Shown: one piece after another, positions 1 through 64,000 of the stretch
Numbering within the stretch: the first letter of the stretch is position 1
Layout of the letters: every line of letters starts with the position of its first letter
Source: Dehalogenimonas etheniformans
GTDB taxonomy: Bacteria; Chloroflexota; Dehalococcoidia; Dehalococcoidales; Dehalococcoidaceae
Assembly: GCF_014672715.2 (NCBI RefSeq)
Contig: NZ_CP058566.2
Span: 124,001-188,000 of the forward strand
Length of the DNA stretch: 64,000 bases
Direction of reading: 5' to 3'
Position numbers and translations under genes: made by a program
The notes under the pieces: model-generated
What the model saw: the letters and a program-made list of their open reading frames with translations, nothing else
Databases searched by the model: none
What the model was told of the DNA's origin: nothing

Positions 1-786
1 GACATTCACGGCGGCGGCGCCGACCTCATTTTCCCGCACCACGAAAACGAGATCGCTCAGACTGAGAGTTTTACTGGCAAGAAGCCCTTTGTCGGTTACT
101 GGATGCACAACGGGCTGCTGCAACTCGGCGGCGAAAAGATGAGTAAATCAATCGGCAACCTGATCACCATCAAGGAATTCCTTTCCAAGAATTCCGCGGA
201 CGCCCTGCGTATCTTTGTTCTGGGTTCCAACTACCGCAGCCCTCTGACGTTCTCGATGGAAGTCATCGAAGGGGCGGAAAAAGGGGCGCAACGGCTGGCA
301 CAGGCCATTCAAGCCCCCGGAGGAACCAATCAGAGTGAATTCGACGCCGGAGCTCATCGCGACCGTTTCGCCGATGCTATGGATGATGATTTCAATACCC
401 CGAAAGCGCTGGCGACTCTGTTTGACCTGGCCCGAGACCTCAACCGCATCGACGCCGATAAAGGTGATACTTCCGGCGCCAGGAGTCTGCTGCGCGAACT
501 CGCCAACGTTCTCGGCTTGCGACTCGAAACGGCAAAAACAATGGTCGATGACGGCAAGATTGCCGCGAGCGTTGCTGAAATCTTCAAAGAGTTCGGTAAA
601 CCTTCAACTGGGTGGGATGGGGATGCGGATAAGGCGATGACAGACGCCATCACTCTTCGAACGGAACTGCGCAAGGCTAAGGATTTTACCAAGGCTGACA
701 TACTCCGCAAAAAGCTGGAAGGCATCGGTGTCAACCTTAAAGATACTCCCGCGGGTACCGTTTGGGAGTACAGGCCTAGAACTTAA
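1..786 (+). CDS. cysS: cysteinyl-tRNA synthetase, C-terminal part (5' end outside window)
   Basis: Class I aminoacyl-tRNA synthetase that charges tRNA-Cys in the cytoplasm. The frame is open from base 1, so the N-terminal part with the HIGH motif lies outside. The visible part starts with the GGGADLIFPHHENE stretch typical of CysS and then shows the KMSKS loop (GEKMSKSIGN, bases 133-162). The rest is the helical anticodon-binding region ending in RPRT. 261 codons are visible, roughly the last half to three fifths of a normal CysS. Identification is firm; nothing looks odd. Confidence 0.96.
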   Translation, partial: DIHGGGADLIFPHHENEIAQTESFTGKKPFVGYWMHNGLLQLGGEKMSKSIGNLITIKEFLSKNSADALRIFVLGSNYRSPLTFSMEVIEGAEKGAQRLAQAIQAPGGTNQSEFDAGAHRDRFADAMDDDFNTPKALATLFDLARDLNRIDADKGDTSGARSLLRELANVLGLRLETAKTMVDDGKIAASVAEIFKEFGKPSTGWDGDADKAMTDAITLRTELRKAKDFTKADILRKKLEGIGVNLKDTPAGTVWEYRPRT

Positions 787-797
787 ACTCATTGGAG

Positions 798-826
798 TTG
801 ATATACAACGTTTATTGAGGTATTAT
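798..826 (+). promoter_or_regulatory. promoter of the sdpRI-like operon
   Basis: TTGATA (798-803), a 17-base spacer and TATTAT (821-826) form a near-consensus sigma-70 promoter. The expected start of transcription falls near 833, inside the palindrome at 827-850, leaving under 20 untranslated bases and no Shine-Dalgarno before the ATG at 852. Confidence 0.7.
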
Positions 827-850
827 TTCGGTAATTGGCGAATTACCGAA
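827..850. promoter_or_regulatory. perfect palindromic operator, 10+4+10
   Basis: TTCGGTAATT (827-836), spacer GGCG, and its exact reverse complement AATTACCGAA (841-850). It covers the expected transcription start and ends one base before the regulator's start codon, which fits autorepression by the ArsR-family protein encoded at 852. The binding itself is inferred. Confidence 0.7.
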
Positions 851-851
851 T

Positions 852-1151
852 ATGACCGAAAGCGTATTTAAAGCCCTAGCCGACCCAAACCGGCGCCGAA
901 TATTGAAATTGCTCGCGGAACGGCCGATGACCGCCGGCGAGATTGCGGAAAAATTCAACCTTGCCAAATCAACCCTCTCCGGCCATTTCACCATGCTCAA
1001 AGCCGCCGAGTTGATCCAGGAAGAACGACGGGGCGCGACAATCGTCTATTCCTTGAACCTTTCCGTCGTCGAGGAAACGCTGGCGGCGGTGATGGACCTG
1101 TTTAAAGTAAATAAAGACAAACCAATTAACTGGAATGAGATTGAATCATGA
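852..1151 (+). CDS. ArsR/SdpR-type winged-helix autorepressor
   Basis: A 99-residue DNA-binding protein of the ArsR family. It opens with VFKALADPNRRRILKLL, the usual first helices, followed by the recognition region around STLSGHFTMLKAAELI (about residues 41-56) and the beta wing with EERRGATIVYSL. There are no clustered cysteines, so it is not a metal sensor of the ArsR/CzrA kind. Its partner, overlapping by ATGA, is an SdpI homologue. That is the layout of Bacillus sdpRI, where SdpR represses its own operon and is relieved by membrane-bound SdpI. No sdpC toxin gene is nearby, so the inducing signal is unknown. Confidence 0.85.
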   Translation: MTESVFKALADPNRRRILKLLAERPMTAGEIAEKFNLAKSTLSGHFTMLKAAELIQEERRGATIVYSLNLSVVEETLAAVMDLFKVNKDKPINWNEIES

Positions 1152-1816
1152 AAATCACATGGCGTTCCGAAGCACTTAATCTATTGTTGATCGCAGCGAT
1201 GTTCATCGCCTCGGCGATTGTCTATCCAACGGCGCCTGAGACCGTTCCGATCCATTGGGGAATTAACGGTGAACCGAACGGGTATGGCGGTAGGTTCGAA
1301 GGTTTGTTTTTGCTGCCATTGATGACATTGGGAATTTACCTGCTCTTGTTATTTTTACCAAAGATCGATCCCAAACGGGCTAACTATGAAAAATTCGGCG
1401 GAGTGTACCGCATAATCAGGATCCTCATTGTTGTCTTCATGGCGGGACTCCACGGCGTTATCATCGCTTCGATCAAGGGCGTTTCGATCGATATCGGCAT
1501 GGCGGTAATGGTGATGGTCGGCCTGATGTTTGTCGTCCTGGGGAACTATTTCGGCAAGATTAAGCAAACGTGGTTTGTGGGTATCCGTACGCCGTGGACA
1601 TTGAGCAGCGAACTTTCGTGGAGGAAGACTCACCAGCTCGGCGGCAAGATATTCGTTGTTTTCGGCCTGTTTTTGGCCCTGACCGGGATCATCCAGCAAA
1701 ACTGGTTGTTTTTCTCGGTTTTCGGTCTATTTATGGCGTCGATCATCTACCTGATCTTCTATTCCTACCAGGTTTGGAAGTCCGACCCCAACAAGACAAA
1801 TGGTACTCCGCACTGA
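1148..1816 (+). CDS. SdpI-family membrane protein (DUF1648 + SdpI)
   Basis: A 222-residue integral membrane protein with about six hydrophobic segments (roughly 10-27, 53-71, 87-107, 115-131, 165-184, 190-207). The N-terminal part has the DUF1648 signature (PETVPIHWGINGEPNGYG, residues about 30-47). The C-terminal half has the SdpI marker KIKQTWFVGIRTPWTLSSE followed by W+KTH. In Bacillus, SdpI gives immunity to the SdpC killing factor and acts as a receptor that sequesters SdpR. Here the overlap with the regulator argues for the same coupling, but immunity to a specific toxin cannot be claimed. Confidence 0.88.
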   Translation: MKITWRSEALNLLLIAAMFIASAIVYPTAPETVPIHWGINGEPNGYGGRFEGLFLLPLMTLGIYLLLLFLPKIDPKRANYEKFGGVYRIIRILIVVFMAGLHGVIIASIKGVSIDIGMAVMVMVGLMFVVLGNYFGKIKQTWFVGIRTPWTLSSELSWRKTHQLGGKIFVVFGLFLALTGIIQQNWLFFSVFGLFMASIIYLIFYSYQVWKSDPNKTNGTPH

Positions 1817-1860
1817 TCTCCTGTTTGAACTTGATAATCCGTCCAGTTGGGAAAAACAGA

Positions 1861-1887
1861 AAGAGGCTCTCCGAGAGAGCCTCTTTT
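1861..1887. terminator. bidirectional intrinsic terminator
   Basis: An 11-bp perfect stem (AAGAGGCTCTC, loop CGA, GAGAGCCTCTT) followed by TTTT. An A-rich run on the other side lets it serve both the SdpI gene and the convergent gene at 1908-2126. Confidence 0.88.
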
Positions 1888-1907
1888 CACAAGTTAACTG
1901 AAGCAGC

Positions 1908-2126
1908 CTAGTACTGTTTTTTCCTGGAAGCTTTTCTCTTTCGGTAGCACGAATAGCAAATGACCTTGAGCTGGAGCGGGGCTTCACGGTCGTAAACATA
2001 TTGGCATTCAGCATCCAGACCAATGCCACAGGTATCGCCGTGTTCATGCACGGGATCGGTACATTCGCATTTGCCGCCTGATCGTTCGAGGACCTGTTTA
2101 GTCAATTTCGGATCCAAAAGACCCAC
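1908..2126 (-). CDS. small Cys-rich protein, probable zinc binder
   Basis: A 72-residue protein of unknown function. It has Cys/His groups KCEC, HEHGDTCG and a C-terminal CYSCYRKRK followed by a lysine/arginine tail, which suggests a compact zinc site plus nucleic-acid or membrane contact. It starts with GTG preceded by GGAGGG nine bases upstream. It has its own consensus promoter (2160-2188) and shares the terminator at 1861-1887, so it is an independent single-gene unit. Family not recognised; a real gene because of the promoter, ribosome site and terminator. Confidence 0.7.
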   Translation of the reverse strand: MGLLDPKLTKQVLERSGGKCECTDPVHEHGDTCGIGLDAECQYVYDREAPLQLKVICYSCYRKRKASRKKQY

Positions 2127-2159
2127 TTTGAATCAACCCTCCGTGTAAGTTTGTTAATT

Positions 2160-2188
2160 TTTATACCAGAGGATTTACCACCTGTCAA
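2160..2188 (-). promoter_or_regulatory. promoter of the 72-residue Cys-rich protein
   Basis: On the minus strand TTGACA (2188-2183), 17 bases, TATAAA (2165-2160). It lies about 34 bases upstream of the GTG start at 2126. Confidence 0.75.
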
Positions 2189-2230
2189 CCCTCGACGCGG
2201 TTGTTTTCAGGTCCAGGGAAACAGGAATAT

Positions 2231-3394
2231 CTACTTCCTGGTCCAGATGGGAGACATTGCTCTCAGCCGGGCAACTATCCCCGGCAGGACCTCAAGCACC
2301 CGCTCGATATCTTCTCCGGTGGTCCAACGACCCAGAGACAGGCGCAGAGAGCCGAACGCCTGATGCTGGGGCAGGCCGAGAGCAAGTAGCACGTGGGAGG
2401 GCGCTGTGCTCGTTGAAGAACAGGCCGAGCCGGGCGAAGCCGAGATACCGGCCAGGTCCAGGTTGAGGCAAACGCTCTCACCTTCGACATAATCGAAAGA
2501 AAAGTTAGCATTGTTCGGCAGGCGTTGGGTGGGGTGGCCGTTAAGACGGGTTTCAGGCACCGTTGCCAGCAGGCCGGCGATGAGTCGATCGCGTAACTTC
2601 GAAAGTCGTTCGACCTCGGAGGTTATGGAAGCCGCTGCCAATTCAGCGGCTTTGCCCAGTCCGACGATGCCAGGAACATTTTCGGTGCCTGAACGTTTGC
2701 CTCGCTCCTGGCCGCCACCCCACAGAATCGGCGAGATTCGGGTGCCTTTTCGAACGTAAAGGGCGCCTATACCTTTGGGGCCGTATAGCTTGTGGGCTGA
2801 AATGCTGAGAAGGTCCACCCCGAGTGCCTGAACGTCGACGGGAACGCGGCCGACCGCTTGAACTGCATCGGTGTGGAGATAAACGCCCTTTTCACGGGTG
2901 ATCCTGGAAATTTCCGGGAGGCGCTGAACCGTTCCGATTTCGTTGTTGGCAAGAATGACGGAAACGACAGATGTGTCGGGGCGGATAGCCCTGGCCACCT
3001 CGAGCGGATCCAGAAGGCCCTGTGAATCGACAGGGAGAATGGTGACAGAAGTACCTTTCTTTTCCAGGGAATAACAGGTCTCAAGTACGGCATGATGCTC
3101 GATGGCGGTTGTAACGATATGGCTGCCTCCGCATCCGTTGGCATTCAGGATGCCGGATAACGCCATGTTGTCGGCTTCAGTGCCGCCGCTGAGAAAAAGA
3201 ATCTCGTCAGGGCGGGCGTTAATCAGCCTGGCGAGCGAGACCCGGGCGGTCTCGACAGCCTGCCGAGCCTGCTGTCCTTCGGCGTAAATGGCGGAAGGGT
3301 TGCCGGGAAAATCGTGGAAGTACGGCAGCATGGCATCAAGGACTTCCGGGGCTACCGGCGTGGTGGCGGCGTAGTCTAGATAACTGCGTTTCAT
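2231..3394 (-). CDS. cysteine desulfurase, NifS/IscS family
   Basis: PLP enzyme that takes sulfur from cysteine as an enzyme-bound persulfide for Fe-S cluster assembly or tRNA thiolation. 387 residues, the normal length. It shows SGGTEADNMAL near residue 69, the EHHAV histidine motif (99-103), the PLP lysine in SISAHKLYGPKG (K202) and the catalytic cysteine in SPGSACSS (C325) on the short loop typical of group I enzymes. It lies downstream of an IscR-like regulator and a small Cys-rich gene on the same strand, so it is probably the local Fe-S sulfur donor. No scaffold gene (iscU/sufB) is adjacent. Confidence 0.94.
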   Translation of the reverse strand: MKRSYLDYAATTPVAPEVLDAMLPYFHDFPGNPSAIYAEGQQARQAVETARVSLARLINARPDEILFLSGGTEADNMALSGILNANGCGGSHIVTTAIEHHAVLETCYSLEKKGTSVTILPVDSQGLLDPLEVARAIRPDTSVVSVILANNEIGTVQRLPEISRITREKGVYLHTDAVQAVGRVPVDVQALGVDLLSISAHKLYGPKGIGALYVRKGTRISPILWGGGQERGKRSGTENVPGIVGLGKAAELAAASITSEVERLSKLRDRLIAGLLATVPETRLNGHPTQRLPNNANFSFDYVEGESVCLNLDLAGISASPGSACSSTSTAPSHVLLALGLPQHQAFGSLRLSLGRWTTGEDIERVLEVLPGIVARLRAMSPIWTRK

Positions 3395-3456
3395 AGTTAA
3401 GAATTATATCAGAACCGCCGATTGGTTCTTGTAAAGGGGAAAATCGTACCCGCGGA

Positions 3457-3684
3457 TTAAAGTTCTTCGAACGAGTTCAGGAATATCTCAGGAACGGTTT
3501 CGGCGTTTTCATTGACCCATCGCTGAAGGCACTCAAGAGAGCAGAATCCGTAGCGTTTGATGTCTTCCGGCCCCAATAAATGGGAAACAATATACCAGCC
3601 CTGTAGGGCCAGGCATGGCAATTCTGATGAATCGACTCCCTGGTTCCGGCCGCAGCCGTAGCAATGGCAGGTTTTATCAGTCAA
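3457..3684 (-). CDS. small Cys-rich protein between IscR-like regulator and NifS
   Basis: A 75-residue cytosolic protein of unknown function. Cysteines occur as CHCYGC near the N-terminus (residues 6-11) and as FCSLECLQRW in the middle, the spacing of a treble-clef or MYM-like zinc finger. It starts 6 bases after the stop of the Rrf2-family gene and is followed 62 bases later by the cysteine desulfurase, so the three are likely one transcript. A role in Fe-S or sulfur handling is a guess from position only. Confidence 0.7.
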   Translation of the reverse strand: MTDKTCHCYGCGRNQGVDSSELPCLALQGWYIVSHLLGPEDIKRYGFCSLECLQRWVNENAETVPEIFLNSFEEL

Positions 3685-3690
3685 CTTGGG

Positions 3691-4134
3691 TTAAATGACC
3701 TCTTCCGGCACTTCCGGCTGGCCGCTTTGCCGCCAGCGTTCGACCATGTCCTTCAGCGTGATCGCATCAAGAATATTATCGGTGGCTTTTTTAATCTCAG
3801 CCCAAATGTCTCGGGTTACGCAGTGTTCGCCCTTCCAGCAGACCCTGGGATCATCTACACATTCGGAAGGAGCCGTCGAGCCTTCGGTGGCTTTTACAAC
3901 TTCGGACAGCCGGATTTCCGCGGGTTCCTTGGCCAACACGAAGCCGCCGTTGGCGCCGCGCACACTGCGTACCAGCCCGGCGATGCGGAGGGGGATAAAA
4001 AGTTGGGCTAGATATTGTTCCGAAATCCGCCGCCGCATGGCAACATCCCGGATCAAAATGGGCCCTTCTCCGTAGTGAATCGCCAGATCGAACATAGCTT
4101 CCATGGAGTGACGGCCGCGGGCTGAGAGTTTCAA
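3691..4134 (-). CDS. Rrf2-family regulator, IscR-like
   Basis: A 147-residue winged-helix transcription factor that probably senses Fe-S status and controls the desulfurase downstream. It starts with the family signature MKLSARGRHSMEAMFDLA. It has the helix-turn-helix around ILIRDVAMRRRISEQYLAQL (26-45) and the wing with RSVRGANGGFVLA. Three cysteines (C92, C99, C105) match the 2Fe-2S ligand spacing of IscR (92, 98, 104) with one extra residue, so cluster binding is likely. First gene of the unit; no operator was identified. Confidence 0.9.
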   Translation of the reverse strand: MKLSARGRHSMEAMFDLAIHYGEGPILIRDVAMRRRISEQYLAQLFIPLRIAGLVRSVRGANGGFVLAKEPAEIRLSEVVKATEGSTAPSECVDDPRVCWKGEHCVTRDIWAEIKKATDNILDAITLKDMVERWRQSGQPEVPEEVI

Positions 4135-4262
4135 TTGAGCCTCCCTGGCGTAAACCGAGGTAACCGGATAATGATTCAGAACTTGGTGGCGTATTCATAT
4201 TAGCCGCTACATTTTTCCTTGTCAAACGCAGCCGCTTTCTGTGGGGATTCAAAGTCATCGTG

Positions 4263-4282
4263 TATAATGTGTTGCTAATCAC
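4263..4282 (+). promoter_or_regulatory. -10 box placing transcription start next to the cca start codon
   Basis: TATAAT (4263-4268) ends 14 bases before the ATG at 4283. Transcription should begin near 4275, leaving a leader of about 8 bases without a Shine-Dalgarno. No good -35 box is visible. Confidence 0.5.
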
Positions 4283-5533
4283 ATGGACGATAACGAAAAC
4301 TTGGCATCCCGGCTGGCTGAAAAGCTTCCAGCTGAGATTTTAGCCCTTTTGAGGGTTGCCTCGGCGGAAGCGGCGGCAAGAGCCTGGAGAATTTACCTCG
4401 TCGGGGGTACGGTACGGGATATCGTTCTCGACCGGACGGGTTTTGACCTGGACCTCTCGGTCGAGGGTGATGCCATTGGATTGGCGAACGCGATCGCAGC
4501 TTCTCCCAACGACGTCACCGTTCATCACCGCTTCAATACCGCTCGGGTAAAATGGGGCGGCCATCACATCGATCTGGCACGCAGCAGAGAAGAAACCTAC
4601 ACCAGGCCGGGAGCGCTGCCGACAGTGAGGCCGGGGCATATCGAAAAGGACCTTTTCCGCCGTGATTTTACGATTAACGCGATGGCGGTTTCCCTGAATC
4701 TCAACGATTGGGGGCGGCTGATCGATGAACTCGGCGGGCGCAAAGACATCAGGCAGGGATTGATCCGGGTGATTCATCCCAAGAGCTTTGTCGACGACGC
4801 CACGCGCATTTGGCGGGCGGTGCGTTACGAACAGCGTCTGGGTTTTTGCATCGAGCCGGAAACCTTGAAGTTGATCGATCGCGACCGGCAAATGCTCCGC
4901 ACAATCACCGCAGACCGACTTCGCTACGAACTGGATTGTATTCTCAGAGAAGCTTTCCCCGAAAAAGTCTTCAGGCGTGCAGACGACCTCGGATTATTAG
5001 CGACCTGGCATCCGTCACTGAAGGGTGACACCTGGCTTTCCGAAGCTTGCGCCAAGGCGCGATCGCCTACCGAAACACCACACCCCGACATTTACCTGGC
5101 GCTGCTTGCCTGGCGCTTAACCGCATCGCAAAAGGAAGAATTCATTGCTTCACTGCGTTTTACCAAGGCACAGACCAGGGTCCTAAGGGATAGCGAGACT
5201 ATTTCCCGTAACGCCGAGAAACTGGCTTCGCCTCAGGCAAAACCTAGCTCTGTGTTTGCTGCTCTCCATGGTTTGTCCGGCGACGCCCTGACTGCCGCAA
5301 AATGCGCCATGGGATCCGATACCGCTAGGCTCAATATCGATCGTTTTGAGAATGAATGGAGACGTATTTCATCCATTCTAACCGGCGAAGATCTGAAAAG
5401 GTTGGGCGTCAGCCAGGGGCCTGACCTCAAGTGGGTGCTCGAAAAGCTGCGCGATTTGCGGCTCGATGGGGTTATTTCCAGCAGGGGGCAAGAAGAGACT
5501 TTCGTCCTTGATTGGTTGAATTGTAAGCCTTAG
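4283..5533 (+). CDS. cca: CCA tRNA nucleotidyltransferase / poly(A) polymerase family
   Basis: A class II nucleotidyltransferase that adds or repairs the 3' CCA of tRNAs. 416 residues. The nucleotide-binding LVGGTVRD motif is at 39-46, and the metal-binding DLD (55-57) follows in DRTGFDLDLSVEGD. Then come RRDFTINAMA and DDATRIWRAVRYEQRLGF, the template and helical-neck motifs. The last 150 residues are helical. It stands alone on the plus strand between minus-strand operons and converges on ispE with 15 bases between stops. CCA-adding against A-adding specificity cannot be told by eye. Confidence 0.9.
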   Translation: MDDNENLASRLAEKLPAEILALLRVASAEAAARAWRIYLVGGTVRDIVLDRTGFDLDLSVEGDAIGLANAIAASPNDVTVHHRFNTARVKWGGHHIDLARSREETYTRPGALPTVRPGHIEKDLFRRDFTINAMAVSLNLNDWGRLIDELGGRKDIRQGLIRVIHPKSFVDDATRIWRAVRYEQRLGFCIEPETLKLIDRDRQMLRTITADRLRYELDCILREAFPEKVFRRADDLGLLATWHPSLKGDTWLSEACAKARSPTETPHPDIYLALLAWRLTASQKEEFIASLRFTKAQTRVLRDSETISRNAEKLASPQAKPSSVFAALHGLSGDALTAAKCAMGSDTARLNIDRFENEWRRISSILTGEDLKRLGVSQGPDLKWVLEKLRDLRLDGVISSRGQEETFVLDWLNCKP

Positions 5534-5548
5534 ATCCGGTTACACAAC

Positions 5549-6406
5549 TTATTCGACATGGCCAACGGTATGCGCCAGATAGCACTTCAGGTTGTTTTTT
5601 TTCAGGTTGTCAAAAATTCGCTCGGCTTCACCTTTATCGCGGTGAAGGCTGAACAAAACCGGGCCGGCGCCGGATAACCGGACGCGGTATGCGCCTGCTT
5701 CCAGAAACCGCCAGCGGTACTCTTCGATCTCCGGCCAGATTTCTGAGGCTGGCCTTTCGAACGCATTGGAAAGAAGCGACGGCGGTATTTCCCAACCCTC
5801 CATCAGAGCGCGGACGAATTTCTCCGTTTTATCCCCTCCGGTAAAATCGGTTTTCTTGAGGGTCTTGTAAAGGCGGGCTGTCTTGCCGGTTTCCGGCTTA
5901 ACGGGCGGCAAGAGCAGGACCACCCAAGCCGAAGGAAAGGCGTTCAGGGGGATCACCATCTCGCCGCGGCTTTCGATGAGGGCGGTACCACCAAGAAAGA
6001 AAAACGGCACATCGGAACCGAGGATGGCGCCGATCTCCATAAGATCAGGGTCCGAAAGACCCAAATTCCATAACCTATTGAAGCCTTTAAGGGCGGTTGC
6101 TCCATCCGATGAATCTCCTCCGAGGCCGGACATCAGAGGAATGCGCTTGGTCACAAAAACCCTGGCGCCGTCTTTACACCCAGTGCGCTCCCGAAGCAAC
6201 ATCGCAGCTTTCGAAATCAGGCTTTTAGAATCCTCCCAGCCGGGCAAATCGGCGGTGATGTCAAGACTTTTGGCTGGGCTAAACTCCAATTCGTCGGTCA
6301 AATCGATGGTCTGGACGATGCTTTTAATGTCATGGTAGCCGTCGGGGCGCTTGCCGAGCACCTCGAGGGCCAGGTTGATCTTGGCGGGGGCGATGAGTTT
6401 AAACAA
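5549..6406 (-). CDS. ispE: 4-diphosphocytidyl-2-C-methyl-D-erythritol kinase
   Basis: GHMP kinase that phosphorylates CDP-methylerythritol in the MEP isoprenoid pathway. 285 residues. The N-terminal APAKINLALEVLGKRPDGYH motif carries the catalytic lysine (K9). The ATP-binding PLMSGLGGDSSDGATAL lies at 90-106, and the C-terminal RLSGAGPVLFSL motif is present. It is the last gene of a three-gene operon and overlaps rsmA by 8 bases, a pairing common in bacteria. Dxr and IspG of the same pathway are encoded at 23.7-27.0 kb. Confidence 0.96.
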   Translation of the reverse strand: MFKLIAPAKINLALEVLGKRPDGYHDIKSIVQTIDLTDELEFSPAKSLDITADLPGWEDSKSLISKAAMLLRERTGCKDGARVFVTKRIPLMSGLGGDSSDGATALKGFNRLWNLGLSDPDLMEIGAILGSDVPFFFLGGTALIESRGEMVIPLNAFPSAWVVLLLPPVKPETGKTARLYKTLKKTDFTGGDKTEKFVRALMEGWEIPPSLLSNAFERPASEIWPEIEEYRWRFLEAGAYRVRLSGAGPVLFSLHRDKGEAERIFDNLKKNNLKCYLAHTVGHVE

Positions 6407-7247
6407 CGCGTTCCTTGTACGATTGAAGTAGTTTTAACCAGTTGTCAATAGTGAGAGTCTCGGCGCGGCGCTTGGGATCGATGTCGGCTTTTAAGAGCAA
6501 CTCGGAGCCCCTGGCCTTGTCGAGGTCGAGGCCGCTGGAAATTGCATTGACCAGTTGCTTGCGTCGGGTCGAGAAACCTGCTCTGGCTAGCTTGAAGAAG
6601 ACTGCCTCGTCATCCATCTGAAGCCGGCGCTTGGGCAGGACATCGATCTTCAATATGGCGGAAGAAACCTTGGGCGGGGGGTAAAAAGCGCCGGCCGAGA
6701 CGTGGCTCACGATCCTGGGTACCGCGTAGAATTGAATGGCAATGGACAGCAGGCTCATCTCCGGAGGTTTGGCGACGACCTGCCGGGCGACTTCTCTTTG
6801 AACCATAACCACGAGACTCTGCGGCTGATGAGGCGATTCGAGGAAATGCCTCAGGACTGGAGAGGTGATGTAATAGGGCAAGTTGGCGACGACCTTATAG
6901 CCCGCCCCATTGACCAGGTCCTCGACTTTGGTTTCGAGGATATCACGCTCGACGATCTCGACATTGGACAGGCCCGACATCGTTTCACGGAGCAAGGAAG
7001 CCATGCCCCGGTCGAGCTCTACGGCGATGACTTTGCCGGCACGCTCAGCGAGGGCGCGGGTGAGCACCCCCAGGCCGGGGCCGACCTCGACGATGGTATC
7101 GGATCGGGAGATATCTGCGGCAGAGACGATCTTGTCCAGTATGCTCCGGTCGATTAAGAAGTTTTGACCAAGGCCCTTCCTGGCGGAAAGATTGTACCTT
7201 TCCAACAGGGCGCGGGCCTCGGACATGAGGGATGTCGGCGAGGTCAT
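6399..7247 (-). CDS. rsmA: 16S rRNA dimethyladenosine transferase
   Basis: KsgA/RsmA dimethylates the two adjacent adenosines in helix 45 of 16S rRNA during small-subunit maturation. 282 residues. KGLGQNFLID (24-33) precedes the SAM motif EVGPGLGVLTRALA (54-67). The catalytic ANLPYYITSP sits at 121-130, and the C-terminal domain carries the usual FSTRRKQLVNAI. The gene lies 3 bases after the phosphoesterase stop and overlaps ispE, so translation is probably coupled. Confidence 0.96.
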   Translation of the reverse strand: MTSPTSLMSEARALLERYNLSARKGLGQNFLIDRSILDKIVSAADISRSDTIVEVGPGLGVLTRALAERAGKVIAVELDRGMASLLRETMSGLSNVEIVERDILETKVEDLVNGAGYKVVANLPYYITSPVLRHFLESPHQPQSLVVMVQREVARQVVAKPPEMSLLSIAIQFYAVPRIVSHVSAGAFYPPPKVSSAILKIDVLPKRRLQMDDEAVFFKLARAGFSTRRKQLVNAISSGLDLDKARGSELLLKADIDPKRRAETLTIDNWLKLLQSYKERVV

Positions 7248-7250
7248 GGC

Positions 7251-7985
7251 TTAACGGCCGATCTCCAACCGATCGATCAGACTCTGCGGCAGGCCCGCCC
7301 GGGTCATCTTGGCTTGAGTCGCCTCGAGGTTGTAGGGGATACGCCGGAGATGCATCGTTTGAGTATCGACATCGTAGAGGGCATAAGCGGCGCGGAAGTC
7401 TCCGTTTCTCGGCTGGCCGACACTGCCGGGGTTGACGATGAACCGCCCTTCGGCGATGGGTCTCGGTTCGCAGGGCCGGAATGGCATGAACCGCACGTTG
7501 CCGTCCTGTTCCCGTTTGTACACCGCCGGGACGTGGGTGTGGCCGACGCAGGCGTGGGGAGTTTCCAGTAAGCCGAAGTTATGTTCCGCCTGCTGCACCG
7601 TCATCAGGTACTCATCGGCTGGGTGTTCGGGGGTGCCGTGGACCAGGGTGAAGCCGTGACGATGCATCGAGATGGGCAGAGAGGCAAGGTAATCGCGGTC
7701 ACATTTTCGGAGCTGGCTCATAGTCCACGTCAAAGCGGCGGCGGCTTCGGGGTTGAAGTAATCGGTGGGAAAGAGACCGATGCTGGCGAGGTCATGGTTG
7801 CCGGCCACAGCCACCATCGGCAGATCGAGCAGGAGGTCAAGACAGCCACAGGGGTCGGGTCCGTAATTGACCAAATCGCCGAGAAGCCAGAACTCTTCGG
7901 CGCCGCCATTCCTATCGATATCGTCGAGGACGACTTTGAGAGCCTCCAGGTTGGCGTGGATGTCGGCGAGCAGAGCGTATTTCAT
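7251..7985 (-). CDS. calcineurin-like metallophosphoesterase (YfcE/MJ0936 type)
   Basis: Two-metal phosphodiesterase of unknown substrate. All motifs are present: LLADIHANLEAL at the N-terminus, LLGDLVNYGPDP, AGNHD, the histidine in LVHGTPEHP, and GHTHVPAV. From the ATG at 7985 the product is 244 residues. A TTG three codons upstream is the alternative start, and neither has a clear Shine-Dalgarno. First gene of the phosphoesterase-rsmA-ispE operon. The family includes diadenosine tetraphosphatases and 2',3'-cyclic phosphodiesterases; nothing here decides between them. Confidence 0.88.
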   Translation of the reverse strand: MKYALLADIHANLEALKVVLDDIDRNGGAEEFWLLGDLVNYGPDPCGCLDLLLDLPMVAVAGNHDLASIGLFPTDYFNPEAAAALTWTMSQLRKCDRDYLASLPISMHRHGFTLVHGTPEHPADEYLMTVQQAEHNFGLLETPHACVGHTHVPAVYKREQDGNVRFMPFRPCEPRPIAEGRFIVNPGSVGQPRNGDFRAAYALYDVDTQTMHLRRIPYNLEATQAKMTRAGLPQSLIDRLEIGR

Positions 7986-7997
7986 GCTGGCCAAATA

Positions 7998-8563
7998 TTA
8001 CCATAGTTGGGAGTTCACAGTTATTAGTTTGATGCTCTGTGTTTTGTGTAAAAACGACTGAAACGACTCGTTGATGTTTGGCGTGAAAACGAATGAAACG
8101 AATCCTGCCCTCAGCGCACGTTCGCCTCGAGAATCGCAAGAGACGATTGTTTGTACAGGTGTTCTGATAATCACGGGTGATATTATAGCACCGACGTTCT
8201 TGTGGCTGTCAAGCGTTTCGTGTCGTTTTTGGGGGAATATTTTTTCGAAAGCTGTCAGCAACCAGACTGCGAGATCAGACCTCACATTATTCGATCGGTG
8301 TACTGTTCGGGGATGCTTGCCACGGACTACCAACTGGCAGTCCTCGCAAAGACAGAATGGGGGATAAAGCAATGGGGCAGAACTGAGATTCTTCGCTACG
8401 CACAGAAAGACAAACCAAGAAAGACTCTATATTCTTCCGGGATGATTACTATCCCGATTTCATCGAGGACGGGCAGCCTGGATCACTTTGCGGGCTCGCG
8501 AGACAGGTTGGGAGCAAAGTCAGAACCGAGATTCTTCGTTGCACTCAGAATGACAGATGGGAA
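7998..8563. other. 566-base stretch without a convincing gene
   Basis: Open frames here overlap each other on both strands and resemble nothing. The stretch holds a promoter-bearing repeat (8175-8260) also found near 16.1-16.2 kb, and two copies of a dispersed repeat of the type 'GAGATTCTTCG...CAGAATGACAG' (about 8378-8405 and 8528-8557). It probably serves as the long leader of the phosphoesterase operon plus repeat debris. Confidence 0.6.
8182..8212 (-). promoter_or_regulatory. promoter inside a dispersed repeat, facing the phosphoesterase operon
   Basis: On the minus strand TTGACA (8212-8207), 19 bases, then the extended -10 TGCTATAAT (TATAAT at 8187-8182). The same -35, spacer length and extended -10 recur in the related sequence at 16152-16182 on the plus strand. 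It lies about 190 bases upstream of the phosphoesterase. Confidence 0.65.
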
Positions 8564-8600
8564 AAAAGAGAGGGAGCCCCGTCGGGGCTCCCTCTCTTTT
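8564..8600. terminator. strong bidirectional intrinsic terminator
   Basis: A 17-bp perfect stem (AAAAGAGAGGGAGCCCC, loop GTC, and its complement) with T runs on both strands. It ends the protease transcript coming from the right. Confidence 0.92.
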
Positions 8601-8615
8601 AACAACTTAGCGGAT

Positions 8616-10625
8616 CTATTTGATGTGGATACCGCCGCGGGGGTCAACCTGGAAGTTGTAGTCGGCGTAACTTGCTACGCCTATCTCGGCTTTATAGGTG
8701 ACTAAAACTAGCAATTGGGTATAGTTGTCAAACATCTGCCTAATGCTGTCCCAGTCAGATACAAATCCTCCATCGAGAATATTCAGAACCTTGTATTCAG
8801 TGACGCCCTTACGAATTCGCTCACCAAGCAAAGAAACCGAATAATCGTTTGATATACCGAGAACCTGGTTGAGGCTCATGAAACCGGACGTAGAGGAACC
8901 ATCCGAGATGAGAGTGTCATCAACGTATATATTATCGATGAACCACCCCTCAAGAGCAGTAGCCCAGTCGGTCATATACCTGAATCCTACGAGAATATCC
9001 TGACCTGCATAGACGCTCAGATCAAAACTCATGTTTATGGTTCCATCTGAAGTACCGGTAAGTCCGGGGAGGTTGGCTATGATATTTGGGTGGGCACTAG
9101 GATCATGGTCCGAAATGGTGTAGGAATTAACTAGGCTAGTCCATGTTTGTCCATCGTCGGTCGAAACCTGGACGAAGCCGAAATCCCAAAACTCTTCGAT
9201 ATCATATTCGGTATCAAAAGTCAGGATCCCACCACCTTGGGTTTCAAAAATCGCCCAATTATCGAGAAGATCCCCAGTGCCTCCCCAAAGCTTGCCATCC
9301 ACCGATGTCCAGGTAATGGGATTGAAAGCGAAACCATTGAACTTAAGGTTAGCAATTTGTTCATAACCCCATACCAGGAGGTAATCAGTTCCCCATGGAG
9401 GCGCGCCAGGGCTTGCGAAGGCTTCAGGATTGGGCTTACCAGCGTGGCCGACATTTACCTGGAAGTCAGGGAAGAGATCGAAAGATCCTTTTTGGTACAA
9501 GGCTAAACGAAATTGCTGGTAGAATTCATCAAAGGTGTTATCAACAGCCTGTCCTTGGAAGGCTGCGTTGACGCCGGCAATACCGTTGGCCTGTTCGTGG
9601 AACAAGGCCTGTGTGAATTCAGTTCCATATTCTTGATTCAACAGGATCTGGAAGAGCGCCGCCTGACCATAATCGGTGAGGATTTCATCATCACCCTGGT
9701 CACCCCAGACAACCAGTGAGTTTTCGGGATTGGCGGCAGCGGCATCAAGGTGTCCTTGCAACGAAGGCGTGTAACCGCAGACGATCTCGGCGTATTCCGC
9801 CATACCTTCATTGATAAAGGTATCTTCATCTGAGTCGTAGTCATCGTGGAGCAGATGCTGCCACTCATGAGCAAAGACTCCTTCATAAAGATACGGGCGC
9901 CATTTTGATTGATCCGGATTTGGATGAGGATTAGGCCCCATACGATTGGCCCAATCATAAGCGTCTATGCTAATGATGTTGCGGTCAAAATAGGTCTCGA
10001 ACGATGGTGAATAAAAGCCTGCGATGTATATTGGGTAAGTCGAGTCGTAGTAGTTTTCATCCCGGATATTACTGACCAGGACGATATTTCTTCCGGTGGA
10101 GTCAAAATAGTAATCTTCGGGTAGACCCAACAGTGATGGTAAGTATGCGTTGCTTCCGTCATGAGCATCGGCGGTACCGAAATATGCGCTCTCTTTTGGC
10201 AGGATATTATTATCAAATTGGCCGAGGATGTATGAAATCTGGTCCTGAGTGAGCTCCGGTTTGGCCCTCGAATCTCCCGCCGGCCAGGCAAGGTTTGCTT
10301 GTACCCAAACCTGAGTCTTTGAAGAATCGGCAACTAAATCGAAATATGTGGCTTGATATTGACCAGTATAATCGTTGAGAATCAAGAAAATTTTTGTATC
10401 CAATACTGTAAGTGCGGAAGCCGTGGCGGAACCTCCACCACTTTGTTGATCATCTTTAACGATCCGATCTGCGGTGGGTTCCCATTGCCTGATCTTAGGC
10501 CCAACGTCTGTCGCCTCATAAGTGATCTTGGCGGCAGAAACCGGAATAGACGCGGGAAGCATGAACACCAGGGCGCCGAGGACCAATAGGATACTGACTG
10601 GTAACGACATTCTGCGCTTGAACAC
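8616..10625 (-). CDS. secreted M6-type (immune inhibitor A-like) metalloprotease
   Basis: A 669-residue exported zinc protease. The N-terminus is a signal peptide (KRRM, hydrophobic core about 9-24, cut near VSAA/KI at 30-32). The catalytic HEWQH (253-257) is followed by NEGMAEYAE (272-280), which supplies the third metal ligand in HExxH proteases. The C-terminal half resembles the MAM/lectin-like region of InhA proteins, with paired segments around AIFETQGGGILTFDTEYDIEE and LEGWFIDNIYVDD. No membrane anchor or dockerin is visible, so the product is probably released or bound to the S-layer. The GTG start is supported by AGGAGGAGG six bases upstream. A structured leader (10657-10745) lies just before it. 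Confidence 0.85.
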   Translation of the reverse strand: MFKRRMSLPVSILLVLGALVFMLPASIPVSAAKITYEATDVGPKIRQWEPTADRIVKDDQQSGGGSATASALTVLDTKIFLILNDYTGQYQATYFDLVADSSKTQVWVQANLAWPAGDSRAKPELTQDQISYILGQFDNNILPKESAYFGTADAHDGSNAYLPSLLGLPEDYYFDSTGRNIVLVSNIRDENYYDSTYPIYIAGFYSPSFETYFDRNIISIDAYDWANRMGPNPHPNPDQSKWRPYLYEGVFAHEWQHLLHDDYDSDEDTFINEGMAEYAEIVCGYTPSLQGHLDAAAANPENSLVVWGDQGDDEILTDYGQAALFQILLNQEYGTEFTQALFHEQANGIAGVNAAFQGQAVDNTFDEFYQQFRLALYQKGSFDLFPDFQVNVGHAGKPNPEAFASPGAPPWGTDYLLVWGYEQIANLKFNGFAFNPITWTSVDGKLWGGTGDLLDNWAIFETQGGGILTFDTEYDIEEFWDFGFVQVSTDDGQTWTSLVNSYTISDHDPSAHPNIIANLPGLTGTSDGTINMSFDLSVYAGQDILVGFRYMTDWATALEGWFIDNIYVDDTLISDGSSTSGFMSLNQVLGISNDYSVSLLGERIRKGVTEYKVLNILDGGFVSDWDSIRQMFDNYTQLLVLVTYKAEIGVASYADYNFQVDPRGGIHIK

Positions 10626-10656
10626 TAGAACCTCCTCCTTTTTAGTCTATTTAAAC

Positions 10657-10745
10657 GCAAAAACCGACCTGGATCAGGCCGGTTTCACTGTTAGCTCGCT
10701 GCCGCCCAAGTGACCATCTACAAGCGGCAGTTCAAAGCTCCTGAA
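10657..10745 (-). promoter_or_regulatory. riboswitch-like leader with pseudoknot and terminator hairpin
   Basis: Reading leftwards from the expected start near 10745. A 7-bp stem pairs CTGCCGC (10730-10724) with GCGGCAG (10705-10699). Its 18-base loop holds TCACT (10713-10709), which is complementary to AGTGA (10689-10685) downstream, so an H-type pseudoknot can form. AGTGA abuts an intrinsic terminator, AAACCGGCCTG (10685-10675) pairing with CAGGTCGGTTT (10671-10661), then TT. In addition TCAGG at the 5' end (10744-10740) is complementary to CCTGA of the terminator (10678-10674). The arrangement allows mutually exclusive read-through and termination states before the protease. No known riboswitch class was recognised. 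Confidence 0.6.
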
Positions 10746-10751
10746 ATTACA

Positions 10752-10780
10752 ATTGTAAGCCCCGGAACCAGTCGTTTCAA
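10752..10780 (-). promoter_or_regulatory. promoter of the secreted protease
   Basis: On the minus strand TTGAAA (10780-10775), 17 bases, TACAAT (10757-10752). Transcription would start about 120 bases before the GTG at 10625, exactly at the 5' edge of the structured leader. Confidence 0.7.
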
Positions 10781-10853
10781 GATATCCAATCATCATCATA
10801 ACTCACCAATAGTCACTATTTATGAGGAATGATATCGTTGGGGTATCCGGATT

Positions 10854-10894
10854 AAAAAAATGAGACGGGCTCCGCGATAACCGCGGAGCCCGTC
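10854..10894 (-). terminator. intrinsic terminator after the YegP-like gene
   Basis: A 13-bp perfect stem (plus-strand arms 10864-10876 and 10882-10894, loop ATAAC). On the minus strand it is followed by TCATTTTTTT. Confidence 0.9.
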
Positions 10895-10899
10895 GTAGG

Positions 10900-11091
10900 C
10901 TATTTCTTTTCCAGGGTCTGGTCGTCGAGGGCGGCACCGGGGGCGTTGGTCTTGACCGATTCGATGCCATTCATCGCGGAGGCCTTGCTCTTGTAACCTT
11001 CCGATGTGGCGATGATCTGGCCGTTGGAGGCCATCAGTTTGAACCGGAACTCTCCTGCCTTGTCCTTGTAGAGCTGGAACTTACCTGCCAT
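10900..11091 (-). CDS. YegP/DUF1508 single-domain protein
   Basis: A 63-residue protein with one complete DUF1508 unit: KFQLYKDKAGEFRFKLMASNGQIIATSEGYKSK (split here as residues 4-36), then a helix with NGIESVKTNAP. E. coli YegP has two such units; single-unit versions are common. The molecular role of the family is not established. The gene has its own terminator and a ribosome site (GGAGAAACC) just before the ATG. Confidence 0.85.
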   Translation of the reverse strand: MAGKFQLYKDKAGEFRFKLMASNGQIIATSEGYKSKASAMNGIESVKTNAPGAALDDQTLEKK

Positions 11092-11123
11092 GGTTTCTCC
11101 TTCCGTTTTTCTAGCTAGGTATC

Positions 11124-11594
11124 CTAGCGTAGCTCTGAAGTACAGTTAGGGCAGCGGGTAGCCTTGATCGGGATGGATGTCGTGCAGTAGGGGCAGTCCT
11201 TGGTGGTGGGTGCAGCCGGCGTGGCGGCGGCAGCCTTTTTGGCGGCCTCGCGGGCGGCGATCATATTGAGGGGCTTGACTACCACGAAGAAGATGGCGGC
11301 AGCGACGATCAAAAAGCTGATGATGACATTAATAAAAACACCGAAGTTCATAGTGACAGCCCCCGCGGCCTGAGCGGCAGCCAGCGAATCGTACGGTCCA
11401 GCGGTGGCGCCCTCTTTGAGGATGGCGTACATGTTGGTGAAGTCGACGCCACCGAGGAGCATACCAATAGGCGGCATCAGGATGTCCTTAACGAAGGAGT
11501 TGATTACGGCGCCGAAGGCTGCGCCGATGACAATACCGACGGCCAGATCGACGACATTGCCGCGCATGATAAAGGTCTTGAATTCTTTGAGCAT
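11124..11594 (-). CDS. mscL: large-conductance mechanosensitive channel MscL with C-terminal zinc ribbon
   Basis: Pressure-release channel of the cytoplasmic membrane. Residues 1-115 are a normal MscL: KEFKTFIMRGNVVDLAVGIV, TM1 about 15-45, periplasmic loop, TM2 about 84-107. Instead of the usual amphipathic bundle alone, the C-terminus carries an Ala/Thr/Pro linker (120-132) and a four-cysteine ribbon, CPYC (134-137) and CPNC (148-151). The domain would sit in the cytoplasm under the pore. 156 residues total. Monocistronic, own ribosome site AGGAGG. Confidence 0.93.
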   Translation of the reverse strand: MLKEFKTFIMRGNVVDLAVGIVIGAAFGAVINSFVKDILMPPIGMLLGGVDFTNMYAILKEGATAGPYDSLAAAQAAGAVTMNFGVFINVIISFLIVAAAIFFVVVKPLNMIAAREAAKKAAAATPAAPTTKDCPYCTTSIPIKATRCPNCTSELR

Positions 11595-11649
11595 ATGCCT
11601 CCTTTTGCGTTTATTTTTGTACCTATATTACGACCGGCATGAGCCTAAA

Positions 11650-12135
11650 TCAAGAGGGTTTACGATTATTTTTTTTCACAAATGCCGCCCATGTCCGCAG
11701 CTTGAAAAAATCCGGATAAAGCAGGACTACAGCCAGGGCGGCAACGAGCAGGACCAGGTCAACGGCTAGGGCGCCTGCAGGAGTCAGGTAGCCGAAAATC
11801 CTCTCCCAAAAGCCGAAACAGTCGCCGCAGTGGGCAAACTTGCCGATGCCCTGGGCGATAGCCCAGACGTTGTTAGCGATAAAACCCAAGGCCAGGACGA
11901 CCGTCCCCAGAGCGGCCAGGCGAGGCAAGAAGCCTGCCAGGAGCATCGTTCCGAGGATTATCTCTACCCAGGGCACGACGCGGCTGAAAAAGGTCGCCAG
12001 CTGTGGAGTATAGAAGGTGCCCATCATTGCCTCGGCGAATTCGGACTGGCCAGGCAGTTTACCGGTACCGGCGAACAACAGGGTAGCACCGACGAAGACG
12101 GCGCAAATGATGACGACGATGCCTCTCAGCTTCAT
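11650..12135 (-). CDS. DoxX/MauE-like membrane protein with CGDC motif
   Basis: A 161-residue four-helix membrane protein (helices about 4-24, 52-70, 73-95, 118-145). Between helices 3 and 4 lies AHCGDCFGFW, with C103 and C106, reminiscent of the conserved cysteines in MauE-type proteins. It starts 2 bases after the stop of the DsbA-like lipoprotein, so the two are translated together. MauE-like proteins are thought to help disulfide formation. Here the CGDC pair next to a CHAC thiol protein suggests the membrane half of a disulfide-exchange pair; electron acceptor unknown. Confidence 0.75.
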   Translation of the reverse strand: MKLRGIVVIICAVFVGATLLFAGTGKLPGQSEFAEAMMGTFYTPQLATFFSRVVPWVEIILGTMLLAGFLPRLAALGTVVLALGFIANNVWAIAQGIGKFAHCGDCFGFWERIFGYLTPAGALAVDLVLLVAALAVVLLYPDFFKLRTWAAFVKKNNRKPS

Positions 12136-12137
12136 AG

Positions 12138-12737
12138 TTATTTATTGAGTTCAGAATCGATCGCCGAGGTAAAAACATCCAAGGCCTGGACGCCGACGAT
12201 GCGCGTATCGTTGACGAAAATGGTGGGTAGGTTGTCGATGTTGAGCTGACCGGCGGCTATTGTGTTGTCGGTGACGGCCTGGCGATACTTGCCGCTCTCC
12301 AGGCTAGAGTTGAAGGTCCCGGTGTTCAGCCCCAGAGAGACCGCCGCAGCCTCGAGCGCGGACAGGGTGTACGCATCAGCTCCGATGTTGTTCCAGGCGG
12401 TCAAAATGCTATCGCGGTATTGAGAGTATTTACCCTGATCGCTAGCGCAAAGCATCGCCTGAGTGGCCAATGAAGAAGCTGGGCCTATGCTGGAGGTATA
12501 TTTGGTTTCGATGGATACCTGCGGATTACTTCCGTATTTTGTATTTAATTGCGGTTCGATCTCGGTGTAGAGCCGGTAGCAGGCATGGCACTGAGGATCG
12601 CTGTATATGACGATTTTGACTTTAACCCCAGGGCTCGGAGATGATGGCGGGGTAGTTGTTTCGGAGTGAGAACAACCAACAGCACCGAGCGTAATAATCA
12701 AAAATATAGCGAATACTACCCTGGAAAGTCCTGTCAA
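12138..12737 (-). CDS. DsbA-like thiol-disulfide lipoprotein
   Basis: A 199-residue exported protein. The signal sequence ends in a lipobox, LGAVGC, with the lipidated cysteine at 22, followed by a Ser/Pro/Thr linker. The thioredoxin-fold domain begins VKIVIYSDPQCHACYRLY, placing the active site C50-H-A-C53. A helical insertion follows, then the cis-proline loop NLPTIFVND. It is therefore a membrane-tethered DsbA-type oxidase or isomerase. Translation starts at TTG with GAGAGGG upstream. The promoter is at 12770-12798 and the gene is coupled to the DoxX/MauE-like protein. Confidence 0.85.
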   Translation of the reverse strand: MTGLSRVVFAIFLIITLGAVGCSHSETTTPPSSPSPGVKVKIVIYSDPQCHACYRLYTEIEPQLNTKYGSNPQVSIETKYTSSIGPASSLATQAMLCASDQGKYSQYRDSILTAWNNIGADAYTLSALEAAAVSLGLNTGTFNSSLESGKYRQAVTDNTIAAGQLNIDNLPTIFVNDTRIVGVQALDVFTSAIDSELNK

Positions 12738-12769
12738 AACATCCCTCTCCGAACATGCGAGTTAGCACA

Positions 12770-12798
12770 ATGATAGTCTCAAATAAACGCGGTTTCAA
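12770..12798 (-). promoter_or_regulatory. promoter of the DsbA-like/DoxX pair
   Basis: On the minus strand TTGAAA (12798-12793), 17 bases, TATCAT (12775-12770); about 33 bases before the TTG start. Confidence 0.65.
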
Positions 12799-12817
12799 AC
12801 GAGTTTGACCGAATATC

Positions 12818-12851
12818 GAAGAGGGAGGCTCTCCCGAGAGCCTCCCTCTTC
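12818..12851 (-). terminator. hairpin ending the repeat-protein transcript
   Basis: A 16-bp perfect stem (12818-12833 with 12836-12851) and a two-base centre, of the same GAGGGAG type as the terminator at 8564. The T tract is short, so termination may be less efficient. Confidence 0.7.
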
Positions 12852-12869
12852 ATTACCACTTTGTTTGGA

Positions 12870-15800
12870 TTACTTCTTGCCGCCTTTAGGTGCTAACAGA
12901 CCTACCGAGTTGCTGCAATCCGCAAACGGGATGTTTGCAGTATCTTTTGCAGCCCCCGGAGTAGCACGTTGGGTGGGTGGCAGGCTGGGATCGAAGGCTA
13001 CGTCATCGCCACTATTGTTGTAGGTATCAAGAACCGAATTCAACGTATTGATGGCGGTGATGTCGTCACCATAGAGAATGGCCGCGATTTCAGCCGCGCT
13101 GTAACCGGCGGGCAGCGGAGCTCCACCCGGAGTAACGCTGTTCAGGATGGCTGCCAAGGCCTGTTGAGAAGCAATCATCCGAGCCTGACACAGTGCATCG
13201 CGTTTTGAGCCGTCTGAGTTCTTGGCATTGTTACCCCAGAACACACCCATCAGGTCATCGATGTTGGTGATCGGGGGGAGCCAACCGAGGTCGATGGAAC
13301 CAAGATTGTCGTCGGCAACCATGTCACCGGTGTAGGTGTCGAAGATGTACTCGGTGAACCAAAGATGGGTAGCCCAGAAACCTTGAGTTCGGGTGAAGAA
13401 GTTGACCTCGACGATAAAGGTGTCAAACTCGCTATCAAAGGAGACATCAGGATCTTCCGGATTGTAGTCGACGGGATTGCCGAGAGGATCGGTTCCGTGA
13501 CCCCAAACCTCAAAGGTGGTTGTCTCCGAGATAGTGTAGGTAACCTGCCATGTCCATGATTCTCCGGGGTCCATGATATCGTCTGAATTTCCGCCGGAGA
13601 AACCTGTGACATCAGACCAATCGTAGCTGTCGAACACTGTTTCTACGCCGCCAACAAGCAACCTAACGTGAATATGAGCGTCGGTAAGCGGAACATCACC
13701 GTCATTAGTATCGGTGATGGTCAGTTCGACGTTGCCGGTAAGTGTGTCGTAGACATATACGACTGTGCTCATGGTGGTGTTGGGCAGTTTGATGGTGTTG
13801 GTGATAGTGCTGGTTGCGCAGGTGGCGCCAGCGCTGACTTCCACATCGCCTCCACCAGTAACCGTCCACATGATCCCCGGGTCACTCTCAGTGACATTGT
13901 ATGTACCAGGGATTAGGTTGTTGAGTGTCCAAGGCGAACCTGACAAAACGCCGTTAGTCACTACGAAGTCATGGGAGGTACCACCTGGATAAGACGGACC
14001 AGTCACTGTGGCGGTAAAGGTGACGTTGATGGTATCGGGGAACACATAACCGGTGAGGTCGACAACCTTGGTGACGGTGAGGCAGCCGTCGGCGAAGGTA
14101 TTGACCACGGTGGCCGTGGCGCAAGTAGCGCCGGCCGAGACGGCCACGACGCCGAGGCCGCTGGTGTTGCTCCAGCCGGCGGGCAGGGTGGGCTCGGTCA
14201 GGGTGTAGTTGCCGGGGATAAGGTTATTAAGGGTCTGCGGATTGGTGCCGGTGATGGCGCCGTCAGTCAGGGTGAAGGTGAGGTCGGTGCCGGCCGGGTA
14301 GGACGGGCCGACGACATGGATGACGAAGCTGCCATCGAGGGCGGCGGGATTGACTACATCCTGGACGACGGACTTGGTGACGGTGAGGCAGCCGTCGGCG
14401 AAGGTATTGACCACGGTGGCCGTGGCGCAAGTAGCGCCGGCGGAGACAGCCACAACGCCGAGGCCGCTGGTATTGCTCCAGCCGGCGGGCAGGGTGGGCT
14501 CGGTCAGGGTGTAGTTACCGGGGATGAGGTTATTAAGGGTCTGCGGATTGGTGCCGGTGATGGCGCCGTCAGTCAGGGTGAAGGTGAGGTCGGTGCCGGC
14601 CGGGTAGGACGGGCCGACGACATGGATGACGAAGCTGCCATCGAGGGCGGCGGGATTGACTACATCCTGGACGACGGACTTGGTGATGGTGAGGCAGCCG
14701 TCGGCGAAGGAGTTGACCACGGTGGCCGTGGCGCAGGTAGCGCCGGCGGAGACGGCCACGACGCCGAGGCCGCTGGTGTTGCTCCAGCCGGCGGGCAGGG
14801 TGGGCTCGGTCAGGGTGTAGTTACCGGGGATGAGGTTATTAAGGGTCTGCGGATTGGTGCCGGTGATGGCGCCGTCAGTCAGGGTGAAGGTGAGGTCGGT
14901 GCCGGCCGGGTAGGACGGGCCGACGACATGGATGACGAAGCTGCCATCGAGGGCGGCGGGATTGACTACATCCTGGACGACGGACTTGGTGATGGTGAGG
15001 CAGCCGTCGGCGAAGGAGTTGACCACGGTGGCCGTGGCGCAGGTAGCGCCGGCGGAGACGGCCACGACGCCGAGGCCGCTGGTGTTGCTCCAGCCGGCGG
15101 GCAGGGTGGGCTCGGTCAGGGTGTAGTTACCGGGGATGAGGTTATTAAGGGTCTGCGGATTGGTGCCGGTGATGGCGCCGTCAGTCAGGGTGAAGGTGAG
15201 GTCGGTGCCGGCCGGGTAGGACGGGCCGACGACATGGATGACGAAGCTGCCATCGAGGGCGGCGGGATTGACTACATCCTGGACGACGGACTTGGTGATG
15301 GTGAGGCAGCCGTCGGCGAAGGAGTTGACCACGGTGGCCGTGGCGCAGGTAGCGCCGGCGGAGACGGCCACGACGCCGAGGCCGCTGGTGTTGCTCCAGC
15401 CGGCGGGCAGGGTGGGCTCGGTCAGGGTGTAGTTACCGGGGATGAGGTTATTAAGGGTCTGCGGATTGGTGCCGGTGATGGCGCCGTCAGTCAGGGTGAA
15501 GGTGAGGTCGGTGCCGGCCGGGTAGGACGGGCCGACGACATGGATGACGAAGCTGCCATCGAGGGCGGCGGGATTGACTACATCCTGGACGACGGACTTG
15601 GTGATGGTGAGACAGCCATTATTTACGTTGCCGAAGTTGACGTTGGTCTGATCAGGGTTGGCTTCCGTTAAAGTGACGATCCAACCCCAGGCGGCGAGGT
15701 GTGCCGGACCAATGGCTGCCTGAATTTCCGCCGGGAAACCAGTGATCAATGAAGATACGGCTCCGGGCGCAACGTTTACTACGCTGTTAGGATATGTCTG

Positions 15801-16103
15801 TGTCCAGCCTGGTAAAAGGTCAGGGGGTGGGGTTGGATTATTGGGACCCAGATGTTCACCCACATACCAGTTACCAAAGGTAATATTGTCGACCAGATAG
15901 AAACCATTAGAATCGGTAGTGTAGTGGGTATTAACGACAATACCACCTTCAACCTGGGCATAGACGTGAATTTCCCAATTCGGGATTCCAGGTTCGGTAG
16001 GTTGATCCCAAATGTGGTTATTATTCAGGTCGTTGAATTTGTATCCACTAAGAGACGCGGGCGGGGTTGGCGGGATAAAAGCCTGTCCACCGTCCGTGTT
16101 CAT
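12870..16103 (-). CDS. large surface protein: SdrD-B-like domain, five identical Ig/transthyretin-like repeats
   Basis: 1077 residues. Residues about 15-95 form an SdrD B-like domain (SLSGYKFNDLNNNHIWDQPTE). Then come five 102-residue repeats beginning GCLTITKSVVQDVVNPAALDG and ending in SAGATCATATVVN, a sixth divergent repeat, and a C-terminal region with RTQGFWATH and a Cys pair. Repeats of this kind build extracellular stalks. The N-terminus (MNTDGGQAFIPP) shows no signal peptide, an in-frame TAA lies four codons upstream, and no ribosome site is visible. The start may be wrong, or the 5' end has been lost by rearrangement next to the repeat at 16.1 kb. Product likely extracellular, but export is unproven. 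Confidence 0.8.
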   Translation of the reverse strand: MNTDGGQAFIPPTPPASLSGYKFNDLNNNHIWDQPTEPGIPNWEIHVYAQVEGGIVVNTHYTTDSNGFYLVDNITFGNWYVGEHLGPNNPTPPPDLLPGWTQTYPNSVVNVAPGAVSSLITGFPAEIQAAIGPAHLAAWGWIVTLTEANPDQTNVNFGNVNNGCLTITKSVVQDVVNPAALDGSFVIHVVGPSYPAGTDLTFTLTDGAITGTNPQTLNNLIPGNYTLTEPTLPAGWSNTSGLGVVAVSAGATCATATVVNSFADGCLTITKSVVQDVVNPAALDGSFVIHVVGPSYPAGTDLTFTLTDGAITGTNPQTLNNLIPGNYTLTEPTLPAGWSNTSGLGVVAVSAGATCATATVVNSFADGCLTITKSVVQDVVNPAALDGSFVIHVVGPSYPAGTDLTFTLTDGAITGTNPQTLNNLIPGNYTLTEPTLPAGWSNTSGLGVVAVSAGATCATATVVNSFADGCLTITKSVVQDVVNPAALDGSFVIHVVGPSYPAGTDLTFTLTDGAITGTNPQTLNNLIPGNYTLTEPTLPAGWSNTSGLGVVAVSAGATCATATVVNTFADGCLTVTKSVVQDVVNPAALDGSFVIHVVGPSYPAGTDLTFTLTDGAITGTNPQTLNNLIPGNYTLTEPTLPAGWSNTSGLGVVAVSAGATCATATVVNTFADGCLTVTKVVDLTGYVFPDTINVTFTATVTGPSYPGGTSHDFVVTNGVLSGSPWTLNNLIPGTYNVTESDPGIMWTVTGGGDVEVSAGATCATSTITNTIKLPNTTMSTVVYVYDTLTGNVELTITDTNDGDVPLTDAHIHVRLLVGGVETVFDSYDWSDVTGFSGGNSDDIMDPGESWTWQVTYTISETTTFEVWGHGTDPLGNPVDYNPEDPDVSFDSEFDTFIVEVNFFTRTQGFWATHLWFTEYIFDTYTGDMVADDNLGSIDLGWLPPITNIDDLMGVFWGNNAKNSDGSKRDALCQARMIASQQALAAILNSVTPGGAPLPAGYSAAEIAAILYGDDITAINTLNSVLDTYNNSGDDVAFDPSLPPTQRATPGAAKDTANIPFADCSNSVGLLAPKGGKK
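14081..15610 (-). repeat. five tandem 306-bp coding repeats
   Basis: Units start at 14081, 14387, 14693, 14999 and 15305, each 306 bases (102 codons). The units from 14693 onward read as identical; the first two differ at a few bases. The near identity implies recent duplication or gene conversion, and copy number may vary or be collapsed in assembly. Confidence 0.97.
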
Positions 16104-16151
16104 AATTGTCTTTTACCACAAAAATATATTGCCAAAAACGACACGAGACGC

Positions 16152-16182
16152 TTGACACTATAGAGAACACCGGTGCTATAAT
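16152..16182 (+). promoter_or_regulatory. promoter inside a dispersed repeat, facing the methyltransferase cluster
   Basis: TTGACA (16152-16157), 19 bases, extended -10 TGCTATAAT (TATAAT 16177-16182). Spacer length and flanks match the copy at 8182-8212. Confidence 0.6.
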
Positions 16183-16469
16183 AATCGACGTGAATATTAG
16201 AACAAGCGTCTTCTGTGCAGGCTTTCCGCCGAATCATGACGCTGAACTGTAAACTGATACACGTGAACTGTTTAACTTGTTTGAATTGAACGGATTGAAT
16301 GAATTGTCCGCGCTAAACCACTCAATCGTGACTGTCGGCTATTTCAATCGTGTCGTTTCGGCAAATATAAATATTGGCGCCCAAACAATTCAGCGGCTCG
16401 CGGCACCAATGGTGACTCATAGAACGAGGGGATCGGCGGCTTGCGGGCGGATTTGTAATCCGCTCCAAC

Positions 16470-16498
16470 TTGACATATGCGAGCGTCAACCCTATTAT
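16470..16498 (+). promoter_or_regulatory. consensus promoter of the cyclase/UbiA/methyltransferase cluster
   Basis: TTGACA (16470-16475), exactly 17 bases, TATTAT (16493-16498). Expected start near 16505, giving a leader of about 158 bases before the ATG at 16663. Confidence 0.7.
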
Positions 16499-16662
16499 TT
16501 AGAACCGTTCGCGCCGAAAAATCGGGGCATTAGACCAGATTCAAGCCTAACGCGCTATCTCTTAATTCTTTACCGGCGGCGGCTTGCGGCCATTTAAAAC
16601 ATTGGGCTCGACCACGACACAGGCAGGGCTGCCTGTAGTACCAGTCAGGGCAAGGAGTGTTG

Positions 16663-17430
16663 ATGGAAACTATCGCGCCGGTGAAAGACCCGGGGTTCGA
16701 TTCCGAGGAAGCCCGTAAACGCAAGAAATATATGGTGGACCTGTTCGTGGTCCAGGCCAAGAACTACGATTTCCACGACGACATCTATGGCCTATACGCC
16801 CATCGGCTGTGGGTGCGCACCATGGTCAACATCCTCAAGAAATACATGAAGAAGAAGCAGCGCGCCGACATGCTGGACATGGGCTGCGGCACCGGCTTCG
16901 TTACTTTCAATGTCGCCCGGAAAATCCCGGCCGTCGACAATATCGAATCCTTCGACCTCTCACCGGACATGATCAAGGTGGCCAAGGAACGCTACGAAAA
17001 AGGCTTTAAAAGCCGCAAAATCAAGTTCTGGGTAGCCGACGCCGAGATCCCATTCGGTAGCAACAAATATGACATCGTCACCACCTCCTTCGCCTTCCGT
17101 AACTTCGCCAACAAGAACCTGGCTACCAAGAACGTCTTCAACGCCCTGAAACCCGGCGGCATTTTTATCATCCAGGACCTGACCAAGCCCGAGAAGCACC
17201 CGATGAAAGGCCTGTACGCCTTCTACATGAAATTCATCCTGCCGATCTTCGCCAAGGTTCTGGGCACCGAGAGAACGGCGGCGGGCTGGCTCAAGAAAAG
17301 CACCGACATAATGCCGACCAACTCCCAGCTCCAGAAAATCCTGGAAGACAACGGCATGGTCAATTGCTACCACAAGAGCCTTTCGGCGGGCATCGCCTGC
17401 ATCATCGTCGGGTTCAAACCGGAGGCATAG
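16663..17430 (+). CDS. UbiE/COQ5-like SAM methyltransferase (first of a tandem pair)
   Basis: A 255-residue class I methyltransferase. SAM motif I is LDMGCGTG (71-78), and the acidic residue after strand 2 is in ESFDLSPDM. The sequence TTSFAFRNFANKN (140-152) matches the UbiE marker '(G)xRNxxD' region, then LKPGG. A C-terminal part rich in aromatic residues (GLYAFYMKFILPIFAKVLG) suggests contact with a lipid or quinol-like substrate. The ATG at 16663 is preferred over GTG 16657 because AAGGAG ends five bases upstream. First gene of the cluster and a clear paralogue of the next one. Substrate unknown. Confidence 0.88.
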   Translation: METIAPVKDPGFDSEEARKRKKYMVDLFVVQAKNYDFHDDIYGLYAHRLWVRTMVNILKKYMKKKQRADMLDMGCGTGFVTFNVARKIPAVDNIESFDLSPDMIKVAKERYEKGFKSRKIKFWVADAEIPFGSNKYDIVTTSFAFRNFANKNLATKNVFNALKPGGIFIIQDLTKPEKHPMKGLYAFYMKFILPIFAKVLGTERTAAGWLKKSTDIMPTNSQLQKILEDNGMVNCYHKSLSAGIACIIVGFKPEA

Positions 17431-17432
17431 GG

Positions 17433-18200
17433 ATGGCGGCGGGAACAGCGGAGCGGCACTTACAGGACCCCGGCTTCGACTCCGAGGCGGCAAAAAAGCG
17501 CAAGGCGTACATGCTGGAACTTTTCGGCTACCAGGCGCCAAAATACGATCTTACCGACGACATCATCGGCCTGGGCATCCACCGCCGATGGGTCAAGGAT
17601 GTCTTGAAGGTCATCGGCCACTATAAAAAAGACAAATCCAATCTGAAAATGCTCGACTTGGCCTGCGGCACGGGCTTCGTCACCTTCAATACGGCCAGAA
17701 ATTTTAACGATATCGAAATTGATGCCTTCGACCTGGTTCCAGAGATGGTCGGGGTAGCCAAGAAACGCTACGACAAGGACTTCAAGGGAAGGGCGATCAA
17801 ATTCTGGGTCGGTGATTCCGAGGTGCCCTACGGCGAAAACAAGTATGATGTCATCACCACATGTTTCGCCTTCCGCAACTTCATGAACAAGAATCTGGCG
17901 GCGCAGAACGTTTTCAAGGCGTTAAAGCCCGGCGGCATGTTCATTATTCAGGACATGACCAAGCCGGAACACCAGCCTCTCAGGGGAATTTATCTGTTTG
18001 CCTTGAAGTACATGTTGCCCCTGGCCGGGTTCGTCCTGGGCACCGCGAAAGGGTCGCCGCGATACCTGTATAATTCCGTTATGCTCCTGCCGAAGAACAC
18101 CGACATCGCCAAAATCCTTACCGACAACGGCTTCAAGGACGTGTGGCACAAGTACCAAAGCGGCGGCATGGGCACGGTGGTGGTGGGTTACAAGAAATGA
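17433..18200 (+). CDS. UbiE/COQ5-like SAM methyltransferase (second of the pair)
   Basis: A 255-residue paralogue of the preceding protein, in register through the shared DPGFDSE..KKRKxYM opening, motif I LDLACGTG (74-81), TTCFAFRNFMNKN and LKPGGMFIIQDMTKPE. It begins two bases after the upstream stop with GGAGG as ribosome site and overlaps the cyclase by ATGA. Two similar enzymes kept side by side suggest two successive methylations, or a heterodimer, on one scaffold. Different C-termini argue for different positions on the substrate. Confidence 0.88.
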   Translation: MAAGTAERHLQDPGFDSEAAKKRKAYMLELFGYQAPKYDLTDDIIGLGIHRRWVKDVLKVIGHYKKDKSNLKMLDLACGTGFVTFNTARNFNDIEIDAFDLVPEMVGVAKKRYDKDFKGRAIKFWVGDSEVPYGENKYDVITTCFAFRNFMNKNLAAQNVFKALKPGGMFIIQDMTKPEHQPLRGIYLFALKYMLPLAGFVLGTAKGSPRYLYNSVMLLPKNTDIAKILTDNGFKDVWHKYQSGGMGTVVVGYKK

Positions 18201-19303
18201 ATTTGAACATGGCTGAACTCCAGACCCTGCAATATGATATCGGCGGTGGCAGATACCGACCGATCTACATCGGACGCAACATCCTCGACCGGTTGGGCGA
18301 ATGCGCCAGGGCCCTTAACGCTGACCGGTTCTTCATCGTTACGGACAACACCGTAGCCAGCGTGTTCCTGGAACCGGTGCTGGCCCAACTTGAGAAGGTT
18401 GCCCCGACCAAAGCCTTCGTCTTCCCGGCCGGAGAGCAGTCCAAGACGCTGACCACTCTCGAATCTCTTGGCGCCCAGATACTCGACGCCCATGCCACCA
18501 AGTCCTCAATCATCGTTTGCCTTGGCGGCGGCGTCGTCGGCAACCTCGGAGGACTTTTAGCAGCGCTTCTTTTCCGCGGCATCCGCTTTTTCCACGTTCC
18601 CACGACCATGGTGGCTCAGATAGACTCCTCGATCGGCCAGAAGCAGGCGGTTAATTATAAAAAGGGCAAGAACCTCTTCGGCCAGTACTATCCGCCGGAA
18701 TTCGTCTTTATCGACTTCGCCTTCCTGCGGCAGTTGCCGGCAAGGCAGATCAGGGCTGGACTCGCCGAATCCGTCAAGCACGGCCTGTGCCAGGAAGAAA
18801 GCTTCTTCGAATACATCGGATCCAGAGCTCCTGATTTTACCTGGGACGATATCGAATACATCTCCGCCCACACCATCGAATTGAAACTGGAACTGTTGAA
18901 AATCGATCCCTATGAGGGCAAACTTGATCCGCAACTGGAACTCGGCCACACCATCGGCCATGCCCTCGAGATCAGAAAAAACGGCCAGTTACTCCATGGC
19001 GAGGCCATTGCCATCGGCATGACCGTAGAGGCCAAGATCTCGGCAGCGCTGGGTTTCATGGACCCCGCCCTCGCCATCCGCATCGAGAATATTTTCAAGA
19101 AGATCGGTCTGCCGACGCGCATCCCGCCTGAGATCTCCATCGAAGAAATCCTGGAAACGCTGACCTTCGACAACAAGCGGCGCACCGCCATCAACGACTT
19201 CTTCCTGCTGGCGCAGTTCTGCCATTTCCACAAGGAGAACGGCAAGATCGCCTGCAAGGTGCCGGAATTAGTGTTGAGGCAAGTCCTTGAGAGCGCTTAC
19301 TAA
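18197..19303 (+). CDS. sugar-phosphate cyclase of the dehydroquinate synthase superfamily, DOIS-like
   Basis: NAD- and metal-dependent cyclase, 368 residues. It has GGGVVGNLGG (110-119, where AroB has GGGVIGDLAG), VPTTMVAQIDSSIG and the metal ligands E191 (GLAES), H251 (LGHTIGHALE) and H267 (LLHGEA). It departs from true DHQ synthase at substrate residues: KQAVN replaces KVAVN, and the R...NLGHT segment of AroB reads DPYEGKLDPQLELGHT. From memory that pattern resembles 2-deoxy-scyllo-inosose synthases, which use glucose 6-phosphate. A genuine aroB lies at 56971-58047, so this copy is not needed for the shikimate pathway. Start chosen for the ATGA overlap; ATG 18209 is the alternative. Confidence 0.82.
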   Translation: MNLNMAELQTLQYDIGGGRYRPIYIGRNILDRLGECARALNADRFFIVTDNTVASVFLEPVLAQLEKVAPTKAFVFPAGEQSKTLTTLESLGAQILDAHATKSSIIVCLGGGVVGNLGGLLAALLFRGIRFFHVPTTMVAQIDSSIGQKQAVNYKKGKNLFGQYYPPEFVFIDFAFLRQLPARQIRAGLAESVKHGLCQEESFFEYIGSRAPDFTWDDIEYISAHTIELKLELLKIDPYEGKLDPQLELGHTIGHALEIRKNGQLLHGEAIAIGMTVEAKISAALGFMDPALAIRIENIFKKIGLPTRIPPEISIEEILETLTFDNKRRTAINDFFLLAQFCHFHKENGKIACKVPELVLRQVLESAY

Positions 19304-20213
19304 CCAGACCAACGTGCCTTTCGGTGTCTGGGTACAGGCAGCCCGCCTGAAATTCCTGCCCCAGGGAGTGTTTCCCGTTCTCATCGCCGGGGCTGCCGCT
19401 TTTGCCGCCGGGGTCTTCAACCCGCTGTATTTCATTATTGCCTTACTGGCGGCGGCTGCAGTGCAAATTGGCCTCACTATGTTTAATGATACTCTCGACT
19501 TCCAATACGGCACCGACAGGTCCATCATCGAAACCAAGAACCCATTTTCAGGAGGTTCCGGTGTCCTGGCTTCCGGGAGGGTCAAACCGAAGCAGGCGAT
19601 GACGGTCATTGTCGGGTTGTACATCTTCGCACTCATCTGCGGCATCTTTTTCGCTTTTGCCGCCGGAATCGAGAGCCTTTACATCGCCGGGATCGGCGCG
19701 TTCATCTCGATCGCGTACTCCGCCCGACCATTCCGATTGGCTTACAGGGGGCTCGGAGAACTGGCGATGCTTATAGGCTACGGGCCGGTGCTCACTGCCT
19801 GGGCTTACCTCGTCCACGCCTCAACAGTCCCTCTCGATATCGTGCTCGTCGGCATTATCCCAGGCCTCTGCATGTGGACGATGATCCTCATTAACGAAAT
19901 CCCGGATTATGCAGAGGATAAGGCGGCGGGCAAGAAGAACCTGACCTATAGATTGACTCCTGAGGGTTCGAAAAACCTGTTCATCGCTTCGCTGATCACC
20001 ATTTACGCATACGTTGCGGTTTTGATCGTCGCCAAGGTATTGCCACCACTGGCGTCTCTGGCATTCCTGGGGATCCCATTGGCAATGGCGGCAGGTCAGA
20101 TAGCGAGTCGGGAGTTCGGAGACCCCCTCAAAATTGCCAAGGCGAACAAGTACATGGTATTAATATATTCTCTCACTAACGCCGCCGTAGCCGTCGGTTT
20201 CCTGGCGGCGTGA
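19287..20213 (+). CDS. UbiA-superfamily prenyltransferase (MenA-like)
   Basis: Integral membrane enzyme that joins a polyprenyl chain to an acceptor. 308 residues with eight to nine hydrophobic helices. Both Asp-rich metal/diphosphate motifs are present: NDTLDFQYGTD (67-77) and NEIPDYAEDKAAGKKNL (203-219). The arrangement is closest to MenA-type members rather than UbiA proper or chlorophyll synthase. The TTG start (19287) overlaps the cyclase and has GAGG seven bases upstream. No menaquinone ring-forming genes are in the window; the acceptor may be the cyclase-derived ring. Confidence 0.9.
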   Translation: MRALTNQTNVPFGVWVQAARLKFLPQGVFPVLIAGAAAFAAGVFNPLYFIIALLAAAAVQIGLTMFNDTLDFQYGTDRSIIETKNPFSGGSGVLASGRVKPKQAMTVIVGLYIFALICGIFFAFAAGIESLYIAGIGAFISIAYSARPFRLAYRGLGELAMLIGYGPVLTAWAYLVHASTVPLDIVLVGIIPGLCMWTMILINEIPDYAEDKAAGKKNLTYRLTPEGSKNLFIASLITIYAYVAVLIVAKVLPPLASLAFLGIPLAMAAGQIASREFGDPLKIAKANKYMVLIYSLTNAAVAVGFLAA

Positions 20214-20283
20214 AGTCATTCGCGATAACACTACGATTAAATAGACATCCAAACGACTTGGGCATGTACGAACGGAGACCCGA

Positions 20284-20628
20284 ATGAAAAACGGACAGGA
20301 ACTCCAGTGTTACCGTGAAGCCCTGGACGACCATAAAGAAGCGAAGAGGATCATCAGCGAAATCTCCAAGCTCACTGCCGAGGTATCCAACTGCCTTAGC
20401 ACTGAGCCTTACAGGCTGACGATTTCCGGGTTCGGCATGGATATGCCGTTGAAACCTGAATTCGCTGGAAAGCAACTGGTGTGCGCGCCGGGGCAATGGC
20501 CGACCGAGCAGAACCTGGCTGAGGCGGTGAACCGCCAGTACAAAACCGAGAAAGCGCTGCACAAAGCCTGGGCGAAACTTTCACCCGAAGAAAAGAAACA
20601 GGTCGAACCGCCACCGGCTTCGAAATAG
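20284..20628 (+). CDS. hypothetical protein in the UbiA cluster
   Basis: A 114-residue soluble protein with no family recognised. The first 40 residues are helical and charged (possible short coiled coil). The centre has ISGFGMDMPLKPEFAGKQLVCAPGQWP, and the C-terminus is helical with a Pro-rich tail. There are two cysteines but no motif. It lies 70 bases after the prenyltransferase and 12 before the third methyltransferase, with GGAG before the ATG. Position suggests an accessory role in the same pathway. Confidence 0.65.
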   Translation: MKNGQELQCYREALDDHKEAKRIISEISKLTAEVSNCLSTEPYRLTISGFGMDMPLKPEFAGKQLVCAPGQWPTEQNLAEAVNRQYKTEKALHKAWAKLSPEEKKQVEPPPASK

Positions 20629-20640
20629 TTAGGACGGAAA

Positions 20641-21273
20641 ATGGTAGAACCGAAATTTTTTGAAACTATCGCCCCGCTGTACGACTTCCTGACGAAGCTG
20701 TTCATGGGTGGCACCTATGAGAGCATGAGGAAACGGATGCTCAACGAGGACACTTCGCAAATGGAGATCCTAGATCTTTGCTGTGGCACAGGTTACATCA
20801 GCAACACTATTGTCGCCAAGAGGATAGTCGGTCTCGACCAGTCCGACGCCATGCTGGCCAGGAACGCCAAGGTGAAGCGGCCAAATAAGGAACTGATCAA
20901 GGGCAACGCCTACCAGGTTCAGTTCAAGGATGCCGAGTTCGATCGAATCTACAATTCCAGCGCCTCGCACGAATTCAAACTTTTCTCACGACTGCTGCAG
21001 AAAAGCTACCAGGCGCTTAAACCCGGCGGCAAAATAATCATTTTCGACATCTACCAGCCGAAAAACCGCGTATTGTCCTTCTTTATGAACACTTTTGTCC
21101 GTTACGTAGTGGAGCGCGGCATCATGTTTGTCCATACCAAAGAGGAGTGGAGGCAGATGCTTACGGAAGCAGGATTCGAAGTCGAAGAACTCGAACCAGT
21201 ACGTGGGCTTTATATCTTCGTTAAAGCGGTCAAACCATTGCAGGGGAAATTGCCTTTGACGACGGCGGGTTAA
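20641..21273 (+). CDS. class I SAM methyltransferase (third in the cluster)
   Basis: 210 residues. It opens with FFETIAPLYDFLTKL, a UbiE/MenG-like N-terminus. Motif I is LDLCCGTG (44-51), and the later motifs appear as NSSASHEF and LKPGGKIIIFDIYQ. It is shorter and more distant than the tandem pair at 16.7-18.2 kb, so it likely acts on another position or intermediate. Last enzyme gene of the cluster; the following small gene has its own -10 box. Confidence 0.85.
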   Translation: MVEPKFFETIAPLYDFLTKLFMGGTYESMRKRMLNEDTSQMEILDLCCGTGYISNTIVAKRIVGLDQSDAMLARNAKVKRPNKELIKGNAYQVQFKDAEFDRIYNSSASHEFKLFSRLLQKSYQALKPGGKIIIFDIYQPKNRVLSFFMNTFVRYVVERGIMFVHTKEEWRQMLTEAGFEVEELEPVRGLYIFVKAVKPLQGKLPLTTAG

Positions 21274-21375
21274 ACGGAGTCTATCAATCGATTCCCGAAC
21301 GGTGTATACTATAGTGCTTAACCTCGGAGTAACCGAGACATTCAGAAAAATTAGAGATGGAGGAGCTATCCGGTA

Positions 21376-21699
21376 ATGGGACTGACACTCGGTGAAGCCA
21401 TCCGACACATCACCAACAAAAACTATGCGATAGTTGCCGCCGACCTCTTTGATGAGATCTTCGGCCGCAAGTATGGCGACGCCGCCAAAATCCCAGCCAG
21501 GGACAAGGGTTCCTGGCCGATCAAGATTGAAGACAAGTTGAAGGACACCCATTTCGCCAAGATGGTTGAAGGTGAATTCAAACGCACCCGCGTCGATATC
21601 GCCAGCGACACTTATCTGGAAGTAAAAAGGTGGCTGGAGGACGAGGTCGGGGTGCCCCATCCTTGTATCGACCACGATTTCAAACTGGGCGTAAAGTAA
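21376..21699 (+). CDS. hypothetical protein, 107 residues
   Basis: Small acidic/basic mixed protein with no family recognised (LGEAIRHITNKNYAIVAADLF at the start; VPHPCIDHDFKLGVK at the end). No membrane segment. The ATG is preceded by GGAGGAG ten bases upstream, and a TATACT box at 21305-21310 suggests its own transcript. A terminator follows at 21722. It could belong functionally to the cluster upstream, but the sequence gives no clue. Confidence 0.65.
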   Translation: MGLTLGEAIRHITNKNYAIVAADLFDEIFGRKYGDAAKIPARDKGSWPIKIEDKLKDTHFAKMVEGEFKRTRVDIASDTYLEVKRWLEDEVGVPHPCIDHDFKLGVK

Positions 21700-21721
21700 A
21701 AACAGAAATTTCGAGTCAGAG

Positions 21722-21751
21722 ACCAGCCGCCGAGAGGCGGCTGGTGTGTTT
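21722..21751 (+). terminator. intrinsic terminator
   Basis: A 10-bp perfect stem, ACCAGCCGCC / GGCGGCTGGT with loop GAGA, followed by GTGTTT. It closes the unit ending at 21699. Confidence 0.8.
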
Positions 21752-21753
21752 AT

Positions 21754-21797
21754 GGTGAAATCCGAAATCCTAATATCGAAATCCGAAAATCAAACGA
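21754..21797. repeat. A-rich dispersed intergenic repeat
   Basis: Imperfect copies of AAATCCGAAATCC / TAATATCGAAATCCG. Related tracts occur at 25875-25940, 30940-31036 and 59349-59364. Confidence 0.6.
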
Positions 21798-21803
21798 CCG
21801 GAT

Positions 21804-21832
21804 TTGACTGTTAAAAAAGCCAAGCCTAGAAT
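21804..21832 (+). promoter_or_regulatory. promoter of yqeY
   Basis: TTGACT (21804-21809), 17 bases, TAGAAT (21827-21832); about 90 bases upstream of the ATG at 21923. Confidence 0.6.
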
Positions 21833-21922
21833 CAGGTTGGCGAGGTTTCCGGCAGGTCGGAGAGATTGCTTCGCCACCGCCGGTGTCTCGTAACGATGAA
21901 TCGAGTATATGAAAGGCAATGT

Positions 21923-22369
21923 ATGAGCCTCAAAGAAACCCTTCCCATTGAACTTAAAGAAGCCTTGCGGTCCGGGGATAAGATGAGGCTGAATACCCTT
22001 CGCCTTCTCCTATCCGCAATCAACTATGCCGAGATCGATCAGCAGAAGCAGCTGGATGATCCGGGCGTTCATGCTGTTATCGCCAAGATGATCAAGCAAC
22101 GGCGCGAAAGCATCGAGGCGTTCCAGGCGGGCAATCGGCAGGACCTGGTGGACAAGGAACAGGCTGAACTCAATATCCTCGAAAGCTACATGCCGAAACA
22201 GTTGACTCGCGATGAGATAACGGCGGAAGCCAAGAAAGTTATCGCAGAAGTCGGCGCTAACAAACCGCAGGATATGGGCAAGGTGATGGGGAAACTCACG
22301 CCGATGCTCCGCGGTAAGGCCGACGGCAAGGAAATAGCGGCGGTGGTGACGGAACTGCTGAAGCAATAG
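21923..22369 (+). CDS. GatB/YqeY domain protein
   Basis: A 149-residue helical protein of the YqeY family, related to the C-terminal tRNA-binding tail of GatB. It shows the usual opening (LKETLPIELKEALRSGDKMRLNTLRLLLSAI), then RRESIEAFQAGNRQDLVDKE and the C-terminal GKVMGKLTPMLRGKADGKEI, the segment like the GatB tail. The ATG at 21923 is chosen because the family begins there; an earlier in-frame codon would add non-homologous residues read through a dispersed repeat. A tRNA-linked function is plausible but unproven. Confidence 0.9.
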   Translation: MSLKETLPIELKEALRSGDKMRLNTLRLLLSAINYAEIDQQKQLDDPGVHAVIAKMIKQRRESIEAFQAGNRQDLVDKEQAELNILESYMPKQLTRDEITAEAKKVIAEVGANKPQDMGKVMGKLTPMLRGKADGKEIAAVVTELLKQ

Positions 22370-22402
22370 TAGTTTCAATTCCTCACTGGGAGGCGAAGCC
22401 AG

Positions 22403-22771
22403 GTGAAAAAAGGATATGTCACCGCCGCCGCTGCATGGTTGGCTTCACTTGCGGTTATCGCAATCGGTTATTCAATATTCCAATCCAGATACGTTCATAT
22501 CACGTGGAGCCTGTCGGAATTCCTGGATCCACTAAAATTTTTCACTGTGGGTCTTCCGATTTTAGCTCTCTTGTCGCTTTGCCTAGCACTCGCACTATTT
22601 CATCGAGCAGTGCGATTATCGAAAACGTTGGTTCAAATAAGTTTCGGGATACTTCTGGTGTTGTCTCTAACTGCTATGTTGAGCATTTTGGGGTTATTGG
22701 TAGCACCCGCCGCCTGGTTTGCATATCAGGGGATAGCGAAAAATGAGCCGCCGAGAACAACCGAGCCCTGA
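22403..22771 (+). CDS. small membrane protein, three predicted helices
   Basis: 122 residues, GTG start with GGGAGG nine bases upstream. Hydrophobic segments at about 7-25, 48-66 and 80-107, short positively charged N-terminus, hydrophilic C-terminal PPRTTEP. No family recognised. It lies 33 bases after yqeY and may be co-transcribed. Confidence 0.65.
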   Translation: MKKGYVTAAAAWLASLAVIAIGYSIFQSRYVHITWSLSEFLDPLKFFTVGLPILALLSLCLALALFHRAVRLSKTLVQISFGILLVLSLTAMLSILGLLVAPAAWFAYQGIAKNEPPRTTEP

Positions 22772-22795
22772 TGGATCTCAAGTGACATCGGAAGT

Positions 22796-23374
22796 TCAGG
22801 ATTTTTCGGCGGCTTTGGCCTTCAGAGCCAGGTATTTTTTATAATCACCTGAATCTTCAGGTTCGATGCCGGGAGTCGCGGCTCCAGCTTTCAGCGCCAT
22901 GAACCTCTTGAAATCAGCCATATCTTCAGGTTTGATTTTGGGATCGATCGATCCGGCACTTGTAGCTGATTTAGGCAAGCTCTGTTTTCCCGATGTAGCC
23001 GTTCGGCTAACGGATTGGACATTGGATTTTTGATTCGAGGCGACCGGACTGACTTTCTGCCGGGCCATGATGACGAACGATATTCCCAAAGCAAGGATCG
23101 CGATCCCAGCCACCGAATAAAAATCCAAAATACCCCGGGTCATCAGATATCCGATTCCGCCCAACGCAAGGCCAGCGACTATTACGACGATACCGAGGAG
23201 CTGCAGCTCAGGGTATCTGATAGCGCCGCCGGTAGTTTTCGTGGCACGCAAAGCCTCGGCTCTTACAGCTTCCTGTTCCTTCCTGATTCTCCTCGCTTTC
23301 TGGCCTCTCGAAATGAAGATAAGAACCAAAACGATAACGGCGACGAAAAGAAGTTCACTCGGTCCGATGCTCAT
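22796..23374 (-). CDS. membrane protein with TatA-like N-terminus and duplicated C-terminal motif
   Basis: 192 residues, not recognised as a whole. The start (MSIGPSELLFVAVIVLVLIF) resembles the single helix of TatA/Hcf106 proteins and is followed by a charged amphipathic stretch (25-47). Two further membrane helices lie at about 58-80 and 84-106, which TatA lacks. The hydrophilic tail ends with two copies of one motif, KPEDMADFKRFMALKAGA and EPEDSGDYKKYLALKAKA. Similar short PED..(F/Y)K+(F/Y)xALKA units look like short oligomerisation or SHOCT-like modules. Own promoter at 23446-23474. Confidence 0.7.
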   Translation of the reverse strand: MSIGPSELLFVAVIVLVLIFISRGQKARRIRKEQEAVRAEALRATKTTGGAIRYPELQLLGIVVIVAGLALGGIGYLMTRGILDFYSVAGIAILALGISFVIMARQKVSPVASNQKSNVQSVSRTATSGKQSLPKSATSAGSIDPKIKPEDMADFKRFMALKAGAATPGIEPEDSGDYKKYLALKAKAAEKS

Positions 23375-23445
23375 ATCTGGTTATTTGTCGGCGCTTTCAG
23401 AAGCGCTTACTCCTTTTTCATCCAAAACTAAACGGCGTGATAGTA

Positions 23446-23474
23446 AAACTAGCTTTTAGTCAGGATTTTGTCAA
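23446..23474 (-). promoter_or_regulatory. promoter of the TatA-like membrane protein gene
   Basis: On the minus strand TTGACA (23474-23469), 17 bases, TAGTTT (23451-23446). The rest of the gap up to 23686 shows no gene. Confidence 0.6.
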
Positions 23475-23671
23475 TATCAGTTTAACATAAAATTGGCATT
23501 ATGAGGAGACTCTAATTGATTCCCCCTAAATACAAGCGGAAATGGCACAGATGAGATGTTTTTTAGCAGTTGTTCCGCTCTCGGTTCAACAACCTATCAG
23601 GCTGAGGTCGGGACGGGCACTAGGAACGGAGGGCGGAAAACTCGAATTAGCCCAGATACCCCCGTTTACGG

Positions 23672-23686
23672 TATTATGTTTCCGTA
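23672..23686 (+). promoter_or_regulatory. -10 box adjoining the dxr start codon
   Basis: TATTAT (23672-23677) ends nine bases before the ATG at 23687. Transcription would begin within a few bases of the start codon, and no Shine-Dalgarno is present. Confidence 0.45.
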
Positions 23687-24814
23687 ATGATGAAACCCAT
23701 TCGCCTGGCCGTGCTCGGTTCTACGGGCAGCATCGGGCAACAAACGCTGGACGTAGCACGGCGACACCCCGACAAGATATCCATCATCGCTCTGACGGCG
23801 GGAGAGAATGTCAATCTCCTCCAGAAGCAGGCGGCGGAATTCAAACCGAGATTCATCTCCTGCAGAGGCCACAATCTAGTTTGCGGAAATTCGTTATGCC
23901 TGCCTATCGAAGAGATGGCCAGGCACCTGGATGTGGATATTGTACTGGTAGCTGTACCGGGTGGGGCGGGATTGAGTCCCGCTCTGGCGGCCGCAGGGGC
24001 TGGAAAGACCATTGCACTGGCGAATAAGGAATGCCTGGTCGCCGCGGGTGAGATCCTGCTTGCCGAGGCCAAAAGCCACGGCGCTCAAATCAGACCCGTG
24101 GACTCGGAGCATTCAGCCATTTGGCAGTGCCTGACTGGAGAAACCAGCAAACCGGAGAAATTGATTCTGACCGCCAGCGGCGGGCCTTTCAGGGACTACC
24201 CCATCGAAAAGATCGAATCGGTGACGCCGGAACAGGCGCTGGCCCATCCATCGTGGAAAATGGGGAAGAAAGTGACCATCGACTCGGCGACGCTGATGAA
24301 CAAAGGGCTGGAAGTCATCGAGGCGCACCGGCTTTACGGCATTCCGTATGAACGCATCGAAGTGGTGATCCATCCCCAATCGATCATTCATTCGATGGCC
24401 GAATTCGCCGACGGGGCAGTCAAGGCCCAGCTTTCGCCGCCGGATATGCGCCTTCCGATCCAATATGCACTATCCTATCCCGACCGCTGGGAAACTCCAG
24501 ACCTCCCAAGGGCGGATTGGCCGAAGATAAGTCGATTGGACTTCTCGGCGCCGGACTTTGAACGCTTCCCGTGCCTTAAACTGGCAATAGGCGCCGGTAA
24601 AAAGGGTGCAACCTTCCCGGCGGTGCTTTCGGCGGCGGACGAGGAGGCGGTTGAGCTGTTCCTGAGCCGCAAGATAAAGTTCGGCGATATCGCCCGGCTG
24701 GTGGGGAAAACCCTTGAAGAACATATCCCGGCGGGCGGTCCGTCGTTAGAAAACATAGCCGACGCTGAAAATTGGGCGCGGCAGAGAGTATCCGAATTGG
24801 CGAGGAGTCTTTAG
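23687..24814 (+). CDS. dxr: 1-deoxy-D-xylulose 5-phosphate reductoisomerase
   Basis: NADPH- and metal-dependent enzyme that commits carbon to the MEP pathway. 375 residues. NADPH motif VLGSTGSIGQQTLDV (9-23), ALANKECLVAAGE, metal ligands in RPVDSEHSAIWQCL, the substrate loop ASGGPFRDY, and HPSWKMGKKVTIDSATLMNKGLE (split here at residues 185-207) including the flexible-loop tryptophan. First gene of the conserved dxr-rseP-ispG order; the rseP start codon follows its stop directly. Confidence 0.97.
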   Translation: MMKPIRLAVLGSTGSIGQQTLDVARRHPDKISIIALTAGENVNLLQKQAAEFKPRFISCRGHNLVCGNSLCLPIEEMARHLDVDIVLVAVPGGAGLSPALAAAGAGKTIALANKECLVAAGEILLAEAKSHGAQIRPVDSEHSAIWQCLTGETSKPEKLILTASGGPFRDYPIEKIESVTPEQALAHPSWKMGKKVTIDSATLMNKGLEVIEAHRLYGIPYERIEVVIHPQSIIHSMAEFADGAVKAQLSPPDMRLPIQYALSYPDRWETPDLPRADWPKISRLDFSAPDFERFPCLKLAIGAGKKGATFPAVLSAADEEAVELFLSRKIKFGDIARLVGKTLEEHIPAGGPSLENIADAENWARQRVSELARSL

Positions 24815-25876
24815 TTGTCGAGCGTTCTGAGTTTTTTGTTCACAATAGCGGCGTTCGCATTGGTACTGGCGATCGTAACCCTGTCACATGAGGCAGGCCA
24901 TTTTTTCAGCGCCCGGATTTTCGGGGTGAAAGTCAATGAATTCGGGTTAGGCTATCCGCCTCGATTGTTTGCTAAAAAAGGCAAGAGCGGCACCGAATAC
25001 TCGGTCAACCTACTGCCGCTAGGTGGTTTCGTCAAGCTAGCCGGTGAGGAAGACCCGACTGCGCCGGGTGCCCTAGCCTCGAAGAGTCACGCCAAAAGGA
25101 TCACCGTTCTTGCGGCTGGAGCAATTGTAAACGCTCTACTGCCGATTATCCTGTTTACGGTAGTTTTCGCACTTCCTCACCAGATAGCCACTGGCAAAAT
25201 CGAAGTCCTGGCAGTGGCAGCGGGCTCACCGGCAGAGGTGGCGGGAGTGCAGGTCGGGGACACCATTTTGAGCTTCAACGGGCGGCAATTAGCAAACAAC
25301 GCCGAACTCGGCAGATATATATTCCTCGATCTGGGTGAAACGGTGCCGATGCAGATCCAAAAAGCCGACGGTACGGTGGTGAACGTCACCGTGAATCCGC
25401 GCTGGAATCCGCCTGCGGGGCAGGGGGCGGTGGGAATCGAGACTCAGACGACAGATGTGGTGGTCACCAAAGTCCATGATGGCTTTTTCACCGCGATCTC
25501 CTCCGGTTTCCGGGAAACCGGCGAGACCATGGTGCTGTTTAAAAACAGCATTTTATCCCTGATCTTCGGCGCGCCGGCTCAATTCGCCGGCCCGGTGGGC
25601 ATTGCCCAAATGACCGGTGAGGTAGCGAGGGCGGGGTTCGGGCCGCTGCTGGAATTCACCGCATTTCTATCGCTCAACCTGGCGATACTGAACATCCTGC
25701 CTGTACCGGCACTCGACGGCGGACGGATCGCCTTCGTGGTGGTCGAGTGGGCGAGGCGGGGCAAGAGAATCGATCCGCAAACCGAGGGGAAGATTCACTT
25801 TATTGGATTTGTACTTTTGATCGGTTTAATACTGCTGGTAACGTTTCAGGATATTGTTAGAATTGTCGGCGGATAA
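24815..25876 (+). CDS. rseP: RseP/SpoIVFB-type site-2 protease (M50B)
   Basis: Intramembrane zinc metalloprotease, 353 residues. The HEAGH motif (25-29) lies in the first membrane helix and is followed by LGYPPRLFAKKGKSGTEYS. One PDZ domain (about 120-190; GSPAEVAGVQVGDTILSFNGR) and the third metal-ligand helix NILPVPALDGGR follow near 300. Such proteases cleave membrane-anchored anti-sigma factors or remnant signal peptides. It starts with TTG directly after the dxr stop, so translation is coupled. No anti-sigma factor gene is nearby. Confidence 0.95.
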   Translation: MSSVLSFLFTIAAFALVLAIVTLSHEAGHFFSARIFGVKVNEFGLGYPPRLFAKKGKSGTEYSVNLLPLGGFVKLAGEEDPTAPGALASKSHAKRITVLAAGAIVNALLPIILFTVVFALPHQIATGKIEVLAVAAGSPAEVAGVQVGDTILSFNGRQLANNAELGRYIFLDLGETVPMQIQKADGTVVNVTVNPRWNPPAGQGAVGIETQTTDVVVTKVHDGFFTAISSGFRETGETMVLFKNSILSLIFGAPAQFAGPVGIAQMTGEVARAGFGPLLEFTAFLSLNLAILNILPVPALDGGRIAFVVVEWARRGKRIDPQTEGKIHFIGFVLLIGLILLVTFQDIVRIVGG

Positions 25877-25914
25877 ATCCCAAATCCTAATATCTAAATC
25901 CTAAATAAACACAA

Positions 25915-26979
25915 ATGACAAAATCCCAAACACAAAACCAGAGGCGAAAAACAAAGGCGATCAACATCGGTGGGGTGATGGTGGGTGGAGACGCACCGAT
26001 TAGTGTGCAGTCAATGACCAAGACCGACACCCGAGATGTTTCCCCGACCGTTGCCCAGATCACAGACCTGGCGGAGGCTGGCTGCGAGATCATCCGCTGC
26101 GGCGTGCCCGATGCACAGGCAGCCGAAGCTCTACGGGAAATTAAGAAACGGAGCCCGATTCCGGTTATCGCCGACATTCATTTCGATTATCGCCTGGCCT
26201 TGACGGCGATCGCCGCCGGAGTAGATGGGCTGAGAATAAACCCGGGCAACATCGGCGGGGAGGAAAGGGTTAAACAGGTTGTCGAAGCAGCCAAAGGGCG
26301 AAAGGTGCCGATACGCATCGGCGTCAACGGCGGTTCTCTGCCGGAGGATTTTGAACCCGATAAGCCGCTCCATCAAAGAATGGTCGATTCGGCAATGGGG
26401 CAGGTCCGGCTTCTCGAAAGCCTCGATTTCGATCTGATCAAGATTTCGCTTAAGGCATTCGATGTCCCTGAGACTCTCACTGCCTACCGCATGATTTCCG
26501 GGATGGTCGACTACCCCTTGCACCTCGGAATGACCGAAGCGGGAACACCGCGAACCGGAATAATCCGCTCGGCGGTGGGGATTGGAGCTCTTTTATCAGA
26601 GGGCATTGGCGACACGATCAGGGTCTCTCTTACAGCACATCCCAGAGAAGAGATCGTTGCAGGCTACGAGATATTGAAAAGCCTGGATCTGAGGCAAAAA
26701 GGTCCGACGCTAGTGAGTTGCCCGTCGTGCTCCCGGACCGAGGCCGATGTCGTCAACCTGGCAGAGAAGATCGCCGACGCTCTCCTCTCCATTGACAAGC
26801 CGGTCAAGGTGGCGGTGATGGGCTGCGCCGTGAACGGCCCGGGCGAGGCCAAAGACGCCGACGTCGGCATTGCCTGCGGCAAAGGGCAGGGGATACTTTT
26901 CCGGCGGGGCGAGAAGATACGGGTGGTGGCCGAAGCGGATTTCTTCGACGCGCTTTTAAAAGAGATTGAAAACTTTTAG
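25915..26979 (+). CDS. ispG: 4-hydroxy-3-methylbut-2-enyl diphosphate synthase
   Basis: Fe-S enzyme of the MEP pathway (GcpE), 354 residues. TIM-barrel half with SVQSMTKTDTRD, RCGVPD, ADIHFDYRLAL and LRINPGNIGG. The 4Fe-4S half has SCPSCSRTEAD and VMGCAVNGPGEAKDADVG. Single-domain bacterial form. The ATG at 25915 has no ribosome site and lies inside the A-rich dispersed repeat (ACAAATGACAAAATCCCAAA), which thus supplies the first residues (MTKSQTQNQ). A GTG/ATG pair at 25975-25980 is an unlikely alternative because conserved residues would be lost. Confidence 0.95.
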   Translation: MTKSQTQNQRRKTKAINIGGVMVGGDAPISVQSMTKTDTRDVSPTVAQITDLAEAGCEIIRCGVPDAQAAEALREIKKRSPIPVIADIHFDYRLALTAIAAGVDGLRINPGNIGGEERVKQVVEAAKGRKVPIRIGVNGGSLPEDFEPDKPLHQRMVDSAMGQVRLLESLDFDLIKISLKAFDVPETLTAYRMISGMVDYPLHLGMTEAGTPRTGIIRSAVGIGALLSEGIGDTIRVSLTAHPREEIVAGYEILKSLDLRQKGPTLVSCPSCSRTEADVVNLAEKIADALLSIDKPVKVAVMGCAVNGPGEAKDADVGIACGKGQGILFRRGEKIRVVAEADFFDALLKEIENF

Positions 26980-27099
26980 AATATAGCCGCTTTTGACCGC
27001 GACTCAAAAAGGAGTCGTGAATCTGGCGGAACATCGGGACTTCTTCGTCCTTCTTGGGAAGGACTCGCAACGACAGCCGGGTTTCAGCGAGGTGTAAAG

Positions 27100-27678
27100 G
27101 TGGATAGCGCGTTCTGGCAGGCGGTGACATCGATTTCCGTGGCAGTGCTCACCGTCGGCTTCATAATCGGTATCGTCAAATATCTTCAATTCCGACGCCG
27201 CGACGACGCCAAGCTGGCTATCGACCTTTTCCGGGATTTCCGAAGCGATGAGTTCAAGGCAGTCATCCGCAGCATCTACTCGGTAAAACCAGACCAGTGG
27301 GCGACCCTGGCAGATTATCAAAGAGTGCGGTTCGATCACTTGGTGGACTGGCTGAATTTGCTCGGGGCGGTCACTCGCAATAGGGAGATCAACCAGCAAC
27401 TGGCTATCGAAACGCTCGGCGGGCCGACAGCGATACGGTGCTGGTACAAGCTGTTGCCGTACCTGCGGCAGGAAACAGAGCGGCGCGGCTTTTACTGCGA
27501 CTCCTTCGAAGATTTCACCCGGCGTTCGATGATCCATTTCAAAGAACGCGGCGTGCCGATCTGGTTCAACTGGGGCAGCGAACGCGTAGAGCTTGTGAAA
27601 CTGCTGCAGAAGCCTGAATTCAAGCCGAGAACCATGGAAGAGATCCGGCAAGGCGTGAAGGCGAGCGGCTCGACTTGA
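27100..27678 (+). CDS. membrane-anchored protein of unknown function
   Basis: 192 residues. One N-terminal helix (about 5-25) then a positively charged RRRD and a cytosolic helical domain with many aromatic and charged residues (FRDFRSDEFKAVIRSIYSV; RFDHLVDWLNLLGAVTRN). The pattern resembles small DUF4760-like membrane proteins, but this is not secure. GTG start with AGGTG upstream. The preceding 120 bases hold a dispersed repeat. Followed at once by the promoter of the 45-codon gene. Confidence 0.65.
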   Translation: MDSAFWQAVTSISVAVLTVGFIIGIVKYLQFRRRDDAKLAIDLFRDFRSDEFKAVIRSIYSVKPDQWATLADYQRVRFDHLVDWLNLLGAVTRNREINQQLAIETLGGPTAIRCWYKLLPYLRQETERRGFYCDSFEDFTRRSMIHFKERGVPIWFNWGSERVELVKLLQKPEFKPRTMEEIRQGVKASGST

Positions 27679-27704
27679 ATATTTGGTAATCGAATCACCG
27701 GGTG

Positions 27705-27713
27705 TGTTATAAT
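27705..27713 (+). promoter_or_regulatory. extended -10 promoter of the 45-codon gene
   Basis: TGTTATAAT (27705-27713), a perfect extended -10 box, with a weak TTGGTA 19 bases upstream (27683-27688). Start expected near 27720. Confidence 0.7.
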
Positions 27714-27745
27714 CTTAAGTCAGTTTTCAAATTGGAGTTAAAAAA

Positions 27746-27883
27746 ATGGCTAAAAAAGTACTCGCCGCCGATAGAAAGCCCGTCGCGTTGAAGGATTTTG
27801 CTGCCGGCGTCAACAAGAAGGACGAGGTCTCCGGCCTTAAGATCAAGTTCGCCTTCTGCAACCGCAAGCGCCGCGGCGGCTAA
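27746..27883 (+). CDS. 45-residue basic protein, own promoter and terminator
   Basis: Short gene easily missed by annotation. It reads MAKKVLAADRKPV... and ends ...FCNRKRRGG, highly basic (predicted strongly positive), one cysteine, no membrane segment. Support for it being real: TGTTATAAT upstream, GGAG eight bases before the ATG, GC-rich third codon positions like neighbouring genes, and a strong terminator 23 bases after the stop. The basic composition points to RNA or ribosome binding, but no family was recognised. A longer frame on the opposite strand is a shadow. Confidence 0.75.
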   Translation: MAKKVLAADRKPVALKDFAAGVNKKDEVSGLKIKFAFCNRKRRGG

Positions 27884-27905
27884 AACACTCACTTCGGTTA
27901 AAAAA

Positions 27906-27939
27906 GAAGCCCCGATAATATCGGGGCTTCTTTTTTTTT
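27906..27939 (+). terminator. intrinsic terminator of the 45-codon gene
   Basis: GAAGCCCCGAT paired with ATCGGGGCTTC (27906-27930) followed by nine T residues. Confidence 0.93.
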
Positions 27940-28036
27940 CAGAACACAACAAACAAACCGATCATGGTTGGCCGTCTAATTTTCAACTAACAAATGAGAC
28001 CGCTAATGGTTCGACGGGCTCACCACGAACGGCCGA

Positions 28037-29026
28037 TCAGGAGCGTTCGAAGGGATGGCCTTCGGCGTTGAAGTCCGGTAAGTAATATTCCTGGGAGCCG
28101 GCATCCTGCATCCAGCCGTTTTCCATGCCCAGGACATCAACGATGTTGATGACGCGGCGGTGTTCGGCGGAGTTGATGCTGCGGGCGAGGGGCGGCATCT
28201 GCATCGCCTTGTGGCGGGGGAAATATTGGGACATGATGCTTACCGTTACTTGGGGGGACAATTCCTGGGCTATCCACTTAAGCGAGTCTTCCGAACCTGC
28301 AAGGTCGTTGGGCAGAATTAGATGACGGATTATCAGGCCTTTGACGGCGAGCCCTTCTTCGTCGATTTGAAGGTTGCCCACCTGGCGGTACATTTCCTTG
28401 ATCGACGATCGCGCGCTTTGGACATAATGGGCGACGTCCGAAAGTTGCATGGCGATTGTGTTGGAAGAATATTTCAGGTCCGGCAGGTAAATATCCACCA
28501 CGCCATCGAGTTCTTGAAGGGTCGAAGGCTCATCATAGGCGTTAGTGTTGTAAACAATAGGCAACCTGAAACCCTGTGGGACGGCCTCTAAAAGGGCCCT
28601 CATTATCTGAGGTACGTAATGAGTAGGAGAAACCAGATTCAAGTTATGGCAGCCGAGGTCGTTCTGAATGTGGAGCATTCGGTTAGCCAATCGCGAGGTG
28701 GTGATCTCATGGTGGCGCTGGCCGGCCGGGTCCTGGGAGATCTGGAAATTCTGACAGTAGACGCACCTGAGGTTGCAGTTGCCGAAGAAAATGGCGCCGG
28801 AGCCCCTGGTGCCTGAAAGGGCGGGTTCCTCGCCGCGGTGGGCGCAGACCGAAGCAACAGCTACCAGCTTACCTGCGTTGCATAAGCCGATCTCGCCATC
28901 AACGCGGTTGGCGCCGCAACGCCGGGGGCAAATGTTGCAGCATTCAAGACGGGCATCGAGCGCCATGACACGGCGCTCAAGTTCGCCGGATTCAAAGAGT
29001 TCAATGTATCGGGGAAGATCTGCCAA
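28037..29026 (-). CDS. radical SAM protein, PflX/COG1313 type
   Basis: 329 residues. The radical SAM cluster motif CNLRCVYCQNF (C84, C88, C91) follows an N-terminal Cys-rich segment (C29, C30, C33, C37, C49) that can bind a second metal or cluster. This layout is typical of the 'putative pyruvate-formate-lyase activating enzyme' PflX group, whose substrate is not known. No glycyl radical enzyme is nearby. Conserved later parts include NLVSPTHYVPQI and YLPDLKY. Probably transcribed alone or with the small gene at 29134. Confidence 0.88.
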   Translation of the reverse strand: MADLPRYIELFESGELERRVMALDARLECCNICPRRCGANRVDGEIGLCNAGKLVAVASVCAHRGEEPALSGTRGSGAIFFGNCNLRCVYCQNFQISQDPAGQRHHEITTSRLANRMLHIQNDLGCHNLNLVSPTHYVPQIMRALLEAVPQGFRLPIVYNTNAYDEPSTLQELDGVVDIYLPDLKYSSNTIAMQLSDVAHYVQSARSSIKEMYRQVGNLQIDEEGLAVKGLIIRHLILPNDLAGSEDSLKWIAQELSPQVTVSIMSQYFPRHKAMQMPPLARSINSAEHRRVINIVDVLGMENGWMQDAGSQEYYLPDFNAEGHPFERS

Positions 29027-29133
29027 ATTAAAGCCTCAACGGTGGACGGTCGCCTTTTGAATTGCCGAACCGGGTAAAGAACACCGTCCGCCGCCACCCA
29101 TGGATTATTGCCCTGACGGGGCTCGATTGAAGA

Positions 29134-29397
29134 TTAAGTAATAAGTTTGCCCTGTCCTTTTAGCGCCTGCTCGACGCTCCGGCGCACCAGGAGGCAATCG
29201 GCCTCAGTTTTCAAAGCAAGCAACTTGATAAGGCCGGGCCAGACCTCTTCTTCGGTGTCCCGGCTGACGGATTCCACCGAGCCTTTTTTGACTTCAGCCT
29301 TACGGAAAAGGACTTTGTTGTCGATAGAATCCCAGTAGGGGATGATGCCGTATTTGACCAACCAGTTCAAGGCGTCCTGGCGGGTGAGAGTGGCCAT
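29134..29397 (-). CDS. hypothetical protein, 87 residues
   Basis: Small soluble protein (MATLTRQDALNWLVKYGIIP...). One cysteine, no motif, no membrane segment. The ATG is preceded by AAGGAGG at 8-9 bases, a strong ribosome site that supports a real gene. Family not recognised. It sits downstream of gltX with 66 bases between and could be its operon partner. Confidence 0.65.
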   Translation of the reverse strand: MATLTRQDALNWLVKYGIIPYWDSIDNKVLFRKAEVKKGSVESVSRDTEEEVWPGLIKLLALKTEADCLLVRRSVEQALKGQGKLIT

Positions 29398-29463
29398 TAT
29401 CGGGGCCTCCTTGTTACGGGTTGCCTAATATTTAACCCGATTGAAGTCGCCGTTGCAACTATC

Positions 29464-30927
29464 TCACTCCGCCAGTTCATGCGTCTTCTGAACGGCTTCA
29501 TGGATCCGCGACAGAGTCCGCTCCCGGCCGAGAACAGCCATTGTTTGGAACAACGGCGGAGAGACGCTCTGGCCGGTGACTGCCACGCGTAGGCAGCCAA
29601 ATAGCTGGCCAGGTTTGAGACCAAGCTCCGCCGCCAGCGGCCTCATTTCGTTTTCCATGTTCTCGATATCGAATTCATCCAGTTTCTCTAAGCGGTCTTG
29701 CGAGGATTGGAGAGCCTGGCGGGTGGTGGCTGTGGTCATGCCCTTGCCCACCAGATCTACGGCGTGGTACTCGAGGTGCTGGTAGAAGAAGAAGCGGGTC
29801 AGTTCCGGCTGGTCCCGGAGTTCACCCAGCTTTTTCACCCGCTCCTGGATCAGGGCTAGAGCATTCTTAACATAATCGCGATCGTAAGCCGCAGCCTCGG
29901 GAACGCCGGCTTCAAGGAACGGCCGGGCTCGATCAGTGAACTCATCAAGTGACAATGACCGGATGTAGGAACCATTCATCCAATCCAGTTTCTCAATGTT
30001 GAAAATGGCGGCGGTTTTGGAAATGCGCTCGAGGGAGAAATTCTCGATGATCTTTTTGACATCCATGATCTCGGTTGTGGCATCGAGAGACCAACCGAGG
30101 AGGGCGAGGAAATTAACCATCGTCTCCGGCAGGTAGCCCTGGTTCTTGTAATCGATGATGGATACGGCGCCGTGCCTTTTGGAGAGCTTGGAGCGGTCGG
30201 AACCCAGGATCATAGGCAGGTGGGCGTAAAGAGGGGGCTCGTAACCCATGGCCTTATACAACTGGATGTGCTTAGGGGTGCTGGACAGCCATTCCTCAGC
30301 CCGCATGACGTGGGTAATAGCCATGTCGTGGTCGTCCACGATATTGGCCAGATGGTAGGTGGGAAAGCCATCGCTTTTAAGGAGGACGAAGTCGTCGAGC
30401 AGGGCATTTTCGAAGGCGACCTCGCCGCGAATGATGTCGTGGAAAAAGGTCCGGCCTTCAAGTGGCATCCTGAAACGCACAACCGGGGTGACGCCTTCGG
30501 GACCAAGTTCGCACCTGTCGCGGCAGTGCCGGTCATACCCCGTGGGTACCTTGGCGGCCTCCTGCGCGGCGCGCATCTGCTCCAGCCTCTCAGATGAGCA
30601 ATAGCATCGGTAGGCGTGGCCGCTGGCAATGAGTTTTTCTGCCGCTGCCTTGTATCTATCGAGCCGCTGCGACTGGAAATAAGGTCCGTAGGCACCGTTT
30701 TTCTCCGGTCCTTCATCCCAATCCATACCCAGCCATCTCAGACCGTCGAGGATGGCTTCAACGGCGCCGGGGACATAACGTGCCTGGTCGGTATCCTCTA
30801 TACGGACGATGAAACTGCCAGCATTGTGCCGCGCGAACAGCCAGTTGAAAAGTGCGGTGCGGATATTGCCCACGTGGGGATAACCGGTGGGGGAGGGAGC
30901 ATATCTTACTCTAGCTAAATCGTTCAT
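29464..30927 (-). CDS. gltX: glutamyl-tRNA synthetase
   Basis: Class Ic synthetase, 487 residues from the ATG at 30927, which has GAGG five bases upstream; an earlier TTG frame start would add six residues. The HIGH-type motif is PSPTGYPHVGN (11-21). RIEDTDQAR follows, a Cys-rich insertion CYCSSERLEQMRAAQ lies in the acceptor-binding domain, and the KLSKRHGA loop comes later. Indirect Glu/Gln charging by amidotransferase is usual in this group; the gatABC genes are not here. Confidence 0.96.
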   Translation of the reverse strand: MNDLARVRYAPSPTGYPHVGNIRTALFNWLFARHNAGSFIVRIEDTDQARYVPGAVEAILDGLRWLGMDWDEGPEKNGAYGPYFQSQRLDRYKAAAEKLIASGHAYRCYCSSERLEQMRAAQEAAKVPTGYDRHCRDRCELGPEGVTPVVRFRMPLEGRTFFHDIIRGEVAFENALLDDFVLLKSDGFPTYHLANIVDDHDMAITHVMRAEEWLSSTPKHIQLYKAMGYEPPLYAHLPMILGSDRSKLSKRHGAVSIIDYKNQGYLPETMVNFLALLGWSLDATTEIMDVKKIIENFSLERISKTAAIFNIEKLDWMNGSYIRSLSLDEFTDRARPFLEAGVPEAAAYDRDYVKNALALIQERVKKLGELRDQPELTRFFFYQHLEYHAVDLVGKGMTTATTRQALQSSQDRLEKLDEFDIENMENEMRPLAAELGLKPGQLFGCLRVAVTGQSVSPPLFQTMAVLGRERTLSRIHEAVQKTHELAE

Positions 30928-30939
30928 CTTTTCCTCAAT

Positions 30940-31036
30940 TATCAAATTCGAAGCACGAATTTCGAAATCTGAAACAAATACAAAATCTCAAAAACTAGAA
31001 TCCAAATGGTCATTTTTATTCGGATTTCGAATTTAT
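30940..31036. repeat. A/T-rich dispersed intergenic repeat upstream of gltX
   Basis: Contains inverted tracts AAATTCGAAG..ACGAATTTCGAAATC and, 50 bases on, TCGGATTTCGAATTTATTTT. Same family as 21754-21797. It separates gltX from the RDD gene. Confidence 0.55.
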
Positions 31037-31037
31037 T

Positions 31038-31553
31038 TTATGCGGCAGCGGTGGGTGGGGTAGCCGCATGGGCTTCAGGCACTGCCGGAATTTTCACCAC
31101 ATAAGTCTCGGCCAACTTATCGTGCCAGCCCTGCTTGTGGGCGTCGAAGGCTATCCAGATGAAGCCAAGGAAAACGGCGATGATGGAAATGAGGTAGCCC
31201 AGGTAACGGACAACCGCCCGCCCTGTATCAATCGGTGTTCCATCGGTGCGGATGACCTTGACACCAGCCACCATCATGCCGAGAGTCTGCCCACGCCATA
31301 CCCAGAAGACGATAAAATATATTCCGCTCAAGATGGTCGAAATGACATTAGCCAATGCCCGTAACTGGCCTACCCAGTAGTTGGAGTCAAAACTGGTGGT
31401 GAAATTGAAAAATTTGCCGAAATCCGGCCACAGAAGCGGCTCCAGAACGGCAAAAATAGCCCCGAGGACGATGGCATCGATGACATAAGCCCCGAACCGC
31501 CTCCAAAAACCGGCGAATTCCAGGGCGATGGTGCCTTTAGTTGGCTCAGGCAT
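31038..31553 (-). CDS. RDD-family membrane protein
   Basis: 171 residues from the ATG at 31553, which has AAGGAG upstream; an earlier frame start is not supported. RDD signature near the N-terminus (GFWRRFGAYVIDAIVLG), helices at about 19-40, 62-84 and 123-143, and the motif GQTLGMMVAGVKVIRTDG between them. The Ala/Pro-rich C-terminus is disordered. Some RDD proteins are Na+/H+ antiporters, but most are uncharacterised. Confidence 0.85.
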   Translation of the reverse strand: MPEPTKGTIALEFAGFWRRFGAYVIDAIVLGAIFAVLEPLLWPDFGKFFNFTTSFDSNYWVGQLRALANVISTILSGIYFIVFWVWRGQTLGMMVAGVKVIRTDGTPIDTGRAVVRYLGYLISIIAVFLGFIWIAFDAHKQGWHDKLAETYVVKIPAVPEAHAATPPTAAA

Positions 31554-31664
31554 TAAGGCGTCGCTCCTTGGGACACATTTACAATCGTGGCACATTATAC
31601 AACGGATGTTGTTTGAAGGCTATAGAAACGCTCATTGTCCAGCTTTATCCCGCCGAGGCGCCCA

Positions 31665-31673
31665 TGTTATAAT
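31665..31673 (+). promoter_or_regulatory. extended -10 promoter with transcription start at the start codon
   Basis: TGTTATAAT (31665-31673), then six bases to the ATG at 31680. The mRNA is expected to be leaderless. Confidence 0.7.
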
Positions 31674-31679
31674 CGCGGT

Positions 31680-32321
31680 ATGGAGATTAAGTATCTCGGC
31701 CATTCGTGTTTCCGGATCAAAGGTAAAAACACCACGGTGATTACCGACCCGTTCGCCCCTGAATTGGGTTTTACCTTGGGCAAGCAGACGGCCAATATCG
31801 TGACCGTCAGCCACCAGCACAACGGGCATAACTATACCTCAGGGGTAACCGGGGATTTCCGGGTGGTGTCACGCCCGGGGGAATACGAGATCGGGGACGC
31901 CATACTCATCGGCCTGCCCTCATTCCACGACTCCGAAAAGGGTTTGCTCCGAGGAAGGAACGTCATTTTCGTCGTGTCGGTGGATGATGTGGTGATTTGT
32001 CACCTGGGCGACCTGGGCGAACCTCTGACCGAAAGCAAGGTCGAAGAACTCGGCAACGTAGATATCCTGTTAGTCCCGGTAGGGGACATGAGTGCCCTCA
32101 ACGCCAATAACGCCGCCAGACTGGTGCGGCAGATCGAACCGGCCATCGTTATACCGATGCACTATAAGCTACCGCAGGGCACGCGCGAACTTGAACCGGT
32201 CGAGAAATTCCTGGGCGAGATGGGTTCCAGCGGCGTTGTGCCGCAACCCAAATTGGTAGTCACAAAAGCCAACCTGCCGCTGCCGACACAGGTGGTGGTG
32301 CTGGAGGCGGGTGCGCAATAA
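31680..32321 (+). CDS. MBL-fold hydrolase, UlaG/UPF0173-like, altered metal motif
   Basis: 213 residues, beginning MEIKYLGHSCFRIKGK, the typical start of this group. The metal motif reads SHQHNGHN (44-51) where HxHxDH is normal, so the aspartate that binds the second metal is Gly. Later conserved parts include LGDLGEPL and PMHYKLP (histidine near 174). A one-metal or non-hydrolytic function is possible. ATG 31680 is chosen over the longer frame because homology and the extended -10 box both point to it. Confidence 0.85.
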   Translation: MEIKYLGHSCFRIKGKNTTVITDPFAPELGFTLGKQTANIVTVSHQHNGHNYTSGVTGDFRVVSRPGEYEIGDAILIGLPSFHDSEKGLLRGRNVIFVVSVDDVVICHLGDLGEPLTESKVEELGNVDILLVPVGDMSALNANNAARLVRQIEPAIVIPMHYKLPQGTRELEPVEKFLGEMGSSGVVPQPKLVVTKANLPLPTQVVVLEAGAQ

Positions 32322-32339
32322 TCCACCAGCGCCGGGAAC

Positions 32340-34229
32340 CTAATCCCGTCGCTGTTTCCTCGTCTTGATTATCATCGAGACCATAAACCCGCTTAAACAA
32401 CCCATTCCAATTAGGATTCCAATCAGCAATCCGGGGACCGATGGAGTGGTGATTGGCGGCGCAATTGATTGAGTTGGCGCTGGCGTTTGGGCTGAAGTTG
32501 ATAAGGGCGGTGCCGTTGCAGTCGTTGTCTGAGTTGGCACGGGTGTCGTCGTCGGTAAAACGGTCTTGGTAGGCGCGGCTGAGGTGGTGGGTGGCGCGGA
32601 GGTGGTGAAAGCCGAAACCGCGCTCCAAGGCGAATAGGTGTTTGTTCCGATAGCCCGAACCTTCCAAAAATAGCCCGTCGAGGGTATAAGGGGTGATGTC
32701 GGCTGCCAGGCATTGCCGCCGATGCCAGTGGCAAAGGCAGTCAAATTACTGAAGTCGGCGGATGTGGACAGCATCAACTCATACGACTTTGCGCCGGTTG
32801 ACGGCTGCCATTGAAAAGGCGGCTGCAGGATCTGGACCGTGGAACCGATTGCCGGTGTCGTCAGTACCGGCGCACCGAGGGCGGTGGTGAAACTCCAGAC
32901 CGCCGACCAAGGACTCAATGAAGGGGTGACGGCGCGGACGCGCCAATAATAGGTGGTTCCCGGATCAAGGTTTTTTAACCTGGCACTTTCCGTCGCAGTC
33001 GTGCTCTCGAAACGAATTATGGACATGTCATAAGAGTCGCTGACTTGCCATTGAAAACCCGTGGCGCCGCCCGGGTTGCGCCAGACGATATCGATACCTC
33101 CGATCGTTCCAGCCGCAAAGGTACCAATGCCCGGTGACCCGGACTGGGGCGATAACAGTTCAACCGGCGAGGCAAGTGTATCGTTGTAGACGACTATACG
33201 ATTGTTGGCCGTGTCCAGGCTATATAGCTTGCTGCCTCGCGATTGAAGACCCCACAATGTAGTCCCTGTCTGCAAACCGTCGCGGGCGGTTTCCCATGAC
33301 GAATTAAACACCGTTTTTTTGACCAACCCGCCATTTGAAGCGTTGACCTGATTGCTTGAAGCAGCGTAGATGATCCCTCCTACAGAGACTTCGATATCGC
33401 TGAGCATTGTTCCGTTTGGCAAGCCGGCATCAATCCGGGTCCAGGCCGGTTCCCCGACCTTCATGCGCCAGATTCCGGAACCTACGCTCGTTGAAGCGGC
33501 ATAGATATACTTACTGGCGGAGTAATCCGCGGAAAACGCCAGGCAAACCTCACCGACGAGGGGCGATTGCTGCAGGGCTGAAAAGTGTGAGCCGCCATCG
33601 GTCGAAAGATAAAAATTGCCGTCGGCGCCGGCTGCGATCAGGTTATTATCGGCGGCGAAACCGGGAGAAAGTTCAAGGATCGTAAGCGGCGTCGCTGATA
33701 TGATCGTGCTTTCAAAAGCAGAACCGTCAGCAGTCCGCCAGACTCTCGACCTGGAGCCGTCGAACGAAGTGAAGAAAAAACTCTGCTCGCTGAGTGCCCC
33801 AAAACCAGCGGTCGAATCGATAGCCACCGGAAGGGTGAACTGTGTGAAAGTTTGACCCTGATCGATCGACTTTAGACAAGCGGGGCCGTTGGCAGAACCC
33901 CCGGCGATCAACAATGTCCCATTCCGGGCAAGGGTGAAGCGATCGATACTGGAAAGGCCGGCGCTTCCGGTCTGATAAATAAGCTGCCAGGCGCTGCCAT
34001 CGTTGAATGTACGCCAGACCTTGTGGCCGTTGTTGAAAGCCAGCAGATATACCAGGCTGGTTTGATACGGCGACACCGCCATGTCGACCACAGTTCCGAC
34101 GGATTGGGGCATCGGCAGGTCGGACCAGGCACTATCGGCGGCGCTTATGGGTTGGGTGGCAAGCGGAGAAAAAAGTACGAGGGCAACGAGCACAGAAGCG
34201 ATCCCGCGACCCAAGTTACAATTCTTCAC
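32340..34229 (-). CDS. exported beta-propeller/fibronectin-like surface protein with C-terminal anchor
   Basis: 629 residues. Signal peptide at 1-31 (cut near ISAADSA). Residues about 35-350 contain sorting-like BNR/Asp-box repeats (STDGGSHFSAL, TFNDGSAWQLI) that build a beta-propeller. Two fibronectin III-like domains follow (YYWRVRAVTPSLSPWSAVW; YFWKVRAIGTNTYSPWSAV). A Thr/Pro-rich linker leads to a single membrane helix (PGLLIGILIGMGCLSGFMV) and a basic tail KTRKQRRD. It would be displayed on the cell surface facing outward. Ligand unknown. Confidence 0.82.
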   Translation of the reverse strand: MKNCNLGRGIASVLVALVLFSPLATQPISAADSAWSDLPMPQSVGTVVDMAVSPYQTSLVYLLAFNNGHKVWRTFNDGSAWQLIYQTGSAGLSSIDRFTLARNGTLLIAGGSANGPACLKSIDQGQTFTQFTLPVAIDSTAGFGALSEQSFFFTSFDGSRSRVWRTADGSAFESTIISATPLTILELSPGFAADNNLIAAGADGNFYLSTDGGSHFSALQQSPLVGEVCLAFSADYSASKYIYAASTSVGSGIWRMKVGEPAWTRIDAGLPNGTMLSDIEVSVGGIIYAASSNQVNASNGGLVKKTVFNSSWETARDGLQTGTTLWGLQSRGSKLYSLDTANNRIVVYNDTLASPVELLSPQSGSPGIGTFAAGTIGGIDIVWRNPGGATGFQWQVSDSYDMSIIRFESTTATESARLKNLDPGTTYYWRVRAVTPSLSPWSAVWSFTTALGAPVLTTPAIGSTVQILQPPFQWQPSTGAKSYELMLSTSADFSNLTAFATGIGGNAWQPTSPLIPSTGYFWKVRAIGTNTYSPWSAVSAFTTSAPPTTSAAPTKTVLPTTTPVPTQTTTATAPPLSTSAQTPAPTQSIAPPITTPSVPGLLIGILIGMGCLSGFMVSMIIKTRKQRRD

Positions 34230-34288
34230 GCGCAGGATTGTAATTGTAGGGGTCGGCTCTCGTCAATTGGAATAATTCTGGGGTCGCA

Positions 34289-35740
34289 TTAGGACTGAGG
34301 TTTGCCGCCACCAACCTGGGACGAGACCGGGGGTACGGCGACCGGAGTTCCTTTGCCCCTGGCGAGCGAGGCGAAAACGCCGACGGCGCAAAGTCCTGTG
34401 AAAATAGCGAAAGCTACCCGAAGGCTGGAGACAAGCTCGTTGTGTACCGCAGCAGAGATGCGGACGTGACCGATAATAATAGAAAATAGAAGCATGGCGA
34501 TGCCCAGGGACAACATCTGACCGACCAGCCTGGTCGTGCCTAAAGTTGCCGAAGCCACGCCGTATTGCCGCCGTTCAACTGAACCCATGACGGCCGAGGT
34601 GTTGGGCGAAGAGAAAAGGCCGAAGCCGAGACCTAGAACCACCAGCCCGCCGATGACGTATACCATCGACGTATCGTTACCGATGAAGATGAACATTGCC
34701 AGGCCTACCGCCGAGATAGCCATGCCGAGGGACGCCAAGAATCGAGCCCCGACTTTATCGGCGCTCTTTCCGGCCCAGGGAGAGACCAAGGCCATCACGA
34801 TAGGCTGGGCAACCAGGATGAGGCCGGCATCGGTCGGCGAATATCCTTTGACGAATTGAAGGTACAGAGAAAGCAGAAAACCTACGGCGAAAGTTGCCGC
34901 GTAATTAATCAAAGACGCCGCGTTGGACAAGGCAAAAACGGTGTTGTGGCGAAACATCCTCACCGAAAGGAGCGGGAATTGGATGCGCGACTCAAGCAAA
35001 ACAAAAACCGCCAAGCCGACGGCGCCGACCGCCAATAAAATGAAACCGATATTATCAGGCAACTCGGAAAATCCCAGCATAAGGGCGCAAAGAGCCAGGC
35101 CATAAACGATGGCGCCCTTCATATCGAAGGCCTCGCCTTTACATTCCTGGAACTCGGCTTTGAGTTGAGTCACCACAACCATCAGCGCGAAGAACGCAAG
35201 GCCCGCATTCAGGAGGAAGATGCCCCGCCAGCCGAAGGCGTCGGTCACCACGCCGCCTATCGTCGGTCCGAGCGACAACCCGATGTAGACCGCAGCGGCG
35301 TTAAGGCCGAGTACTTTGCCCCTCTCCGATGGCGGGAAAATCGAGGTCAGGATGGCCATGCCGGTGCCGAATAGAAGCGCTCCGGCCACACCCTGGAACA
35401 CCCGCATGATGATCAATTGGCCGCCGTTCTGAACGAACGCCACCAGGAGTGAAGTCACGGTGTAAGAGGCCAACCCGGCGATGAATATCTTTCTGCGGCC
35501 GATGATGTCGGCCAAACGTCCGAAGGGCAACAGGAACACCGCCGCGGCCAGGATGTAAGCAGTGGCGACCCAGCCTAAAGCGACGGCGTCGAGCGAAAAC
35601 TCCTGTCCGATAGGTGGCAGGGCGATGTTTACCGATGAACCCATAAAGGGAGTCAGGAAGGAGGCAACGATGGCCGCAATGAGCCCGCCGCGGCGCGCTG
35701 AGGCCCCGGCGGCGGGCGGTAGCACAGAATGGGGCAGCAT
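34289..35740 (-). CDS. MFS drug exporter, DHA2 (14-helix, EmrB/QacA-like)
   Basis: 483 residues with about 14 membrane helices. Motif A appears as LPFGRLADIIGRRKIF after helix 2, motif C-like GPTIGGVVTDAFGWRGIFLLN in helix 5, and SVNIALPPIGQEF in helix 1 as in EmrB. Proton-driven export of hydrophobic compounds is typical; substrate unknown. Next to a VOC-family protein on the same strand three bases upstream, which may hint at a resistance pair. Confidence 0.9.
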   Translation of the reverse strand: MLPHSVLPPAAGASARRGGLIAAIVASFLTPFMGSSVNIALPPIGQEFSLDAVALGWVATAYILAAAVFLLPFGRLADIIGRRKIFIAGLASYTVTSLLVAFVQNGGQLIIMRVFQGVAGALLFGTGMAILTSIFPPSERGKVLGLNAAAVYIGLSLGPTIGGVVTDAFGWRGIFLLNAGLAFFALMVVVTQLKAEFQECKGEAFDMKGAIVYGLALCALMLGFSELPDNIGFILLAVGAVGLAVFVLLESRIQFPLLSVRMFRHNTVFALSNAASLINYAATFAVGFLLSLYLQFVKGYSPTDAGLILVAQPIVMALVSPWAGKSADKVGARFLASLGMAISAVGLAMFIFIGNDTSMVYVIGGLVVLGLGFGLFSSPNTSAVMGSVERRQYGVASATLGTTRLVGQMLSLGIAMLLFSIIIGHVRISAAVHNELVSSLRVAFAIFTGLCAVGVFASLARGKGTPVAVPPVSSQVGGGKPQS

Positions 35741-35743
35741 GAC

Positions 35744-36112
35744 CTACTTGGCTTTGGGATCGTTCTGCATTAGCCCGAAAGGGTTGCCCTCGGTGTCGGT
35801 GAAATAGGCGAAATAACCGATGCCCGGAACGGTCTGATCAGGGCTGACGCGTTTGCCGCCGGCGGCTAACACTTTTTTGGCGGCTTCATCGAGGTTCTTG
35901 ACGCCTATGGTGTTGACCACCTGCTTGATGGCGCCGTCGACGCTCATAATGGCGCCGTTAATGCCCGGTTCCTTATCGGCGCCGGTGGTGATGTTCCAAT
36001 AGTCCATGGGACCCGCCCATTTTTCTATCTTCCACCCGAAGACCGTCTCATAGAATTTAACCGCCCGATCTGCCTTGATCGCCGGGATCTCGAAATGGAT
36101 AACTCTGTTCAT
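35744..36112 (-). CDS. VOC (glyoxalase/bleomycin resistance) family protein
   Basis: 122 residues from the ATG at 36112, five bases after AGGAGG; the upstream ATG 36127 (TAATG overlap with pyrD) would add five residues. Two beta-alpha-beta-beta-beta units: VIHFEIPAIKADRAVKFYETVFGWKIE (split at 4-30) and the second with GYFAYFTDTEGNPFGLMQ. The ligand glutamates are only partly evident. It could be a binding protein or lyase; a resistance role beside the MFS exporter is conjecture. Confidence 0.85.
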   Translation of the reverse strand: MNRVIHFEIPAIKADRAVKFYETVFGWKIEKWAGPMDYWNITTGADKEPGINGAIMSVDGAIKQVVNTIGVKNLDEAAKKVLAAGGKRVSPDQTVPGIGYFAYFTDTEGNPFGLMQNDPKAK

Positions 36113-36126
36113 CATGCCCTCCTGCA

Positions 36127-37041
36127 TTAGCGCCTGGCGGCGCCGATTAGCTGAGCCATCTCAGTCATTTTCCATTGTAGCATGTATTTTTCGATACCTT
36201 TTACGATGTCGTCGGGGACACTGGGATTCACCAGGGCAGCGGTACCGACCTCGACGCCTGACGCACCGGCCAGCAGGAATTCGATGGCGTCGTCCGCGTT
36301 CGATATCCCGCCGCCGCCGATGACCGGTATCTTGACTGCGCCGGCGACCCGCCAAACCATCGCCAGGGCGACTGGTTTGATCGCCGGACCAGACAGGCCT
36401 CCTGTGATGTTGCCGAGAACTGGCTTCCGTTTCTTGATATCGATAGCCATGCCGCGGAGGGTGTTGATGAGCGAAACCGCGTCGGCGCCAGCGTTTTCAA
36501 CCGCTTCTGCCAAGGCGACAATGTCCGAGGTATTGGGGGTCAGCTTGACGATAACCGGCAGAGAAGTGGCCAATTTGACCTTCCGGGTCACGGCCGCAGC
36601 GCCTTCCGGTGTAGCTCCGAATTCAAGACATCCGGCGGCTACGTTGGGGCAGGAGATGTTAACCTCGAGAGCCGCGACTCCTGACACTTGGTCGAACCGC
36701 TTGGCGATCTCGGCGTAATCTGCAACGCTCTCGCCGGCGATGTTGACCAATACCGGCGTCTGCCATTTTGACCAGAGAGGTGAATAATGCTCGATGACAT
36801 AATCGACGCCCGGATTCTGTAGACCAATGGCGTTTAGCAGGCCGTTCTCGGTTTCCATGATGCGGGGTTGGGGGTTACCGACCCGGGGCTTTAACGTTGT
36901 GCCTTTGCAGACGAAGGCCCCAAGGTCGGCAATGTGGTAAAGCCGGTTCGGCTCGTCTCCGTAGCCCGCGGTGCCGGAGGCGGCAATGACGGGGTTCTTC
37001 AGGGTAAGCCCGGGGAGCAATTGAACGGAGAGATCAGGCAT
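36127..37041 (-). CDS. pyrD: dihydroorotate dehydrogenase, class 1B catalytic subunit
   Basis: FMN enzyme of pyrimidine synthesis, 304 residues. ASGTAGYG near 21, KGTTLKPRVGNPQPRI, and the active-site cysteine in VNISCPNV (C131), which marks class 1. Phosphate/FMN site GLSGPAIKP and GGGGISNADDAIEF. Class 1B enzymes pair with PyrK, which is not adjacent here. First gene of the pyrD-VOC-MFS unit. Confidence 0.95.
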   Translation of the reverse strand: MPDLSVQLLPGLTLKNPVIAASGTAGYGDEPNRLYHIADLGAFVCKGTTLKPRVGNPQPRIMETENGLLNAIGLQNPGVDYVIEHYSPLWSKWQTPVLVNIAGESVADYAEIAKRFDQVSGVAALEVNISCPNVAAGCLEFGATPEGAAAVTRKVKLATSLPVIVKLTPNTSDIVALAEAVENAGADAVSLINTLRGMAIDIKKRKPVLGNITGGLSGPAIKPVALAMVWRVAGAVKIPVIGGGGISNADDAIEFLLAGASGVEVGTAALVNPSVPDDIVKGIEKYMLQWKMTEMAQLIGAARR

Positions 37042-37099
37042 CGGGGAAGATTATAAACTTACTTGCCAAGCCGGGCAACCAACTTCCGGGAAAATTTAG

Positions 37100-37366
37100 C
37101 TATTTCCGCCTCGTAATTGCCAGCCAGGCGGCGGCGCCGAGAGCGATCGCCGGCAACATGGTAATTATGACGAAGATATAAGATTCCGGGGTGGCGAGGT
37201 CGTTGCGGGCGTCCATAATAACCCAAAGCCCGGCCAGGAGCAGGACGCCGCCGATACCGCCGACAACACGGTCGTACATGGTGACCTTAGCTCCATGCGA
37301 CCTGAAATAGTATTCAAGGAAAGCATAACCAGCGACGATAATGAAGAAAAAGAGCACGAAAATCAT
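37100..37366 (-). CDS. small membrane protein, three helices
   Basis: 88 residues with helices at about 2-18, 34-50 and 62-83 and a short basic end (TRRK). No family recognised. It lies about 100 bases downstream of the zinc ABC ATPase gene and 60 upstream of pyrD. ATG with no clear ribosome site. Function unknown. Confidence 0.6.
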   Translation of the reverse strand: MIFVLFFFIIVAGYAFLEYYFRSHGAKVTMYDRVVGGIGGVLLLAGLWVIMDARNDLATPESYIFVIITMLPAIALGAAAWLAITRRK

Positions 37367-37468
37367 GAAGGTCTGTCCTCGCTTTCCTGAAAGTATACCT
37401 TTGAAAGAGATATTAACATTTTTTCAAAACTGGAACGAATTTATTGAGAGAGCATGGTTTAAGACGGA

Positions 37469-38269
37469 CTAATCGTGACGGTGACCGTCGTGGGGATGGA
37501 CGCATTCGAGCACGGTAAAGCGCTTCTGGTCGCCGCCGATGACGATGCCGAATGTTTCGAGCAGGGTTTGGGGGGTGAGAACCTGGTCCGGAGGGCCGAG
37601 GGCGACGACGCGATGGGCCAGCAGCATGACCTGGTGGCACAACGAAGCCTCGTCCTGAACATCGTGGGTGGCGACGACGATCGAGGCCCCGCGGCAGAGT
37701 TCATCTTTTATAGCCTGAAGGTAGCGCTCGCGGCCGCCGACGTCGAGTCCGGCGGTGGGTTCGTCGAGAACAAGCAGGTCCGCCCGGTGGGCCAGCACCT
37801 GCGCCAAATACACCCGCTGCTGCTGGCCTCCGGACATGGCCCGGAGCGGGAAATCGGCCAGCTTTTCCACGCCCATGGCGGTCATGGCGCTTTGGACGAT
37901 GTCGTTGTCCTCCGATGTCATCCGGCCCATCAGCCCTTTGCCGGGAAAGCGGCCCATGCGCACAACGTCAATAGCGCGGAGCGGCAAAACGAACCCCGAG
38001 GCGTGAAATTGTCCCAAGTAGGCGATGCGTTTAGGCTTGGCGCCCGGAGCTTCGCCGAATATTTTAATCTGACCGTCGATAGGAGGCAGCAGCCCGACAA
38101 TGGTCTTGAGCAGAGTGGATTTGCCGGAACCGTTAGTGCCGATCAGTGCGATGGCGCGCCCTTCGGTGAGTTCGAAGTTTATGCCAGCTACCACCGTATT
38201 ACCATCGTAACCGATGTCCAGGTCGCGGGCTGAAATGTCGGTGCCGGAGGTTGTGACTGCACTAACCAT
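37469..38269 (-). CDS. zinc/manganese ABC transporter ATPase
   Basis: 266 residues. Walker A GTNGSGKST (44-52), Q-loop LGQFHAS, signature MSGGQQQRV, Walker B LLVLDEPTAGLD, switch histidine in VATHDV. The C-terminus ends in a His-rich tail (HPHDGHRHD) that could bind zinc. Overlaps the permease gene by 8 bases. Part of a unit under the Fur-family regulator at 40884; zinc is the most likely substrate. Confidence 0.9.
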   Translation of the reverse strand: MVSAVTTSGTDISARDLDIGYDGNTVVAGINFELTEGRAIALIGTNGSGKSTLLKTIVGLLPPIDGQIKIFGEAPGAKPKRIAYLGQFHASGFVLPLRAIDVVRMGRFPGKGLMGRMTSEDNDIVQSAMTAMGVEKLADFPLRAMSGGQQQRVYLAQVLAHRADLLVLDEPTAGLDVGGRERYLQAIKDELCRGASIVVATHDVQDEASLCHQVMLLAHRVVALGPPDQVLTPQTLLETFGIVIGGDQKRFTVLECVHPHDGHRHD

Positions 38270-39116
38270 GCGCGGCCTCCGAGGCGGTTGAAGCCCGCCT
38301 AGCGGTGACGTTCTTAATAATAAACACGGCGAAGAAGATGGCGGCCGCCACCAGGATGACCGAAGCTCCGGCGGCTATGTTCAAATGGTAACTGATGAGG
38401 AGACCGGCGTACATTGAAACGGCCCCAAAAATTGCCGCTAAAAGCATCATGATACTGATCCTTGAAGCGAGCAGGGCACCCGCCCCGGCCGGAGCAATCA
38501 GCAAACCGAAGACCAGGAGAGTCCCCACTGTCTGGAAGGACACGATGACAGTGGCGGCAATCATAAGCAGCATGAGGAAATGGTATTTCCTGGAGGAGAA
38601 CCCGGCTACCTGAGCTTGTTCCGGATCGAAGGCGAGGAGCATGAAGGGCCGCGCGCAGACAACAGCGACGATGCCGATGACTGCCGTCGAAATCAGCAAT
38701 AGCCAGATGTTGCCCCAGGAAATCCCTAACAGTTCGCCGAAGAGTATCCGGGTCAGATCCCCGGAGAATGAACCTGAATGGGACACGATAGCAACGCCCA
38801 GCGCCAGCATGCTGACGAACAGAAGGCCGATGGCAGTATCGGATGATAACCGCGAGCGTTGGGTGATGAGCGTTACGCCACCGATCATGACGGCGGCTCC
38901 GATGGTGGCGCCGATGATACCGGGAAAGCCGAAGAGCAAAGCTGCCGCGATACCGGGAAGCACGCCATGGGCCAGGGCATCGCCGATGAAAGCCAAGCCC
39001 CTCAGGACAATGAAAGTCCCGGCGATAGCGCATACAACGGAAACCAGAATCCCGGCCAGCAAGGCTTTAACCATGAATTCGTTGTTGGCGAACGGTCCAA
39101 TGAAAAAATCAATCAT
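38262..39116 (-). CDS. zinc/manganese ABC transporter permease
   Basis: 284 residues, eight to nine hydrophobic helices, family ABC-3 (ZnuB/MntB). Typical features: GTFIVLRGLAFIGDALAHGVLPG in the first third (here residues 32-54) and QTVGTLLVFGLLIAPAGAGALL. It overlaps the ATPase gene and lies 21 bases after lgt. Metal choice follows from the binding protein and regulator. Confidence 0.92.
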   Translation of the reverse strand: MIDFFIGPFANNEFMVKALLAGILVSVVCAIAGTFIVLRGLAFIGDALAHGVLPGIAAALLFGFPGIIGATIGAAVMIGGVTLITQRSRLSSDTAIGLLFVSMLALGVAIVSHSGSFSGDLTRILFGELLGISWGNIWLLLISTAVIGIVAVVCARPFMLLAFDPEQAQVAGFSSRKYHFLMLLMIAATVIVSFQTVGTLLVFGLLIAPAGAGALLASRISIMMLLAAIFGAVSMYAGLLISYHLNIAAGASVILVAAAIFFAVFIIKNVTARRASTASEAAHG

Positions 39117-39137
39117 ATTCTTGCATAGTCGTTAGGC

Positions 39138-39923
39138 TTAAACTGCTGAACCATCGGCGCCGGTGACAACAGTGTTTTTCTTACGATGGCGAAGCCACAA
39201 AACGACGGCACTGCCGATGACCAGCGCACCCGAGATCCAACGAGCGGTGGGGATGCCTCCAATGGTCCAGACCTCGATCTTGAAACCTTCAAGGATGAAA
39301 CGGACCACTCCGTACCAGATGAAATACAGGAGCATTATGTCGCCGTTCTTGAGGCGGTCTCTCAGCTTCCTGCCGGCGATCATCAGAAACGCAAAGCCAG
39401 CGATGTCCAAGATAGACTCGTAAAGGAACAAGGGGTGGAAGTGGGTGTACTGCTCGAATCCCGGGAGGCGGTGAGCTGGATCGATTGGAATTCCCCAGGG
39501 CAGGCTGGTGGGATAACCGTATAGCTCCTGGTTGAAGAAATTGCCCCATCTGCCAATGCCCTGCGCCAGGATGAGGCCGGGGGCGAGAATATCGCACCAT
39601 CGCAAGAGGTTCAGTTTTTTCCAACCTGTGTAAATGATAAGACCGAGAAGCCCCCCAGCCACGGCACCGAATATTCCCAGGCCCTCCCCGCCGATGATTT
39701 TGCCAGGATTGGCGCTGTAAAAAGACCATTGATCGATGACATGGTATAGCCGGGCGCCGATGACTCCCAGCGGGATGACGATGAGGGCCATGTTGAATAG
39801 GTGGTCGGGATTCTCGCCGCGGCGCCTGGCTTCGATGTAGGCCACAAGTATGGCGGCAAGGGCGCCCAGTGCGAGCATCACGCCATACATGTGGATGTTG
39901 AACGGACCGATCTGGAAGGACAT
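39138..39923 (-). CDS. lgt: prolipoprotein diacylglyceryl transferase
   Basis: 261 residues, seven helices. Lgt attaches diacylglycerol to the lipobox cysteine of exported lipoproteins. Signature GRWGNFFNQELYG is present, with HPLFLYES and the C-terminal RFILEGFK. It sits inside the zinc transporter unit, directly after the gene of a lipoprotein that needs it. The signal peptidase II gene lspA is 2 kb away, so both processing steps are encoded close together. Confidence 0.95.
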   Translation of the reverse strand: MSFQIGPFNIHMYGVMLALGALAAILVAYIEARRRGENPDHLFNMALIVIPLGVIGARLYHVIDQWSFYSANPGKIIGGEGLGIFGAVAGGLLGLIIYTGWKKLNLLRWCDILAPGLILAQGIGRWGNFFNQELYGYPTSLPWGIPIDPAHRLPGFEQYTHFHPLFLYESILDIAGFAFLMIAGRKLRDRLKNGDIMLLYFIWYGVVRFILEGFKIEVWTIGGIPTARWISGALVIGSAVVLWLRHRKKNTVVTGADGSAV

Positions 39924-39966
39924 TAAGCTAAAGACTCCTTAGCGAAAGTATATACCCAAGTTTACT

Positions 39967-40878
39967 TTAAGCAGTAGTAATCGTATCGGCAACTCCCCGC
40001 ATGAAGGTGAAATACGAACCGTCGGAGGGTATTACGTGCGTAGTCAATTCTACAACCTTGACGCCGGTTTCGTCTCCGATAGCTTTAGCGACAACCGGCG
40101 ACGTCCCCAACTCGGTGAAGATAGCCTTAACGTTGTTATCTAGAATAGCCTGTTTCAGAGCAGCCAGGTCGGCGGCTGAAACCTCGGCCTGAGAGGACAG
40201 GCTGGGGACAATCACGCCGACGAGTTTAAAACCATACCGCTGGGCGAAGTAACCCATCGATTCGTGACCGGTGACCAGTTTACGTTCAGCCTGAGGAATC
40301 TGACCGATGATCCTGGCGAGTTCGGAGTTCAAGGAAGTCAACCGGTTTTCAAGGTCAAGCGCCCGGGCGGATACATCAATCTGGAGAATGTCCTTCAGAA
40401 CCGGCGCCAGGGCGGTCACAACGTCACTCATGGTCAGCGGATCCATCCATAAGTGGGGGTCCGGGGCACCGATGACCTGGTCCGGGTCGCCTGAAGGAAT
40501 GCCTTCACCCTGGCCGACATGTCGCACGGCGATTTGGTCGGCGGCGGTGAAAAACTTCACTCCGCCGTTTTTAGCCTGGGTCAGCGTTTTTTCCAGACCA
40601 CCCTCGAGACCGAGCCCGTTTTCTACGACCAGATCGGCGTTATTGATGGTTTCGATGTCCCGGGCTGAAGGCTCCCAGTCGTGGGGGTCCTGGCCATTGG
40701 GGATGGAAACCGTGACAACTGCGGCGTCGCCGACAAGGTCTCTTACGACAGAACCGAGGACCGAATAAGTGACGACTATCGATTTGCCGGTTTTGACCGC
40801 CTTGCCGCAACCGGACACAACCCCCAAACTCGATGCCAAAATCAAGGAAGACAAAATGATGATCAAAGCCCTGTTTTT
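39967..40878 (-). CDS. zinc-binding ABC lipoprotein (ZnuA-like)
   Basis: 303 residues from the GTG at 40878, which places a normal lipoprotein signal (VKNRALIIILSS...GVVSGC). An ATG 30 bases earlier overlaps the regulator. Metal ligands: DPHDWEPS, DPHLWMDP and TGHESMGYF, three histidines as in ZnuA/TroA. Manganese proteins usually have Glu at the third site, so zinc is favoured. There is no His-rich loop. First transporter gene behind the Fur-family regulator. Confidence 0.88.
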   Translation of the reverse strand, partial: KNRALIIILSSLILASSLGVVSGCGKAVKTGKSIVVTYSVLGSVVRDLVGDAAVVTVSIPNGQDPHDWEPSARDIETINNADLVVENGLGLEGGLEKTLTQAKNGGVKFFTAADQIAVRHVGQGEGIPSGDPDQVIGAPDPHLWMDPLTMSDVVTALAPVLKDILQIDVSARALDLENRLTSLNSELARIIGQIPQAERKLVTGHESMGYFAQRYGFKLVGVIVPSLSSQAEVSAADLAALKQAILDNNVKAIFTELGTSPVVAKAIGDETGVKVVELTTHVIPSDGSYFTFMRGVADTITTA

Positions 40879-40883
40879 CACGA

Positions 40884-41309
40884 TTATTTGCCCCTGCAAT
40901 TCCGGCAATAACCGGCAAATTCAAGTTGATGGTCGGTGATCAAGAAGCCGGTTTCCCGTTCAAGACTCGTTTTAAGCTCGATGGGGCACCGGCCAGTGAA
41001 ATCGACCACTTCACCACAACCGCGACAGACTAAGTGGTGATGATGTTCCGCCGGGCCCGCTTTGAAGCTCCGGGCGCTGCCCTGGGGCTGGAATTCGCAT
41101 AAAAGCCCGAGACGGTTCAATAATTCGAGGGTACGATATACAGTTACCAATCCAATCTGTGGGTGCTTTTCTACCAGACTGGAATGGAGTTCCTGGGGCG
41201 TCAAAGATCTTTCTGACGAAAGTATCGAACTGATGATGGCGCGCCGTTGCGGGGTTAATTTATAACCCGAGGACTTGAGTTTAACCGCAAAATCTTTGGA
41301 ATAGGTCAT
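40884..41309 (-). CDS. Fur-family regulator, probably Zur
   Basis: 141 residues. Winged helix with TPQRRAIISSIL and VTVYRTLELL (recognition helix about 54-64). Metal sites: HHHH (89-92), structural zinc cysteines CRGC (95-98) and CRNC (135-138). It heads the unit with the zinc ABC transporter, and a palindromic box (41312-41343) lies just before its start. Fur and PerR have the same layout; assignment as Zur rests on the transporter downstream. Confidence 0.88.
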   Translation of the reverse strand: MTYSKDFAVKLKSSGYKLTPQRRAIISSILSSERSLTPQELHSSLVEKHPQIGLVTVYRTLELLNRLGLLCEFQPQGSARSFKAGPAEHHHHLVCRGCGEVVDFTGRCPIELKTSLERETGFLITDHQLEFAGYCRNCRGK

Positions 41310-41311
41310 AG

Positions 41312-41343
41312 TTAAATGAAAATCATTTTCAATTGAAATTTAA
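41312..41343. promoter_or_regulatory. Fur/Zur-type operator
   Basis: TGAAAAT-C-ATTTTCA (41317-41331), a perfect 7-1-7 box, embedded in a wider inverted pair TTAAAT (41312-41317) / ATTTAA (41338-41343). It lies 2-34 bases upstream of the regulator gene, fitting autoregulation of the whole zinc unit. Confidence 0.78.
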
Positions 41344-41534
41344 CAGAGGCTGCCTGTTGTGTCAAATTCAAATGTTTCCACCTGGTTATGAGATTATTGC
41401 CAATCAGCCGGTTATCGTATAAACTTAGTGTTGCCGGCGAAGGCGGACTCCGACACCGGCTTACGAATTGTTTCCCTTATTTTCAGCCTTAGCGGCGCAT
41501 AGGCACAAACGCTGAACAATCCGGGAGGACGAAC

Positions 41535-41900
41535 ATGGTGACGGAAAAGAAAAACTACGATACGGTAACTATTCGTCTGAAAGCCGATTACCACCGCCTT
41601 TCCGATCAACTTGAGGCGCTGAAAGCCTCAGCGCCTCAGGAAGACAGGCGGGAAGGCTCTCCCTTCGGCAAGCGGGAAGAAGAAGCCACCGAGACCGCAG
41701 ACCTGGAAAATCGCCTGGCACTTGAGAAAAGAGTCCTTGACCAAATGGCCGAGGTTGAATATGCGCTCTCCAAGATCAATAAGGGAACTTTCGGCAAATG
41801 TGAAAACTGCGAGCAGGCCATAGATCCCGCCCGTTTAGAGATATTGCCCTATGCAAAATTGTGCGTTACCTGCAAAACCAAACTTAACCGAACCGGTTAA
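41535..41900 (+). CDS. TraR/DksA-type zinc finger protein
   Basis: 121 residues. N-terminal coiled coil (about 12-80) with an acidic middle and a C4 finger, CENC (89-92) and CVTC (110-113), the standard DksA/TraR layout. Such proteins bind the RNA polymerase secondary channel; this one lacks the DxxDxA tip clearly, so its effect is uncertain. ATG after GGGAGGACGAAC. Starts a plus-strand unit with lspA and rluD. Confidence 0.88.
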   Translation: MVTEKKNYDTVTIRLKADYHRLSDQLEALKASAPQEDRREGSPFGKREEEATETADLENRLALEKRVLDQMAEVEYALSKINKGTFGKCENCEQAIDPARLEILPYAKLCVTCKTKLNRTG

Positions 41901-41913
41901 CCCAACCTCACTG

Positions 41914-42387
41914 ATGGCTCGAATAAACAACCTGGGTATATCTGCGCTCGTCATGGCGCTGGTGGTCGGGCTCGACCAACTGACGAAACACCTGGTCCGT
42001 ACATATATATCCTTGTCGGAAGCGATCCCCAGTCACGGTTTTTTTCAGATTATACACGCTCAAAATACGGGCGCAGCATTCAGTATTTTCCAAAATTCGA
42101 TTCCGATCCTAATTGTTACCAGCAGCACAGCCCTGCTATTCATTATATGGATTACCGTGTCTCATAAATTGGGTTTCCTGGAGAATACCTGGGGTCGAAT
42201 CGGACTGGGTTTAGCGGCGGGGGGAACGCTCGGAAACCTGATCGACAGGGCCTATTACGGCTCGGTCACCGATTTTCTCAGGGCCGGCCCCTGGCCCGCC
42301 TTTAACGTCGCCGATTCCTCCCTGGTGGTCGGCATGATCCTGATCGCTTTCCTTTACCTTCGCTCCGGGCAAGCAGCGGGCCAATAA
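41914..42387 (+). CDS. lspA: lipoprotein signal peptidase (signal peptidase II)
   Basis: 157 residues, four helices. Conserved boxes: VGLDQLTKHLV, NTGAAFSIFQ, GNLIDRAYYGSVTDF with the first catalytic Asp, and FNVADSSLVVG with the second. The ATG at 41914 is preferred; an earlier frame start would add residues from the overlapping regulator end. Followed directly by rluD. Confidence 0.95.
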   Translation: MARINNLGISALVMALVVGLDQLTKHLVRTYISLSEAIPSHGFFQIIHAQNTGAAFSIFQNSIPILIVTSSTALLFIIWITVSHKLGFLENTWGRIGLGLAAGGTLGNLIDRAYYGSVTDFLRAGPWPAFNVADSSLVVGMILIAFLYLRSGQAAGQ

Positions 42388-43290
42388 ATGCCGGAAAAAA
42401 TCGAGCTGATCTCTGACAATACTGAAGTCAGACTGGATAAATTTGTTGCCGAGAAAATTCCGACATTGTCCCGGGTCAAGGTCAGGGAACTCATCGACGG
42501 CGGCTTCGTCAAGGTCAACGGCAAAGCGGTAAAACCATCATATCTGCTGAATACCGGAGATCGGATCGTAGCCGAAATTCCTTTACCGCCTCCCAGCAAC
42601 CACCCGGCTGAACACATCCCCCTCAAGGTCATTTATGAGGACGAGGACCTGGCGGTCATCGACAAACCACGGGGGCTGACCACCCATCCCGCACCCGGGC
42701 ACCCTGACGGGACTCTGTTGAATGCCTTGCTGGCGAAGTATCCGGAACTGGCAGAGGAAGGCGGCGAACGGCCCGGCATCGTCCACCGGCTGGACAAGGA
42801 CACCTCCGGGCTGATGGTCGTGGCGCGCTCGAGGCAAGCTCAGGCGGCGCTTTCGGCGCAGTTTAAAGAACGGACGGTGACCAAAACTTACCTGGTGCTG
42901 GTCAAGGGCAAACTGGAACCCAGGAGCGGCATCATCGAAGCCGCCATCGGCCGGCACCCGGCAAACCGCAAAAAGATGGCGGTGACCGAAGACGGACGTG
43001 AAGCTAAAAGCCAATACCGGGTGATTCAGTATTACAAGGGTTACACTTTTGTCGAGGTGCGAATTTTCACCGGAAGGACCCACCAGATACGGGTTCATCT
43101 GGCGGCGATCGGTTTTCCAGTCGTGGGCGACGAAACTTACGGAATGAAATCCGAGCTATTTCTGCGGCAGTTTGTGCACTCCCACCGTTTAGGTTTCAAA
43201 CAGCCGAAAACCGACGCTCTGCTTAGCTTTACGTCAGAATTGGCGCCGGACCTCGCCGCAGGGTTGGCTAAACTCAGTCCGCTATCTTGA
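42388..43290 (+). CDS. rluD: RluA/RluD-family pseudouridine synthase
   Basis: 300 residues. N-terminal S4 RNA-binding domain (about 10-70; RLDKFVAEKIPTLSRVKVREL) and catalytic domain with GIVHRLDKDTSGLMVVAR carrying the catalytic Asp, then GRTHQIRVHLAAIGFPVVGD. It modifies 23S rRNA uridines; RluD against RluA/RluC cannot be told firmly. Starts directly after the lspA stop. Confidence 0.93.
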   Translation: MPEKIELISDNTEVRLDKFVAEKIPTLSRVKVRELIDGGFVKVNGKAVKPSYLLNTGDRIVAEIPLPPPSNHPAEHIPLKVIYEDEDLAVIDKPRGLTTHPAPGHPDGTLLNALLAKYPELAEEGGERPGIVHRLDKDTSGLMVVARSRQAQAALSAQFKERTVTKTYLVLVKGKLEPRSGIIEAAIGRHPANRKKMAVTEDGREAKSQYRVIQYYKGYTFVEVRIFTGRTHQIRVHLAAIGFPVVGDETYGMKSELFLRQFVHSHRLGFKQPKTDALLSFTSELAPDLAAGLAKLSPLS

Positions 43291-43350
43291 CAAATCCGTA
43301 TTAAAAGTGCTAAATTACGATTGTTAGCAATCGACCTCGGAGACTGCTAA
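43287..43350 (+). promoter_or_regulatory. hrcA promoter with CIRCE operator
   Basis: TTGACA (43287-43292), then TAAATT (43311-43316) 18 bases later. The inverted repeat TTAGCAATC-N9-GACTGCTAA (43324-43350) is CIRCE (consensus TTAGCACTC-N9-GAGTGCTAA, changed symmetrically at one base pair). It starts at the expected transcription start, so HrcA binding would block initiation. Confidence 0.9.
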
Positions 43351-43362
43351 CGGGTGTAATTT

Positions 43363-44406
43363 ATGCTCAATCCAAGATCGGAGACAATACTCTCCAGCAT
43401 CATCCGACAGTACATCGAGCGCGCCGTGCCGGTACCTTCGGCATCGGTAGCCGCCGAGTGCGGACTTGATGTTTGCTCGGCGACGGTGCGCAACGAGATG
43501 ATGCGGCTGGAAGAGGAAGGGTACATCCTGAAGCCACACCATTCGGCCGGAAGCATCCCGTCCGATAAAGGCTACCGTTACTATGTCGAGAGCATCAAGC
43601 ACGCCCAGCTGCCGATCAACGAACAGCTCCTGATCAATCACCTGTTCCACCAGGTCGAGAAGGAAATGGAGAACTGGCTGTCGCTGGCGGCGGGACTGGT
43701 GTCTCAGCGGGTGCACAATGTGGCGGTAGTAACCCAGCCCAGGCAGACTTCGAGTAAATACCACCACCTGGAATTGGTTACGCTACAGGAAAATCTTGCC
43801 CTGGCGGTATTGATCCTAAGGGGCGCACGGGTGCGCCAGCAATTGGTAAGTTTCGACAATCCGATCAGCCAGTTCGAACTGGCTGCGATGTCCGGTAAAC
43901 TGAACGAGAGTTTCGATGGCCAGACGCGGTCCCAGATTGAAAAATCTGCCATGATCCTGTCGGATACCGAGAAAAAGGTCCAGGCCGCGGTCATCAAAAT
44001 GATGCAAGCTGAAGACGAGCAGCGCAACGAGGAACCCTATCTTGAAGGGTTGAACTACCTCCTGGAGCAGCCGGAGTTTGTCAAAAGCCAGCGGGCGCAT
44101 TCATTAATGGAACTTGTTGAGAAACGGCGCCTCGGGCCGATGCTGGGAGACGAAGAGTTCCAAGGCCAGGAGGTCAAGGTTTACATCGGGCAGGAGAACC
44201 GCGAGGAAACCATCCGAGATTTCTCGGTGGTGCTGGGCAGTTACGGGTTGCCGAACGAAGCCCGCGGTACCCTGGGAGTCATCGGCCCGACCCGGATGAA
44301 CTACGAGAAGACCATCGCCGCGGTCCGATACCTATCCCTAGTAATGAGCGCCCTAGTGGCGGAACTCTACGGCCGAGAGCCTGGGGCGACTGACTGCGGC
44401 AACTGA
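43363..44406 (+). CDS. hrcA: heat-inducible transcription repressor HrcA
   Basis: 347 residues. Winged helix at 1-75 (ILSSIIRQYIERAVPVPS; ATVRNEMMRLEEEGYILKPH; SAGSIPSDKGYRYYV), then the GAF-like and dimerisation parts with the C-terminal GVIGPTRMNYEKTIAAVRYLS. It represses its own operon through CIRCE. hrcA-grpE-dnaK order with a weak hairpin after hrcA. Confidence 0.96.
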   Translation: MLNPRSETILSSIIRQYIERAVPVPSASVAAECGLDVCSATVRNEMMRLEEEGYILKPHHSAGSIPSDKGYRYYVESIKHAQLPINEQLLINHLFHQVEKEMENWLSLAAGLVSQRVHNVAVVTQPRQTSSKYHHLELVTLQENLALAVLILRGARVRQQLVSFDNPISQFELAAMSGKLNESFDGQTRSQIEKSAMILSDTEKKVQAAVIKMMQAEDEQRNEEPYLEGLNYLLEQPEFVKSQRAHSLMELVEKRRLGPMLGDEEFQGQEVKVYIGQENREETIRDFSVVLGSYGLPNEARGTLGVIGPTRMNYEKTIAAVRYLSLVMSALVAELYGREPGATDCGN

Positions 44407-44424
44407 CTTTTTGGTGGTTAGGTC

Positions 44425-44445
44425 TATACCGCCTGAGGCGGTATA
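44425..44445 (+). terminator. hairpin between hrcA and grpE, partial terminator
   Basis: TATACCGCC-TGA-GGCGGTATA followed by TTTATTA. The broken T tract suggests partial termination or an RNA-processing site rather than full stop. Confidence 0.55.
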
Positions 44446-44480
44446 TTTATTACAGGCAGCTTTTTTAAGGGGAATTATTA

Positions 44481-44990
44481 ATGGTGCAAGAACATAACGG
44501 AGACGGGATCATGGAGGGTGATTTTGATGCCTTGCGCGGCGCCCTGGAGCAGGAAAAAGCCCGCGCCGAAGATAATCTCAATAACTTAAAGCGGGCTCAG
44601 GCTGATTTTATCAACTATAAGCGCCGCTCCGAGGTCGAAAAAGCGGAAAGTGTGGGCCTGGGCAAGAGCCTGGCTTACATGTCCATCTTGCCGGTTCTGG
44701 ATGATTTCGGACGCGCCTTGGCTGCCGTACCGCCCCAATCCACGGAAGAGCCGTGGGTGCAGGGAATGGCACTGATCGAAAAGAAATTCCGGCAATTGCT
44801 GACCCGTGAAGGCATCACCCAGATCAAAACCGTCGGCGAGACCTTCGATCCCAGCCTCCATGAAGCAGTGCTCAGGTGCCACGGCGAAGAGGGCGTTATT
44901 GTCGAAGAGCTGCAGGCCGGCTATATGTTTCAAGGCAAGGTCTTGCGCCACGCCAAGGTTAAAGTATCATGCGAGGATGTTGAAGTGTGA
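44481..44990 (+). CDS. grpE: nucleotide exchange factor GrpE
   Basis: 169 residues. Long N-terminal helix (EQEKARAEDNLNNLKRAQADFINYKRR, split at 25-51), then VLDDFGRAL and the beta domain with TVGETFDPSLHEAV and VEELQAGYMFQGKVLRHAKVKV. GrpE releases ADP from DnaK. Slightly short N-terminus; otherwise ordinary. Confidence 0.95.
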   Translation: MVQEHNGDGIMEGDFDALRGALEQEKARAEDNLNNLKRAQADFINYKRRSEVEKAESVGLGKSLAYMSILPVLDDFGRALAAVPPQSTEEPWVQGMALIEKKFRQLLTREGITQIKTVGETFDPSLHEAVLRCHGEEGVIVEELQAGYMFQGKVLRHAKVKVSCEDVEV

Positions 44991-45001
44991 TTCCAAACAG
45001 C

Positions 45002-45031
45002 TTAGGACTTCGTTATTTGCTGAAGTATAAT
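45002..45031 (+). promoter_or_regulatory. possible internal promoter of dnaK
   Basis: TTAGGA (45002-45007), 18 bases, TATAAT (45026-45031), then AAGGAGG before the ATG at 45063. It would give dnaK transcription independent of CIRCE. Confidence 0.5.
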
Positions 45032-45062
45032 CGAATTGCTTTTAAGGAGGAATGTTTAAACA

Positions 45063-46976
45063 ATGGCTAAAGTAGTCGGTATCGATCTTGGTACCACCAA
45101 CTCTGAGGTGGCTGTCATTCAAGGCGGCGAACCGGTAGTCATTCCCTCGGCTGAGGGCTCGACGCTGGTGCCTTCGGTAGTTGCCGTCAACAAAAACGGC
45201 GAACGGCTGGTCGGCCGCCAGGCAAAGAACCAGGCTGTTTTGAACCCGGAAAACACCATTTACAGCATCAAGCGCTTTATGGGCCGAAAGTGGGGCGAAC
45301 CAGCCGGACGCGAACTGCCAGTGGAGGAAGACGCCCGCCGCAAACCTTATAAAGTAGTCAAGGGTCCGAACAACGAGGTCAAGGTAGCCCTCGGCGGTAA
45401 AGAATATTCGCCACCGGAAATCTCGGCGATGATCCTGCAGAAACTCAAGGCGGACGCTGAGGCTTTCCTGGGCGAAACGGTAACCGAGGCGGTCATCACC
45501 GTACCGGCTTATTTCAATGATGCCCAGCGCCAGGCCACCAAGGACGCGGGTCAGATCGCTGGTCTCAAAGTATTGCGCATCGTAAACGAACCCACAGCGG
45601 CTGCACTGGCTTATGGTCTCGATAAGAAAAAAGAAGAAACCGTCGCCGTTTATGACCTGGGCGGCGGCACCTTCGATGTGTCGGTGCTCGAACTCGGCGA
45701 AGGAACGTTCCAGGTCAAGTCCACTAATGGCGATACCCACCTGGGCGGCGACGACTTCGACCAGAAAGTCATCGACTGGCTGGTCGCCGAATATAAGAAA
45801 GACCAGGGTATCGACCTTTCGAAAGATAAAACGGCCATGCAGCGGTTGAAAGAGGCCTCGGAAAAAGCCAAGATCGAGCTTTCGACGGTAGCCCAGACCG
45901 AGATCAACCTGCCCTTCATCACCGCCGATGCCTCCGGTCCGAAGCACCTCAATATCACCCTGACCCGAAGCAAGCTGGAACAGTTGGTGATGGATTTAGT
46001 CGAAAAGACCATCGCGCCCTGCCGCCAGGCTCTACAGGACGCCGGCAAGTCGACATCTCAGATTGACGAGGTCATCCTGGTCGGCGGCCAGACCCGCATG
46101 CCTTTAGTCCGTGCCCGGGTTAAGGAGTTCTTTGGTAAAGAACCTAACATGAGCGTCAACCCGGATGAGGTTGTGGCCATTGGTGCCGCCATCCAGGCCG
46201 GCGTCATCAAAGGTGAGGTCTCAGACGTGCTGCTGCTCGACGTCTCGCCGCTGACCCTGGGCATCGAGACCCTGGGCGGTGTGGCGACGCCGCTCATCCC
46301 GCGCAACACCACTATCCCGACGTCGAAGAGCCAGGTGTTCTCCACCGCCGCCGATAACCAGCCGAGCGTGGAGATCCATGTCCTCCAGGGCGAACGCCCG
46401 ATGGCGGCTGATAACCGCACCCTGGGCAGATTTATGCTCGACGGCATTCTACCGGCGCCCCGCGGCTTGCCGCAGATCGAAGTTACCTTCGACATCGACG
46501 CTAACGGCATTCTGTCGGTCAAAGCCCAGGATAAGGGCACAGGTAAAGAGCAGAAGATCACCATCACGGCTTCCTCCGGTCTCTCCAAGGACGAGGTAGC
46601 CAAGATGCAGCGAGAGGCTGAAGCCCACGCCGCCGAGGACACCGCCCGCAAAGAGCTGGCCGAAGCCAAGAACCAGGGCGATACTTTAGCCTATCAGGCT
46701 GAGAAAATGCTCAGGGACAACAAAGACAAGGTACCGGCTGATCTTAACACCGATATAACCGCAAAGGTTGAAGCGGTGAAGCAAGCTCTCCAAGGCAGCG
46801 ACGCCGCCGCGATTAAGTCGGCGACACAATCCCTATCCGAAGCGATGCAAAAGCTCGGAGAGGCTGTCTATAAAGCTCAGCAGCCGCCACCCGGCCCTCA
46901 ACCGCCTCCGGGTGAAGAGGGTGGCAAGAAACCCGGTGATGAAGGCACCGTCGAGGGCGAGTTCCGCGAAGTTTAG
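45063..46976 (+). CDS. dnaK: molecular chaperone DnaK (Hsp70)
   Basis: 637 residues. ATPase domain with [44 protein letters not shown] and [12 protein letters not shown]. The interdomain linker [15 protein letters not shown] is followed by the substrate domain and lid. The C-terminal tail is Pro/Gly-rich and ends EGEFREV. No dnaJ follows; the unit ends in a terminator. Confidence 0.98.
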
Positions 46977-46996
46977 ATAGAATCGAATGAATTTTT

Positions 46997-47029
46997 AAAA
47001 AGGGAGGGGCACAGGGCCCTCCCTTTTTT
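46997..47029 (+). terminator. intrinsic terminator after dnaK
   Basis: AGGGAGGG (47001-47008) paired with CCCTCCCT (47017-47024) with A/T extension and six T residues. Confidence 0.9.
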
Positions 47030-47076
47030 GTCACCCGATGGCAATAAATCAAAATTCGAGCCCTGGCCTTGCGGTT

Positions 47077-48261
47077 TTATTCCGCAGCCCCAGCTACCCA
47101 ACCCGAAGCCCAGGCCCAGCCCAAATTATATCCGCCGCGCTGGCCGTTCACATCGAGAACCTCTCCAGCAAAATAGAGTCCTTTTTGAAGCTTGGATTCC
47201 AATGTGCCTTCGATCACTTCATTAACCAGGACGCCCCCGGCGGTGAATTCAGCCTCGTTCCAGCCCCGGGTAGCAGTGACCCTGAATAATCGATGCTTCA
47301 AAGATTTGACCGCTGCCTCAACCCCCTGGTCGAATAAACTATGAAAGGCAGGTCCAAACTTGTTTGGCAGTATTCCCACCAAAACATCGGCGGCATCCGG
47401 CGCCCTATTCCATCTTCGTTCCAATTGTTCCTTTAAAGAGTTCTCACTCATGAAAGGGACCATATCGATGGCGACGAAAACCTGGGTCTTTCCCTGTCTG
47501 GCTACGGCGATCGAGATCGCTTCGGAAACATCCAGGATGCACGTGCCCGAAAGACCGTACTTGGTAAAAAGAAGTTCCCCTTGAATTTCATTTCCGATTT
47601 CGCCATTGATGACGCTACGGGCGGAGGCGAAGATCTTTTGTCCCTGCAACTGATGACAAAGTGGATCCTTGATTACTAAAGGCACTACCACCGGAACGGG
47701 TTCTTCGATGGAGTGACCTAGTTGGCGGGCAAGTTCATAAATGCTACCGTCGGAACCGAATGAAGGGTAAGTCCTCCCGCCCCCGGTAACGACCAATTTT
47801 CTGGTCTTTAATGTTTCACCAGATTTCGAAACTACATTGAAGCCATCGGGCAACGTAACAATGGCGTGGCAATCGAAATTGAACTTTATTGGCACAGAAA
47901 GGCGTTTCAGCTCCAATTCAAGAACCCTGAGCACCGAAGCTGCCTGGTTAGTCCGGGGGAAAATCCGACCTTCTTGAGAATATAGTGAAAGACCTAACCT
48001 TTCGAAGAAACCTAAGATCTCAACTTTACCGAATTGTTGGAAAATGGAATCTACCAAGGGTCTTGAGGGTGAGTTGTAACGGCTAGCGTCAAGATTCTCA
48101 TTCAAGAGATTGCACCGGCCGTTGCCTGTGGCAAGTATCTTCTTCCCCAATAAGGGAGTTTTTTCGAGGATAATGGCCGATTTTCCATGACTAGCGGCGC
48201 TGATTGCAGCCACGATCCCGGCAGCCCCACCTCCGATTATAGCCGTGTCGAAACTTTCCAT
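47077..48261 (-). CDS. BaiN/HI0933-like flavoprotein
   Basis: 394 residues from the ATG at 48261; six earlier codons in frame look non-homologous. FAD Rossmann motif AIIGGGAAGIVAAISAA, then LLGKKILATGNGRCNLLN, the hallmark of this group, and C-terminal AGEVLDVNGQRGGYNLGWAWASG. Members are poorly characterised NAD(P)/FAD oxidoreductases. Transcribed alone; convergent with dnaK, divergent from argC. Confidence 0.9.
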   Translation of the reverse strand: MESFDTAIIGGGAAGIVAAISAASHGKSAIILEKTPLLGKKILATGNGRCNLLNENLDASRYNSPSRPLVDSIFQQFGKVEILGFFERLGLSLYSQEGRIFPRTNQAASVLRVLELELKRLSVPIKFNFDCHAIVTLPDGFNVVSKSGETLKTRKLVVTGGGRTYPSFGSDGSIYELARQLGHSIEEPVPVVVPLVIKDPLCHQLQGQKIFASARSVINGEIGNEIQGELLFTKYGLSGTCILDVSEAISIAVARQGKTQVFVAIDMVPFMSENSLKEQLERRWNRAPDAADVLVGILPNKFGPAFHSLFDQGVEAAVKSLKHRLFRVTATRGWNEAEFTAGGVLVNEVIEGTLESKLQKGLYFAGEVLDVNGQRGGYNLGWAWASGWVAGAAE

Positions 48262-48328
48262 GTTTTTATATGATAACACGTTAAATGAACGATTTTCTCA
48301 AGCAACTCGAAACACCGAAGAGGAAACT

Positions 48329-48337
48329 GCTATACTG
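48329..48337 (+). promoter_or_regulatory. extended -10 promoter of argC, leaderless
   Basis: TGCTATACT (48329-48337) ends seven bases before the ATG at 48345, so transcription should begin at or one base before the start codon. No Shine-Dalgarno. Confidence 0.65.
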
Positions 48338-48344
48338 AAACACC

Positions 48345-49364
48345 ATGGCAAAAACTCGGGTCGGCATCTTAAATGTAACCGGCTATGCTGGAATAGAGTT
48401 GGCGCGTCTGCTCACCGGCCATCCGAATATCGAACTCGTCTCGGTTACTGGAAGAAGCGCCGCCGGACAAAAGATCGGCCAGGTATTTCCACACATGGCG
48501 GCGCTCGACCTCATCATTCAATCTGAGCTCAGTGACATCGATTTCGTGTTCTCAGCGTTGCCGCACCATGAAAGCGCCGACCAATTGATCCCATTTGTCA
48601 ACCGTGGCACAAAGGTCATCGATGTCAGCGCTGATTTCAGGCTCAGTGATCCCACTCTTTATGAAGAATGGTATGGCTTCAAACACCCCGCCCCAGAGCT
48701 TTTGAAGAAAGCCATCTATGGCTTGCCGGAGCTCCACAGGACGGAAATCCAGCAATCAAATCTGGTAGCCAATCCGGGTTGTTATCCAACTGCTTCTATT
48801 CTGGCTCTTGCTCCGGCCTTAAATGCTGGCATCGTGAGCGGAAACGTCATCGTTGATGCAAAGAGCGGACTATCGGGCGCCGGTCGGAGCCTCAAACTCA
48901 CCGGGCACTTTTGCGAGGCTGATGAGGATGTCACCGCGTATGCGATCACGTCGCACCGGCATCAACCCGAGATTTTGCAGGAATTATCCTGTCTCGATCG
49001 TGCGTTGGCGGGGCTAACTTTCACTCCGCACCTAGTACCGATGACCCGTGGAATCCTTGCCACATGTTATGCTTCGGTTAATCTGAGCATGACTGCCGCC
49101 GATGCCATGCAGATCTATAAAGATTTCTATCGGGACGAACCGTTTGTCCGCGTGACTGCGGAACCGCCACACACAAAACATACCGCGGGAACCAATATGT
49201 GCCTGATTCACGTCAATGTCGACCAGCGGAGCAATATGTTGATCGCCGTGGCTGCGATCGACAATCTTATCAAGGGAGCGGCTGGCCAGGCAGTCCAAAA
49301 CATGAACCTTATGCTGGGCTTCCCGGAGGACACCGGTTTATCTAAGATCGCTCAGTTCCCTTAG
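48345..49364 (+). CDS. argC: N-acetyl-gamma-glutamyl-phosphate reductase
   Basis: NADPH-dependent arginine pathway enzyme, 339 residues. Nucleotide motif VGILNVTGYAGIELARLL, catalytic cysteine in NPGCYPTA (C146), SGLSGAGRS, and the C-terminal LVPMTRGILATCYA. The nucleotide-binding turn reads NVTGYAG where NASGYTG is usual. It stands alone; other arg genes must be elsewhere. Confidence 0.96.
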   Translation: MAKTRVGILNVTGYAGIELARLLTGHPNIELVSVTGRSAAGQKIGQVFPHMAALDLIIQSELSDIDFVFSALPHHESADQLIPFVNRGTKVIDVSADFRLSDPTLYEEWYGFKHPAPELLKKAIYGLPELHRTEIQQSNLVANPGCYPTASILALAPALNAGIVSGNVIVDAKSGLSGAGRSLKLTGHFCEADEDVTAYAITSHRHQPEILQELSCLDRALAGLTFTPHLVPMTRGILATCYASVNLSMTAADAMQIYKDFYRDEPFVRVTAEPPHTKHTAGTNMCLIHVNVDQRSNMLIAVAAIDNLIKGAAGQAVQNMNLMLGFPEDTGLSKIAQFP

Positions 49365-49427
49365 ATCTTCCTGGTCTTAGACAAATCCGTGGGCTCCTTG
49401 CAGTTTTATTCCGAATTGTGGTTCCGG

Positions 49428-50633
49428 TTATTGTAGGATTGGTGTCTGCTTGGGTGGCGGGACATCACGGCGTATTAAGATCGAACTCACGATAGCGACG
49501 ACGCCGATGATTCCCCCCGCGATGTTGAAAAACAAGAACGGTCTTAATACGCTTTGGACCGTACCGGGCAACCATGTCTGAATTGCCACAGGTACAGAAC
49601 CGAAATCGATCCCGGAAATTATCGAATCAGCAACAATTACAGATACAAATCCAATCGAGCCCAGGATGAACAGTATTATCCCACTAAAAAGCAGTAATTT
49701 CTCGACCCGCCGCAAAATCAACCACGACAGTCCGAACAACAGAACAATTAAAACGATCAGCCCATAAAAGGCTAACCAATAGCTGGCGACAAACGTCCTG
49801 ACGTCGCCAAGCCCTGTTCTGAGATCGGCCAATCCCTGGTTTATTTCTTGCGGCGCTCCGCCGAAGAAGCTTGGATCGATATCTATCACCGCCGGCAAAC
49901 TGGGAATTACCTCGACGAAAAAGAAATTGTTGAACGCTGCCTGTTTCTGGGCTGCACTCGATCCGGATAATTGGGGTGGCGGGGACCGGTTGAAGGCATC
50001 CAAAAAGGTTGAATACAAAACAACTGCCGGTTGTTCCAACGAAATTGAAACGTTAAGCGTTTGGGTCTGTCCGAGCAAATAATCATGAATAGGGGGCACG
50101 ATTTCCCGTAGCGTTGATTTAATCCAGGGATCAAGTTTCACGGCGGCATCGTCGATGTAGTCCAGGAGATAGGCGAAAGTGGGGTCGACGCCCCCGTTCT
50201 TGGCGATCTCTTTCCTCACCAGTTCATCCGCCACTGCAGGCCAATCAACCTTGTCAGCGAGGGGGTAAATGAGCTCTGGATCGAGAACCGTATCCCCTAT
50301 AGCACTATTAAGATCGAGGGTATCCACACGGCCAAGCACGTAATCGTAAAGTCGGTCATTGGCTTGCTTAACGGCTGATTTAATTTGCTCAGAGTAAGCG
50401 GGTAATTCAGTGTTCAAGAAAGCCCGCACCGTCTGGGGCAGGTCATTTGCTGAAGGGTCGGTGGAAATCTCTTCATTAATAATGCCGGCTATGTCCAGTC
50501 TTTCGATCTGGTCATTGATAAATCCCGGGTTGAGCGCGGTAGTGTTGACGGTTATTCCAACTCCAAGCAAAAGAACTGACAAAAAGAGCAGGATGCTGAG
50601 GAAGGCCAGACCAAGACCTTTTAGAAAACCCAT
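49428..50633 (-). CDS. membrane protein with large outer loop
   Basis: 401 residues, not recognised. N-terminal helix (about 8-30), then a long hydrophilic region (31-290) with repeated helices probably outside the membrane, then three to four helices (about 285-305, 315-337, 365-390). The pattern is that of uncharacterised Chloroflexi membrane proteins. Starts 28 bases after tyrA and may be the tail of the aromatic operon. Confidence 0.75.
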   Translation of the reverse strand: MGFLKGLGLAFLSILLFLSVLLLGVGITVNTTALNPGFINDQIERLDIAGIINEEISTDPSANDLPQTVRAFLNTELPAYSEQIKSAVKQANDRLYDYVLGRVDTLDLNSAIGDTVLDPELIYPLADKVDWPAVADELVRKEIAKNGGVDPTFAYLLDYIDDAAVKLDPWIKSTLREIVPPIHDYLLGQTQTLNVSISLEQPAVVLYSTFLDAFNRSPPPQLSGSSAAQKQAAFNNFFFVEVIPSLPAVIDIDPSFFGGAPQEINQGLADLRTGLGDVRTFVASYWLAFYGLIVLIVLLFGLSWLILRRVEKLLLFSGIILFILGSIGFVSVIVADSIISGIDFGSVPVAIQTWLPGTVQSVLRPFLFFNIAGGIIGVVAIVSSILIRRDVPPPKQTPILQ

Positions 50634-50661
50634 ACAACCCCGGGGATGAAATTGAGATAAA

Positions 50662-51555
50662 TCACTGACGATTCTCAGTTAACCGGTAAAGATTCTGATA
50701 GGATTTCCCGAATTCGGGATTGGCTGCTTCAAGCCGCGATTTGAGCCGGCTCATCCGGTCAATGAACTCTTGACGTCGACCCCCTTTGACCATCTGAGCC
50801 CAATCTTCGGCTTTTTGTGAAAACAACTTCTCAATCTCCGGAAGCTGGGGCAGGTTCAATTGAATAGAAGCATAAAGGCTGGGATCCTCAGATAAAACGC
50901 TCTCAACCAGGGTAAGCAGTGCTTTATAAGTAATGCCGCTGGCTCCGTTCATTTCAGTCAATTTGTCCAAGTTTACCAATGCATCTGCGGTGACGATCGC
51001 GATGAAATGAGCCAAACCGAGGGAGATGGACATGAGGCAGTCGTGTTCTTCAGGGGGCATTATCCTAACATGCGCGCCTCGCTTACCAAGCCATGCGGAT
51101 ATCTTTTCGGCGAAATCCTTTTCAAGGTTGTCGGTCGGTGTGAGGATGAAATTTTGACTCTTGAGACTCGAGGCGCCGGGACCGAACACCGGGTGAGCGC
51201 CAAGGACCATGGAACGGGGGAAATACCGATGCATTATTTCAACGGGTTTGGTTTTTATCGAAGTGAGATCGACGATTTTATGACCCGGTCCAACAAACGG
51301 CGCAAGGCTGCGGCACACGTCCTCGAAGGCGTCTATCGGTACCGACAGGATTACTATGTCTGCTGCCGTGACTCTGTCGAATCGGTCGGTCGCAGCCACC
51401 CCGAGTTCGACGGCGGCCATAGTAAGTTTATCTTTATCGCGTCCGATGATGGTAACCGAGAATCCTTCTGACTTAACCAGGTGGGCGAACCAGGCGCCCA
51501 TCTTGCCGTAACCGCCGACGATCGCAACCCGTTTTTGATTGTCTCCGGGGTTCAT
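50662..51555 (-). CDS. tyrA: prephenate dehydrogenase
   Basis: 297 residues from the ATG at 51555, which overlaps the pheA stop (TGATG). NAD motif VAIVGGYGKMGAWFAHL, then SVPIDAFEDV, DLTSIKTKPVE and GAHPVFGPGA with the catalytic histidine. Oxidative decarboxylation of prephenate to 4-hydroxyphenylpyruvate for tyrosine. Last biosynthetic gene of the nine-gene aromatic operon. No ACT domain, so feedback by tyrosine may be weak. Confidence 0.93.
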   Translation of the reverse strand: MNPGDNQKRVAIVGGYGKMGAWFAHLVKSEGFSVTIIGRDKDKLTMAAVELGVAATDRFDRVTAADIVILSVPIDAFEDVCRSLAPFVGPGHKIVDLTSIKTKPVEIMHRYFPRSMVLGAHPVFGPGASSLKSQNFILTPTDNLEKDFAEKISAWLGKRGAHVRIMPPEEHDCLMSISLGLAHFIAIVTADALVNLDKLTEMNGASGITYKALLTLVESVLSEDPSLYASIQLNLPQLPEIEKLFSQKAEDWAQMVKGGRRQEFIDRMSRLKSRLEAANPEFGKSYQNLYRLTENRQ

Positions 51556-52634
51556 CAATTGCCCTCTGATTTAGCTTTGGGGTAAGAACCGAGGATTTTG
51601 AAGAAAAGGGTGTGCTCCTCAAGAGAAGGAAGGGCAAAAAGGATTTTTTCGTCCTGGCGATGTCCCTCGAAGTCGAGGTAGAAGTTATATTCCCAGGCTT
51701 TCTTGCGAGTGGGGCGGCTCTCAATCTTGGTAAGGTTGATCTTGCGTTCGGCCAAAATCCGCAGGAAATCGTAGAGCGCACCGGGTTTGTGCTTCACGGC
51801 AAAGACCACGGAGGTTTTATCATCGCCTGAAGGCGGGGCATCATGACCGCCAAGAGCGAAAAACCGGGTGAAATTGTTGGGGTTATCCATAATATCCCGG
51901 GCCAGGATTTTCATGCCGTAGATAGCCGCTGCCCGTTCCGAGGCGACGGCAGCACCATTCATAATGCCTTTTTCTTTAAGTAGCTTAACGCTGCCGGCGG
52001 TATCGCTAGTCGGGATTAGCTCAAAATGGAGCTGTCGTAGGAAATGACCGGTCTGTCCCAGCGCTTGCGGATGCGAATAGACGCGCTTGATGCCATCCAG
52101 GGTCGACCCGGGATTGCCAATGAGGCAATGATTGACCCTAAGGTTGATCTCACCGGCAACCATAAGGTCTGATTCCAGCATCAAATCGTACGAACGTGAA
52201 ATGCTGCCTTCGACGGAGTTTTCGATGGGAATCATGCCGAACTGGACGTTGCCGTTTTCGACTTTCTTGAAAACGTCTTCGAGCGACTCGCACGCCGTAG
52301 CGACCGACCTTGATCCAAAGTAATCCAGGGCGGCGGCTTCGGAGTAGGCGCCGGCCTCACCCTGGAAGGCGACGCTCACTTCTTGACGCTGACGCGCTAA
52401 CTTGATCACGCTGCGATAAATCTCCGTTATCTCGTCTGATGTCATGCCGCCCGCAGAGGCGATTGAAATGGCGTGATCGAGGACTTTGCGTTCGCGTCCG
52501 GGATCTATAGGGGGGGTTGAACCGGCAGCTTTTTCATGACCGATGGATTCCGCGATAGACAAACGTTCAGCCAGCATTTTGACGATGTTCTCATCGAGCT
52601 GGTCGATACGGCGACGCAGTTCATCAAGGCTCAT
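51555..52634 (-). CDS. pheA: bifunctional chorismate mutase / prephenate dehydratase
   Basis: 359 residues. Chorismate mutase AroQ domain at about 1-85 ([23 protein letters not shown]). The prephenate dehydratase domain begins [16 protein letters not shown] and has [18 protein letters not shown]. The C-terminal ACT domain (about 270-350; [26 protein letters not shown], split at 281-306) gives phenylalanine feedback. ATGA overlap with aroC upstream. Confidence 0.95.
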
Positions 52635-53728
52635 TTCAGAATCCTCGGAATGCTTCCGGCGCGGAGAGCAAAATCTGCCAGGACGATGGCAGTCATGGAT
52701 TCAGCAACCGATGCCGCCCGAGGCACGATGCAGGTATCATGACGGCCGCCGACGGCGATGGATGTCGGCTCTCTTGTCTCAAGGTCGACTGTGCGCTGTA
52801 ATTTGCCGATCGATGGTGTCGGTTTCACAGCAAGTCGAGCCACCAAAGGCATGCCGCTTGAAATGCCACCCAAAATGCCGCCGTGGTTGTTGGTTGTCGT
52901 TATAACTTTGCCGTTTTTGACAGTGAAAGCGTCATTGTCTTCCGAACCTTTGAGGCGGGCGACGCTGAAACCGGCACCAAATTCGACTCCCTTTACCGCC
53001 GGAATGGCGAAGTAGGCTTTGGACAGGCACCCCTCGAGAGTGTCGAAAACCGGCTCGCCGAGACCGACCGGCAGACCCTCAGCCCTTACTTCGATGACTC
53101 CCCCAAGGGAATCATGGTCCTTTGCGGTGACCTTGATGAGGTCGATCATCTTTTCAGCGGCGATCGGATCGGCGCAGGAGACTTCGTTCGCGACCATTGC
53201 CGCCCGGATCGAGGCGATATCTTGTGGCGGACTACTCTTGACGCCGCCGATTTCGATGGTGTGAGCCACAACTTCGATGCCGATCGTTGAAAGCAATTTC
53301 CTGGCTACTGCGCCAGCCATTACGAATCCAGCAGTAATCCGCCCCGAAAATCGCCCGGAACCACGCCAATCGTTGAAACCGCCATATTTTTCGTATGCCG
53401 TAAAATCAGCGTGCCCGGGGCGGAAGACATTCTTGATCTTCTCATATTCTGAAGAATCGATGTCCCGGTTCCAGATCGCCAGACAGATGGGCGCGCCGGT
53501 GGTGAAGCCGTTGAAAAGACCTGAAAAAACCTCGACTTTATCCGCTTCACGCCGCCCAGTTGCGAGCGGGCGGTTGCGCGAGCTTTTACGCTTATCCGCT
53601 TCACGTTGAATTTCGTCGACGTGGACCGGAAGGCCAGCCGGGCAGCCGTCGATAACGATCCCGACACAATCGCCGTGGCTTTCGCCGAAGCTGGTGATCC
53701 GAAAGATTTCGCCCAGTGAATTATTCAC
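52631..53728 (-). CDS. aroC: chorismate synthase
   Basis: FMN-dependent last step of the shikimate pathway, 365 residues. [20 protein letters not shown] (split at 14-33), [44 protein letters not shown] and the C-terminal [17 protein letters not shown]. Overlaps aroA by 8 bases and pheA by 4. Confidence 0.97.
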
Positions 53729-54983
53729 TCAAAGTCACCTTTCCTCCGGCTCGTTTGAAATCTTCCCAGAAGCCGGGATAGGTCTTGTTAACGCAATCAG
53801 CGCCGGTTATCACCGTATCGCCACAGACTGTGGCCAACGTAGCGAAAGCCATGGCAATGCGGTGGTCACCAAAGCTGTCAATTATCGCGCCGCGAGGATA
53901 ACCGCCACCGATCGTCAACCGATCAGGTTCCTCGATGATCTCAACACCCATGCGCTTCAAATTCTTAGCCACAACCGCTACCCGATCGGACTCTTTGAGG
54001 CGCGCTCGTTCGATGCCAATGAGAGAACTCCGGCCTCCCGCCACTGCCGCCAGGCATGCAACCGTCGGCAACAAATCGATTGCCTCATTGAGACCGGCTT
54101 GAAGGGGTTGGAGAGGCGATGGCGAGACAATTATCGCATCCTTCTCGACGTTCACCCGGGCGTCCATACGGCCTAAGCAGTTTAACACGAATTTGTCGGC
54201 CTGGAAACTGTTTTCGTTCAACCCTGTAACCGTCACCTTGCCGGCGATCGCGCCCAAACCGAGGAAATAAGATGCGCTCGACCAGTCGCCTTCGATATTG
54301 TAATCCGTCGGTTTATACGATTGCTGCGCAACTCGAAATTCGGAGAGTTCTTGATTGGCTTCAACACCAATACCGAAATGTGAAAGGCAGGAGAGAGTCA
54401 TTTTGAGGTAGTCTTTAGATTCGGCAGGGGTGATGAGGTTGATGCTTAATCCGCGTTTCACCAAGGGCGCGGCAAACAATAGCCCGGAGATGAATTGGGA
54501 ACTGATGTTGCCGGGTAGAGTGACCGTATTCGTTTTTAATCTGCCGCCGGTACCGGAGATATTGAGATGGTTATCAGTTAACTCCGAAGGAACACCCATT
54601 TGGCTGAAGACATCCAACAATGGACTCATCGGGCGAAGCGCAAGGCCAGGAGCGAAAGAGATGCGGCTGGTGCCCTCAAGCATGGCACATACAGGAGCCA
54701 GAAAACGTAAGGTGGCGGCCGACTGGCGGCAGTTCAACTTCTCGTGCAGTGGCTTGAGCAAACCCCCAGAAATGCTCCAGTGCCCCGGATTTCGTTCGAT
54801 CTTTGTACCAAGTTGAGTAAGGACCTCGGCAGCGGCTTCGGTGTCATCGGAGATCAACGGATTGCTGATACGGCTTTCACCTTCAGCCAGTGCCGCGGCG
54901 AACAAAGCCCGGATGGTGTAACTTTTGGAAGGCGGGGCTGCCACGATGCCACCCGAAGCGCCTTTAGCGATGGTCGCTTTCAT
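53721..54983 (-). CDS. aroA: EPSP synthase (3-phosphoshikimate 1-carboxyvinyltransferase)
   Basis: 420 residues, two-domain fold. Conserved parts: [19 protein letters not shown], the [12 protein letters not shown] region (where many enzymes read NAGTAMR), [14 protein letters not shown], and [18 protein letters not shown]. The [10 protein letters not shown] variant suggests a class II-like active site. Overlaps aroK by 20 bases and aroC by 8. Confidence 0.96.
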
Positions 54984-55494
54984 CTATTCCCAGCCTCTCG
55001 ATAATTTCGCTAATGACGGCGGCGAAAGGGCGGTTTCCAGTTTTGACGATGAGGTCGGCTGCCGCTTGGTAAAGGGGGCAGCGAGCTTCATGGAGTTCTT
55101 CAATAATCTTGTCCCGGTCGGGGCGATTAAGTAGCGGACGCTTGCGTGAAAAGCTCAGCCGTTCCTTCAAGGCTGCGGTATCTGTTTCAAGGTATACGAT
55201 AACCGAAGACAGTTTCAATCGATCGATATTAGCCTGCCTCAGGATGATACCTCCTCCGCAGGCGATGATGGCATTTTGGGCGGAGGAAGAGACATCTTTG
55301 AGTACCTCCTCCTCGACATCGCGGAAACCAGACTCGCCCTGCTCCTGGAATAGGGCTGAAATAGGCATTCTGGCACGATCCTCGATGAGCCTGTCGGTCT
55401 CGATGAACTCTCTGTTGAGACGGCGCGCCAGGCGTTTTCCGACAGTGGACTTGCCCGAACCCATGAAGCCGATTAAGGCGACATTGCCTTTCAA
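54964..55494 (-). CDS. aroK: shikimate kinase
   Basis: 176 residues. Walker A GFMGSGKSTVGKRLA (9-23), shikimate-binding DRLIEDRARM and FRDVEEEVL, CGGGIIL, lid RPLLNRPD. Overlaps aroE by 4 bases and aroA by 20. Confidence 0.95.
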   Translation of the reverse strand: MKGNVALIGFMGSGKSTVGKRLARRLNREFIETDRLIEDRARMPISALFQEQGESGFRDVEEEVLKDVSSSAQNAIIACGGGIILRQANIDRLKLSSVIVYLETDTAALKERLSFSRKRPLLNRPDRDKIIEELHEARCPLYQAAADLIVKTGNRPFAAVISEIIERLGIDESDHR

Positions 55495-56321
55495 CTCAGC
55501 GCCTCGGCGGCGGCCTGACGCATGACGTCCCGGGGCGCCGTTTTACCGGTCCAAAGTTCGAAGGCGAGGGCACCCTGTTCGACGAGCATCTCGAGGCCGC
55601 CCAGGATTTTGCATCCCGCGGCCTCGGCTTCTCTGAGCAACCGGGTTTGCCGGGGACGATACACCGTGTCGAATACGAATAGACCCTGCCGCAGAAATTG
55701 AACTGGCAAGGGTGTAGAGCCTGCATTGGGGCTCATACCCAGACTGGTAGTGTTCACCACCAGCGAGGACCCGGCCATAGCTGACCTCAGTCCCGATTCA
55801 GACAGCTCGAAGCTTGATGACTCGGTTTCCCTGGCAAGATTCACAGCAGATTCATGTGACCTGTTGATGATGGCGATGGTGGTACCCGCATCCCGCAATG
55901 CAAATACCACAGCCCGGGCCGCCCCTCCAGCACCGAGAACCACGGCCTTTTCTCCCTTAGGCTCGAAGCCACCTCGCCTGAGAGCGACAAGAAAACCCGG
56001 GGCGTCGGTATTGTAGCCGGTGAGTTTTCCGTTCTCGTTTAAGACGGTGTTCACAGCGCCGATTCGTTTGGCGTGGGGATCGGTGTTGTCCAAAAGCGGG
56101 ATTACCGTCGTCTTATGCGGAATAGTGATATTTGCGCCTCTAAAGCCGAGCCCACGAACGACATTTATGGCTTCGCCCAGGGCTGCCGGCGGGACTTGGA
56201 AGGCGAGATAAATGTATTTTTGCTCCAACGCCCGGAAGGCGGCGTTCTGCATCGCAGGAGACACTGATTGGGCTACCGGGTTGCCGAGAAGAGCAATCAT
56301 CCTGGTATTTTCGTCGATCAT
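55491..56321 (-). CDS. aroE: shikimate dehydrogenase
   Basis: NADP-dependent, 276 residues. NPVAQSVSPAMQNAAF, ANITIPHKTTVIPLLD with the catalytic Lys, GAVNTVLNENG, and the NADP site VLGAGGAARAVVFAL. Overlaps aroD and aroK by 4 bases. Confidence 0.96.
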   Translation of the reverse strand: MIDENTRMIALLGNPVAQSVSPAMQNAAFRALEQKYIYLAFQVPPAALGEAINVVRGLGFRGANITIPHKTTVIPLLDNTDPHAKRIGAVNTVLNENGKLTGYNTDAPGFLVALRRGGFEPKGEKAVVLGAGGAARAVVFALRDAGTTIAIINRSHESAVNLARETESSSFELSESGLRSAMAGSSLVVNTTSLGMSPNAGSTPLPVQFLRQGLFVFDTVYRPRQTRLLREAEAAGCKILGGLEMLVEQGALAFELWTGKTAPRDVMRQAAAEALS

Positions 56322-56971
56322 ACCTTCAAATGCCTATAAATCTCTGCCAATTGAGATACTGTCAACTGCCCGGGTGCCGATGATTGGCCGGAGTCGAGGG
56401 CCGCGTAGGTAAATTCAGCTCCGCAAAGGGGCGCCATAACCCGGCTTATTACACCTGCCTCGCCCATGGCGAAGGCGACCAGACTTTTGTCTGGGAACAG
56501 GTCGTATAGTCCCAGTAAGCTGAGACTGTCATCGATGGAGTTTGCGGTGGTCACCAGCTTACAGATATCGGCGCCAGCTGCCGTCAGCCGTTTTACAAGT
56601 TGCGGCAATACTTCAGGTGACGGAGTACCATTGAAATCATGGTGTGATATCAGACAACGAGCCTTCTTCTTGACCGCGGCAATCATATCCACCACGCTGG
56701 AAGTGACCAGCTCCAGATCGACTATGGATGCTCCAAGGTCAAGAGCTTTTATAAGCGCTTCCAGACGCGAATTTTCTGAACCCTGCCATTTGCCGCCCTG
56801 GGAAGCCAGGCGGTTGGTGGCGATCCAGGGCTTGTTCAGATTTTCGGCGATGGCCGGCCAATCTTGACCAATGAGATCGATACGGACCTCAAAAAGATTG
56901 ACCAGTGGCGCGGCGGTTCGAATCGCCGCCTCGTCGGGTTCGGTGATGACACCGCAAATCTTCAGTCTCAT
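56318..56971 (-). CDS. aroD: 3-dehydroquinate dehydratase, type I
   Basis: Schiff-base enzyme, 217 residues. LFEVRIDLI, LISHHDFNGTPS with the catalytic histidine, CKLVTTANS with the Schiff-base Lys, and the C-terminal SAPGQLTVSQLAEI. Overlaps aroB by one base. Confidence 0.95.
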   Translation of the reverse strand: MRLKICGVITEPDEAAIRTAAPLVNLFEVRIDLIGQDWPAIAENLNKPWIATNRLASQGGKWQGSENSRLEALIKALDLGASIVDLELVTSSVVDMIAAVKKKARCLISHHDFNGTPSPEVLPQLVKRLTAAGADICKLVTTANSIDDSLSLLGLYDLFPDKSLVAFAMGEAGVISRVMAPLCGAEFTYAALDSGQSSAPGQLTVSQLAEIYRHLKV

Positions 56972-58047
56972 TAAGTAAGTGCCTCAACAGCCAGGTTAGG
57001 GTCAATGTCATCTCGTAGTATGACACTGCCAATACCTGCGGGGAGAATGAATTTTAACTTGCCGGCAATTTTTTTCTTGTCATGACCCATCGCTTCAACG
57101 AAAGCTCCGGGCCGGTTTACATTAAAAGTAATCGGCAATCCAGCGTCAGCTATGACCTTGGTAACGCGGTCATAGTCTTCGACGGGCAGCAAACCGAGTC
57201 GGCGTGACAATCGAGCAGCGGCGGCAATCCCAACGGCAACGGCGGCGCCGTGTTTCATTTCGAATTTGGTGATGGTCTCTATGGCGTGTCCGAAGGTATG
57301 GCCCAGGTTCAACAGATTGCGGACTCCTTCATCGCGTTCATCTTGTTCAACTATGCGAGCCTTGACCACGGCCGAATGCTCAACGATAAATGAAAGCGCC
57401 TCAGGTTCCCGGTTGAGAATTCGGGACACATCAGTTTCAAGGAAGGCGAAAAGTTCAGGGTCGGCGATGATAGCAGACTTGATGACCTCGGCGAGGCCGT
57501 TGTGTAACTCCTCCAGAGGGAGAGTCGTCAGGGTGGAGATGTCGGTAACCACCATTTTCGGCTGGTAGAAAGCTCCCGCCATGTTCTTGAGCCTGCCGAC
57601 ATTAACGGCCACCTTGCCGCCGATGCTGGAATCTACCTGGGCAAGCAAAGTCGTCGGCACCTGAATAAACGGCACTCCGCGCTGGTAGGTGGAGGCGACA
57701 AACCCGGCGAGGTCGCCGATGACACCGCCGCCAAGAGCTATGATTGGGGTGCCGCGTTCGGCATGCTTTTTTGAAAGGCCTTCATAAAGGTGCCCGGCGG
57801 TTACGAGCGATTTGTAGGCTTCACCCTCGGGGACAAGAATGAGTTCAGGATCGAATCCGGCCGTCCGTAGCATCCCAAGAAGACGATTGCCGTAGAGTTC
57901 GGCGATGACAGGATTGGTGACCAGCATTAACCTGCCAGTGAAACCGGCCCTGGTCAAGAGTTCCGGCAAATGCCCAAGCATGCCCGCGCCTATGTGGATA
58001 GGGTAGCTGCGGTCGCCAAGGTCAATGGTAATCTGGGGATCTGACAT
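56971..58047 (-). CDS. aroB: 3-dehydroquinate synthase
   Basis: 358 residues, canonical. GGGVIGDLAGFVAS, VPTTLLAQVDSSIGGKVAVN, and metal ligands in GLAEVIKSA, LGHTFGHAIE and MKHGAAVAVG. Compare with the divergent family member at 18197. Four bases downstream of the DAHP synthase gene. Confidence 0.97.
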   Translation of the reverse strand: MSDPQITIDLGDRSYPIHIGAGMLGHLPELLTRAGFTGRLMLVTNPVIAELYGNRLLGMLRTAGFDPELILVPEGEAYKSLVTAGHLYEGLSKKHAERGTPIIALGGGVIGDLAGFVASTYQRGVPFIQVPTTLLAQVDSSIGGKVAVNVGRLKNMAGAFYQPKMVVTDISTLTTLPLEELHNGLAEVIKSAIIADPELFAFLETDVSRILNREPEALSFIVEHSAVVKARIVEQDERDEGVRNLLNLGHTFGHAIETITKFEMKHGAAVAVGIAAAARLSRRLGLLPVEDYDRVTKVIADAGLPITFNVNRPGAFVEAMGHDKKKIAGKLKFILPAGIGSVILRDDIDPNLAVEALT

Positions 58048-58051
58048 GGCG

Positions 58052-59101
58052 CTATTTTACGGCAATCCTTCTCAGCTGTCGCGCCGAAGCGATGATTTCC
58101 TTGAGTTCGGATGGATGGATCATCTGGGCGGCATCGCAGCGGGCATCTTCCGGATGATCATGCACTTCAATCATAAGGCCCGCGGCGCCGGCGGCTATCG
58201 AGGCCAGGCTCATTGAGCGGATGAGATCGCGGCGGCCGGTGGCGTGGCTGGGATCGACGATGATCGGCAGGTAAGTTTCTTTTTGGATCACCGGCACGGC
58301 GGCCAGATCGAGCATGTAGCGGGTGAAATTCTTTCCTTTGCCCATGGGCACTATGCCGCGCTCGCACAGGATGATATCTTTGTTGCCCTCAGCTGCGATA
58401 TATTCGGAAAAGCATAGAAACTCTTCGATAGAAGCGCCGAAGTGGCGCTTGAACATCACCGGTAAGTTCTTACGGGCAGCGGTCTGAAGCAGATCCTGGT
58501 CGTACATGTTGCGGGCGCCGATCTGAATCATGTCCACGTATTGGCTCACCAGATCCACCTGGGCCTCGCCGCGAACCTCGGTGACCACCGGCATGCCGAA
58601 CTCCCGTCCGGCATCCCTAAGCCAGGTGAGAGCCTCGATCGCTTCCTCGGTACCGGCGGAACCGAGCCCCTGGAAGGAGTGGACTGAGGAGCGGGGTTTG
58701 AAGACACCGCCCCGGAGTACCTGAGCCCCGGCGGCCTGGCACTTCTCTGCGATACGGAACAGGTCGTCCCGGTTCTCGACGGCGCATGGCCCGGCGATAA
58801 ATACCGGCTCATCTCCGCCAAACTCGATCTGGCCGACCCTGACAAAGCGAGTGCCCGTCTCGCCGTAGGCGCTGGAATATTCGCGGTTGATCAGTTTATA
58901 GGGCGCTTCTATCATCCTGGCCTCCTTTACTCCGGGAAGGGCTGCCAGGTGGGTAAAGTCCGCCTTGCTCTCGTCGCCGATGAGGCCGATGATGGTGAGA
59001 TAAGCCCCGCGGGAGACATCGGTGCGCAGGCCGATCTTGGCGACCTCGTCGATGACGTGCTGCACCTGCTCCGCGGTGGCATCCTTTTTCATGATGATCA
59101 T
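58052..59101 (-). CDS. aroF: DAHP synthase, type I-beta with N-terminal regulatory domain
   Basis: First enzyme of aromatic synthesis, 349 residues. Ferredoxin-like regulatory domain at about 1-70, as in the Thermotoga enzyme, then FIAGPCAVENRDD, RGGVFKPRSSVHSFQGLG, IQIGARNMYDQDLL and IVDPSHATGRRDL. First structural gene, 48 bases after the attenuator. The regulatory domain may give allosteric control on top of attenuation. Confidence 0.95.
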   Translation of the reverse strand: MIIMKKDATAEQVQHVIDEVAKIGLRTDVSRGAYLTIIGLIGDESKADFTHLAALPGVKEARMIEAPYKLINREYSSAYGETGTRFVRVGQIEFGGDEPVFIAGPCAVENRDDLFRIAEKCQAAGAQVLRGGVFKPRSSVHSFQGLGSAGTEEAIEALTWLRDAGREFGMPVVTEVRGEAQVDLVSQYVDMIQIGARNMYDQDLLQTAARKNLPVMFKRHFGASIEEFLCFSEYIAAEGNKDIILCERGIVPMGKGKNFTRYMLDLAAVPVIQKETYLPIIVDPSHATGRRDLIRSMSLASIAAGAAGLMIEVHDHPEDARCDAAQMIHPSELKEIIASARQLRRIAVK

Positions 59102-59149
59102 TTGTTTTTGTTTCCTTTCCTGATTTCCGTTTGGATTCCCTATAAACTG

Positions 59150-59174
59150 AAAAATCCTCCACTTGGGAGGATTT
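59150..59174 (-). terminator. attenuator terminator of the aromatic operon
   Basis: On the minus strand AAATCCTCC (59174-59166), loop CAAGT, GGAGGATTT (59160-59152), ending in five T residues. CCTCCC (59170-59165) is complementary to GGGAGG (59224-59219) near the end of the leader peptide frame, so an antiterminator can compete. Confidence 0.85.
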
Positions 59175-59200
59175 GTGCCTTTGTTTTATTGCTGATGCTG

Positions 59201-59284
59201 TTACGCGACTACGGCGTACCTCCCCGACGTGCCCTGCGGGCACCAGGTAAAGTAGTAATAGGCGTAATATTTGCGAACAGACAT
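59201..59284 (-). CDS. leader peptide of the aromatic amino acid operon
   Basis: 27 codons and TAA. The peptide starts MSVRK and continues YYAYYYFTW: five Tyr, one Phe and one Trp within nine codons. The rest reads CPQGTSGRYAVVA. Codons ACC TGG through the hairpin GTGCCC-GCA-GGGCAC pair across 59248-59216 (ACCT..AGGT outer pair), which would hold GGGAGG away from the terminator. A ribosome paused on the Tyr/Phe/Trp codons would open that structure and let GGGAGG pair with CCTCCC, allowing read-through. The ATG is one or two bases from the expected transcription start. Confidence 0.88.
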   Translation of the reverse strand: MSVRKYYAYYYFTWCPQGTSGRYAVVA

Positions 59285-59291
59285 TTCGTAG

Positions 59292-59320
59292 AAGATAACA
59301 CGGCCCAATGGAGTTGTCAA
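59292..59320 (-). promoter_or_regulatory. promoter of the aromatic operon
   Basis: On the minus strand TTGACA (59320-59315), 17 bases, TATCTT (59297-59292) preceded by TG (extended -10). Start near 59285, just before the leader peptide ATG at 59284. Confidence 0.85.
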
Positions 59321-59365
59321 GGAAGGCGAGGGGAAGGTAGTGTATCAGTTTGAAATCCGAAATCG

Positions 59366-59393
59366 TTGACGGGCTAACAGTCTAAGTGATACT
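59366..59393 (+). promoter_or_regulatory. promoter of the 91-residue basic protein
   Basis: TTGACG (59366-59371), 16 bases, GATACT (59388-59393), eight bases before the ATG at 59402; leaderless if used. Confidence 0.5.
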
Positions 59394-59401
59394 CTTTAAG
59401 C

Positions 59402-59677
59402 ATGGTTAAACGCTCAAGCAAGAAAAAGGAAACCGATTTCGCCATTACCGCTTTTAGGGTAGTCCAGCAAGCCACAGAAGGCGAGCCTGAGCCTGCTAAA
59501 GAACCGGAGCAAGCACTCACCCCTGATGGCAAAAACGCCGCCGCTGTCGCGCTAGGACGCTTAGGCGGTAAAAAGGGCGGGAAGGCTAGGGCTGAAAAGC
59601 TGACTCCTGAACAACGAAAGGAAATCGGAAGAAAAGCGGCTCAGGCTAGATGGTCTCAAAAAGAGACGGGCAAATAA
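59402..59677 (+). CDS. small basic protein with KGGKARAEKLTPEQRKEI motif
   Basis: 91 residues. Basic N-terminus, acidic linker, then ALGRLGGKKGGKARAEKLTPEQRKEIGRKAAQARW (split at 50-84), a motif common in small proteins on phages, plasmids and islands, with unproven DNA or RNA binding. Its 3' end overlaps the convergent PIN gene by 32 bases. Marks the left edge of a small accessory island. Confidence 0.7.
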   Translation: MVKRSSKKKETDFAITAFRVVQQATEGEPEPAKEPEQALTPDGKNAAAVALGRLGGKKGGKARAEKLTPEQRKEIGRKAAQARWSQKETGK

Positions 59678-60095
59678 TATCTAAGCCATTGATATATTCA
59701 TAGTGGCGTCTATTGTTGGTGGCTAAAGCACAATCGTGGAGCAGTGCCGTAGAAGCTATCCAACAATCATTATCGTGATTGTCCATTGGGTGTCCATTTC
59801 TGGCACCATCATGTTTAATCGTTGCCCATTGCTGGCACAAAGAGTAATCATACGGGAGGACAACATAATTTTTAATCGTAGCTTCCATTTGAGCTACCTT
59901 TGCTTGTCCCCAAGCCCTTAAATATGCCCAATAATATAACTCAGCTATTGTTACAAACGATATTGCCACAGTTTTATTCAATAAAAATGGCTTATAAAAC
60001 TCAGCTCTTGTATCTGCTTTAAGCAAATAGGAAACAACGTCCGTATCAACTAAGATTCTTGGCTTTGTTAATTCTGAAGGCGTCGTTATTATCAA
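59646..60095 (-). CDS. PIN-domain toxin, VapC-like
   Basis: 149 residues. PIN acidic residues: D17/D19 (LVDTDVVSYLL), E52 (TIAELYYW) and D110 (NDCWIASTAL). The last usual Asp is replaced in LATNNRRHY, common in active VapC variants. It probably cleaves RNA when free. Its start lies three bases after the stop of the 307-residue partner, the antitoxin-toxin order of type II pairs. Confidence 0.82.
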   Translation of the reverse strand: MIITTPSELTKPRILVDTDVVSYLLKADTRAEFYKPFLLNKTVAISFVTIAELYYWAYLRAWGQAKVAQMEATIKNYVVLPYDYSLCQQWATIKHDGARNGHPMDNHDNDCWIASTALLHDCALATNNRRHYEYINGLDIICPSLFETI

Positions 60096-60098
60096 CTT

Positions 60099-61022
60099 CT
60101 AGCTCCGAATAGAGGCTAAAAACGCGTCGATATCCTCATCCTCAGGCCACCCCCCCATAATCACTTTAAGATCACTGACCGGATAAATCCCTTGTTGAGA
60201 AGCTAGTTCATCGAACTTAACATTTTTCCAGAAAGATGAAACCGGCGAGCTAGTTCCGCCTCCGAGTGATTCTTCGACCAGTTCCAAGTCCTTGATATAC
60301 AGCATCGTGATTTTACCAGTGACGACGTCGTAATTTGCTTCGCCACGTGCCTGAACGAATTTCCGAACCAAGCTCAATATCTTTTCAGCCATTTGCTCAT
60401 CAAATTGGCATAGCGTAGGTTCTCCAAAAGAAGGCTCAATCCGACATCTTAACCTGTCTTCTTTGGCATCAACAGAGGTTATTCGCCCCTCTATAGTTGC
60501 AAAAGACTGCTCGAATCTATTGATTTTAGTGATAACCTGTTCCCTAACAGGTTTACTATATTGGGCTTTACGCACGCCGAAAGGACTGTGAGAATTCAGA
60601 TTGACGTTCTGAATTCCCCGGTCAATTATTTTCCCGGCATCACGCAACGTAATAAGAACGCCATGATCAAATTCAACCGGTAAGGGCTTACTTTCCTCAA
60701 TGGCTCCTATCCCCTTCAAAAGAATGTCTACAGCTTGCTCTCCCATATCCCAACCAGGGAATTGATGCCCGTTTCGCCGTAGGTCGAGTTCAATGGCAAA
60801 GCTACCTTTTCTAACGGACACGATTTCTAATGCGGAAAGGCTTTGGGCTGTCTTTGAAGGCCTACCACTTTTAATTGATTCCCCAGTCTGTAACCGGTTG
60901 ATTATTCTATCGATTGTAAGGCTTATATTCGAGACAAAGGTGGACAAATCATCGTACAAAATTCGGCCATCGTGAATTGAGTCGCCTTCAAATTTGAATC
61001 TAAGTAAGGAATTTTCGCTCAT
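60099..61022 (-). CDS. large antitoxin-like partner of the PIN toxin
   Basis: 307 residues from the ATG at 61022 (GGGAGGG upstream). Most of it is not recognised: beta-rich core with EGRITSVDAKEDRLRCRIEPSFG (split at 194-216). The last 35 residues (QQGIYPVSDLKVIMGGWPED, then EDIDAFLASIR) match the toxin-neutralising tail 'G+.PV.....W.PEDE..D.FL..(I/L)R' of small antitoxins that accompany PIN proteins. The tail fused to a large body is unusual. Low-GC flavour compared with neighbours. Confidence 0.65.
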   Translation of the reverse strand: MSENSLLRFKFEGDSIHDGRILYDDLSTFVSNISLTIDRIINRLQTGESIKSGRPSKTAQSLSALEIVSVRKGSFAIELDLRRNGHQFPGWDMGEQAVDILLKGIGAIEESKPLPVEFDHGVLITLRDAGKIIDRGIQNVNLNSHSPFGVRKAQYSKPVREQVITKINRFEQSFATIEGRITSVDAKEDRLRCRIEPSFGEPTLCQFDEQMAEKILSLVRKFVQARGEANYDVVTGKITMLYIKDLELVEESLGGGTSSPVSSFWKNVKFDELASQQGIYPVSDLKVIMGGWPEDEDIDAFLASIRS

Positions 61023-61141
61023 AAAATTATTGCCCTCCCTTTTGATAGCGTGATATACTATCCGCAAAGGGAGGCACAAAGTTGTTAGCGCAGCTTTGTG
61101 TCACTTACGGCCTACAAAACACTATTTAGTTTCGACCTGAC

Positions 61142-61206
61142 AAAATAATAGCAGAAGCTCTTTCAGGTAACAATGGCCTGAGACTGTTTCTGCTATTATT
61201 TTTTTG
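61142..61206 (+). terminator. long hairpin with T tract before the transposase
   Basis: AAAATAATAGCAGAA (61143-61157) pairs with TTCTGCTATTATTTT (61188-61202) and more T follow. An inner stem CAGG/CCTG lies between. It could be a terminator for transcription entering the transposon or a structured end of the mobile element. Confidence 0.6.
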
Positions 61207-61234
61207 TATTTTAGCCAAATTGACTAAATAATGC

Positions 61235-61263
61235 TTGACAAAGCATATACGCTCAAGTATAAT
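61235..61263 (+). promoter_or_regulatory. consensus promoter of the transposase
   Basis: TTGACA (61235-61240), exactly 17 bases, TATAAT (61258-61263): a perfect sigma-70 match, 28 bases before the ATG at 61292. Confidence 0.85.
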
Positions 61264-61291
61264 ATAGTCAATTAGAATTTAGGACACGAAG

Positions 61292-62128
61292 ATGAACAAG
61301 CTAGACCTTAACCGCCGAGTCCAGATAGTGAAAGCCCTTTGTGAGGGGAACTCGCTCAGAAGCACCGCCCGAATGACAGGCGTAGCGGTCAACACCGTGG
61401 TCAAACTGCTAACCGAGCTTGGCTCTGCTTGCTTGGATTATCAGGATAAGGTTATGCGAAATCTGACTTGCCAGAAGCTACAATGCGATGAGATTTGGAG
61501 CTTCGTTTATTCTAAGGCCAAGAATGTCCCCGCCGAACACGAAGGGCAATTCGGTTATGGCGATGTTTGGACTTTCGTAGCTATCGACGCTGACACTAAG
61601 CTAACCCCTTGCTGGCATGTAGGTGCTAGGGATGCCGAAAATGCCTGTGATTTTATCAATGATCTCAAGGGTAGGCTGGCTAACCGAGTCCAGTTAACCA
61701 CCGACGGTCATAAGATGTATCTCAATGCGGTTGAAAATGCTTTCGGTTCTGAAATCGACTTTGCTCAACTAGTTAAACTCTATGGGGAGACGGTTGAGGG
61801 GCAGAGACGATATAGCCCCGCTCAGTGTACCGGAACGATTAAGACGGTTATTCAGGGCAATCCCGACGAAAGCAAAGTGTCCACCAGCTACATCGAGCGT
61901 CAGAACCTTACAATGAGAATGAGCATGAGACGGTTCACCAGGTTGACTAACGCCTTTTCAAAGAAGCTAGAGAATCACATGTACGCCCTGGCTCTTTACT
62001 TCTTTCACTACAACTTCGTCAGGACTCATAAGAGCCTTGCTAATCCTTATCCGAGAACACCGGCGATGGCGGCGGGTGTCACTAACCGGATTTGGTCTTT
62101 TGAGGACGTTATCGGGTTGCTAGGATAG
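61292..62128 (+). mobile_element. IS1-like single-frame DDE transposase
   Basis: 278 residues. Helix-turn-helix at about 20-42 (NSLRSTARMTGVAVNTVVKLL), then catalytic D66 (LQCDEIWSFV), D138 (TTDGHKMY) and E202 (SYIERQNL), the IS1-family spacing in a single open frame without the frameshift of classical IS1. C-terminal HMYALALYFFHYNFVRTHKSL is typical. Terminal inverted repeats were not found by eye, so the element's limits are unknown and it may be a domesticated or solo copy. Confidence 0.82.
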
Positions 62129-62135
62129 CAACCCG
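62113..62135 (+). terminator. hairpin over the transposase stop codon
   Basis: CGGGTTGCTA-GGA-TAGCAACCCG, ten perfect pairs; the TAG stop lies in the right arm. No T tract follows. Confidence 0.55.
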
Positions 62136-62139
62136 TAGT

Positions 62140-62145
62140 TATAAT
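62140..62145 (+). promoter_or_regulatory. -10 box of the methyltransferase-endonuclease gene
   Basis: TATAAT right after the hairpin at 62113-62135; the ATG is at 62169 with GAGGGAC upstream. No clear -35. Confidence 0.45.
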
Positions 62146-62168
62146 GCGGGGCAAGTGAGGGACTTCAG

Positions 62169-63458
62169 ATGGATACGAATGTTATTTACTGCGGCGATTG
62201 TTTAGACAAGTTGAAGGAACTCCCAAGCGACAGTGTTGACCTGATTTACATTGACCCGCCATTCAGTTCAAACCGAAGTTACGTTGCCTTTTGGGAAGAA
62301 CAGGAAGTTAGGCATTTTGAGGATAGATTTGAGGATGTTCAAGCGTATCTTGATTACATGTACCCCCGTGTTAAGGAAATGTATCGCGTTTTAAAACCTA
62401 CTGGTGGGTTTTTGTATCATTGTGACTGGCATGCTTCACATTACGTTAAAGGGATGCTAGACCGTGGCGACTTATTTGGATATGAAAACTTCCAGAACGA
62501 AATTATTTGGTATTACCGTGGGGCTGGTATCTCAAAAAAACGGTTTGCCCGAAGGCATGACGTAATATTCTATTACTCTAAATCTAAGGAATGGTTTTTT
62601 GACCCCGACCCTGCCCGACAGCCGTACGCTGAAGCTACTGTAGAACGATTTAAGCATCATATAGGGAATGTTAGGGAAGGGCATGATTATGGATTACAGA
62701 CATTGAATCCGAAGGGCAAACATCCTTACGATGTGATAACCGATATTCAGCCCGAAGCCCCTTCAGCATTGGCAAGGCGTGGTTATCCAACTCAAAAACC
62801 AGTCCCACTAATGGATAGGTTAATCCGTTGTTGTTCTGCCGAAAACTCAATAGTCTTAGATGCTTTTTGCGGATGCGGGACTACCCTGAAGGCTGCACAG
62901 ATTGCCAAGCGAAAGTGGGTAGGTATTGATATTTCCCCTACAGCATGCCGCGAAATGGCAAAGCGATTGAGGGAGGAATGCGGGTTACGTGACGGCATAG
63001 ACTTTAAACTACGAAGCATGCCGATGACCGTTGAAGAACTCCGCAAATATCCCCCGCACGAGTTCCAAAACTGGGCAATTATCGCACTGGGCGGGACACC
63101 CAACAAGTCGAAGGTGAGGGATATGGGGATAGATGGCAAACTCTATCCAATCGAAAACATTAGTAAAGAGAAAAAAACAGACCAGCCATATCTAGGCGGC
63201 AAAAACCTATTTGGCGATATTGACAATTACATCCCGATTCAAGTTAAGCGTACTGACCAGGTGGGACGACCCGAAATAGACACTTTTCAGACAGCCATGA
63301 AACGAGATGGCCGAAACAGGGGAATCTTTATCGGGTTTAGTTTTAGCCGTGATGCTGAAAAAGAAATCCGCCGAATTGAGCGGGAAGATGGTTTGAAAAT
63401 TGAAATGGTCACGGTTGACGAACTAGTCAGCCAACTACTGGACAAGCAATTAGGTTAA
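62169..63458 (+). CDS. DNA methyltransferase fused to Mrr-like endonuclease domain
   Basis: 429 residues. Beta-class amino-methyltransferase: motif IV DPPF (29-32) comes before motif I LDAFCGCGTT (230-239), with GYPTQKP near 207. After about residue 296 a different domain begins: NWAIIALGGTPNKSKVRDMG, IDGKLYPI (D322) and PIQVKRTDQVGRPEID (Q358-V-K360), the D...QxK pattern of Mrr-like PD-(D/E)xK nucleases. One chain could therefore both protect and cut, like type IIG enzymes, but with the nuclease at the C-terminus and no separate specificity subunit. Sits in the island next to the transposase. Confidence 0.82.
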   Translation: MDTNVIYCGDCLDKLKELPSDSVDLIYIDPPFSSNRSYVAFWEEQEVRHFEDRFEDVQAYLDYMYPRVKEMYRVLKPTGGFLYHCDWHASHYVKGMLDRGDLFGYENFQNEIIWYYRGAGISKKRFARRHDVIFYYSKSKEWFFDPDPARQPYAEATVERFKHHIGNVREGHDYGLQTLNPKGKHPYDVITDIQPEAPSALARRGYPTQKPVPLMDRLIRCCSAENSIVLDAFCGCGTTLKAAQIAKRKWVGIDISPTACREMAKRLREECGLRDGIDFKLRSMPMTVEELRKYPPHEFQNWAIIALGGTPNKSKVRDMGIDGKLYPIENISKEKKTDQPYLGGKNLFGDIDNYIPIQVKRTDQVGRPEIDTFQTAMKRDGRNRGIFIGFSFSRDAEKEIRRIEREDGLKIEMVTVDELVSQLLDKQLG

Positions 63459-63476
63459 TTCAAACTGATACACTAC

Positions 63477-63500
63477 CGAGGGGAATGGTCATTCCCCTCG
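63477..63500. terminator. hairpin after the methyltransferase gene
   Basis: CGAGGGGAATG-GT-CATTCCCCTCG, eleven perfect pairs. A second hairpin, CTCTCCC..GGGGAGAG (63554-63572), lies near the bacterioferritin stop. Between them the bases resemble a dispersed repeat (TTCGACAGGCTCAG). Confidence 0.65.
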
Positions 63501-63583
63501 CCTTCGGATGCTGCCCTCTCTACATTCGACAGGCTCAGTGCAGGCTTTAGCTCCTCTCCCACCAGGGGAGAGAAAATCCGGAA

Positions 63584-64000
63584 TTACTCGACCCGGGTGG
63601 ACAGGAAGACCTGGATGCCCATCTGACCGATCTGGTCCTGGGTGGTCTCGATCTCGTCGACGTGGCCATCCTCGTCGTCGAGGATGGACTGGAGGATGTC
63701 GCGGGTGGCGTTGTCGGCGACATCGCGGGCGAGCTTTACGGCGGCATTGTAAGATTTGACCGCACCGTTCTCCAAAACGAGGTCGTTGGCGAACATCTTG
63801 GGAACGTCGGCGCCGATGGACATTTTGCGATATTCAGAGACGATCGGGATACCCTCGAGGAAGAGGATACGGCTGATCAGTTTCTCGGCGTGCTTCATCT
63901 CGGTGATAGCGCGCTTCTGGATGGCCTTGTGGAGCTTGTCGAAGCCCCAGTTTTCACACATCTCGGCGTGGACCATGTACTGGTTGGTGGCGGTGAGTTC
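63584..64000 (-). CDS. bfr: bacterioferritin, 5' end outside window
   Basis: Iron-storing 24-mer subunit. The frame stays open to the window edge; visible residues begin ELTATNQYMVHAEMCENWGF. Ferroxidase ligands: E in HAEM region, ITEMKHAE (E, H), VLENGAVK (E) and DDEDGHVDEIE (E, H). The haem-ligand methionine precedes KHAE in ITEMKHAE. 138 codons are visible; a full Bfr is about 155, so only a few N-terminal residues are missing. Confidence 0.93.
   Translation of the reverse strand, partial: ELTATNQYMVHAEMCENWGFDKLHKAIQKRAITEMKHAEKLISRILFLEGIPIVSEYRKMSIGADVPKMFANDLVLENGAVKSYNAAVKLARDVADNATRDILQSILDDEDGHVDEIETTQDQIGQMGIQVFLSTRVE

Follow-up and report, generated by a model that had tools for sequence, protein, structure and literature searches.

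A conserved cyclase, UbiA and methyltransferase operon in Dehalogenimonas etheniformans and its possible role in the formation of a sugar-derived prenyl lipid

The genome of Dehalogenimonas etheniformans carries an operon in which a sugar phosphate cyclase resembling 2-deoxy-scyllo-inosose synthase (DOIS) stands beside a MenA-like UbiA prenyltransferase and three methyltransferases. Judged from sequence, the chances are about even that the operon encodes a dedicated pathway in which a carbocycle derived from glucose 6-phosphate would be prenylated and methylated to a membrane lipid that might serve as a benzoquinone-like carrier. Because a ring-forming cyclase, the sole UbiA of the genome, and three quinone-type methylases are combined in one operon, an undiscovered membrane lipid may be made from sugar, possibly as an electron carrier. 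If confirmed, this would be a way to a prenylated ring that does not depend on chorismate. The dehalogenating hosts are among the main agents in the bioremediation of chlorinated solvents.

Gene layout, conservation, and distribution

The window (the whole stretch of 64,000 nt that was analyzed) belongs to a genome consisting of a single 2.07-Mb contig, and gene absences in this genome were judged by family searches. The promoter, methyltransferases, cyclase, UbiA, and small protein of the preliminary description, as well as the separate aroB that it had noted at 57 kb, were all found where it had placed them (Table 1). Its observation that the genes overlap or nearly touch as far as UbiA also held, as neighbors among MT1, MT2, the cyclase, and UbiA touch or overlap, with an ATGA overlap at the junction of MT2 and the cyclase and a 17-nt overlap between the cyclase and UbiA. 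The start codon of MT1 is probably the ATG at 16663. The small protein, although present here, is not part of the core. On the other strand upstream, at 12870-16103 (-), the window contains a gene for a putative surface protein of 1077 aa with about five near-identical SpaA/prealbumin-like repeats.

Table 1. Features of the cluster and of its surroundings, with positions in the window
Feature	Position	Strand	Remarks
Operon promoter TTGACA-N17-TATTAT	16470..16498	+	11/12 bases of consensus
MT1, UbiE-type methyltransferase	16663..17430	+	PF01209 2e-43; SAM motif conserved
MT2, UbiE-type methyltransferase	17433..18200	+	PF01209 6e-36; MT1 paralogue, 53% identical
DOIS-type sugar phosphate cyclase, 368 aa	18197..19303	+	PF01761/PF24621
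MenA-like UbiA prenyltransferase, TTG start	19287..20213	+	PF01040
Accessory protein, 114 aa	20284..20628	+	No family match; present in 2/6 genomes
MT3, class I SAM methyltransferase, distant UbiE relative	20641..21273	+	PF08241/PF01209
Protein of 107 aa after MT3	21376..21699	+	No family match; dN/dS 0.12, conserved in genus
AroB of the genome, outside the cluster (contrast)	56971..58047	-	Groups with AroB; residues D, V, R, N, K

The order MT1-MT2-cyclase-UbiA-MT3 is identical in six genomes from two genera (Dehalogenimonas- and Dehalococcoides-like) and recurs in three metagenome bins (L038-L040), of which L038 has a contig ending ahead of MT3 and L039 retains only the first codons of that gene. 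The neighborhood comparison proposed in the preliminary description therefore yielded conserved co-occurrence of the five enzymes in nine loci from three families (the Dehalogenimonas-/Dehalococcoides-like genera and two sister families), as far as the contigs of L038 and L039 reach, and MT3 lies downstream of UbiA in every locus of sufficient length. The UbiA gene of L038 contains stops, and its contig has about 6-fold coverage. Comparison with a congener gave dN/dS values of 0.04-0.10 across the five enzymes (MT1, 0.09; MT2, 0.05; MT3, 0.04). In each of the six genomes from the two genera, the promoter is found again 143-193 nt ahead of MT1, with 11/12 bases, and it forms the clearest conserved block in an upstream alignment of three congeners. 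Given the conserved order, low dN/dS, and conserved promoter, the five-enzyme operon is maintained as a unit and is under purifying selection.

A survey of the order detected the cyclase in 14 of 151 sampled genomes, namely all 11 of one family (f1) and three from two others (f86 and f73); it was not seen in any further family of the class sample. The phylum sample contained a single distant cyclase outside family f1 with no UbiA nearby: this DOIS-type cyclase, from a member of the Chloroflexota outside the class (L113), had neither UbiA nor UbiE in its neighborhood. The D. etheniformans genome has many reductive dehalogenase matches. RdhA matches were present in 13 of the 14 cluster genomes, linking the cluster with the organohalide-respiring lineage, and also in one genome without the cluster; the association is no independent test because the cluster genomes all fall in one part of the tree.

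Affinity of the cyclase

In a maximum likelihood tree of 76 sequences, the operon cyclase groups with DOIS-type sequences (support 100/99), with AroB forming a separate group (98/92), EEVS/DDGS another that is strongly supported, and EboD its own clade (100/100). When long branches were removed, the AroB group left out the operon cyclase at 100/98. Within the DOIS half of the tree, the operon cyclase branches deeply and separately, outside the core DOIS clade. The phylogeny that the preliminary description had proposed thus places the enzyme with DOIS and outside AroB; it amounts to strong support, not proof, of DOIS affinity, since the AU test did not reject a tree in which the cyclase and AroB were forced together (p 0.24 and 0.15).

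The residues agree with the tree. In BtrC numbering, N108, Q142, E243, and N321 are found in 9/9 operon cyclases and 28/28 DOIS-type sequences, whereas AroB has D, T/V, N, and K at these positions (27/27), and EEVS/DDGS and EboD lack the four DOIS-type residues. The patterns used to retrieve the DOIS comparison set came in part from the query and included E243, so position 243 is biased, while 108, 142, and 321 are not. Position 239 is Arg in 27/27 AroB sequences, Asp in the nine operon cyclases, and Ala/Gly in the 28 DOIS-type sequences. The absence of several AroB substrate residues, noted earlier from this one genome, therefore extends to the whole set, with Arg239, Asn243, and Lys321 replaced by Asp, Glu, and Asn in 9/9. 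We take the Arg and Asn of DHQ synthase to contact the substrate carboxylate and phosphate, and Glu243 to be specific to DOIS. As AroB-type residues are replaced by DOIS-type ones, the simplest reading would be a substrate that lacks the carboxylate of DAHP. Tree and residues together support an enzyme that is DOIS-like and distinct from the AroB of the shikimate pathway.

The same evidence disfavors a diverged AroB paralogue, that is, a DHQ synthase in an operon making an ordinary chorismate-derived quinone or prenyl phenol, which we regard as very unlikely even though the AU test leaves room for it. The best NCBIfam model for the cyclase is indeed that of aroB (TIGR01357), but the score of 284 bits is below the cut-off of 305, and an annotated DOIS scores similarly (263 bits, likewise below). 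The nearest fold to the AlphaFold model of the cyclase (pLDDT 92.4) is also a DHQS (Z 48.8, versus 44.9 for DOIS), in a comparison that is non-discriminating, every sugar phosphate cyclase giving a fit. Against a paralogue, a separate AroB is retained in 14/14 cluster genomes of the order survey, and the family searches of the D. etheniformans genome returned no MqnA and no menD above the cut-off (best match 74.5 bits against 244, presumably acetolactate synthase). G1P dehydrogenase with an archaeal-type ether lipid was rejected as a candidate, the G1PDH model scoring 48 bits against 284 for the AroB model.

Predicted pathway and the quinone question

The UbiA protein is the only one encoded in the D. 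etheniformans genome, and exactly one occurs in each of the 14 cluster genomes, many other members of the order having other or several UbiA genes. MenA models score best among the NCBIfam models; the protein is called MenA-like rather than MenA because its score with NF004751 (125 bits) is under the cut-off of 264. Both Asp-rich motifs (NDTLDFQYGTD and NEIPDYAED) are intact and conserved in the complete UbiA sequences, and UBIAD1 was the only solved structure matched by the sequence. MT1 is the best and MT2 the second-best UbiE match in the genome, with scores below the cut-offs of the NCBIfam UbiE models. The description of all three methyltransferases as UbiE-type stands for MT1 and MT2, but MT3 is a more distant relative. 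The genome has two polyprenyl synthase genes. Within the window, dxr is located 2.4 kb downstream of the cluster, and a GHMP kinase gene of the IspE type lies 1.7 kb downstream of it in the Dehalococcoides-like genomes; their proximity is consistent with a prenyl pathway, though it may be due to chance.

In the proposed pathway, the cyclase would convert a sugar phosphate, most likely glucose 6-phosphate, to a carbocycle of the 2-deoxy-scyllo-inosose type. Loss of water or enolization, whether enzymatic or spontaneous, could then give a polyhydroxylated, aromatic-like acceptor, to which the MenA-like UbiA would attach a polyprenyl chain, and MT1, MT2, and MT3 would methylate the head group. 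Chemical dehydration of 2-deoxy-scyllo-inosose can yield trihydroxybenzene, so O2 would not be needed to obtain a ring that already carries its oxygens. The pathway would end in a membrane lipid that might be benzoquinone-like, with ring oxygens from sugar and a need for neither chorismate nor O2. The literature searched on the aromatization chemistry of 2-deoxy-scyllo-inosose contained nothing relevant.

No dehydratase or oxidoreductase is found among the operon genes, which speaks for another product, a prenylated cyclitol lipid whose head group stays non-aromatic and whose role is protective or structural rather than redox, as has been suggested for ebo. Some UbiA enzymes prenylate non-aromatic acceptors, so the chemistry has parallels. 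Such a lipid nevertheless seems rather unlikely here: MenA-type UbiA enzymes, to which this one belongs, are known to act on a dihydroxy-aromatic, and UbiE-type methyltransferases such as MT1 and MT2 on prenylated hydroquinones. A non-redox lipid would also accord with published work, in which no quinones were found in membranes of D. mccartyi (PMC10772276) and Dehalococcoides and Dehalogenimonas are stated not to synthesize quinones (PMC5736913; PMC10772276).

As to quinones in this phylum, a 2026 survey lists the Chloroflexota among lineages without known quinone pathways and allows that unknown quinones may exist (PMC13386864), and a 2023 study of the OHR complex predicted in OmeB a quinone-like pocket with conserved protonatable residues, the ligand of which is not known (PMC10772276). 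We tentatively raise the idea, itself on the unlikely side, that Dehalococcoides and Dehalogenimonas make a respiratory benzoquinone with a ring derived from glucose 6-phosphate rather than chorismate, and that this compound fills the predicted OmeB pocket. The presence of quinone-tailoring enzymes and a cyclase of the sugar-ring type in one conserved operon makes the puzzle of the OmeB ligand testable.

Comparison with known systems and other loci

The preliminary description knew of no pathway with this gene set. In the literature searched, which covered few subscription journals, no description of the full set in the Dehalococcoidaceae was found, but cyclase and UbiA already occur as a pair in the ebo operon and in the BE-40644 pathway (PMC5133447). 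In the former, the UbiA protein EboC and the cyclase EboD are proposed to give an isoprenoid-cyclitol product; in the latter, a farnesylated secondary metabolite of Actinoplanes, an EEVS cyclase using sedoheptulose 7-phosphate is followed by a UbiA-type prenyltransferase (PMC5133447). The operon described here is thus a variant of isoprenoid-cyclitol clusters, the pairing itself having precedents.

The operon resembles ebo in being conserved and in joining a sugar phosphate cyclase to a UbiA prenyltransferase. Unlike in ebo, the cyclase belongs to another clade (170 bits with NF004852, versus 571 for EboD), the UbiA is MenA-like, and three methyltransferases take the place of EboB, EboE, and EboF. 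The EboC model NF035940, which does match a known EboC, gave no match to the operon UbiA at E <= 0.01, and tblastn at 1e-5 found no relatives of EboB, EboE, or EboF in loci L032, L034, and L038-L040. Membership in EBO is ruled out by cyclase clade, UbiA subfamily, and lack of these relatives. BE-40644 shares the succession of a cyclitol-forming cyclase and a UbiA-type prenyltransferase, but its cyclase is of the EEVS type and no UbiE set has been described there.

For the cyclases of these known pairs, use of sedoheptulose 7-phosphate is either assumed or demonstrated (PMC5133447), and the same operon logic could apply here with that C7 sugar as substrate, leading to a valiolone-type prenyl lipid of the kind put forward for ebo and reported for BE-40644. 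Besides the two precedents, Asp239 would fit such a departure, since it sets the operon cyclase apart from the DOIS-type sequences. The separate, strongly supported placement of EEVS/DDGS and EboD and their lack of the four DOIS-type residues make a C7 substrate unlikely, and glucose 6-phosphate is preferred. DOIS itself (BtrC, PDB 2D2X/2GRU) falls on the same side of the tree as the operon cyclase and has N108, KQAVN, E235, E243, and DNKR in common with it. The two differ in that identity is about 31-36%, the operon cyclase has IGQ before KQAVN and Leu244 (Tyr244 in DOIS) in addition to Asp239, and it adjoins UbiA and UbiE genes instead of lying in an aminoglycoside cluster. The tail steps of menaquinone synthesis (MenA and MenG/UbiE) likewise combine a MenA-like UbiA with UbiE-type methylation; here, by contrast, MqnA was not found and menD has no match above its cut-off, the MenA and UbiE scores are under the cut-offs, and the ring-forming cyclase is in the operon.

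It counts against the proposed pathway that no UbiA was found within about 7 kb of other DOIS-type loci, with one exception, an ebo-like operon of Paenibacillus planticolens (L055:750-7655 (+), NZ_WHNZ01000016.1) where EboD is replaced by a DOIS-type cyclase. Its EboC scores 264 bits, above the NCBIfam cut-off of 250, relatives of EboB and EboF lie alongside, and an IolE-like (inosose dehydratase) protein reaches 275 of 290 bits. By its sequence, this operon combines a DOIS-type cyclase with an EboC-type UbiA independently of the cluster described here, which speaks for the proposed pathway.

In other Dehalococcoidales, a MenA-like UbiA and UbiE adjoin a 569-aa ORF (L092:3729-7089 (-) and L104:6039-9402 (+)), which in L092 is a B12/radical-SAM protein of TIGR04190 (Ta0216 family). 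Pairs of UbiA and UbiE also occur in L094, L103, and L106, an MqnA match is found in few genomes of the order, and these loci possibly serve a methylated menaquinone route. A cyclase of the DOIS half in a member of the Planctomycetota (L041:4569-8873, NVWA01000038.1) lies beside an FGGY sugar kinase and a xylose-isomerase-like TIM barrel protein, without UbiA, and is in a different cyclitol context. A search of plasmids retrieved annotated DOIS in few records, the remainder being AroB-like or other cyclases. Plasmid pHS1 of Sodalis praecaptivus (NZ_CP006570.1) encodes an annotated 2-deoxy-scyllo-inosose synthase together with glycosyltransferase, PIG-L deacetylase, and radical SAM genes, a possible plasmid-borne aminocyclitol cluster.
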